Source: Sphingobacteriia bacterium
GTDB taxonomy: Bacteria > Bacteroidota > Bacteroidia > Bacteroidales > TTA-H9
Reading direction: 5' to 3'
NCBI GenBank assembly: GCA_021286705.1
Contig: JAJTBW010000019.1
Span: 1-35,501 of the forward strand
DNA length: 35,501 nucleotides
Part shown: one piece after another, positions 1 through 35,501 of the stretch
How positions within the stretch are numbered: position 1 is the stretch's first letter
Layout: every line of letters begins with the position of its first letter
Notes under the pieces: generated by a model
Told to the model about the DNA's origin: nothing
Seen by the model: the letters and a program-made list of their open reading frames with translations, nothing else
Databases searched by the model: none
Made by a program: the position numbers and the translations under genes

Positions 1-29
1 ATAAAAATGTATAAATTTTAATTTTTGAG

Positions 30-55
30 TGTAAACAACTTTTAGGACGATACAA
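30..55 (+). repeat. 26-bp conserved head motif, left copy
   Basis: This 26-base sequence begins TGTAAACAACTT and ends CGATACAA. Its exact reverse complement forms the last 26 bases of the window (35476-35501). No other copy was seen by eye. It is followed at once by a purine-rich tail (56-147). The identity of the two copies, set against diverged tails and unrelated flanks, marks it as the defined part of a repeat family. I do not recognise it as a known insertion-sequence end, and no transposase is encoded nearby. Confidence 0.85.
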
Positions 56-147
56 TAGGAACTATATAGGTAGAGGATAGGGAGAGGATTGAGAGAGAGA
101 GTTGAGAGAGAGTTGAAAGAGAAATGAGAGAAGCGGGGGAAGCAAGT
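56..147 (+). repeat. Purine-rich degenerate tandem tail, left copy
   Basis: About 90 bases that are nearly all A and G on the + strand, directly after the 26-bp head. The tract splits into irregular units of roughly 9-13 bases such as TAGAGGATAGG, GAGAGGATTG and three variants of GAGAGAGTTG. It resembles the right-end tail in composition and in strand relative to the head, but not in exact sequence. It is not a CRISPR array, because the units are too short and have no spacers. The inner boundary near 147 is gradual. Confidence 0.7.
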
Positions 148-715
148 GGTATGATCCTCCTCGTCTCTCTAATCAACCATGCTTTACTTATTTCATTGAA
201 TTTTACAATGTCGTCAAAATTCTATAAACATCTCTTAACCTAGTGCGATGCGATCAAGTTCATTTGATATGGGTAGCTGATATTGAAAACCAATCAATGA
301 TTTAATAGTAATGTTAGCTTTCTCCAATAGAAAAATGAGTTTTAAGATTCTTTATATTTACAAGAAAACAATATCATAATCAAATTTTCCTTAACTAACA
401 TCAAATCTATATTATATAAGATCATTAGATGCAGGTAGTTACTGATAAATAAATTAAAAGAGAAGCGAGGGAATATTAAGACAACAAAGTCATGAATTTA
501 ACTTAGTGATTATCCACCGAAAGAGAGTTCTTGATAAACATCAATATGATCAAATCTTCAGTAAGAATTTTTAGGTAATCGGGACAGTGCTTGTAAAGTG
601 AGATTCTCTTTACTCATTAACAGCAAGTTAAACAGTAAACAAAACTACCATTGAACCCTCGAAGTGAGGCTATTGTTAAAACTTCATTTTTATCCGATTT
701 TTTTTGGATTATTCA
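148..715. other. AT-rich region without a recognisable gene
   Basis: Between the purine-rich tail and the promoter at 717 there is AT-rich sequence with frequent stops in all frames. I found no protein family, tRNA or clear terminator hairpin in it. A TTG-initiated frame open from 651 is judged to be a false extension of the gene starting at 774. Confidence 0.6.
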
Positions 716-716
716 C

Positions 717-746
717 TTGGTAAAAGCCGTGAATTCCATATATTTG
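717..746 (+). promoter_or_regulatory. Bacteroidetes-type promoter for the YD-repeat-like gene
   Basis: TTG at 717-719 is followed after 19 bases by TATATTTG at 739-746, a full match to the Bacteroidetes -7 consensus TAnnTTTG with normal spacing. Transcription would start near 753, about 20 bases before the ATG at 774. The promoter lies inside the possible TTG-initiated extension, which is the main reason to reject that longer start. Confidence 0.65.
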
Positions 747-773
747 TCCTTATTGTCTTCCAAAAATCACCCA

Positions 774-1655
774 ATGAAATTGAATCTTAAGAAAAGAGCA
801 ATCTACCAAATCTCGCACAAGCTACAAGAACTTGATAATGAAGACCTATCTAACAAAACCATTATTTCTGAGACCCTATATTCTGAAGACGGAACGCCTA
901 TAGAGGAAATTGGTTACGACATTTATGGGAACATCGAGCAGAGAAGTATACTGCGGATTGAAAACGGACTTCGGTTACAGAGCACATTTGAGGACGTAGC
1001 GATGGAGACCAAAGAAGATCGTTTTTACGAATACAATGATCGACAACAGGTGATCAAAATGATTCATAGATTTGATGATGGATCGACGACTGAGACCATC
1101 TTCACCTATGACGATAAAGGTCAATTAATTCGAGAGGTTTTAGTAGATAATGACGAGGATTCTACCATTACGAAACAGTTCATTCGTGATTCAGATCAAA
1201 ACCTAAAGATCATCACCACTGATGAAAACGAGGAAGTAATAGCCGAAGAGATTTATGAATTCAATGAACAGCAGAACATAACCTCCCATATTGAAAACAG
1301 CGATGGGCAACAAAGTGAAAAAGCCTTGTTTTATGATGAAATGGGACGGGTTATAGTTGAGAAACAAGTTATTGATGGACGACTTGTTGCTAAGTTGTCA
1401 AAAGAATATACAGAAAACGGTTATTCAGAAAAGAGAGAAGACATACATGGAATATACCTCACTAATGTTGAACTTGACCAAAAAGGGCGTGAAATATTCA
1501 ATGAGCGAAAACTACTTAACGGAAAACTGTTAGACTCACAAAGACATGAATATGATGAAAACGACCGGATATGCAGCACAACAAGCATGAAATATGACCC
1601 ACAAACCGATACAATTGCATCATATTCGTTACTCTACAGCTACGAATACTACTAA
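774..1655 (+). CDS. YD-repeat-like (RHS-like) hypothetical protein
   Basis: A 293-residue protein beginning MKLNLKKRAIYQ, with no signal peptide. Its body is a run of loosely repeated 20-30-residue units of the YD/RHS type, seen as FYEYNDRQQVI, FTYDDKGQLI, LFYDEMGRVI, VELDQKGREI and HEYDENDRIC. Such repeats form beta-hairpins in RHS and wall-associated proteins. Here there is no RHS core, toxin tip or secretion signal, so a role cannot be assigned. A start at TTG 651 would add 41 residues, but a good promoter lies inside that extension, so ATG 774 is preferred. The gene stands alone, 81 bases before the DUF4907 gene. Composition is Asp/Glu-rich. Function unknown. Confidence 0.75.
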   Translation: MKLNLKKRAIYQISHKLQELDNEDLSNKTIISETLYSEDGTPIEEIGYDIYGNIEQRSILRIENGLRLQSTFEDVAMETKEDRFYEYNDRQQVIKMIHRFDDGSTTETIFTYDDKGQLIREVLVDNDEDSTITKQFIRDSDQNLKIITTDENEEVIAEEIYEFNEQQNITSHIENSDGQQSEKALFYDEMGRVIVEKQVIDGRLVAKLSKEYTENGYSEKREDIHGIYLTNVELDQKGREIFNERKLLNGKLLDSQRHEYDENDRICSTTSMKYDPQTDTIASYSLLYSYEYY

Positions 1656-1736
1656 GTAAAAGATACAACCTTAGGCTACTTTTGATTGTCTAAAAGTAAA
1701 TAAACCTCTTGTCAAAAATCTCCATGACAAATCGGA

Positions 1737-2162
1737 ATGCACAAAGCGCAAATTAGATATTCACTCATTTTAGGACTAATGTTTATCACATTGGTCTGTT
1801 TTCGTTTTGTAAAAGCGGAAGAGGTTAATATATTTGTTACGACTAAAGATTACAAGTTTCACGAGAACTACAATCAACCACAATCTGTCAAAGTATCTAA
1901 GAATACTAACAAAAAGAAAGGACACGACCAATTTCTGGTTAAATCAATCAAAACGGCTGGAGGCTGGGGTTATCAAATCATTAAAAACAATAAAGTGATG
2001 ATAAACCAACCTACAATACCAGTGATTGAAGGCAACAAGGCATTCTCAACCGAAAAAGATGCTTTGAAAGTTGCCGGTTTGGTCAAAGCTAATTTAGAAA
2101 AGGGACATTTCCCTCCAACAGTTAGCAAAAGCCAACTCGATAGTTTGAAAATAACCTATTGA
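1737..2162 (+). CDS. DUF4907 domain-containing exported protein
   Basis: A 141-residue protein with an N-terminal hydrophobic segment (about residues 9-27, ending VKAEE), consistent with export or membrane anchoring. The C-terminal half carries the pattern I associate with DUF4907: GGWGYQIIKNNKVMINQPTI, then GNKAFSTEKDALKVAGLV and GHFPPTVS. The family is confined largely to Bacteroidetes and has no known biochemical activity. The stop is followed after 30 bases by the start of the giant Kelch/T9SS protein on the same strand, so the two are probably co-transcribed. From memory, DUF4907 genes often sit beside Kelch-repeat genes, which would suggest a shared role at the cell envelope; that role is inference. 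Confidence 0.75.
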   Translation: MHKAQIRYSLILGLMFITLVCFRFVKAEEVNIFVTTKDYKFHENYNQPQSVKVSKNTNKKKGHDQFLVKSIKTAGGWGYQIIKNNKVMINQPTIPVIEGNKAFSTEKDALKVAGLVKANLEKGHFPPTVSKSQLDSLKITY

Positions 2163-2192
2163 TTATATTTCCAATCCACGAATGAGGAACTG

Positions 2193-5100
2193 ATGAAAAC
2201 TATTAAAAGTCATTTTTACCTGCTTCTTTCCCTCATACTCCTCAAGGGAAGTCTTCTATTTGGTCAGGACACCTGGCTATCTAAAACCTCACTAACAGGA
2301 GAATCACGACAAGGTGCAATAGCCTTTTCAATAAACGGAAAAGGGTACCTGGGACTAGGGTACAATGGATCGTATAAAAAAGATCTTTGGGAGTATGATC
2401 CCACGACTGAAACATGGACTCAAAAAGCTGACATTCCAGGTTCTGGAAGAAGTGAGGCAGTTATAATACCATTAGGCAACGATGCTCTTGTTGCTACCGG
2501 CTATAACGGTAACTTCCTAAAGGATGTATGGAGTTGGTCATCAACCACCAATACATGGTCACAGAAGAATGATTTTAACGGGTCTCAGAGACAAGGTGCT
2601 GTAGGTTTTACCCTTGCCGGAAACGGTTATATGGGTTTAGGATACAACGGGACCTTTCTTAACGACTTCTATCAGTACAACTCTGTAACCGACACCTGGG
2701 TAGCAAAATCAAATTATCCAGCCGGAGGAAGAGCTTTCTGCGCTGTTTTCACCACATTAACTCATGGTTATGTTGGATTAGGATATAATGCTGGATATCA
2801 AAGCCAGCTTTATGCGTATGATCCGGCAACAGATAGTTGGTCGCAAAAAAGCAACTTCCCCGGATCAGCCAGAGCATTTACTGTTAGCTATACCCTCAAT
2901 TATCAGGGCTGGGTTGGAACTGGCGACAATGGCGTATCTACCCTCAAAGACTTCTGGCTCTATAACCCCTCTTTTGATGCCTGGGTTCAAAAAGCTTCAC
3001 TCCCTGGAAATGCACGTAGACAAGCAGCAGCTTTTGTGATTGGAAATAATGCCTACGTGGTTTCTGGAAGTGCTGCTGGCCCAATCTATTTCAATGACTT
3101 ATGGCAATGGAATGGCGACTATTGCAATCTTAATATTCTTCCGGTTGTTCAGCACATTTCTTGCCCGACCTCAAACAACGGGTCTATCTCAATTACAGCA
3201 TCTTCTTCATACCCTCCTTATACATTCAATTGGAGCACAGGTAGTACCTCATCATCAATTTCTAATCTTTCTACAGGCACCTACACCGTTAACATCAAAG
3301 ATGCCGCAAACTGTACCTATCAGGGTTCCTGGCGTATTGACACCCCTACCCCTATCTCTTTCGGCGTTGACACCAACACGTGGGGTAATACACGTAAAAT
3401 CGGTGGTCAGGGTGCTGATGCTATCATTGCCTCTGTCTATGATGCATCGGGCAATCACTATGTCACTGGAACATTTTCCGGCTCCGCAACATTTGGTAGC
3501 AATACGCTCATCAGTAATGGAGGCACCGATGTCTTCCTTGCTGCTTACAACTCTAGCGGAGTAATTCAGTGGGTTAGACAAATTGGAGGTACAAATAACG
3601 ATGCTCCAACAGCTATCGCTATCAATAATGCAGGCGAGATTACTATCTCTGGCTATTTCACCGATTATGCTGTCTTTGGAACACTCCCAAAAAACAGCCA
3701 AGGTGGTGAGGATATCTTTATTGCAAGGTACTCTTCTCTTGGATCCCAAATGTGGGCAAGAACTGCCGGGGGTGCGCTAAATGACAGAGCAACCGGAATG
3801 TTCATTGACAATAATGACAACATCTATCTGACCGGAGCCTTTGAGGGAGCAGCTCAATTTGGAAACCAAACGCTGGTTGCCAACGGAGGAAAAGACATCT
3901 TTGTTGTCAAATGGAATAGTGCAGGTATTCCTGAATGGATAGCACAAGCTGGAACTTCGTCTACTGAAACCGGAACAGCCATAGTAGCCGATAACTCAGG
4001 TAACGTTTATGTCACAGGAACCATGCAGTCAAGCCTGACAATAGGCTCAACTACGCTCACAGGTGCTGGAGCAAACGATATTTTCCTAGCTGCCTATGAC
4101 AGATATGGTTCACCTATCTGGGCTAAAAATGCAGGTGGCGCGTTCGACGATTATCCTTCATCAATGATAATCAACAATAATCAATTGGTTATAACCGGAT
4201 GGTTTGGAAATACAGCCACCTTTGGAAGCCAAACTTTAACAAGTAATGGTGGATTAGATGTTTTTGCCTCAGCTTGGTCTCTAAACGGGACTCATGCCTG
4301 GGCAGTAAGAGCTGGAGGACTAGGAGATGATAAAGCTTATGCCATTAACTCTTTTACAAACCATGAGATGGTTTTTGTTGGATCGTTCTCTGGTTCAGCA
4401 ACCTTTGGTACAGAGACTCTAACCTCAAAAGGGGGTCTTGATCTTTTTGCATGTAGAATAGATAAATCAGGAAGTATTCTTAAAACCATTGCTCATGGTG
4501 GTGGTGGAAATGAAATCGCTTACACCGTTTCAACCAGCTCACCCTCTACTCTTCTTATCGGCGGTAGTTTCACACAATCGCTAAGTTTTGGATCAACTTT
4601 TTTAGTTTCATCGGGACAAACAGATGGTTTTTACTCTAAAACCAATATAGCCTCAAAATACATAGCACCCATTGTTAACAAAGTTACCTGCCCAGCAGGC
4701 AATGATGGATCTATCTTTACTAAAGTCACGGGAGGAACAAAACCCTATACATACTTATGGAACACCGGAGCAACTACTGATAGCCTTATTAATCTCTCTA
4801 CCGGTAATTACTCTTTACATATTACAGATGCCAATGGTTGCACAAAAGACACCACCTTTGTAATCAGCACCAAATATAACCTGCCGGTTGCTCCACTCGT
4901 AGCTTCAACTAACCGTGACTACTTCTGCGAAACAGATGCCGGTAACATTACGATTTCTGTAGCAGGTGGCTCTGGTGATACCCTTAAATGGTATTATGAC
5001 AATGCATGTACTCAATTAATGGGAAAAGGATCTCCTCTGACCATTCTCTCCCCTGACACAACCACCATCTACTACGCTCGCTGGGAAAATCCATGTGGTG

Positions 5101-8100
5101 TTTCATCGGCAATCGCATTGACTGTCCATGTTCTGATGTTACCTACACCAGCTATATCAATTAGTAATAGTAATCCTGATGCTTGTGCGGGTATAGGCAA
5201 TGTTACACTTACTGTGACAGGTGGCTCAGGCGATATTTTCAGATGGTATACCAATAGTTGTGGTGGCACCTATTTCTCAGAAGGAAACTCACTCTCAATA
5301 GGAACTCCTTTAACGACAACTGTACTATACGGCAGATGGGAAAGTAGCTGTGGAGTGTCTGAATGTAAACAGGTAATAGTGCATGTAAATGCTCTAGCTG
5401 AAAAACCAACCAGTATAACAGCAACTCAAACAGAAGTTTGCTTCGGATCAACTACCCCAATTACACTTACAGCACTTGGTGGGTCAGGGACTACACTCAA
5501 ATGGACAGCTGGCTCTTGCGGATCAACACCTATTTGGATTGGAAACCAAGCAATCATTACACCCCCTGCAACTACCACTAAATACTTTGCTTATTACGAA
5601 AACATATGTAATACAAGCCCCTGTGATTCAATCACAATCACAGTTAAGCCACTACCTGTAACACCTACAAGTGTAACAGCCAGTTCAACCTCGTTCTGTA
5701 AAGGAACACTAACTAACATCACATTGACGGCTGTAGGTGGCTCAGGCCAATCAGTAGTATGGTATACCGGCTTCTGTGGTAGTAATCAGATTATAGGACA
5801 AGGTAATCCTCTGACGATTGCTGCCCCAACAACCACTACCACTTATTTTGCGCAATGGACAAATAGCTGCGCTAATAGTAATTGTGCCAACGTTCAGGTT
5901 GTCGTTAAATCTAATCCAGTAGCCTCTTTCACCGGATTGGACGCCTACTATTGTGAAGGCGGTGCGGCGGACACACTACACGGTAACTTCACAACCAATA
6001 GCAGCTTTACAGGAACAGGAGGCGTAAGCACCACCGGAGGAGTTACAACATTTAATCCAGCCGGACTAACCAATGGTACCACCTATTCGGTTACTTACAC
6101 CTATACAGCACCAAATGGTTGCTCTGATGATACCACAATGACAACCTTTATCAGAGAAAAGCCATTTGTAGCTCTTCTAAGTCTAAATCCAACTTATTGC
6201 CTCAATAGTGACGATGATGATATAAATGGAAACATGGCTCCAATGGGGCTCATCACCGGCACAGGCGTCATTATGCCTGCTAACGGAGCAGCCAAATTCA
6301 GTCCAGCTACGGCTGGCGTAGGAACCTATCCTATTACCTATACCTATTCAGACTTTTATGGTTGTACCAACTCCGTATCTCAAAACACTACTGTTTACGA
6401 TTTACCTGTAGTATCATTTACTGGACTATCCAGCACCGTGTGTATTGACGCAGGCCCACAAGCCCTAATTGGCAACAATACTACCAATAGCTATTTTGCA
6501 GGACCAGGCATCAACAATGGAACTCCCGGACAAGCCACTTTTGATCCGCAGACAGCTGGCATAGGTGGCCCATACACGATTACTTACCAATACACCAATG
6601 GAAATAATTGTACAAATATTGCTGAACTCGAAGTCACAGTTGCACCAAAACCAGAGGTAGATTTCACAGGTTTAGAAGCATCATACTGTTTCAATTCTCC
6701 TGTTGATTACCTATATGGAAATCACGCGACAAACAGCACTTTCTTCGGTCCTGGTATTACATCTAATCCAAATGGAACAGCATCATTCAACCCGTCTGTT
6801 GCTGGACCCGGCACTCACACTATTGGATACACCTATACTAGTTCCGAAGGATGTGATGATTCAATAACCAAACAAGTTATTGTTTTCCCACCTACAAATC
6901 TCAGTATTTTAAATCTCGATGCCGACTACTGTGTCGATGCTAATCCAGCTGTTATTATAGGAAATAAGGCACCGTTTGGTACTTTCAGTGGGCCTGGCAT
7001 CCAACCTGGCGCAGCAGGTAATGCAACATTTACCCCTTCACAAGCTGGAGTGGGCGGTCCCTGGCCAATTGTCTATACATTCATATCTAATAATGGTTGC
7101 GTTAATAGAGATACGGCCTATACAACTGTTCATGCATTACCTCAAGTAACCATAGCAGGACTGCCAGCTCGTATTTGCGTCAACTCACCTGCTGTTACAG
7201 TAACCGGAACACCAACACCAGGAGGTACATTCTCAGGTCCTGGCATTACAAACACCACCCCCGGCTCAGCCACGTTTGACCCAGCTATTGCAGGAAGTGG
7301 TACTCATACCATTAAGTACAACTACACAGATAGTTTCAATTGCGAGAATGAAGCAACTGCAACTATCATCGTTAATGCCTTACCAATCCCGATTATTGAA
7401 GGGCTTGAAACCTCTTATTGCATTGACGCTCCTAACGACACACTCGTAGGAAACTACATGCCATTTGGTAACATTACCGGAACAGGAGTTGAGCCATTAT
7501 ACATTGGAATGGGAGTATTTAAGCCCTCTGTAGCAGGTGTTGGTGGCCCTTATGACATTACTTACAATGTCACAGATATGAATGGTTGCCAGGCTGATAC
7601 TGTGTTCAAGACAACTGTTTATGCATTACCCACAGTTACTATTACAGGGTTAGATGCCAACTATTGCATAGATGATACCCCTGTAACATTGACAGGATCA
7701 CCTGCCACAGGCGTCTTCACCGGTGCTGGAATTCAAGATAACGGCAATGGAACTGCAACATTTACGCCTCAGACAGCAGGTGCAGGAAACTTCACAATCA
7801 CCTATATTGCCTCAGATCCTAACTCCTGCTCAAACAGAACAACAGTACAAACCTCTGTAAAACCTCTTCCTGAGCCAGTCACTTCAGTGGCAGTGAGTAG
7901 AAACTTCTACTGTCCGGGGACAGTCACACAGTTAACATTCTCAGCTACTGGTGGAAGTGGAGATACCCTATTCTGGTATGCAAAAGCAGCTGGAGATTCG
8001 CTTGTTGGAAAGGGTGATCATATAGTAGTAACAGCTCCTAATGATAGCCTTTGGTATTATGCAAGATGGGAAAGTAATTGCGGTGTAGCCGATGCTGACT

Positions 8101-11100
8101 CAATACTTATTGTTGTTTTACCATTGCCCATAGTACCTGATTCAGCGTATGCTGATACAGCAAGTTTCTGTTACGGTACGATTACCTCAATCTCACTTCA
8201 TGCCGCTGGTGGCCGAGGTGACGTATTAAGGTGGTACAAGAATAGCTGTAATGGGCCAATCGTAGGACTAACTCCTGATATTACACTTGCGGCACCCACT
8301 GACTCAACATGGTACTATGCAAGATGGTTTAATGCTTGCGGTGTTTCAGATTGCGATTCAGTTTTAATTGCAGTACAACCACAGCCACTGCCTCCTGACA
8401 GCGTTGCAGTTGACACCAATTATTATTGTGCAACAACCATATCAAATATCACATTAGAAGCCTTTGGTGGAATTGGAGATACCATCCAATGGTTTACAGA
8501 TGGATGTGGACTCACTCCTCTGATGACTGGAAACCCCATAACCATTACAGCTCCTGATTCCACTACAACCTATTACCTCAGGTATAAAAACAAGTGTAAC
8601 GTCTCGTTATGCACATCATTTGAGGTTGTTGTAATTCCTCAACCTGTTAAACCTGATACATTGTTCTCAGATCAGAACGACTTCTGTACGGGACAAGTAG
8701 GGGCAATTCTTCTAACGGCTCAAGGTGGAGTTGGAAGCTCAGTCAGATGGTTTAAAGATTCATGTACCGGAGAAGATCTTGGCGTTGGAAATCCGTTACT
8801 GATTAATGCACCAACTGATTCTACATTCTACTTTGCTCGATGGGAAAATGCTTGCGGAGAAAGTGAATGTACACGAATGAGGGTGGATGTTTATCCTAAC
8901 CCGGGCACAATTGACACACTTGAGGCAAATCCCCCAGTAGCCTGCTCTTTGACTGGAACAGTTACCTTAACAGCTGTGGGTAATTTTACGCCTCTTGATA
9001 CCATCATCTGGTTCCAGGATTCATGCAATGGCACTGTTCTAGGCAAAACAAATCCTTTAACAATTAGCACTCCTGACTCAACAACCACCTATTATGCTGC
9101 TGTAGCCAACAGGTGTGATACAACCGCATGTTCTTCTGTAACCCTTCTAATAGACACGCCACTACCTCCGGTAAGTTTTGTGGCAGATACAAATGAATTC
9201 TGTAAAGGATTTACAGGTAATATTACTCTTTCAGCCAACGGTGGAAATGGAACATCAATAGAATGGTTCGCTCAAAGTTGTGGATCATCTATAATAGGAA
9301 CCACCCCGGTAATTACAATTGCAGCCCCTGACACATCAACATGGTATTTCGCTCGATACACCAATACTTGTGGCACTTCGGCATGCGATTCTACGCTTAT
9401 TACCGTAATCCCTAATCCGATAGCACCTGACACTATAGTTGTAGATTCCAATAATTATTGTGTGGGCACCGTTCAAACAGTAACTCTATCAATTGTAGGA
9501 GGCTATGGAGATACCCTCTCCTCATATGGAGAAACAGTAAGGTGGTATATCAACGGCTGCGATGGAATTGAAATCGGGACTGGCAAAACCCTTGAGATAC
9601 CTGCTCCAAATGTACCAACCCAATACTTTGCACGTTGGGAAAATCATTGTGGAGTTACCGAGTGTGCATCAGGAGAAATCTTTGTAAACACGCCTTTACC
9701 TCCGACAACAGCAGAAGTTGACACTACAGGGTATTGCCCGGGTAATGTTAAATACATCACGCTTTCCGCATCTGGAGGAAATGGAACTCTAATCCGCTGG
9801 TTCGAGGTAAGACCAACAGATACAATCCCTATTGGCAAGGAAAGTCCATTTACATTGTTTGCTCCTCAGGTAACCACAACATATCTAGTACGTAACGAAA
9901 ACATCTGTGGAGTCTCAGATTATGTTCCTGTAATCGTTAAGGTTAGTGAAGCCATCATGCCTGATTCAATTGGTACAGAAAGAAAATCATACTGTAACAT
10001 TGAAAACGGGAATATCATGCTCTGGGTAATTGGAGGAAATGGTGATACCGTTAAATGGTATGTCGATGGTTGCCGCGCAACACTGGTTGGAATAGGCGAC
10101 ACCTTGATTGCACCAATACCTCCTACAACAACAACCTATTATGCAAACTGGAATAGCTCTTGTGGTATAACAGCTTGCGTTGAGAGAGAAATTGTTATTA
10201 AAACGATGCCAACAGTTATAGTAGGACCTAATGACTCTATATGTGCCGACGAAACCTATACCTTTAAAAATGTTGTCTCTAATGATTGCATTTCTAGAGA
10301 ATGGACAACTTCGGGGGATGGAGTATTTGATGATCCGACGGATAAAAATCCGACTTACACACCTGGTGTAAATGACATCAAAAATGGGTTACCCATTTAT
10401 CTAAAATTAACATCTACTGGTGCTGCACCTTGTGGTTACGCTGTTGATAGCATGCAATTAACCTTGATGCCGTTACCAAATATCATAGTGACACAATCAG
10501 ACACATCTGTTTGTAGAGACTCACTGTTCACTTTGGTTGCATCAGGTGCCTCTGTTTACACATGGAATAATACCCCGACACTAGACACTCTCAATGGTCC
10601 AATTGTTAAAGGATATCCTACACTTACAGAGACTTTCGTAGTACGTGGCCGTTCTAACTTCGGATGTAGAGATACAGCTGCTGTCACCGTTAAAGTAGTA
10701 CCTCGTCCATTCGTAAATCTTGGAGAAGATCTATTTATCTTTACTTGCGAACCGATTACACTTGATGCTGGTATATCAACTGGCAATCAATTCTACATGT
10801 GGGATAACTACACACAATCCAGGAAACGTGAGGTAACCGAATCAGGAATCTATTACGTCACTGTTAGCAATGAAGGTTGCGCAGTCAGTGATACTATCGT
10901 AGTTAATATGTGTAACTCAGGTGTTCTCACAGCCCCTGATGCATTCACGCCTAATGGTGACGGCATCAACGATGTCTACAGGTTCATTTCTTCCGACCCA
11001 ACAATGAAATTCAATCTAACTATCTTCGATAGACATGGAATGGTAATCTATCAATCCGATGATATTAATGCTGGATGGGATGGTTATTCAAATGGCAAAG

Positions 11101-11207
11101 CTTGCCCATCTGGGGTCTATATCTACATGGTCAAGTTTGTTGGATCAGGGACAAGCGATCCGGGAACAGAAAAGATATTAACCGGAAAGATCGTACTCGT
11201 TAAATAG
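2193..11207 (+). CDS. Giant T9SS-exported Kelch/SprB/SBBP/Ig-like/PKD-like surface protein
   Basis: A 3004-residue protein with a signal peptide (1-25, ending LLFGQ). Approximate domain order: six Kelch repeats (24-312); a SprB-type repeat (311-389); an SBBP-like beta-propeller with repeated GGxxxDxF and GSATFG units (396-816); a second SprB-type repeat (826-891); four Ig-like modules of about 87 residues (896-1243) with GGSGDTLKWY and YYARWENxCG signatures; eight PKD-like modules (1243-1896) with FTGLxAxYC and GTATFNP signatures; nine more Ig-like modules (1896-2672); two or three divergent modules; and a type B T9SS C-terminal domain (2910-3004) with FTPNGDGINDVY, FDRHG and CPSGVYIYMV. The protein should be secreted across the outer membrane and anchored or released at the surface. 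An adhesin or matrix role is likely; no catalytic domain was seen. A strong terminator follows. Confidence 0.9.
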   Translation: MKTIKSHFYLLLSLILLKGSLLFGQDTWLSKTSLTGESRQGAIAFSINGKGYLGLGYNGSYKKDLWEYDPTTETWTQKADIPGSGRSEAVIIPLGNDALVATGYNGNFLKDVWSWSSTTNTWSQKNDFNGSQRQGAVGFTLAGNGYMGLGYNGTFLNDFYQYNSVTDTWVAKSNYPAGGRAFCAVFTTLTHGYVGLGYNAGYQSQLYAYDPATDSWSQKSNFPGSARAFTVSYTLNYQGWVGTGDNGVSTLKDFWLYNPSFDAWVQKASLPGNARRQAAAFVIGNNAYVVSGSAAGPIYFNDLWQWNGDYCNLNILPVVQHISCPTSNNGSISITASSSYPPYTFNWSTGSTSSSISNLSTGTYTVNIKDAANCTYQGSWRIDTPTPISFGVDTNTWGNTRKIGGQGADAIIASVYDASGNHYVTGTFSGSATFGSNTLISNGGTDVFLAAYNSSGVIQWVRQIGGTNNDAPTAIAINNAGEITISGYFTDYAVFGTLPKNSQGGEDIFIARYSSLGSQMWARTAGGALNDRATGMFIDNNDNIYLTGAFEGAAQFGNQTLVANGGKDIFVVKWNSAGIPEWIAQAGTSSTETGTAIVADNSGNVYVTGTMQSSLTIGSTTLTGAGANDIFLAAYDRYGSPIWAKNAGGAFDDYPSSMIINNNQLVITGWFGNTATFGSQTLTSNGGLDVFASAWSLNGTHAWAVRAGGLGDDKAYAINSFTNHEMVFVGSFSGSATFGTETLTSKGGLDLFACRIDKSGSILKTIAHGGGGNEIAYTVSTSSPSTLLIGGSFTQSLSFGSTFLVSSGQTDGFYSKTNIASKYIAPIVNKVTCPAGNDGSIFTKVTGGTKPYTYLWNTGATTDSLINLSTGNYSLHITDANGCTKDTTFVISTKYNLPVAPLVASTNRDYFCETDAGNITISVAGGSGDTLKWYYDNACTQLMGKGSPLTILSPDTTTIYYARWENPCGVSSAIALTVHVLMLPTPAISISNSNPDACAGIGNVTLTVTGGSGDIFRWYTNSCGGTYFSEGNSLSIGTPLTTTVLYGRWESSCGVSECKQVIVHVNALAEKPTSITATQTEVCFGSTTPITLTALGGSGTTLKWTAGSCGSTPIWIGNQAIITPPATTTKYFAYYENICNTSPCDSITITVKPLPVTPTSVTASSTSFCKGTLTNITLTAVGGSGQSVVWYTGFCGSNQIIGQGNPLTIAAPTTTTTYFAQWTNSCANSNCANVQVVVKSNPVASFTGLDAYYCEGGAADTLHGNFTTNSSFTGTGGVSTTGGVTTFNPAGLTNGTTYSVTYTYTAPNGCSDDTTMTTFIREKPFVALLSLNPTYCLNSDDDDINGNMAPMGLITGTGVIMPANGAAKFSPATAGVGTYPITYTYSDFYGCTNSVSQNTTVYDLPVVSFTGLSSTVCIDAGPQALIGNNTTNSYFAGPGINNGTPGQATFDPQTAGIGGPYTITYQYTNGNNCTNIAELEVTVAPKPEVDFTGLEASYCFNSPVDYLYGNHATNSTFFGPGITSNPNGTASFNPSVAGPGTHTIGYTYTSSEGCDDSITKQVIVFPPTNLSILNLDADYCVDANPAVIIGNKAPFGTFSGPGIQPGAAGNATFTPSQAGVGGPWPIVYTFISNNGCVNRDTAYTTVHALPQVTIAGLPARICVNSPAVTVTGTPTPGGTFSGPGITNTTPGSATFDPAIAGSGTHTIKYNYTDSFNCENEATATIIVNALPIPIIEGLETSYCIDAPNDTLVGNYMPFGNITGTGVEPLYIGMGVFKPSVAGVGGPYDITYNVTDMNGCQADTVFKTTVYALPTVTITGLDANYCIDDTPVTLTGSPATGVFTGAGIQDNGNGTATFTPQTAGAGNFTITYIASDPNSCSNRTTVQTSVKPLPEPVTSVAVSRNFYCPGTVTQLTFSATGGSGDTLFWYAKAAGDSLVGKGDHIVVTAPNDSLWYYARWESNCGVADADSILIVVLPLPIVPDSAYADTASFCYGTITSISLHAAGGRGDVLRWYKNSCNGPIVGLTPDITLAAPTDSTWYYARWFNACGVSDCDSVLIAVQPQPLPPDSVAVDTNYYCATTISNITLEAFGGIGDTIQWFTDGCGLTPLMTGNPITITAPDSTTTYYLRYKNKCNVSLCTSFEVVVIPQPVKPDTLFSDQNDFCTGQVGAILLTAQGGVGSSVRWFKDSCTGEDLGVGNPLLINAPTDSTFYFARWENACGESECTRMRVDVYPNPGTIDTLEANPPVACSLTGTVTLTAVGNFTPLDTIIWFQDSCNGTVLGKTNPLTISTPDSTTTYYAAVANRCDTTACSSVTLLIDTPLPPVSFVADTNEFCKGFTGNITLSANGGNGTSIEWFAQSCGSSIIGTTPVITIAAPDTSTWYFARYTNTCGTSACDSTLITVIPNPIAPDTIVVDSNNYCVGTVQTVTLSIVGGYGDTLSSYGETVRWYINGCDGIEIGTGKTLEIPAPNVPTQYFARWENHCGVTECASGEIFVNTPLPPTTAEVDTTGYCPGNVKYITLSASGGNGTLIRWFEVRPTDTIPIGKESPFTLFAPQVTTTYLVRNENICGVSDYVPVIVKVSEAIMPDSIGTERKSYCNIENGNIMLWVIGGNGDTVKWYVDGCRATLVGIGDTLIAPIPPTTTTYYANWNSSCGITACVEREIVIKTMPTVIVGPNDSICADETYTFKNVVSNDCISREWTTSGDGVFDDPTDKNPTYTPGVNDIKNGLPIYLKLTSTGAAPCGYAVDSMQLTLMPLPNIIVTQSDTSVCRDSLFTLVASGASVYTWNNTPTLDTLNGPIVKGYPTLTETFVVRGRSNFGCRDTAAVTVKVVPRPFVNLGEDLFIFTCEPITLDAGISTGNQFYMWDNYTQSRKREVTESGIYYVTVSNEGCAVSDTIVVNMCNSGVLTAPDAFTPNGDGINDVYRFISSDPTMKFNLTIFDRHGMVIYQSDDINAGWDGYSNGKACPSGVYIYMVKFVGSGTSDPGTEKILTGKIVLVK

Positions 11208-11235
11208 TATTAATCTCTGTTAATTCTGTAACCTA

Positions 11236-11272
11236 AACACCCGATAGTCGTCACACTATCGGGTGTTTTTAT
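11236..11272 (+). terminator. Rho-independent terminator after the giant surface protein
   Basis: A perfect 13-bp stem (11236-11248 with 11255-11267) containing CACCCGATAG, with a 6-base loop, followed by a T-rich run. It starts 29 bases after the stop codon at 11207 and ends the DUF4907/giant-protein unit. Confidence 0.9.
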
Positions 11273-11330
11273 TTTCGCTCAACCATTTTGAGTATTTAAT
11301 TGAACTTGACATACAATGTGACAAAAAGAA

Positions 11331-12431
11331 ATGAACTATCTAACAATTACATATTCACATAAATTTAATGCAAGTATCCCATCTATAGCCAACAGGAGAT
11401 ATGTTCACACATATAGAAGAATCCTGTGGAATAAAATCCTTAATACCTCCATTCTTTTTATTCTATTTCTAGGTATACCTAATCACTCATCAGCTCTAGA
11501 AAACTGCGAATTAAATAATCACACTAATAAAAAACCTACTTCGTTCTGTCTCAATATTGAAACCTCCTTTGATCGATTACAAGATCCAATTCCTGAAATG
11601 AATGAGGTTACGATTCCATTAAAGCGTTCAGGACACCTATTCATGATCGACGCCAAGATAGATGGAGTAGAAGGAAATCTACTATTTGATACCGGAGCAT
11701 CTGCAGTCACCCTGAATATAAACTATTTCCGAAACCATCTTCATTCAAAAGACATTGCCGGATCAGGAATAAGCGGTTCGGTGGCCGAATCAGGAGAAAT
11801 CATGGTAGACACACTAAATGTAGATTGTCTTAGATTTACCAAACAACGTGTTTCTACAGCCAGTCTAAGTCATCTTGAAAATACAAGAAAGATCAAAATC
11901 TTAGGATTATTTGGGCTCTCCCTTCTCAAAAACTTCGAAATAGTATTTATGCCTAGTATGAATCAGCTTAAACTTATCAAAATAGATTCTAAAGGGAACA
12001 GGCTCAATAATCAAAACGAACCAACAGAGAAATCAATAGATATTGACTTTAAAAATAATATTGTCTATCTTGAGGGTAAAATTAACGGGAGAAGGCTCAA
12101 CTTCTGCTTTGATACTGGTGCAGAATGTAATGTTCTAGATAATAATCTGAGTAAATCAGTGCTATCAATGGTAACGATAAAAAAGAGATCGACACTTAAA
12201 GGGGCAGGTGACCAAACGGTTGAAATCCTTTCAGGCGAATTGAACAACATTATCATCGGAAATAAGGATCAAAACAATCAGAAGGTTATTCTCACAAGCC
12301 TCAGTAAAATGAGTGAAGCATATGGAGTATCTATTGATGGTATGCTTGGGTACGACTTCTTTTATGATAAAATAATAACTATTAATCTTAGAAAAGAAAC
12401 CTTCTCATATATACAGGTTATAACTGAATAA
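11331..12431 (+). CDS. Exported protein with two retropepsin-like aspartic protease domains
   Basis: A 366-residue protein with a long polar N-terminus and a hydrophobic segment at about 37-50 ending in NHSSA, consistent with a signal peptide or anchor. It holds two aspartic-protease half-domains. The first has FDTGAS with Asp120 and a later ILGLFGLSLL segment; the second has FDTGAE with Asp261 and GMLGYDFF. In retropepsins each half supplies one DTG aspartate and a hydrophobic-hydrophobic-Gly element, and two halves form one active site. Here both halves are in one chain, so an internal pseudo-dimer like pepsin is possible, as is dimerisation with another chain. No Met suits an alternative start before residue 90. 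Substrate unknown. The gene has its own intergenic region and no obvious partner. Confidence 0.8.
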   Translation: MNYLTITYSHKFNASIPSIANRRYVHTYRRILWNKILNTSILFILFLGIPNHSSALENCELNNHTNKKPTSFCLNIETSFDRLQDPIPEMNEVTIPLKRSGHLFMIDAKIDGVEGNLLFDTGASAVTLNINYFRNHLHSKDIAGSGISGSVAESGEIMVDTLNVDCLRFTKQRVSTASLSHLENTRKIKILGLFGLSLLKNFEIVFMPSMNQLKLIKIDSKGNRLNNQNEPTEKSIDIDFKNNIVYLEGKINGRRLNFCFDTGAECNVLDNNLSKSVLSMVTIKKRSTLKGAGDQTVEILSGELNNIIIGNKDQNNQKVILTSLSKMSEAYGVSIDGMLGYDFFYDKIITINLRKETFSYIQVITE

Positions 12432-12471
12432 TGTAAGTTAGATGATATTAACTTCAGCATAGAACAAAACA

Positions 12472-12530
12472 AGAAAACAATCAAATCAATTAGAATGTTA
12501 TGTAGGAAATCTAATAACAGATTGTTTTCT
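12472..12530 (+). other. 11-bp perfect inverted repeat in the intergenic gap
   Basis: AGAAAACAATC at 12472-12482 is exactly inverted at 12520-12530, with 37 bases between. It lies 41 bases after the protease-like gene. The right arm is T-rich, so this could be a weak terminator with a large loop, or an operator for the glycogen-binding gene. The large loop makes a simple terminator less likely. Confidence 0.4.
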
Positions 12531-12609
12531 ATAACAATTGCAATTAGTAATCATACTAAGCTACAATTTTACAGATAACCTTTATAGGTAATAAATAGAT
12601 TTAGATCTC

Positions 12610-14046
12610 ATGAACAGGAAACTATTTATATTTTTCACATTCATTGCATTGATATTTATCTCTTTCAATTCCTCTGCCCAAATTGAACAAGATGTATGTC
12701 GAATTGAGAATGGAAAACTAATATTTGAACTAAAGACTAATTACTCTCAAACAGAATTAAAGCAATTAAGAGATCTCTTTGGCATTGATTCAGTACTTTA
12801 TCACACAGCGCTTAACGCCAAAACAACATTTACCTACAAAGGAGAGATATGGTTTACAAAAAAGAGAAAAGACAAAAGAGTAGTTCTATGGAAAGAGATA
12901 GATAACAAAGGCATTACCCTAAATCTGAATATCCCATTTCTATCCTCATTTTACAGCCAACCAAATCCTCCACAGATATCTCATATAAACTGGGGTTATA
13001 ACAAATTAAAAAATGAAAAAGCGGTAACAATAACCTCTGATAGTAGCACATTCCAGTTATTGGGTTTTCGGAATGCAAACCAAGTTGTCCTTTCTGGTTC
13101 GTTTAACAACTGGAATACACAACAATTAAGGATGCATAAGAATGCTCTCGGTTGGTTTATCTCATTACCGCTTAAGCCAGGTTATTACGAATACAAGTAT
13201 ATAATTGATGGAGAATGGCGTATTGATGAATCAAACCAATTGACGACAGACGACTTACAGGGAGGTGAGAACTCTGTCCTATTTATACCAAATCATCAAT
13301 TCGAATTACGCTCAGAAAAAGATTTTCATAAAGTATATCTTGCCGGAAGCTTTAATAATTGGAACCCTTCTGATGTTAAACTTCTAAAAAAAGGAGATCT
13401 ATGGTATCTTCCTGTATGGCTCAACGATGGAACTCACTCTTATAAGTTTATTGCAGATAACGTGTGGATGTCAGATCCAAAAAACCCTAATAGAGTTCCT
13501 GATGGGCACAACGACTTTAACTCTGTAATTGCTATAGGCGATTCCGTGCAATTTCAACTAGACGGCTACCTTCAGGCAAAAAATGTTATTCTTTCAGGAA
13601 GTTTTAACAACTGGAATACCTCAGAGATAAAGATGGTCAAAAATGGTAATTCATGGGTTTGTGATTATGTACTAGGGTCCGGTAATCATGAATACAAGTT
13701 CATTGTAGATGGAGAATGGATTATTGATCCTAAAAATCCTATGACTAGAACCAGTAATGGAATAACCAATTCCTTGCTAATTCTACATCCAAACTATACT
13801 TTTAACTTAAATAGGTATAAACTAGCAAAGAAAGTAATCGTTACAGGGACATTTAATAATTGGGAACAAGAGAGTTTTGAAATGCTAAAAAAAGGAGATC
13901 GATGGACAATTAGCCTATATCTACCCAAAGGTAAAGTTCTTTACAAGTTCATTGTTGATGGAGAGTGGATTCTTGATCCTGATAACAAAGACTGGGAAGA
14001 AAATGCTGAAGGAACAGGGAATTCAATTTTATGGATCCCCAATTGA
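12610..14046 (+). CDS. Secreted protein with four tandem AMPK/CBM48-type glycogen-binding modules
   Basis: A 478-residue protein with a clear signal peptide (1-23, ending FNSSAQ). Residues 25-150 form an N-terminal region I do not recognise. After it come four carbohydrate-binding modules at near-constant spacing, marked by FNNWN or FNNWE starting at Phe165, Phe248, Phe332 and Phe415 (83, 84 and 83 residues apart). Modules 1, 3 and 4 then carry YKYIIDGEW or YKFIVDGEW and module 2 YKFIADNVW, with a DPxN-type segment in modules 2-4. This is the pattern of AMPK-beta/CBM48 domains, which bind glycogen, starch or maltodextrin through Trp residues. There is no glycosyl hydrolase domain and no T9SS or other C-terminal sorting domain, so it is probably periplasmic or outer-membrane associated. 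A role in alpha-glucan capture is inferred. No susCD or amylase gene is adjacent. Confidence 0.85.
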   Translation: MNRKLFIFFTFIALIFISFNSSAQIEQDVCRIENGKLIFELKTNYSQTELKQLRDLFGIDSVLYHTALNAKTTFTYKGEIWFTKKRKDKRVVLWKEIDNKGITLNLNIPFLSSFYSQPNPPQISHINWGYNKLKNEKAVTITSDSSTFQLLGFRNANQVVLSGSFNNWNTQQLRMHKNALGWFISLPLKPGYYEYKYIIDGEWRIDESNQLTTDDLQGGENSVLFIPNHQFELRSEKDFHKVYLAGSFNNWNPSDVKLLKKGDLWYLPVWLNDGTHSYKFIADNVWMSDPKNPNRVPDGHNDFNSVIAIGDSVQFQLDGYLQAKNVILSGSFNNWNTSEIKMVKNGNSWVCDYVLGSGNHEYKFIVDGEWIIDPKNPMTRTSNGITNSLLILHPNYTFNLNRYKLAKKVIVTGTFNNWEQESFEMLKKGDRWTISLYLPKGKVLYKFIVDGEWILDPDNKDWEENAEGTGNSILWIPN

Positions 14047-14090
14047 TTAATTCTGATCATTTGAAAACTAACATTCATTATATCCAAAAA

Positions 14091-14128
14091 AAAGAGCCAT
14101 TGAAATTACATCAATGGCTCTTTATCTT
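14091..14128. terminator. Bidirectional terminator between convergent genes
   Basis: A perfect 13-bp stem (14091-14103 with 14111-14123) around AGAGCCATTGA with a 7-base loop. Eight A residues precede the GAGCC core on the + strand, giving a long T run for the - strand DUF6263-like gene. The + strand side has TTTATCTTTA for the glycogen-binding gene. Confidence 0.9.
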
Positions 14129-14142
14129 TATGCTTATAGAGT

Positions 14143-14976
14143 CTATTTGCGAACCCTAGTTACCTTCATTTCTTGAACCATTGGAATAGTCATTGATTGC
14201 GGGCCACTGAGCGCAAGAGTCATTTGAGTATTATTGTTTGATTCGTCCCCATAAATAACACCCGTTTTTAACTCAACCCAAACTGTACCGGCGATCTTAC
14301 CTGTACCTTCAATCTGGACATCCATACCTTGTAATAAAGTAGATCCTTCGCTGCTGATATTAGCAATCGTCTTAAACTCAAGACATTTAGTTGACCCTTT
14401 TTTAACCTCACCAACCAAAGTATACTCGGCTGTTATTGTATTAACCACCTTACCACCCATAAACTCGATAGTATCAGTTCTGTCAGTTGTCCAAGAATCA
14501 CCAACTTTAATCTTTCCATCAGGAATAGTAATAAAAGCTGATAACCCGCTTGATGCGCCCATCATACCACCCATACCAGAAGATTTATCATCAGTCTTAA
14601 GGCTCTTCTTTGAAAGTATATTACCAAGCTTATCAACAGTTACAGTATAATTCTCGATACCATTTTCTCCAGGATTCATTGTCGTATCCATGGCAGCCGA
14701 TGAAATCTTTACAAAATCAACCACACTCTTCTCATTAAAGAGAATAGACCCATCAGAATTAACTTTGGTAAATGAGACCTCTTGACTACCACTAGAGGTG
14801 GTATTCATAGTTATTTCCTGTCCCATCATACTTTGTGTAGTTTTCCCGTCAACGGTCATTGTGTAAGTTACCTTACTTCCCGCTTTAGGTTTCAATTTAA
14901 GACTAAAATCCTGAGCATTACCAATACTAAATAGAGTAACCAGGAGTAGAGAGAAGACGATTCTTTTCATATTCAA
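14143..14976 (-). CDS. Exported hypothetical protein, DUF6263-like
   Basis: A 277-residue protein with a signal peptide (MNMKRIVFSLLLVTLFSIGNAQ). The mature part begins FSLKLKPKAGSKVTYTMTVDG and is predicted to be mostly beta, with internal VGDSW and GTVWVELKTG segments. This looks like the Bacteroidetes DUF6263 family of envelope proteins of unknown function; the assignment is from memory and tentative. A Met-Gly-rich loop (SSGMGGMMGASSG) lies near residues 132-144. The start could be either the first Met or the third residue. It lies 33 bases downstream of the M28 peptidase gene and is probably co-transcribed with it. A strong terminator follows. Confidence 0.7.
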   Translation of the reverse strand: MNMKRIVFSLLLVTLFSIGNAQDFSLKLKPKAGSKVTYTMTVDGKTTQSMMGQEITMNTTSSGSQEVSFTKVNSDGSILFNEKSVVDFVKISSAAMDTTMNPGENGIENYTVTVDKLGNILSKKSLKTDDKSSGMGGMMGASSGLSAFITIPDGKIKVGDSWTTDRTDTIEFMGGKVVNTITAEYTLVGEVKKGSTKCLEFKTIANISSEGSTLLQGMDVQIEGTGKIAGTVWVELKTGVIYGDESNNNTQMTLALSGPQSMTIPMVQEMKVTRVRK

Positions 14977-15009
14977 TTTTTTGCTAAAGTTAATAAAATA
15001 AAAATTCGA

Positions 15010-16551
15010 CTAATAGGTACTTATTTCATTTGAGATACGCCATGCGGTAAGAAATGCTAAACGCGCAACTTGAGTTGCCTTTTCAAAATCGCATTTAACA
15101 ATCTCATCCGTGACACGATGATAATCCTTATGTAGACCAGTAAAGAAAAACACAAAAGGAACACCTTTTCCTGCAAAGGGGGCATGATCGCTGCTACCCT
15201 GAAAAGCATTACCCTTCGGGGTGATCAATTTAAAACCAAAATCACTGTTGATATCCTTCACGATCTGAGTAAGTGCAGGGCTGTTTGAGGCTCCCTCAAG
15301 ATAGAGAGTATCCGCGGAACGACTAACCATGTCTAGGTTAATCATTGCTACTATTGATGATATTGGGACAGGAGGCGCATTTACAAATGCCCTAGAACCC
15401 CATAATCCTTTCTCTTCACCTGCAAACAAAACAAAGATTACACTTCTCTTTGGTTTTAACGGCTGCAACATAAAATTCCTAGCTATAGCTAGTACTGAAC
15501 TGGCACCAGAAGCATTATCATCAGCTCCGTTAAAGATATAATCATCCCCTTTTGTATACTTTTTTAGCATACCTAAGTGATCGTAATGTGCCCCTATAAC
15601 GATAACCTGATGATTAAGATCAGGATCTGACCCAGTAATTACAGCTGCTACATTATCTGCATCTATTGGCTCATCATAAATCGTCGACTTCATAGAGACA
15701 AGGTTTAATGCCGGCTGCAGTGATTTCAGAGACTCCCCATTATTCAATCGACTAACCAGTTGCTTAAGGTTATTTACACTTCCAAAAATAGTATTCACAA
15801 AAGACTCACCAGCATGGAAGACCGGTATCCTTTGTTTGATAGTATCTGTCATCCGCCAAGGAGACGCATCTAATGGAAAATTCTTATAGAGTTCAGGCCA
15901 GGGATATCCAACAGGATTCAATAAGAGATGCTTTTCAGGGTCAGTAATGACAATAACCCCAACAGCACCAGCTTTGATGGCGGTTTGAACTTTTGACTCA
16001 ACAGAATAAGCCACATTGGTCTCATGTCTCTTGAAATAGTTGGTCGAGTCAGAAGAGGAAGGCACTCCAGTCAGTAATATTACTATACGACCTTTTACAT
16101 TGATCTCTTTGTAATTATTATAATTGGCCTCATTACTATTCAAACCAAAACCAGCAAATATAACAGGAGCTGTTATCGAGTCCTGTGAGGAGAAATCAAA
16201 AGGAATAAAATCAGATTTAATCTTGAATTTAGTTACAACACCACTCCCGTTTCGGGTTGAAAAAGAAGAATTAGGACCTAATCTTACTCTTGATAATCCA
16301 AGACTATTTCGATAGGTAGGATAGGCTGGTGGAATACCCAATTTAATAAATGTCTTCTCGATGTACTGAGCTGCCGAATCAAGGCCAACAGAAGGAGTAT
16401 TTCTCCCCTCTAGTTTATCTGAGGCCAAATAAGTGAGATGGGAAGAAAGAAATAGAATATCCTCACGTAATGGCTTTAACTCTTGCGAATAACTAAACAT
16501 TGAAGAGAATAAACCCAAAAACACTATAAAGAGCCTGATTATTTTATCCAT
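15010..16551 (-). CDS. Exported M28-family zinc metallopeptidase with PA-type insert
   Basis: A 513-residue protein with a signal peptide (1-22, ending FSYSQ). A PA-like domain spans roughly residues 125-285 (APVIFAGFG, GRIVILLTGVP). The catalytic M28 domain follows with the expected metal ligands: His322/Asp324 in GAHYDHLG, the bridging Asp in NGADDNASG (344/345), the Glu pair 379/380 in FAGEEKG, Asp407 in INLDMV, and His478 in HKDYH. All ligands are present, so it should be an active aminopeptidase or related exopeptidase acting outside the cytoplasm on peptides. It is probably the first gene of a unit with the DUF6263-like gene. A small hairpin lies just upstream of its start. Confidence 0.9.
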   Translation of the reverse strand: MDKIIRLFIVFLGLFSSMFSYSQELKPLREDILFLSSHLTYLASDKLEGRNTPSVGLDSAAQYIEKTFIKLGIPPAYPTYRNSLGLSRVRLGPNSSFSTRNGSGVVTKFKIKSDFIPFDFSSQDSITAPVIFAGFGLNSNEANYNNYKEINVKGRIVILLTGVPSSSDSTNYFKRHETNVAYSVESKVQTAIKAGAVGVIVITDPEKHLLLNPVGYPWPELYKNFPLDASPWRMTDTIKQRIPVFHAGESFVNTIFGSVNNLKQLVSRLNNGESLKSLQPALNLVSMKSTIYDEPIDADNVAAVITGSDPDLNHQVIVIGAHYDHLGMLKKYTKGDDYIFNGADDNASGASSVLAIARNFMLQPLKPKRSVIFVLFAGEEKGLWGSRAFVNAPPVPISSIVAMINLDMVSRSADTLYLEGASNSPALTQIVKDINSDFGFKLITPKGNAFQGSSDHAPFAGKGVPFVFFFTGLHKDYHRVTDEIVKCDFEKATQVARLAFLTAWRISNEISTY

Positions 16552-16558
16552 AATAGAA

Positions 16559-16572
16559 AAGCCGAAAGGCTT
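16559..16572 (-). other. Small hairpin just upstream of the M28 start codon
   Basis: AAGCC-GAAA-GGCTT, a 5-bp stem with a tetraloop, lies 31 bases after the YqhD-like stop and 7 bases before the M28 ATG (16551) on the - strand. It may be a weak terminator for the dehydrogenase, or it may influence ribosome access to the M28 start. Confidence 0.4.
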
Positions 16573-16602
16573 ATTAGATTCCGGCTAAATTACTCAAATT
16601 CA

Positions 16603-17757
16603 TTATACCCTAGAAACCAATATTTGCTTAATCTTATCGGCATCAATATTGCCAAGCTCCCCAAGTCTACGTGCACCAGGAAGACTAAACCTTTTAACTA
16701 TCTCATCGATAGTTTCAAAACCAACATTGTGCTCAGAAAGGCGGGTTAAGATCCCTGTAGAACGGAAAAAGTCCTCAGTGAGTTGAATGCACTTTTCTAT
16801 TCTCTCCTCTTCAGAACCCTCAGTAAGATTCCAAACTCGTTCAGCATACTGAAGAAGTTTTATTCTTTTTTGCTCCTTCATAACCCGAAGTAATCCAGGA
16901 AGAACGATCGCTAGTGTGACCGCATGATCAATTCCATGTAATGCAGTTAGTTCGTGTCCGATACCGTGGGTTGCCCAATCATTAGGAACTCCAAGCCCAA
17001 TTAAACCATTTAAAGCCATGGTACTTGACCACATTAAGTTAGCTCGGTTCTCATAGTCTGGTATCTCTTTCAATGCATCCGGGGCTAACTCAATCAAAGT
17101 TTTAAGAATAGACTCAGCCAGTCTATCATTTAATGGAGCATCTGATGGAATTGTCATGTATTGCTCCATAACATGAACGAAACTATCTACTAACCCATTA
17201 GCTACTTGTCTTTTTGGCAAAGAGTAGGTCACCTCTGGATCAAGAATCGAAAACAGAGGATAAACATAAGGAGATGCAAAAGCAAGCTTTCGTTGCAGCC
17301 TTTCGTTGGTGACAACTGAATTACTATTCATTTCTGAGCCTGTAGCTGGTAGTGTAAGTACAGTACCAAGTTTAACAGCATCTTTAATCCTTGCTCCTTT
17401 GGAGAGTATATCCCACGGATCTCCCTCAAAAGGCACCGCTGCAGCAATAAACTTAGTTCCATCAATAACTGACCCTCCACCAACTGCCAGCAGAAAATCT
17501 ATGTTTTCTGCCCTTGCGACAGCAACCGCTTTCATTAATGTTTCAAAACGTGGATTTGGCTCTATGCCGCCAAACTCGATTATATGGTAACCTTTTAATG
17601 CCTCGATAACTTGATGATAAACACCATTTTTAAAAATAGACCCTCCACCATAGGTTAGCATTACCCTAGCCTCCTTTGGCACTTCATTCTGTAAGCGACC
17701 AATCTGACCTTTTCCAAAAAGTATCTTGACTGGGTTTTGATAAATAAAATTCTTCAT
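16603..17757 (-). CDS. yqhD: Iron/zinc-containing alcohol dehydrogenase, YqhD/BdhA type
   Basis: A 384-residue group III metal-dependent alcohol dehydrogenase. The N-terminus MKNFIYQNPVKILFGKG and the nucleotide-binding GGGSxxxxG segments (37-45 and 93-100) match the NADP(H)-dependent butanol-dehydrogenase/YqhD branch. Metal ligands are Asp191, His195, His264 and His278, each shifted by three from those known in E. coli YqhD (194, 198, 267, 281). Such enzymes reduce aldehydes in the cytoplasm, in fermentation or detoxification. Length is normal for the family. It is divergent from mtgA across a 210-base gap. The substrate cannot be inferred from sequence. Confidence 0.9.
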   Translation of the reverse strand: MKNFIYQNPVKILFGKGQIGRLQNEVPKEARVMLTYGGGSIFKNGVYHQVIEALKGYHIIEFGGIEPNPRFETLMKAVAVARAENIDFLLAVGGGSVIDGTKFIAAAVPFEGDPWDILSKGARIKDAVKLGTVLTLPATGSEMNSNSVVTNERLQRKLAFASPYVYPLFSILDPEVTYSLPKRQVANGLVDSFVHVMEQYMTIPSDAPLNDRLAESILKTLIELAPDALKEIPDYENRANLMWSSTMALNGLIGLGVPNDWATHGIGHELTALHGIDHAVTLAIVLPGLLRVMKEQKRIKLLQYAERVWNLTEGSEEERIEKCIQLTEDFFRSTGILTRLSEHNVGFETIDEIVKRFSLPGARRLGELGNIDADKIKQILVSRV

Positions 17758-17967
17758 ACTATTTACTTTTCATTTTATTCTAATACAATTAACCTTTGCT
17801 TTTGTAATTTTGTCTTCTGACAAACTGTTAAAGATAGAAAAACAAATCCCACATAAAAAGGTTTCCTCATAATCAAAGCAACAACATCATTTGAGAATTC
17901 TAAGAGATATTTCCAATATTTCTGATGTAATAACCTTCGGGGGAATTGAAAGACAAACTAACAATAA

Positions 17968-18669
17968 ATGAAAACGAAAAACCTCAAAAAGAACATAATA
18001 CGATGGACATTGCGTATTGTTTTGTTTTTCTTTTTATCATCTCTTGCAACTACCATTCTCTATAGTTTTGTCAGAGTCCCGATTACCCCTCTAATGGTGA
18101 TTCGACTAGTCGAAGGTTTATTCTCCGGTGATCCGGTTGGGATTCATAAAAAGTGGACATCCATAGATGAAATCTCACCTAATATGGTTCGGGCTGTTGT
18201 TGCATCTGAAGACCAATTATTCCTTGAACATTACGGATTTGATTTTAACGCAATAGATAAAGCCAGAAAACATAACGAACATAGCCGTAAGAAAAGAGGG
18301 GCTTCAACCATTTCTCAACAAACAGCAAAGAATGTATTCTTATGGCCTGCCAGAACATGGTTAAGAAAAGGATTAGAAGTCTATTTCACCGTACTGATTG
18401 AAGTATTTTGGAGTAAAGAGAGAATCATGGAGGTCTATCTTAATGTGGCTGAAATGGGAAATGGCTATTATGGGGTTGGTGCTGCCGCTCCCCATTTCTT
18501 TAATAAGAAACCGGCTCAATTAACTAAAGCTGAAGCAGCAGCAATTGCAGCCTGCCTTCCAGACCCTCGAAGAAGAAACCCAGCAAAACCATCTCCTTAT
18601 GTTGCTGGCAGAAGAAATGCTATCCTTCGTCACATGAGTCAGATTAACCCCATTGACTTCAGCAAATAA
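17968..18669 (+). CDS. mtgA: Monofunctional peptidoglycan glycosyltransferase (GT51)
   Basis: A 233-residue protein with one N-terminal membrane anchor (about 13-35) and a GT51 domain. The catalytic Glu81 is in the EDQLFLEHYGFD motif. The other family motifs follow in order: RGASTISQQTAKNVFLW (110-126), RKGLEVYFTVLIE, and KERIMEVYLNVAEMGNGYYG. There is no transpeptidase domain, so it polymerises glycan strands from lipid II without cross-linking them. The length is typical of MtgA. It precedes the acid phosphatase gene by 74 bases, but that gene has its own promoter. Confidence 0.92.
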   Translation: MKTKNLKKNIIRWTLRIVLFFFLSSLATTILYSFVRVPITPLMVIRLVEGLFSGDPVGIHKKWTSIDEISPNMVRAVVASEDQLFLEHYGFDFNAIDKARKHNEHSRKKRGASTISQQTAKNVFLWPARTWLRKGLEVYFTVLIEVFWSKERIMEVYLNVAEMGNGYYGVGAAAPHFFNKKPAQLTKAEAAAIAACLPDPRRRNPAKPSPYVAGRRNAILRHMSQINPIDFSK

Positions 18670-18674
18670 CTACT

Positions 18675-18705
18675 TTTGTTGTTGCTTAGGTACCTTTTAT
18701 GTTTT
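18675..18705 (+). promoter_or_regulatory. Bacteroidetes-type promoter for the acid phosphatase gene
   Basis: TTTG at 18675-18678, 19 bases, then TATGTTTT at 18698-18705, which matches TAnnTTTG except at the last base. Transcription would start near 18712, about 30 bases before the ATG at 18744. Confidence 0.55.
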
Positions 18706-18743
18706 CACGATAAATAAATAAGATATAAATTAAGAATACAAAA

Positions 18744-19526
18744 ATGAGGAACACTGCTAAAATCCTATTTGCTTTTGTTGTGGTATCGCTCTTCAACAAT
18801 GTCCCTGGTTTCGGACAGAAGATAAACAATGACCATTTACTTAATGCAACCATCTGGTATCAACGCGCCGGAGAGATGAAGGCACTCTGTTACCAAGCAT
18901 ACAATCTTGCCCAATTACGATTGGATCAAACAATAAGCAAACCGCTCTCTGGCAAACTCGCTATAGTTGTAGATATCGATGAAACGGTGCTGGATAATAG
19001 CCCATTTGAAGCGAGGTGTATAATTAACAAAACAGTATACCCAAAAGGATGGAGTGAATGGGTTGCTGAAAGTAATGCACTAGCGATCCCTGGTGCGGTT
19101 GAATTCCTTAATTATGCATCATCAAAGAATGTAGAGGTATTCTATATCTCTAACAGAAAAGTTGAGGAAAAGGAAGCTACCATTAAAAACTTAAAGCATG
19201 CTGGATTCCCTATGGCAGATGACACTCATCTAATGCTCAAAACAAACACCTCAAACAAAGAAGAACGCCGGCAAAACCTTCTTAAAACCCATAAAATCAT
19301 CATGCTGATTGGTGACAATCTAAACGATTTTACTGACATCTTTGAGAGAAGATGCCCTTATGAAAGAAACTTCATCACCGACAGCGTGAGAAACGAGTTT
19401 GGAAAACGTTTTATCGTACTGCCTAACCCTATGTATGGCGATTGGGAGTCTTCTTTATTTGACTACCAAAAACTAACTCCTGAAGAGCAGGCAAAGCTTC
19501 GAAAGGAATTCCTTCGTGAAAACTAA
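18744..19526 (+). CDS. HAD-family acid phosphatase, 5'-nucleotidase e(P4)-like
   Basis: A 260-residue exported protein with a signal peptide (1-25, ending PGFGQ). The catalytic DxDxT motif is VVDIDETVLDNSP (Asp77, Asp79, Thr81). Later HAD motifs are FYISNRK and LIGDNLNDF. The overall layout matches class C acid phosphatases of the lipoprotein e(P4) type, which dephosphorylate nucleotides such as NMN and AMP outside the cytoplasm. The named family is lipid-anchored, but no lipobox cysteine is visible here, so this member is probably soluble in the periplasm. It has its own promoter and a strong terminator 107 bases downstream. Confidence 0.88.
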   Translation: MRNTAKILFAFVVVSLFNNVPGFGQKINNDHLLNATIWYQRAGEMKALCYQAYNLAQLRLDQTISKPLSGKLAIVVDIDETVLDNSPFEARCIINKTVYPKGWSEWVAESNALAIPGAVEFLNYASSKNVEVFYISNRKVEEKEATIKNLKHAGFPMADDTHLMLKTNTSNKEERRQNLLKTHKIIMLIGDNLNDFTDIFERRCPYERNFITDSVRNEFGKRFIVLPNPMYGDWESSLFDYQKLTPEEQAKLRKEFLREN

Positions 19527-19628
19527 ATAGCACGGGAACTAACATTATTTTCTCTTAAGTATTGCTATTTAAATCTTTTAGTGAAATATCGAATTGTTTC
19601 AAACGGCCTTATTCACTGAAGAAAATTT

Positions 19629-19667
19629 AAAAAAGGGCTAACTCTAGATGAGTTAGCCCTTCTTTAT
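19629..19667. terminator. Bidirectional terminator between acid phosphatase and mrp
   Basis: A 12-bp perfect stem AGGGCTAACTC (19633-19644 with 19650-19661) with a 5-base loop. The A run before it gives a T run for the - strand mrp transcript, and CTTTATC follows on the + strand. Confidence 0.88.
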
Positions 19668-19740
19668 CAAATTGTGATTTGAGACATTCTTTTATCCTAA
19701 AACCACTTTTATTTATAAGCTAATCCTGGTAAATTCAATA

Positions 19741-20853
19741 TTAACTCAAGGTGTTGGGATCTATTTCAACCCTTCTTGTTGGAGGAATTGAAGCATTACG
19801 CAAAGCAACCTGCCTTGCTACCTCTGAAGCAAGCTCATTAAATGCATTAGATTCAATGCTTCCCTCTTTCAACGCAACTGGCTCTCCAACCTCTCCGCCA
19901 TCACAGATCGATTGAACGATGGGTATCCTACCCAAAAGTGGAACATCCGATTCATTAGCCAAACGCTCCCCACCCCCATTACCAAAAATATAGTATTTAT
20001 TCTCAGGTAATTCAGCAGGAGTAAACCAAGCCATATTCTCAACAATACCGATTACCGGGACATTGACTTTATCTCCTGTATACATATCCAGAGACTTTCT
20101 GGCATCTGCAAGTGCCATCTCCTGAGGTGTAGTCACTATAACAACCCCCGTAACAGGTAGCTGCTGAACGAGCGTTAAATGAATATCTCCGGTTCCGGGA
20201 GGCATATCTATAACTACATAATCCAATTCACCCCACTCTGATTCACTAAATAACTGAATTAGGGCATTTGAAGCCATTGGCCCTCTCCATACAAGAGCTT
20301 TAGCAGGGTCAACAAAGAAGCCAATAGAGAGAAGATGTACCCCATATTTCTCAATAGGAACAATCAAGTCTTTACCATCTTTTTTAATTGCACTAGGACG
20401 AGCATCCATCAATCCAAACATTAAAGGAACTGATGGCCCGTAGATATCGGCATCAAGTAACCCAACTCTGGCACCCGTCTTAGCAAGAGCTACTGCCAAA
20501 TTTGCAGCCACTGTACTTTTACCAACACCTCCTTTACCGGAAGAAACCGCAATTATATTCTTAACCCCGGTCATCATTGATTCAGCTTGATTACGCTTAC
20601 TTGTAACCTTTGATGTCAGATTCGCTTCTACTACAACATCACTTCCTATATATGTATGAATCGCTTCGATACAGTCTGTCTGAATTAGGTTCTTCATCGG
20701 ACAAGCAGGCGTCGTTAAGACTATATCAAACCTAACCGTATTACCCTCTATTTCAACCTTGTCAATCATGTTTAATGTAACCAGATCCTTTCGAAGATCA
20801 GGATCATTAACATGTCTGAGGGCAGCGAGGACTTGCTCTTTCGTAATACTCAT
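19741..20853 (-). CDS. mrp: Mrp/NBP35-family iron-sulfur cluster carrier ATPase
   Basis: A 370-residue cytosolic protein. Residues 1-80 are a MIP18/DUF59 domain with the conserved TTPACPM motif (Cys51). Residues from about 97 are a ParA/MinD-type P-loop ATPase with deviant Walker A SSGKGGVGKST (104-114), LLDADIYGPS and VIDMPPGTGD. The family carries and delivers Fe-S clusters. The CxxC pair normally found in the C-terminal part (NMSYF-type region) is absent: NMAWFTPAELPENKYYIFG stands there. I believe this is common in Bacteroidetes orthologues. A TATATTTG box on the - strand (20986-20993) could drive it with a leader of about 125 bases. Confidence 0.93.
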   Translation of the reverse strand: MSITKEQVLAALRHVNDPDLRKDLVTLNMIDKVEIEGNTVRFDIVLTTPACPMKNLIQTDCIEAIHTYIGSDVVVEANLTSKVTSKRNQAESMMTGVKNIIAVSSGKGGVGKSTVAANLAVALAKTGARVGLLDADIYGPSVPLMFGLMDARPSAIKKDGKDLIVPIEKYGVHLLSIGFFVDPAKALVWRGPMASNALIQLFSESEWGELDYVVIDMPPGTGDIHLTLVQQLPVTGVVIVTTPQEMALADARKSLDMYTGDKVNVPVIGIVENMAWFTPAELPENKYYIFGNGGGERLANESDVPLLGRIPIVQSICDGGEVGEPVALKEGSIESNAFNELASEVARQVALRNASIPPTRRVEIDPNTLS

Positions 20854-20985
20854 CGTTAATATTTTAGTTATTAATTTGTAATTGCATGTATCAAAAACAA
20901 TATTTCATATCCATTGTTGACCGCTTCTAATAGCTATCCTTTTCAATTTGTAAGAACTATCTAATCAAATCAATGAATAAAGTCG

Positions 20986-20993
20986 CAAATATA
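20986..20993 (-). promoter_or_regulatory. Candidate -7 box upstream of mrp
   Basis: TATATTTG on the - strand fully matches TAnnTTTG, 133 bases before the mrp ATG. No TTG was found at the right distance, so this is only a partial promoter. The 291-base gap (20854-21144) also holds GTCGCAAATA twice (about 20982 and 21041), the first copy overlapping this box. Confidence 0.35.
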
Positions 20994-21144
20994 ACAAATA
21001 TGAACGCTCGTTCTTAATCCTTTTAGTCAACGATTCTGCGGTCGCAAATAGGATGCCATTTAAACCATTAGATTGGAAAATGTCGATATAAAAGACTCGT
21101 AATCGCTAGAATAGGAGTAAATATGATCAAAGAAATACCATTGA

Positions 21145-21708
21145 TTAACTATTGATCAATTCATTAGGGGTTATAACAAAATCCATAAGTAAATCGTGGG
21201 GTTCACAAGGAATTTCGTCAAAAAGCTGACATGAGAAGCAAATACCTACCCGAACGGCTGACAAACTATCTAATAGATGATCATAATATGCCTTCCCACG
21301 TCCCATTCGTTGGAGCTTCTTGCTAAAGGCTACTCCAGGTACTACGATAAGTTCGATTCTTTCAGAATCACTAATTATTGAACCAGTAGGCTCAGGAATA
21401 GAAAACAGATCGCCAGGCTTTAACTCCTCAAGTCCCGAGAACTCCTTCAATAACAGGCTTTCGCCATCAACAACAGGGAGTATAACCCTTTTCGATTCTG
21501 ACCAACGGATAATAGCCTTCCTGATATCAACCTCATCATCCATCGACCAATATGCCATGATAACCTTAGCCTCTTTAAAAATTGGCAAATTTTCAAGAAT
21601 AGAGATAACATTCTGACTTTCTATTTCGGCCAAAGCGGCAGGCATCTCTCTTTTTAAAGCACGCACATGTTTTCGGAGTGCTTTCTTTTCATCAGTAATT
21701 GTATCCAT
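21145..21708 (-). CDS. ygfA: 5-formyltetrahydrofolate cyclo-ligase
   Basis: A 187-residue cytosolic protein of normal family length. An N-terminal basic segment (KKALRKHVRALKREM) is followed by the nucleotide-binding signature PGVAFSKKLQRMGRGKAYYD (about 124-143), which defines the family. The enzyme uses ATP to convert 5-formyl-THF to 5,10-methenyl-THF, returning stored folate to one-carbon metabolism. It lies downstream of sppA on the same strand, with a GC-rich hairpin between them that ends 9 bases before this start codon. folK, another folate gene, lies just beyond sppA. Confidence 0.92.
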   Translation of the reverse strand: MDTITDEKKALRKHVRALKREMPAALAEIESQNVISILENLPIFKEAKVIMAYWSMDDEVDIRKAIIRWSESKRVILPVVDGESLLLKEFSGLEELKPGDLFSIPEPTGSIISDSERIELIVVPGVAFSKKLQRMGRGKAYYDHLLDSLSAVRVGICFSCQLFDEIPCEPHDLLMDFVITPNELINS

Positions 21709-21717
21709 TTTTAAGGC

Positions 21718-21750
21718 TAAGGGGGGCAGATCAATGATCAGCCCCCCTTA
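21718..21750 (-). terminator. GC-rich hairpin between sppA and the cyclo-ligase gene
   Basis: A 10-bp stem TAAGGGGGGC (21718-21727 with 21741-21750) and a 13-base loop containing GATCA. There is no T run on either side. It lies 24 bases after the sppA stop and 9 bases before the cyclo-ligase ATG. It may be a terminator or processing hairpin for sppA, or a structure that limits translation of the next gene. Confidence 0.55.
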
Positions 21751-21774
21751 CTATATTAATGATTAAACAGTTTA

Positions 21775-23550
21775 TTAATAGAAACGAATATCCATTGGCA
21801 TCCTAGCCTGAATTCTATCTTCATCCTTCATCATATTGAATGCTTTAACGGCATCACCTAATACGGGAAGTTGGTTGGCAAGTTCATCTACCATAGCTTT
21901 CTTTTTGCCAAACGAGCTTAAAATCTCTTCAAAAGGATCCTTCTGAACAGGATACTCAACCACTCTGTACTCATCAAGTTTTACCATGGAAGCAGCAAGC
22001 TTAACAGCATCTTGTAGATTTCCGAAGAGGTCAACCAAACCAATCTGTTTAGCATCTGTACCACTCCAAACACGACCTTGTCCGATTGAATCAACCTGAG
22101 CTTTGGTCATGCCACGACCTTCTGCCACATGTGAGATAAAGACATCATAAACCTGCTCAACACTCTTTTGTGTTATAGCCAATTGATAAGGAGTCATTGG
22201 AGCAACAAGAGTTCCATATCCAGAGTTAGCATTAGTAGAGACCTCATCAAATGAGACACCAATCTTCTCATTAAGAAGTTTCTTTGCATTAGGAATCATC
22301 CCAAAGACCCCAATTGATCCGGTAATAGTAGTAGGCATTGCCATAATAGTATCAGCTGCACAAGCGATATAATAACCACCAGAAGCAGCAACATCACCCA
22401 TGGATGCAATAACTGGTTTAGCCATTTTTGCAAGCACCACCTCTCTCCAGATTACATCAGAAGCCAAAGCACTGCCACCAGGTGAATTTACCCTTAACAC
22501 AATTGCTTTAACCTTATCATCTAATCGAGCTATACGGATGGCTTCAGCTATTCTGTCTGAACCAATAATTTCATCAGACCCTTCGCCTGATTGAATTTCT
22601 CCCTGAGCATAGATAATTGCAACTTTCTTACTTCTGATAGTCTTCTTCTTAACAGGATCAGGAGCAGTAAAATAATCAGAGAACTCCATCATATTTAAGC
22701 TATCAGAACTGGATACACCAACCTTTTGCTTTAACAGATCGACTATTTCATCACGGTATTTCAGTCCGTCAATTAACTTACTACGTAAAGCCCCTTTCGC
22801 ATCAAAGGCAGTCATACTATCTGCAATTTGATTTACCCTATCAGGAGTAATGGCACGTGATGAAGCAATCTGTTCAACGACTGACTGCCATATACTACCA
22901 ACAAACTTCGTAGTTTGTTCCCTATTTGCTTCACTCATCTTGTCAAGAATATAGGGCTCAATAGCACTCTTAAACTTTCCATGTCTTATAATCTGCATCT
23001 CTACACCTACCTTTTCAAGAAGGTTCTTATAGAACATTATCTGAGCATTTAACCCTTTTAGTTCAATACCACCTTCAGGTTGTAGAAATACCTGATCAGC
23101 TGCCGAGGCAATATAATAAGCACCTTGACTCATTCCCTCACTGTATGCAAAAACAAACTTTCCGCTCTCCTTGAACTTAAGGATGGCATTACGTATCTGC
23201 TCAACCGCTGCCATACCTCCTGAAACAGATGTCAATTCTAATAAAAGCCCACTAATCTTGGTATCATTTGAAGCCTTCTCAATGTTCTCAAGAATCTCAT
23301 TAAGTCCAACAGTAGAGTTATTATCCATGCTGGCAAAACTAAACCCACTAAATGGATTATTCGAGCTTCGCTCTAAAATAGGCTCATCCAGGCGAATTAC
23401 AAGCACTGTCTTTTCAGCAGGAGTATTGACCTCTTTTTTGGAAAAAGTCATTATACTTGCCACCATTCCAAAGAATAGTAACACAAGAAGGAAAAGGCTA
23501 ACTATTGTTGCTAACAATGATGCCAGAAAATACTTTAGAAATTGTTTCAT
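21775..23550 (-). CDS. sppA: Signal peptide peptidase SppA, long (67-kDa) form
   Basis: A 591-residue membrane protease with an N-terminal transmembrane segment (about 10-34) and two tandem S49 halves. The catalytic Lys is Lys194 in GKFKSAIEPY in the first half, and the catalytic Ser is Ser390 in GDVAASGGYYIA in the second. This split Ser/Lys dyad is the E. coli long-form arrangement. It degrades cleaved signal peptides in the membrane. Length is typical. It is divergent from folK across 99 bases and is followed by the cyclo-ligase gene. Confidence 0.95.
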   Translation of the reverse strand: MKQFLKYFLASLLATIVSLFLLVLLFFGMVASIMTFSKKEVNTPAEKTVLVIRLDEPILERSSNNPFSGFSFASMDNNSTVGLNEILENIEKASNDTKISGLLLELTSVSGGMAAVEQIRNAILKFKESGKFVFAYSEGMSQGAYYIASAADQVFLQPEGGIELKGLNAQIMFYKNLLEKVGVEMQIIRHGKFKSAIEPYILDKMSEANREQTTKFVGSIWQSVVEQIASSRAITPDRVNQIADSMTAFDAKGALRSKLIDGLKYRDEIVDLLKQKVGVSSSDSLNMMEFSDYFTAPDPVKKKTIRSKKVAIIYAQGEIQSGEGSDEIIGSDRIAEAIRIARLDDKVKAIVLRVNSPGGSALASDVIWREVVLAKMAKPVIASMGDVAASGGYYIACAADTIMAMPTTITGSIGVFGMIPNAKKLLNEKIGVSFDEVSTNANSGYGTLVAPMTPYQLAITQKSVEQVYDVFISHVAEGRGMTKAQVDSIGQGRVWSGTDAKQIGLVDLFGNLQDAVKLAASMVKLDEYRVVEYPVQKDPFEEILSSFGKKKAMVDELANQLPVLGDAVKAFNMMKDEDRIQARMPMDIRFY

Positions 23551-23637
23551 TTTGCGTACTCTTTAATATTGCTTACAATATTACATAAAATATCAGCTCC
23601 CATTCAATTGTTTCTTTACCTTCTGCCATGTGATTCT

Positions 23638-23645
23638 TAACTTTG
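23638..23645 (+). promoter_or_regulatory. Candidate -7 box abutting the folK start
   Basis: TAACTTTG fully matches TAnnTTTG but lies only 4 bases before the folK ATG (23650). If used, the transcript would be leaderless or nearly so. No TTG stands at the usual 19-21-base distance, so the call is weak. Confidence 0.3.
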
Positions 23646-23649
23646 AATC

Positions 23650-24198
23650 ATGAATAATTCTACTTTTCACACTGCAACAATCTTACTTGGTAGTAATCTG
23701 GGTAACAAACTTAAATTACTCAATGAAGCGATGAATAGTTTATCTTCAATTGGTGATGTAGTAAGATATTCTTCCATCTACGAATCACCAGCATGGGGAT
23801 TTAAAGCTGAGACGACTTTTTACAACGCAGTTGTGGTATTATCAACGCCAATTGATTGTTTTACTTTAATGGAAAGATGTCTTTCTATTGAGAAAGAACT
23901 TGGAAGAGTGAGAGCAACAGATTCAACTAATACAAAAGATAAAGATAGCACCTACTCTTCAAGAAATATTGACATTGACATTCTCGACTTTGATAACAAG
24001 ATTGTAAATACTGACAACTTAATACTCCCTCATCCCAGATTACATTTAAGAAGATTCACACTAATTCCACTTGCTGAAGTCTCTCCCTTATGGAGGCATC
24101 CAAGATTGGGTTTAGCTGCAAGTGAACTCTTAGATGAATGTCCCGATAATGGAGAAGTAACTTTACTAACTGACGCATCCTTGTACCTAAAGAAGTAA
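23650..24198 (+). CDS. folK: 2-amino-4-hydroxy-6-hydroxymethyldihydropteridine diphosphokinase (HPPK)
   Basis: A 182-residue cytosolic enzyme that transfers pyrophosphate from ATP to 6-hydroxymethyl-dihydropterin, the step before dihydropteroate synthase in folate synthesis. Family motifs are ATILLGSNLGNK near the N-terminus, YESPAWGF, ELGRVR, SSRNIDIDIL (the metal-binding Asp pair) and LPHPRLHLRRFTLIPLAE. Length is slightly above the usual 160 residues. The stop is 2 bases from the next ATG, so it is co-transcribed with the deoxynucleoside kinase, an arrangement I recall from other Bacteroidetes. Confidence 0.95.
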   Translation: MNNSTFHTATILLGSNLGNKLKLLNEAMNSLSSIGDVVRYSSIYESPAWGFKAETTFYNAVVVLSTPIDCFTLMERCLSIEKELGRVRATDSTNTKDKDSTYSSRNIDIDILDFDNKIVNTDNLILPHPRLHLRRFTLIPLAEVSPLWRHPRLGLAASELLDECPDNGEVTLLTDASLYLKK

Positions 24199-24200
24199 CT

Positions 24201-24833
24201 ATGGAAATCCCATATAACTATATCGTCATTGAGGGTTGTATTGGTGCCGGTAAAACGACATTCAGCAGAATGCTTTCAAACGACATAAATGCCCGACTCA
24301 TCCTTGAGCAGTTCGAGGACAACTCTTTCCTACCAAAGTTCTATAAAGAACCTGAGAAATATGCCTTTCCTTTGGAGCTCTCATTTTTAGCCGAAAGGTA
24401 TCAACAACTCAAAAAGGAGGTGTCTCCGGGAGACCTCTTTCATCAACATACCATCAGTGACTATTTCATTCAAAAATCTCTGATTTTTGCCAAAGCAACT
24501 CTTCAGGATGATGAATTTAACCTTTACCAAAAGCTCTTTCAAATAATCCACCCACAACTTCCCACGCCTGATCTAATCGTATACCTCTATAATCCTATTG
24601 AGCGCCTTCTTGAAAATATTCGGAAAAGAGGAAGAAGCTATGAAGCACAAATCCCTCCCGAATATTTAGAAAGGATACAACAGGGCTATTTCGACTATTT
24701 TAGACTGTTCCCGAATAACCGGATCGTAATTGTTGATGCGGGTAAGCTCGACTTTGTCTCAAACATTAATGATTACGACTATTTAAAAAAGGTCCTCCAA
24801 TCTGAATATCCGGCAGGAATTAATCGGGTTTGA
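24201..24833 (+). CDS. Deoxynucleoside kinase (dGK/dAK/dCK-like)
   Basis: A 210-residue P-loop kinase. The Walker A motif is IEGCIGAGKTT (Lys18). FLAERYQQ corresponds to the ERx substrate-pocket motif, and RKRGRSYE near residue 140 to the LID arginines. The family phosphorylates deoxynucleosides for nucleotide salvage in the cytosol; base specificity cannot be set by eye. It overlaps nothing and follows folK by 2 bases, so it is the second gene of that unit. A terminator follows about 90 bases downstream. Confidence 0.88.
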   Translation: MEIPYNYIVIEGCIGAGKTTFSRMLSNDINARLILEQFEDNSFLPKFYKEPEKYAFPLELSFLAERYQQLKKEVSPGDLFHQHTISDYFIQKSLIFAKATLQDDEFNLYQKLFQIIHPQLPTPDLIVYLYNPIERLLENIRKRGRSYEAQIPPEYLERIQQGYFDYFRLFPNNRIVIVDAGKLDFVSNINDYDYLKKVLQSEYPAGINRV

Positions 24834-24920
24834 CAAATAAACGAAACTAATAATTAGCTAACATCAAAAGTAGAAGTAGTTAGACTTCTGACTCCCTAGG
24901 ATTCACCTTAAACAGCTGAT

Positions 24921-24955
24921 AAAAAAAAAGGCCACCAATTGGTGGCCTTTTTTAA
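24921..24955. terminator. Bidirectional terminator between the kinase and the OmpA-TPR gene
   Basis: A stem around AAGGCCACC-AATT-GGTGGCCTT (core 24925-24936 with 24941-24952), flanked by nine A residues on the left and six T residues on the right. It serves the + strand kinase and the - strand outer-membrane gene. Confidence 0.93.
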
Positions 24956-24967
24956 TGAAATAAGAAA

Positions 24968-27472
24968 CTATTCAACGATTTTGCGGAACTCCGGTAGATC
25001 GAAATACTTCGCAAATTCTCTATCAGTTTTAGCTGAAGACTTAAGTGAAGCATTTTCCTTAACGGCTTTCTGCAGATTTTCGTATAACATTGAGGCGTTA
25101 TTGGTACGAGCACCAAGAACTGCACTTAAATAGTATACATTAGCATCTTTAGGAGCGCACTCAAGAGTACGAGCAGCATCAGCAGTATTCTTAGCCAACA
25201 TCTGAGCAAGAGCTAAGTTATAGCTACATTTCTGATCTTTTAAACCAGGAAGTGCCTCGCTGTATTTACCCTTAGTGATCATGATAGTAGCTAGATTGTA
25301 GCCTTCATTAACACCAAGTTTCTTAGCTTTTTCAAAATTCATGTTAGCCTTGTTAAGGTCACCACGTTTTGCATAAAGAACGCCAAGGTTATTAATAACT
25401 TCGCCATTATCTGGTGATAACTGGTTAGCCTTATTCAGGTAACTTTCAGCCTTATCAAGGTTATTAAGCTTCATTTCGGCAACACCAGCATTATTATTAG
25501 CCTTCCAACAATCGGGATAGTTAGCAGCAGCTGAACGATAGATAGCAGCCTGAGCCTTTGCATCCTGAGTCAAAGTTGCAGCAAAAAGAATCTCTTCCTT
25601 AGTTAACTTAGAAGGATCGGTTGTTGCCAACTGAGCAATCTCTTCGTTTGTTCTCTTAGGTTCGAAAGCATTGACTGAAATTTCACTACGACGGAGTGGA
25701 GGAAGAATATCCTTCTCAATTTCAGGATAGATAACAATCATGTTACGAATTTCCTGCTCCTTCTTACTTGGATCAGCTGAATTTACAACATTAAGAATAG
25801 TAGACTTTTCTTTAATGTTTGAAGCTTCAATAGCCTTCATAAAGCCATTCCAATCTGGACCATTACCAGTTACATTCCATGTGTAATTTTTTGCAGGATC
25901 ACCAATGGTAATAGTAGTATTCTTTGCCTTAGCAAGGTCTTTCTTAATTTTATTCAGGTCAGCGATAACAGCCTTCTTAGCAGACTCACCACGTTTTCCA
26001 GATAAGTTCTCATTGAAAGTCTCTTCACCTTCAGGAGATGCCCATGCTGAGATAGTAATATCTTTTACTTTGTAACCCTTCATGATATTATCATAAAGCT
26101 GTGTACGAGCTTCACCATTGGCTTTATCCTTATTCAAACCGAATTTCAGATCAACCTTCTCTTTATTCTTTGGGAAATAGATATTAGAGTTCTTAGTAAG
26201 AACAACGACTGCTTGGTAACCGTGTGCGGCAGTTGAAGCAATCTGATCAGCAACAATCTTCTTGCAAGTATAGATAACACCGTCAGCTAACTTACGATCA
26301 TCTAAAGAGAGAGTCTTGTAACGTTTAGCAATCTCTTCAGGATTCATCTTAGCACTTACAGGGTCTTTTTTAGGAGTAAAGACGATAGGTGCAACATGAA
26401 CTTCAGATACATTTAGTTCCGGGCTATAAGGAATGGTGGTTTTGTAGGTAAATGAACCGCCATTAGCGTAGTTAATAACATCACCATCGCCTTGTACTTG
26501 TTCACCACGAAGCATGATAGGTTTCAACTTCATTTCCTTGTCACCGTACTTAACAACGGGTTGGAAATACATTGCTGCCTTTTTGTTGAAATACTTCGGA
26601 GGGAAGACACCACGAATAACTATGGGAATAGAATCACCGGTAGTTTCTAAAACTTCAGGCTCAACGGTATATTTTACCAAACCGTAATCGCGCTGCATCT
26701 TATTAATGTTAGATCCAGCACCGAATTTATAAGTAAAACCTAAAGAAGTGTAGCTGTAGAAGTCGTTTTTGATCTCCTTTGCTCCACCTGAAACCATATC
26801 CATACCTTCTGTGTCAGTGAAACGTACTGAAGACTCTACATTCATGTCCCACTTTTCAGCCAAACGAATGTTAATACCAAGTCCAGCTGGAATCATTCCA
26901 ACAATACGACGACTACTGAAACCTTTTCCACCTTCGCCGTCAGTCTCATCATAACCGCGCTTAACAACTGTATTTGTTGTTAGATCTGTCTTTTCAACAC
27001 GATATTGAGTATTACCAAAACCAACAAAAGCATAAAGACCTAGAGGACGATCAGGATTGTATCCTAAAATCAGTCGATCCAGATCAAATGTAGCCTGCAA
27101 TGAATAATCAATCCAGTCACCACTTACCTCTTGATTGTAAATACTTGTTAAATATGAATACTCAGCACGGTCTTCAATACCAGCATATTTACCATAGCCA
27201 ATCTGGCCACGTACTCCAAAGAACGGAGTTAATTGACGTCCAAACAGGCCACTAAAACCAAATTTAATATGATCTCCATCAGGCATTACACGGTATTTGG
27301 TGATATCACCATGCAATAAACTCAATCCAGCATTGGCACCAACGTACCAATAAGGATCAAACTGACTCCGAGCTGAAGGTTTTTGCGCTTTCTGCCCGTA
27401 AAAAACAGTCGGACTTAAAACTATCAGGGTCAACAGCATGACCTTGATTACCGAAACATAGATTTTTTTCAT
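24968..27472 (-). CDS. Outer-membrane OmpA-family protein with TPR repeats
   Basis: An 834-residue protein when begun at the ATG at 27472, giving a clean signal peptide (MKKIYVSVIKVM to VFYGQ). A longer frame from 27535 is open, but a promoter box lies inside it. Residues of about 35-245 look like an outer-membrane beta-barrel (PYWYVGANAGLS, GLYAFVGFGNTQYR). A linker follows, then an OmpA-like C-terminal region at about 415-510 (FPKNKEKVDL, ITISAWASPEGE, NLSGKRGESAKKA). At about 630-800 there are TPR units (WKANNNAGVAEMKL, NNLGVLYAKRGDLNKA). OmpA domains bind peptidoglycan and TPRs bind proteins, so a structural or assembly role in the envelope is inferred. It sits alone between two terminator/promoter regions. 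Confidence 0.85.
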   Translation of the reverse strand: MKKIYVSVIKVMLLTLIVLSPTVFYGQKAQKPSARSQFDPYWYVGANAGLSLLHGDITKYRVMPDGDHIKFGFSGLFGRQLTPFFGVRGQIGYGKYAGIEDRAEYSYLTSIYNQEVSGDWIDYSLQATFDLDRLILGYNPDRPLGLYAFVGFGNTQYRVEKTDLTTNTVVKRGYDETDGEGGKGFSSRRIVGMIPAGLGINIRLAEKWDMNVESSVRFTDTEGMDMVSGGAKEIKNDFYSYTSLGFTYKFGAGSNINKMQRDYGLVKYTVEPEVLETTGDSIPIVIRGVFPPKYFNKKAAMYFQPVVKYGDKEMKLKPIMLRGEQVQGDGDVINYANGGSFTYKTTIPYSPELNVSEVHVAPIVFTPKKDPVSAKMNPEEIAKRYKTLSLDDRKLADGVIYTCKKIVADQIASTAAHGYQAVVVLTKNSNIYFPKNKEKVDLKFGLNKDKANGEARTQLYDNIMKGYKVKDITISAWASPEGEETFNENLSGKRGESAKKAVIADLNKIKKDLAKAKNTTITIGDPAKNYTWNVTGNGPDWNGFMKAIEASNIKEKSTILNVVNSADPSKKEQEIRNMIVIYPEIEKDILPPLRRSEISVNAFEPKRTNEEIAQLATTDPSKLTKEEILFAATLTQDAKAQAAIYRSAAANYPDCWKANNNAGVAEMKLNNLDKAESYLNKANQLSPDNGEVINNLGVLYAKRGDLNKANMNFEKAKKLGVNEGYNLATIMITKGKYSEALPGLKDQKCSYNLALAQMLAKNTADAARTLECAPKDANVYYLSAVLGARTNNASMLYENLQKAVKENASLKSSAKTDREFAKYFDLPEFRKIVE

Positions 27473-27513
27473 GGGAGCGGATTTATAAATTAATAATTTC
27501 TGAATTTCACCTA

Positions 27514-27521
27514 CAAAAATA
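27514..27521 (-). promoter_or_regulatory. Candidate promoter -7 box of the OmpA-TPR gene
   Basis: TATTTTTG on the - strand matches TAnnTTTG and would start transcription near 27507, with a 35-base leader before the ATG at 27472. A matching TTG at -33 is not obvious, which would fit an activator-dependent promoter. Three phased ACAGA sites lie upstream (27578-27603). Confidence 0.45.
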
Positions 27522-27577
27522 TAGTATTTTACCAATTACTGGCATATAATTGTATCAGATTTTAATTTTTTTTCACA

Positions 27578-27603
27578 TCTGTACCAGTCTGTTTTACGTC
27601 TGT
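27578..27603 (-). promoter_or_regulatory. Three phased ACAGA sites upstream of the OmpA-TPR promoter
   Basis: On the - strand, ACAGA occurs at 27599-27603, 27588-27592 and 27578-27582, at spacings of 11 and 10 bases, so the copies face the same side of the helix. They lie about 70-95 bases upstream of the predicted start. This is a possible activator or regulator binding region; no factor is identified. Confidence 0.3.
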
Positions 27604-27701
27604 TCCATAGTTATGTTTCGTTTTCATTAAACATTACTAATAATTCCTCGAAAAAAGATATCATATTCTACTAAATATCAACTCTTATAACTCTGCTTTG
27701 T

Positions 27702-28250
27702 TCATCTCCAGTTTTTATTTTTCATTCGATATTGCTTATAGGTTTCCCAGAGTAAAATTCCCCCTGATACTGCCACATTTAACGAATGTTTAGTTCCGGA
27801 TTGAGGAATCTCTATCGCAAAGTCAACACAATTCATTACCTCTTCTGATATTCCATCCACTTCATTACCGAAGATTAATGCAGTTGGCCTGCTCAAATCA
27901 AACTCATGGACTAATAAATCCTGATGAGGTTCTGCCTGCTCAACCCCAATTATCAAGTAGCCTTTCCCTCTTAATTCATCTATCACTTCCACTGTATCGG
28001 GCGAATATCGCCAAGCAACAGTTTCAGTGGCTCCCAAAGCGGTCTTCTGGATTTCTCTATGAGGAGGCGTAGCGGTAATGCCACATAAAACTAATTCCTC
28101 TATTCGGAAAGCATCGCAAGTACGAAAAAACGAACCTATATTACTTTGACTTCTAATGTTATCAAGAATAACAACCACCGGTATTTTATTTGCCTCACAA
28201 AAGCTATTCTGATCTAACCGATCTAATTCATCGTTGCTTGTTTTTCTCAT
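27702..28250 (-). CDS. TrmH/SpoU-family RNA 2'-O-methyltransferase
   Basis: A 182-residue SPOUT-class methyltransferase. The three family motifs are present: motif 1 DNIRSQSNIGSFFRTCDAF (30-48), motif 2 ALIFGNEVDGIS (about 123-134) and motif 3 IEIPQSGTKHSLNVAVSGG (about 146-165), which together form the knotted SAM site. It methylates a ribose 2'-hydroxyl of tRNA or rRNA; the short length and lack of an N-terminal L30e-like domain point to a TrmH- or TrmL-like tRNA enzyme, but the target nucleotide is not determined. It is divergent from mutS across 123 bases. Confidence 0.9.
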   Translation of the reverse strand: MRKTSNDELDRLDQNSFCEANKIPVVVILDNIRSQSNIGSFFRTCDAFRIEELVLCGITATPPHREIQKTALGATETVAWRYSPDTVEVIDELRGKGYLIIGVEQAEPHQDLLVHEFDLSRPTALIFGNEVDGISEEVMNCVDFAIEIPQSGTKHSLNVAVSGGILLWETYKQYRMKNKNWR

Positions 28251-28333
28251 GATTAGACTTTTTTCTGGATGATTAATCTTGCGATTTTCATGCCAAAGTT
28301 CCGAAAAATAGCATAACGTCTCCCTTTTTCAGA

Positions 28334-28341
28334 TAACTTTG
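28334..28341 (+). promoter_or_regulatory. Candidate -7 box of mutS
   Basis: TAACTTTG fully matches TAnnTTTG and would give transcription near 28348 with a leader of about 25 bases before the TTG start at 28374. No clear TTG was found at the usual upstream distance. Confidence 0.4.
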
Positions 28342-28373
28342 TCTTTATACAACTCTTTTAAAGCCACAAAAAG

Positions 28374-31022
28374 TTGACTCAAAAAGAATCTAATCCCATT
28401 GCCGATACCCCGTTAATGCGGCAATACATGAAAATTAAAGCCAAGTATCCTGATGCGGTATTGTTATTCAGGGTCGGCGACTTTTACGAGACATTTGGTG
28501 AAGACGCCATTAGAGCCAGTGGAATTCTTGGTATTGTATTGACTAAAAGAGCCAACGGCGCTGCTTCCTTTGTCGAATTAGCAGGTTTTCCTCACCATGC
28601 CCTTGACACTTATCTCCCAAAACTGGTTAGGGCCGGTCTTCGGGTTGCTATCTGCGACCAACTTGAGGATCCTAAAATGACTAAAACCATAGTCAAACGT
28701 GGAGTTACTGAGCTTGTTACCCCTGGCGTCTCCTATAACGATAAAATTCTTGAACAAAAAGAAAACAACTTCCTGGCATCCATCCATATTACCGATGGCC
28801 AGTTCGGAATTGCATTTCTTGATATCTCAACTGGAGAGTTTTATGCAGCTCAAGGCTCACCCGATTATGCTGATAAACTATTCCAGACTTTTCGCCCAAA
28901 TGAAGTAATCCTTCAAAAAGGATTACAACGAAAATTCACTGAACTCTTCGGCGACAAATTCTTTACAACGGTCTTCGATGATTGGGCTTTTACCCTCGAC
29001 TTTGCTCAAGATATACTGACCCGCCATTTCCAAACAGTAAACCTTAGAGGCTTTGGTATTCACGAAATGCCTCTAGCTATTGTAGCCGCCGGTGCTGCTC
29101 TTCATTACCTCTCGGAGACACATCACGACAGAACAGCCCATATCACCTCTGTGGCACGCCTCGAAGAGGACAAATATGTCTGGCTTGACCGATTCACAAT
29201 CAGAAACCTAGAACTTATTTATGGTCTTAATGAAAACGCTAAATCACTTTTAGATGTCTTCGACCATACTACTTCCCCAATGGGAGCCAGGCTTCTAAGA
29301 CGATACCTCACGCTGCCACTTAAAGAAAGACAACCTGTCGAGGAGAGACACGAAATGACTGGTTGGTTCACTGAACAATCTACTTTACGTGATGAAATAA
29401 TCGCTTATCTCAAACAGATCGGCGACCTTGAAAGACTTATCTCTAAGGCTGCCGTCGGTCGAATTAATCCCAGAGAAATACTTCAGGTAAAAAAGGCTCT
29501 TGAATCAGTAGGTAGTATCAAGAATCTGTTAATTGATTCCTCTTGCCAACCACTTCAACGTCTTGCGCATCAACTTAATCCATGTGAGATTATCTCATCA
29601 ACTATTGGCTCTCATATTCAGCAAGATCCCCCCGTTCAGGTCAATAAAGGTGGCGTAATTTCAGAAGGAATTAATCACGACCTTGATGAACTCAGAACAC
29701 TTCTTACCTCAGGGAAAGAGTATCTGAACATGGTACTTCAAAGAGAGATTGCCAATACTGGTATAACCTCTCTCAAAATCAGCTTTAACAATGTTTTTGG
29801 ATACTACCTTGAGGTTACCAATGCACACAAGGACAAAGTCCCTGCCGAATGGACGCGCAAACAAACGCTGGTTAATGCTGAAAGATATATTACAGAGGAA
29901 CTTAAAGAGTACGAGCAAAAAATACTAGGTGCCGAAGAGAAAATCCTCGCTATTGAAACTGACCTTTTCAATAATCTTGTTCGTGAGCTGGCTGAGTTTG
30001 TCCAACCTATTCAACTTGATGCAGCTATTCTTGGAAAAATTGATGTACTTGTCTCATTTGCTACTGCAGCAACCAAGTACAACTTCACAAAGCCAATAAT
30101 GACTGATGGAACTACCCTCGACATCAAAGGGGGAAGACATCCCGTTATTGAACGCCTTTTACCGTCAGGGGAAACATATATCAGCAACGATCTCTGGCTT
30201 GATCGCGACTCTCAACAGGTCATCATCCTGACCGGCCCTAATATGTCGGGTAAATCTGCCCTTTTACGCCAAACAGCCTTGATAGTTCTAATGGCTCAAA
30301 TTGGTTCGTTTGTTCCGGCTGAGAAGGCAACAATCGGTATGGTTGACAAGATCTTCACTCGTGTTGGAGCTAGTGATAACCTCTCAACTGGTGAGTCCAC
30401 TTTCATGGTTGAGATGACTGAAACAGCTAGTATTCTGAATAACGTTTCAGATCGAAGTTTAATCTTATTAGATGAAATTGGACGTGGAACCAGCACCTAT
30501 GATGGTATCTCTATTGCCTGGTCAATAGCCGAATTCCTTCATAATCACCCGTTATTCAGGCCAAAGGTTCTCTTTGCTACTCATTACCATGAGTTGAACC
30601 AGATGACACAGATCTTTCCCAGGATAAGAAATTTCCATATCTCTATTAAAGAGATTGGGAAGAAGATAATATTCTTAAGGAAACTGGTTGAAGGAGGTAG
30701 CGAACATAGCTTTGGTATACATGTTGCCCGCATGGCAGGTATGCCTCAGAAGGTGGTTGATCGTGCCGGTGAACTTCTTGAAAGATTAGAAGAGTCTCAC
30801 AATGCCGAAGTAATGAGCAAGAGCTCAGACAAACCCCGAAACAGAGGGAAAAAAGGCGATGTTGGCCCCAACTATCAATTAAGCTTTATCCAACTTGATG
30901 ATCCTCTCCTACTCCAGATAAAAGACGAAATCATTGACACCAACATTGATACTCTTACACCGGTAGAGGCTTTGATGAAACTGAACCATATTAAAGGACT
31001 TCTCACCAAGAAAAAAGGATAA
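28374..31022 (+). CDS. mutS: DNA mismatch repair ATPase MutS
   Basis: An 882-residue protein of normal MutS length. The mismatch-contacting motif is GDFYETF (Phe37-x-Glu39). The ATPase has Walker A GPNMSGKSA (621-629), LLDEIGRGTSTYDG and FATHYHEL. MutS binds mismatched and looped DNA and recruits MutL. The start is a TTG at 28374: an in-frame TAA lies at 28359-28361, no ATG occurs before 28416, and a start there would lose the conserved TPLMRQY segment. The C-terminal region before the end (EALMKLNHIKGLL) matches the usual tetramerisation tail. The following tRNA-Gly gene has its own promoter just after the stop. Confidence 0.96.
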   Translation: MTQKESNPIADTPLMRQYMKIKAKYPDAVLLFRVGDFYETFGEDAIRASGILGIVLTKRANGAASFVELAGFPHHALDTYLPKLVRAGLRVAICDQLEDPKMTKTIVKRGVTELVTPGVSYNDKILEQKENNFLASIHITDGQFGIAFLDISTGEFYAAQGSPDYADKLFQTFRPNEVILQKGLQRKFTELFGDKFFTTVFDDWAFTLDFAQDILTRHFQTVNLRGFGIHEMPLAIVAAGAALHYLSETHHDRTAHITSVARLEEDKYVWLDRFTIRNLELIYGLNENAKSLLDVFDHTTSPMGARLLRRYLTLPLKERQPVEERHEMTGWFTEQSTLRDEIIAYLKQIGDLERLISKAAVGRINPREILQVKKALESVGSIKNLLIDSSCQPLQRLAHQLNPCEIISSTIGSHIQQDPPVQVNKGGVISEGINHDLDELRTLLTSGKEYLNMVLQREIANTGITSLKISFNNVFGYYLEVTNAHKDKVPAEWTRKQTLVNAERYITEELKEYEQKILGAEEKILAIETDLFNNLVRELAEFVQPIQLDAAILGKIDVLVSFATAATKYNFTKPIMTDGTTLDIKGGRHPVIERLLPSGETYISNDLWLDRDSQQVIILTGPNMSGKSALLRQTALIVLMAQIGSFVPAEKATIGMVDKIFTRVGASDNLSTGESTFMVEMTETASILNNVSDRSLILLDEIGRGTSTYDGISIAWSIAEFLHNHPLFRPKVLFATHYHELNQMTQIFPRIRNFHISIKEIGKKIIFLRKLVEGGSEHSFGIHVARMAGMPQKVVDRAGELLERLEESHNAEVMSKSSDKPRNRGKKGDVGPNYQLSFIQLDDPLLLQIKDEIIDTNIDTLTPVEALMKLNHIKGLLTKKKG

Positions 31023-31057
31023 AAATGCAATGGGAGGCTCATTTTCTCAAAAAGAGA

Positions 31058-31089
31058 TTTGCACAATTCAAAGAGCTTCCATACCTTTG
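31058..31089 (+). promoter_or_regulatory. Promoter of the + strand tRNA-Gly
   Basis: TTTG at 31058-31061, 20 bases, then TACCTTTG at 31082-31089, 15 bases before the tRNA. The downstream flank (TTTGCACCACCAATCCAA) closely matches that of the identical - strand tRNA-Gly, so the two promoters are duplicates. Confidence 0.7.
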
Positions 31090-31104
31090 CACCACCAATC
31101 CAAT

Positions 31105-31177
<73 letters not shown>

Positions 31178-31179
31178 CT

Positions 31180-31212
31180 AAGCCACTCAATCGAGTGGCT
31201 TTTTTATTTTTC
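31180..31212 (+). terminator. Terminator after tRNA-Gly
   Basis: AAGCCACTC paired with GAGTGGCTT (31180-31188 with 31193-31201), a 4-base loop and a following T run (TTTTTATTTTT). Confidence 0.92.
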
Positions 31213-31604
31213 ACATGTCGCTCTCATGATGATCCCATTTAAGAACGGATAAAATGATTGGGGATATCTAGTATGTTGAAATTTGATAGAGAGTGTTCCA
31301 TTTTAAAAGTGTTCCAAAACGGCTAAGTGATCCTTTCTTCACTAATAATAATATACACAAAAAAACGAGGAATAAGTCTCCGAAAAGCCTTATTGTATAT
31401 GGATTAAAGAGGCATAAATGAGAGAGGCATAAAATAGGTGCGAAAACTCGAGAATGGCTGTTTGGAGAGATAACAGGGTTCCAAATTATAGAAGTGAGGC
31501 TGTTAGAAAAGCCGATAATACTCTACAATAAACTTTAGAAAGAAAATCGTACAAAGGCACTATGTCTACTATCCATAGGGATCTGCACAAGCTAAACTCT
31601 TAAG
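31213..31604. other. Intergenic region between the tRNA-Gly terminator and the tRNA-Leu terminator
   Basis: About 390 bases with no convincing open frame or RNA. Small direct repeats are visible: AGTGTTCC twice (about 31289 and 31308) and GAGGCATAAA twice (about 31409 and 31425). The latter recalls the purine-rich tails at the window ends, but no 26-bp head is present, so I do not call it a third copy. Confidence 0.5.
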
Positions 31605-31644
31605 AAAAAACCCTCTGTAAATTCTTAATCTACAGAGGGTTTTT
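31605..31644 (-). terminator. Terminator of the - strand tRNA unit
   Basis: A 14-bp stem AAAAACCCTCTGTA (31606-31619) with its complement at 31631-31644 and an 11-base loop. Read on the - strand it ends in a T run, 12 bases after tRNA-Leu. Confidence 0.88.
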
Positions 31645-31655
31645 AAATTACTTGG

Positions 31656-31739
31656 TACCCCGGGCGGGACTTGAACCCGCACAGCCGCAAAGGCCAAAGG
31701 ATTTTAAGTCCTTCGTGTCTACCATTCCACCACCAGGGC
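31656..31739 (-). tRNA. tRNA-Leu (anticodon TAA)
   Basis: An 84-base class II tRNA on the - strand. The acceptor begins GCCCTGG and ends CCGGGGT followed by discriminator A. The anticodon loop reads CTTAAAA with anticodon TAA, the variable arm is long (GGCCTTTGCGGC), and the T-arm is GCGGGTTCAAGTCCCGC. It lies downstream of tRNA-Gly with a terminator-like hairpin between. Confidence 0.95.
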
Positions 31740-31775
31740 TTGTGGTCTTTATTTCAAAGAATCTCACAACTTAGT

Positions 31776-31806
31776 AAAAATCCCGAATACATCGGTAATC
31801 GGGACT
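31776..31806 (-). terminator. Terminator-like hairpin between tRNA-Gly and tRNA-Leu
   Basis: On the - strand, AGTCCCGA pairs with TCGGGATT (8 bp with one G-T pair) over a 12-base loop and is followed by a T run. It starts just after tRNA-Gly and may separate its transcript from tRNA-Leu, though read-through is possible because no clear tRNA-Leu promoter is seen. Confidence 0.6.
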
Positions 31807-31808
31807 TG

Positions 31809-31881
<73 letters not shown>

Positions 31882-31896
31882 GTTGGTTTGATGATG

Positions 31897-31928
31897 CAAA
31901 GGTAAAAAAGAGATCTGAGTTCTGCAAG
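31897..31928 (-). promoter_or_regulatory. Promoter of the - strand tRNA-Gly
   Basis: On the - strand, CTTG (31925-31928), 20 bases, then TACCTTTG (31897-31904), 15 bases before the tRNA. Spacing and box equal those of the + strand copy. Confidence 0.68.
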
Positions 31929-32133
31929 AAATGACTTCACAATTTCTTTACATCTAACACATTTTATTAGCCCCATTACACTACATGCCTGATCTTATGC
32001 CTATTTCCATTAGATCTGATTTCGTCACTTTACCCTTCAATTTTGCCTTTATTATCTATTCCTCATAAACTGAACATTAAAATCAGACAATATCTACTGT
32101 TTAAGCCTTTATTCTCTTTCCAATTTTCGCCTA

Positions 32134-32164
32134 TTGACTATCACCTCTCTTCACAATACCTTTG
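32134..32164 (+). promoter_or_regulatory. Promoter of the SDR/aldehyde dehydrogenase unit
   Basis: TTG at 32134-32136, 20 bases, then TACCTTTG at 32157-32164. Transcription would start near 32171, 15 bases before the ATG at 32186. A possible TTG start at 32162 lies inside this box and is therefore rejected. Confidence 0.65.
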
Positions 32165-32185
32165 CCCATACCAATTCATACAATT

Positions 32186-32998
32186 ATGAAGAATTTTTCA
32201 GGCAAAACGGTATTAATCACTGGCGGAGCCTCTGGGATCGGTAGAATTATGACACGCCTATTTCTTGAGCGCAACGCTGTTGTTGTAATCTGGGACATCA
32301 ACGAGACTAAAATCGAAGAAGTTTTATTAGAACACAACCACAAAAAAGAACTTCATGCCTTCAGTGTGGATGTCTCAGACATGACCCAAATTAAGGAGAC
32401 GGCTCTCAAAACAAAAAAGGCAGTTGATCATGTTGATATTCTGATTAACAACGCCGGTATTATAGTAGGAAAACTCTTCGAGGAGCATTCAATCAAGGAT
32501 ATCCAAAAGACTATAGATATCAACACAACCGCCCCTATGCTCATCACTCAAGAATTCCTCGGGGATATGATCTTACATAATCAGGGACAAATTTGCAACA
32601 TCGCATCATCAGCCGGGATTGTCGCAAACCCTAAGATGTCAGTTTATGCCGCCAGCAAATGGGCCGTTGTGGGTTGGTCTGACAGCCTCCGACTGGAGAT
32701 GAAACAACTAAAAAGAGACATCCACATAACGACCATCCTTCCTTACTACATAAGCACAGGAATGTTTGATGGTGTACAATCACGCCTACCTATCCTAAAA
32801 CCCGAAGTTGCTGCTGCCACTATTGTGCGTGCCATTGAAAAGAGACAAAAACTATTGACGATCCCGGGATACCTCTACCATTTGACACGAATTAGCCAAG
32901 GACTACTGTCAATAAATCTATTCGACTGGGCAGCAGATAATATATTCGGAATTTACAAAACAATGAATCATTTCAACGGTCATCAAATAAAAAAGTAA
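32186..32998 (+). CDS. Short-chain dehydrogenase/reductase (SDR)
   Basis: A 270-residue classical SDR. The cofactor motif TGGASGIG is near residues 12-19, NNAG is in ILINNAGII, the catalytic Ser is in IASSAGI, and the Tyr/Lys pair is in YAASK. An Asp at the end of the second strand (VIWDINE) favours NAD(H). The C-terminal part (PGYLYHLTRISQGLL) resembles lipid- or retinol-type SDRs, suggesting a hydrophobic alcohol or ketone substrate, but this is inference. It precedes the aldehyde dehydrogenase by 9 bases and shares its promoter. Confidence 0.88.
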   Translation: MKNFSGKTVLITGGASGIGRIMTRLFLERNAVVVIWDINETKIEEVLLEHNHKKELHAFSVDVSDMTQIKETALKTKKAVDHVDILINNAGIIVGKLFEEHSIKDIQKTIDINTTAPMLITQEFLGDMILHNQGQICNIASSAGIVANPKMSVYAASKWAVVGWSDSLRLEMKQLKRDIHITTILPYYISTGMFDGVQSRLPILKPEVAAATIVRAIEKRQKLLTIPGYLYHLTRISQGLLSINLFDWAADNIFGIYKTMNHFNGHQIKK

Positions 32999-33007
32999 CG
33001 CTGCCCT

Positions 33008-34387
33008 ATGCAAGATAATATTGAAAGCATGATCGATATAAGATTGGCAAACATTAAGTCATTCTTTTCGACCAACCAAACAAAAAGCATCTCCTTCAGA
33101 CTACAGCAGCTTAGAAATCTTAAAGAGGCAATACTGAAGTTTCAACCAAAACTTGAACAGGCACTTTGGGAAGATCTACACAAATCACCTGAAGAGGCTT
33201 ATCTAACTGAGATAAGCATCGTACTAGGCGAGATAGACAACCACATCCGCCATTTAAAAAAGTGGAGTAGGCCAAAAAAAGTCTTGACGCCAATTCACCT
33301 TCTTCCATCATCTAGTCGAATCACATATGAGCCTCTTGGAATAGCTTTGATCATTGCCCCATGGAATTATCCTTTTCAACTCTTGTTTAACCCCCTCGTG
33401 GGTGCTATCTCAGCCGGGTGCTGTGCTGTACTGAAACCCTCACCGGATTCTTCAAAAACAGCCACAGTAATGGAAGAAATTATTACGTCAACATTTCCTG
33501 CCGATTATATTACCTTAATTCAAGGACGACGAGAAGTAAACACCCTCCTGCTACAAAAACAATATGATGTGATCTTTTTCACCGGAAGTCCTGCTCTCGG
33601 AAAGATCGTAATGAAAGCAGCCTCAGAACACCTAACACCGGTAGTTCTTGAGCTTGGAGGCAAGAGCCCTTGTATTGTAGATCATGATGCAAATATCCAG
33701 GTTGCCGCTAAAAGAATCGCATGGGGAAAAATGATTAATGCAGGGCAAACCTGTATTGCCCCCGATTATCTTCTGGTGCATGAGAATGTAAAAGATGACC
33801 TATTAAATCTGATAGATAAAAACATCAGAGAAATGTACGGTGAGGATATAAAAAAGAGTCGTTTTTACCCTCGCATTGTAAGTGACAGGGCTATACAAAG
33901 ACTTCTTAAACTCCTTGAGAAGGGAACCATTTACACAGGAGGTGATTATGACATCAACGAAAAGTACATTTCTCCAACTATTATTGATAATATAACGCCA
34001 AGTGATCCAGTTATGCAAGAGGAGATATTTGGCCCTATTTTACCCGTAATGACCTTCAACAATATTAATGAAGTGATCAAATACATCAACGATAACGAAA
34101 AGCCATTAGCTTTCTATTATTTTGGGACTAACTCGAATGGGAAAGATATCCTACTGAAAACCACATCAGGAGGAGGTTGTATAAATGATACCTTAATGCA
34201 TATTGCCAATCACCATCTACCATTCGGAGGCGTAGGAAATAGTGGTATGGGCAAATACCACGGACTGGGTAGCTTTTTGGCTTTCAGCAACTCAAGAGCA
34301 ATTGTGTCAACTCCAACATGGATTGACCTACCTCTAAAATATGTTCCATTTAAGTATTTCAGGTTAATTAAATGGATTATTGGATAG
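33008..34387 (+). CDS. Aldehyde dehydrogenase, ALDH3-like
   Basis: A 459-residue aldehyde dehydrogenase of the short ALDH3/fatty-aldehyde type. Landmarks are PWNYP (Asn120), FTGSPALGK, the general-base Glu215 in LELGGKSP, the nucleophile Cys249 in NAGQTCIAPDY, and EEIFGPILPV. The C-terminal segment is hydrophobic (LPLKYVPFKYFRLIKWIIG), as in membrane-associated fatty-aldehyde dehydrogenases. It oxidises an aldehyde to the acid with NAD(P)+. Downstream of the SDR in one unit, it could complete alcohol-to-acid conversion of a long-chain substrate. An alternative start is the Met at residue 8. No strong terminator follows; a weak ACTCT/AGAGT hairpin lies about 70 bases on. Confidence 0.9.
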   Translation: MQDNIESMIDIRLANIKSFFSTNQTKSISFRLQQLRNLKEAILKFQPKLEQALWEDLHKSPEEAYLTEISIVLGEIDNHIRHLKKWSRPKKVLTPIHLLPSSSRITYEPLGIALIIAPWNYPFQLLFNPLVGAISAGCCAVLKPSPDSSKTATVMEEIITSTFPADYITLIQGRREVNTLLLQKQYDVIFFTGSPALGKIVMKAASEHLTPVVLELGGKSPCIVDHDANIQVAAKRIAWGKMINAGQTCIAPDYLLVHENVKDDLLNLIDKNIREMYGEDIKKSRFYPRIVSDRAIQRLLKLLEKGTIYTGGDYDINEKYISPTIIDNITPSDPVMQEEIFGPILPVMTFNNINEVIKYINDNEKPLAFYYFGTNSNGKDILLKTTSGGGCINDTLMHIANHHLPFGGVGNSGMGKYHGLGSFLAFSNSRAIVSTPTWIDLPLKYVPFKYFRLIKWIIG

Positions 34388-35318
34388 ATTAATCTACTTA
34401 TAAATCTACTATTTCAGCTCAAATTCTCAACTGACAAAGTGGAATTAGAAAAATCAGTACTCTCAAATAGAGTGTGTTTCAGATTACCTATTACAAAGGC
34501 AACCTCATTGATTATGCTAAAAACAATAATCAAAAACGGCTATGCAAACTTGACTGTTTAAAATCAATATAAGCCCAGAGGATGCAAACAAAAGGTAAAA
34601 AATCACACTGTTAATCTGCCACATAATCAGTTATTATAAAATGAGAAACAAAATAGAATGCTAATCCATTGAAGCTACTTTTTACTCTAAGAATAACCAC
34701 TAAAGGGCACCGCTGGTATTCAACTGACAATTACCATATTAGTTATAGATTTCAATAAATAGTTTATATTTATATCAAACTATTTTAAAAAAAACATACA
34801 ATAATTGCACAGAATATGTAATATGTTACTATATTTGATGTCTCTCGTGATTCTTCTTTAAAGCTGCGATAGATATTTTTTAATCTATTGATAAAGAAGA
34901 AAACGAAGAGGCGATGAAAACCTAAAGTACAGAAGCCTGAAATACGGGATGTATATAAGGCTTCATTATACTTGTTTTAAAATAGCTAATGAGTGGACCT
35001 TTATAAATGTTGAATTAAGTTGCTGTCGGTACACTCATAATACTATCCGGAGAAGCGGGAGCCGATCCGGATTTTTTTATCCCAGCGGAGCCTCTATTTT
35101 ACGTTTAATCCAACTTCGACTCAAGGACACCCTAAAAAAGAGCAATACATTTCATAAAATAATCTGGTAAAAGAAGAGATTTTTGGTACTAATCACATGA
35201 CAAAGACTTAAAGATACTGATCATTCTTTCTTTTTAACCGCCCATCCCTTCCAAATTTCTCTTGCCAGCCCCAAATATCCATGCTTCCAATTCTCTGATA
35301 TTCAGCATCCCCAAAGCT
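34388..35318. other. Gene-poor AT-rich region before the right-end repeat
   Basis: About 930 bases with no recognisable gene. An open frame of 73 codons (34949-35170) has no family resemblance or ribosome site and is not called. At 35045-35079 ATCCGG pairs with CCGGAT and is followed by a T run, a weak terminator-like hairpin. AGCGGGAGCC and AGCGGAGCC occur 30 bases apart nearby (35054 and 35084). Confidence 0.5.
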
Positions 35319-35475
35319 CCCCTCTTATATCCCTCTTATATCTCTCTTATGACTCTCTTATGTTCTCTTATGTTTTCTTATGTCTCTCTTATAACTTTTA
35401 CTCGTCCCGTTCATCTCTCGTTCCCTTGATCTACCTACCTTCTCCTGTTCCTCTCCTGTTCCCCTCCTGTTCTCC
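35319..35475 (-). repeat. Purine-rich degenerate tandem tail, right copy
   Basis: About 155 bases, pyrimidine-rich on the + strand and so purine-rich on the - strand, reading inward from the 26-bp head. Next to the head are three units of about 11 bases of the TCTCCTGTTCC type (35441-35475). Farther in are seven units of 10-11 bases of the CTCTCTTATGT type (35321-35394). A less regular stretch lies between. The units drift gradually, as in slippage- or recombination-prone arrays. Confidence 0.75.
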
Positions 35476-35501
35476 TTGTATCGTCCTAAAAGTTGTTTAC
35501 A
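35476..35501 (-). repeat. 26-bp conserved head motif, right copy (inverted)
   Basis: The exact reverse complement of 30-55, with no mismatches. It occupies the last 26 bases of the window, so its outer flank is not visible. Its purine-rich tail extends inward on the same strand, as in the left copy. Confidence 0.85.

Follow-up and report, generated by a model that had tools for sequence, protein, structure and literature searches.

A probable IS3-type transposon end lodged in a dispersed, REP-like hairpin repeat at both ends of a Bacteroidota contig

Features of the contig

The window, which is the whole stretch of DNA analysed here (35,501 nt), corresponds to the entire contig C131 of a draft Bacteroidota genome (G000; 322 contigs, 4.16 Mb). 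It contains a 3004-aa open reading frame in which repeats of ~250–260 nt are numerous, and two tRNA-Gly(gcc) genes of identical score that lie inverted on either side of a tRNA-Leu gene. No other inverted repeat in the window is as long as the one that this tRNA-Gly pair forms (120 nt, 89%). Positions of all features are collected in Table 1.

The 26-mer TGTAAACAACTTTTAGGACGATACAA, which we call the head, occurs at 30–55 on the forward strand and at 35476–35501 on the reverse strand. A preliminary description of this DNA had reported the two copies as exact and inverted, which was borne out: the 26-mer was never matched in 100 shuffled controls, even with 3 mismatches allowed. The same description held that each head runs into an almost pure A/G tail of degenerate short units. 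The tails are indeed purine-rich on the same side of the head, but only to 82%–84% on the left (56–147) and 82%–83% on the right, where they read as pyrimidine on the forward strand. The units are real, and Tandem Repeats Finder (TRF) specifies them as 11 bp on both sides.

Table 1. Positions of features in the window and the basis of each assignment
Feature	Position	Strand	Basis
Predicted interior of an IS3-type element end	1..29	-	Contig starts 55 bases before the junction; k=55 from 34/60 ends
Putative terminal inverted repeat (head), tip 54/55, tip-inward TGTATCGTCCTAAAAGTTGTTTACA	30..55	-	Found in six other genomes; related end bounds a complete IS
Loop core of hairpin repeat, right half (TAGGAACTATATAGGTAGAGG)	56..76	+	Identical to cores elsewhere; head replaces CTCGTGTAAGA
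Hairpin-repeat right arm, degenerate 11-bp purine-rich units	77..131	+	TRF period 11; 74%–86% identical to the right arm in many other copies
Open reading frame	2193..11207		
tRNA-Gly(gcc)	31105..31178		
Intergenic AAAGAGGCATAAATGAGAGAGGCATAAAATAGG	31405..31445		Resembles decayed 11-bp arm units (CATAAGAGAG)
tRNA-Gly(gcc)	31808..31881		
Outer mosaic block common to some repeat copies (GGGGAGCTTTGGGGATGCTGAATATCAGAGAATTGGAAGC...)	35200..35321	-	BLAST for the first ~20 nt; remainder compared by eye with L033, L052 and L086
Left arm of another hairpin copy, 11-bp units of GGAGAACAGGA and ACATAAGAGAG types	35322..35475	-	Matches L033 (96%, 126 nt) and L095 (97%, 79 nt); TRF period 11
Second putative terminal inverted repeat (head), tip 35476/35477, element beyond contig end	35476..35501	+	Exact copy; last 55 bases equal the C115 end

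Assembly context

At each end the window breaks off inside a multi-copy repeat, at a k=55 assembly breakpoint. Across G000, 34 of the 60 contig ends that fall inside the hairpin repeat described below have exactly 55 bases in common with another contig, as a k=55 assembly graph would produce. A third exact copy of the 26-mer terminates contig C115, and the right end of the window shares exactly 55 bases with it (the head plus GGAGAACAGGAGGGGAACAGGAGAGGAAC), with divergence beyond. On the left, the first base of the window lies exactly 55 bases before the junction of head and tail; positions 1–29 plus the head make up the common 55-base contig-end word, with the element lying toward and beyond position 1. 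The head thus marks the border of a multi-copy sequence that continues past the contig, and the body of its element lies outside. Since the window is a whole contig with such a breakpoint at either end, the presence of the head at both ends, pointed out in the preliminary description, is an effect of assembly. More generally, a feature that recurs at the two ends of a draft contig may be no more than an assembly breakpoint in a repeat.

The head resembles an IS3-family terminal inverted repeat

Read inward from its tip, the head (TGTATCGTCCTAAAAGTTGTTTACA) has the length range and tip of IS3-family terminal repeats (~20–40 bp, TG...CA). With up to 3 mismatches, six further genomes of the order contain this end; control matches were nearly nil, and the flanking sequences are unrelated, diverging at the tip. 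Related ends bound a complete orfA/orfB element of 1377 bp in G104 (L151:1371-2747), a genome of the order. Its orfB (298 aa) carries an integrase core (rve, E=4e-19), and its orfA (126 aa) has a weak HTH_Tnp_1 match under the Pfam cut-off. The window head is identical to the right end of this element at 20 of 25 positions (5 mismatches). In G061 we found 46 distinct heads in MITE-like copies; MITEs of 55–75 bp with a second inverted end opposite occur there and in G228. For half of the G061 heads the flanks are unique and unrelated, so the end is mobile independently of any array. From these sequence comparisons we read the head as a terminal inverted repeat of the IS3 family, belonging to either a full insertion sequence (IS) or a short derivative. 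The preliminary description knew of no insertion sequence, CRISPR, REP or integron-site family with this plan of head and tail, and named a match to a known insertion-sequence end among the findings that would count against its reading; the comparisons point to an end of that kind.

The IS body that belongs to the window heads was not found in the G000 draft assembly, and L024 and L025, considered as candidates for it, have ends that do not fit. L024:1-660 (on contig C217) is another IS3-type orfB fragment, whose probable end TGTCAATACCTGAATAGCGTTGACC adjoins tandem copies of GCCAGATGCCAG, one more repeat tract next to a tip. No target duplication (3–5 bp in the IS3 family) was obvious at L151, and the G000 insertions are assembled on one side only. 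The exact 20-mer of the head had no match in a collection of genome contigs, and a search of viral contigs and plasmids for the IS end returned nothing useful.

The tail belongs to a dispersed hairpin repeat

A BLAST search of window positions 1–147 against G000 gave 71 matches, mainly at contig ends, which form one repeat: [CCTCTCCCTAT]n AAA CTCGTGTAAGAT NN GAAC NNN ATAGGTAGAGG [ATATAGAGGGG][ATATTGAGGAG][ATGTTGAGGAG]n. The genome holds at least 54 (54–55) intergenic cores of this repeat, each with a conserved loop core of ~24 nt (CTCGTGTAAGATNNGAACNNNATAGG) between a pyrimidine and a purine arm built from 11-bp units. Many core positions are invariant across the 54 copies, and nearly all copies are without a head. 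In four head-free copies (L033, L095, L054, and L097) the left arm is 95%–97% identical to the right-end tail of the window and continues into the core. Two earlier claims fall here. Head and tail had been taken for one element, and the purine tail belongs instead to a 54-copy repeat that mostly lacks the head. The tails had also been said to vary freely, yet the first 29 bases of the right-end tail are identical to those of the C115 tail, and most of the remainder is 92%–97% identical to other arms.

Folding prediction for one strand gives a long hairpin in which every 11 nt contribute ~9 paired bases and an internal loop of 2x2, and shuffling one arm costs the predicted hairpin ~20 kcal/mol. 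Arms swapped between copies pair as well as a copy's own arms (-63.6 versus -63.6 kcal/mol), so there is no sign of covariation or compensatory change within copies, and we set aside arm co-evolution as a reading. Variants of the core and of the right arm were uncorrelated (Mantel r ~0), a weak result as the arms were compared ungapped. The nearest genes on the right side of the copies point away in 26 cases and toward the repeat in 25, and this lack of orientation bias led us to reject a terminator or promoter role. A MITE with the end GTGTCGAAGTCAGG enclosing the hairpin was likewise rejected, that end being present only at some right outer edges. No known Rfam RNA was identified as the repeat: its matches were generic hairpins below the gathering score, and the window gave tRNAs only.

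The repeat is intergenic, many-copy, and palindromic, in the manner of REP and BIME sequences, and its outer blocks form a mosaic common to subsets of copies. G000 encodes two Y1 transposases. One (L107, C44:9525-9869; 175 aa) is REP-associated and RAYT-like, with its own REP pairs (GGTGCGTAGCACCGGAAATATTTG) on both sides. The other (L106, C245; 150 aa) adjoins a DDE transposase with DUF4372, and its contig has no copy of the hairpin repeat. A RAYT-driven origin of the hairpin repeat was rejected, because the REP that flanks the C44 enzyme is a different one (GGTGCGTAGCACC). As the link to a RAYT is missing, we call the repeat REP-like and do not file it as REP.

The loop core appears restricted to this species. 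It was absent from the 59 related genomes and the viral contigs searched, and among 84,980 genomes there were 3 exact matches against ~2 expected by chance. Four family relatives (~180 kb sampled) gave a single purine/pyrimidine tract, of period 7. Our literature search returned nothing that matches 11-bp or polypurine intergenic hairpin arrays.

Other repeats lie around the copies. A recurrent right outer edge (...GTCAATAAAAGTGTCGAAGTCAGG, followed by unique DNA; L009, L013, L017, L023, L024, L076, and L082) resembles the terminus of a different mobile element. Several loci (L013, L026, L048, L086, L100, and others) carry, around or near the repeat, a dispersed intergenic sequence TGGTTGAGCGAAGTCGAAACCAC of TGAGCGAAGTCGAA type, a hairpin AAACCACGAAAGGCACGAAAAC...CGTGTTTTTCGTGGTT, and arrays of GCTGGCTACTGGC or AAATTCAAAATTCAAG. 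A cobalamin riboswitch (105 bits; L075:1021-1198, on contig C169) lies ~300 bp from one copy of the hairpin repeat.

Junctions between head and hairpin repeat

The head joins the repeat at different places. At the left end of the window it joins the loop core (GTAAG/ATAGG); at the right end and in C115 it joins a left arm (CTCCT/CTTATG). Both junctions read TAAG/A on the strand leading outward into the tail. A looser search of G000 recovered three further related ends (TGTCTTATCCTAAAATAGGTTTACA and variants) with ~85 bp of common interior, and in each case a hairpin copy adjoins the end with its right arm; the sole other match (C239) was at control level. All six recognisable ends in G000 therefore adjoin a repeat that, estimated as copy number times length, covers well under 1% of the genome. 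The preliminary view of the head as strict and recognisable holds, each G000 head having a short-unit array on its outer side. The genome-wide search for the 26-mer that it proposed did add a third, arrayed exact copy (C115). Since two of the three heads share one junction, the head of the right end and C115 may have been copied along with the repeat rather than inserted twice. The six ends are not independent and perhaps represent 3–4 events.

We consider it probable that IS3-type elements inserted into pre-existing copies of a REP-like hairpin repeat, so that the sequence at the window ends would consist of two modules. The first module (the head) would be the end of an IS3-family IS or short derivative with its body outside the contig, and the second (the tail) an arm of the dispersed intergenic repeat, with 11-bp units and a ~24-nt loop. 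Insertion would have occurred in the loop at the left end of the window, and in a left arm at the right end and C115, giving a form of which there are now two copies; at the three further copies a related end adjoins the right arm. The hairpin repeat itself would spread as a passive, REP-like repeat by means of some enzyme. By analogy with IS1397 and ISKpn1 on REP/PU hairpins, the transposase may prefer hairpins as targets, and we favor targeted insertion as the mechanism because REP-targeting IS3-family elements are already known. Mobility and function are what we infer. Both modules are of known kinds in a new combination, and the 11-bp regularity is unexplained.

Arrays beside the same end in other genomes

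The same end adjoins unrelated arrays of period 11, once 10, in three other genomes. Of the 46 heads in G061, 23 adjoin a different 11-bp array (CCTTTATAGTA / CCTTTCATGTA) at a fixed junction. Array length there varies in 11-bp steps, and the tip and the next conserved block are 23, 56, 57, 67, or 68 apart, a spacing that equals 1 or 2 modulo 11 in all 20 of the 20 cases. A short 11-bp array (GATAAGGCTTC, 2.5 units) stands directly outside the tip in G020, and in G104 one of 10 bp (AAAATTTGTG, 3.3 units) starts 4 bp beyond a tip; about 12 other ends in G020, G104, G114, G204, and G228 lack an array of this sort. In 200 kb of G000, 13 of 33 tandem arrays have period 11, more than any other period. 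It does not lead in the samples from other genomes of the order (4 of ~70 arrays; 1 of 19 in family relatives). Unit sequences are unrelated between genomes. It had been proposed that the tail is kept for its composition. The arrays beside the G061, G020, and G104 ends are not purine-rich, and the conserved property is the period (11, once 10).

The fixed junction in 23 copies makes G061 look like a case of a co-amplified composite rather than repeated targeting. Such a composite could also be proposed for the window, with the end of an IS3-type MITE and an 11-bp array amplified as one mobile unit and the array later mutating and changing its number of units. The shared junction and first 29 tail bases of C115 and the right end of the window would fit, as would the 11-bp length steps and the regular distances in G061. 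However, the 54 hairpin copies with intact cores in G000 are nearly all head-free, the G000 heads join the repeat in the loop, in a left arm, or at the end of a right arm, and half of the G061 heads have no array. We think this account unlikely. The head-plus-tail family that the preliminary description envisaged thus has a counterpart in G061, while in G000 head and tail are separate elements.

A less probable account still is that the element or its hairpin generates the arrays, with replication slippage or transposition laying down ~11-bp duplications beside hairpin-forming ends wherever the end sits. It would account for the arrays of period 11 (G000, G061, and G020) or 10 (G104) with unrelated units seen directly outside the tip, but the tens of head-free arrays in G000, with unit order unchanged, and the lack of an array at most G104 and G204 copies of the IS speak against it. 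That the 26-mer is an alternative hairpin centre, recognised by the factor that binds the usual core, is very improbable: every G000 head adjoins the repeat and the left head replaces the left half of the core, running straight into TAGGAACTATATAGG, but in G104 an end of this kind borders an IS that carries transposase genes, and in G061 it borders MITEs whose flanks are unrelated.

Insertion of IS3-type elements into the hairpin repeat is accordingly the reading we keep for G000. A broader proposal, which we regard as doubtful, is that across several families of the order an IS3-type end is regularly paired with ~11-bp arrays of free sequence (about one helical turn), either because the transposase or another protein reads the phasing of the DNA or because transposition lays down or amplifies 11-bp units. 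So far nothing explains why 11-bp phasing recurs next to this transposon end in unrelated genomes, a regularity that lends itself to direct testing.

Comparison with known systems

On the insertion reading, what looked like one head-plus-tail element is an actual example of an IS3-type element that has landed in an abundant hairpin repeat. The repeat itself is species-restricted and of unusual plan, with a conserved loop and variable, 11-bp-phased arms. The IS3-family elements IS1397, ISKpn1, and ISPsy8 insert into REP/PU sequences (PMC1525189). The case described here resembles them in its IS3-type end, in the orfA/orfB relative of that end, and in its probable insertion inside an abundant intergenic hairpin repeat. 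It differs in that the IS body is unassembled, no target duplication is visible, and the sequence of the hairpin repeat bears no relation to that of known REPs.

Similar to IS3-type MITEs, inverted-repeat derivatives of 55–75 bp with the same ends occur in G061 and G228, whereas G000 shows one end per place, which fits a MITE or a full IS alike. With REP, BIME, and REPIN sequences and their RAYTs, the hairpin repeat has in common tens of intergenic hairpins, a mosaic structure, and an orientation unbiased with respect to genes. Unlike them, it has a conserved loop and variable arms of 11-bp tandem units, and the RAYT of G000 is flanked by GGTGCGTAGCACC rather than by this repeat. An intrastrand triplex calls for a third, purine strand held by reverse-Hoogsteen pairs. 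Class II (Y-R-R) motifs of this type are ~37 nt long, with loops less conserved than stems (PMC4666352). They also place a pyrimidine tract, a loop, and a purine tract on one strand, in intergenic regions and without strand bias. In the hairpin repeat, by contrast, the loop is the most conserved part, and the likeness is one of Y-loop-R order and composition only.
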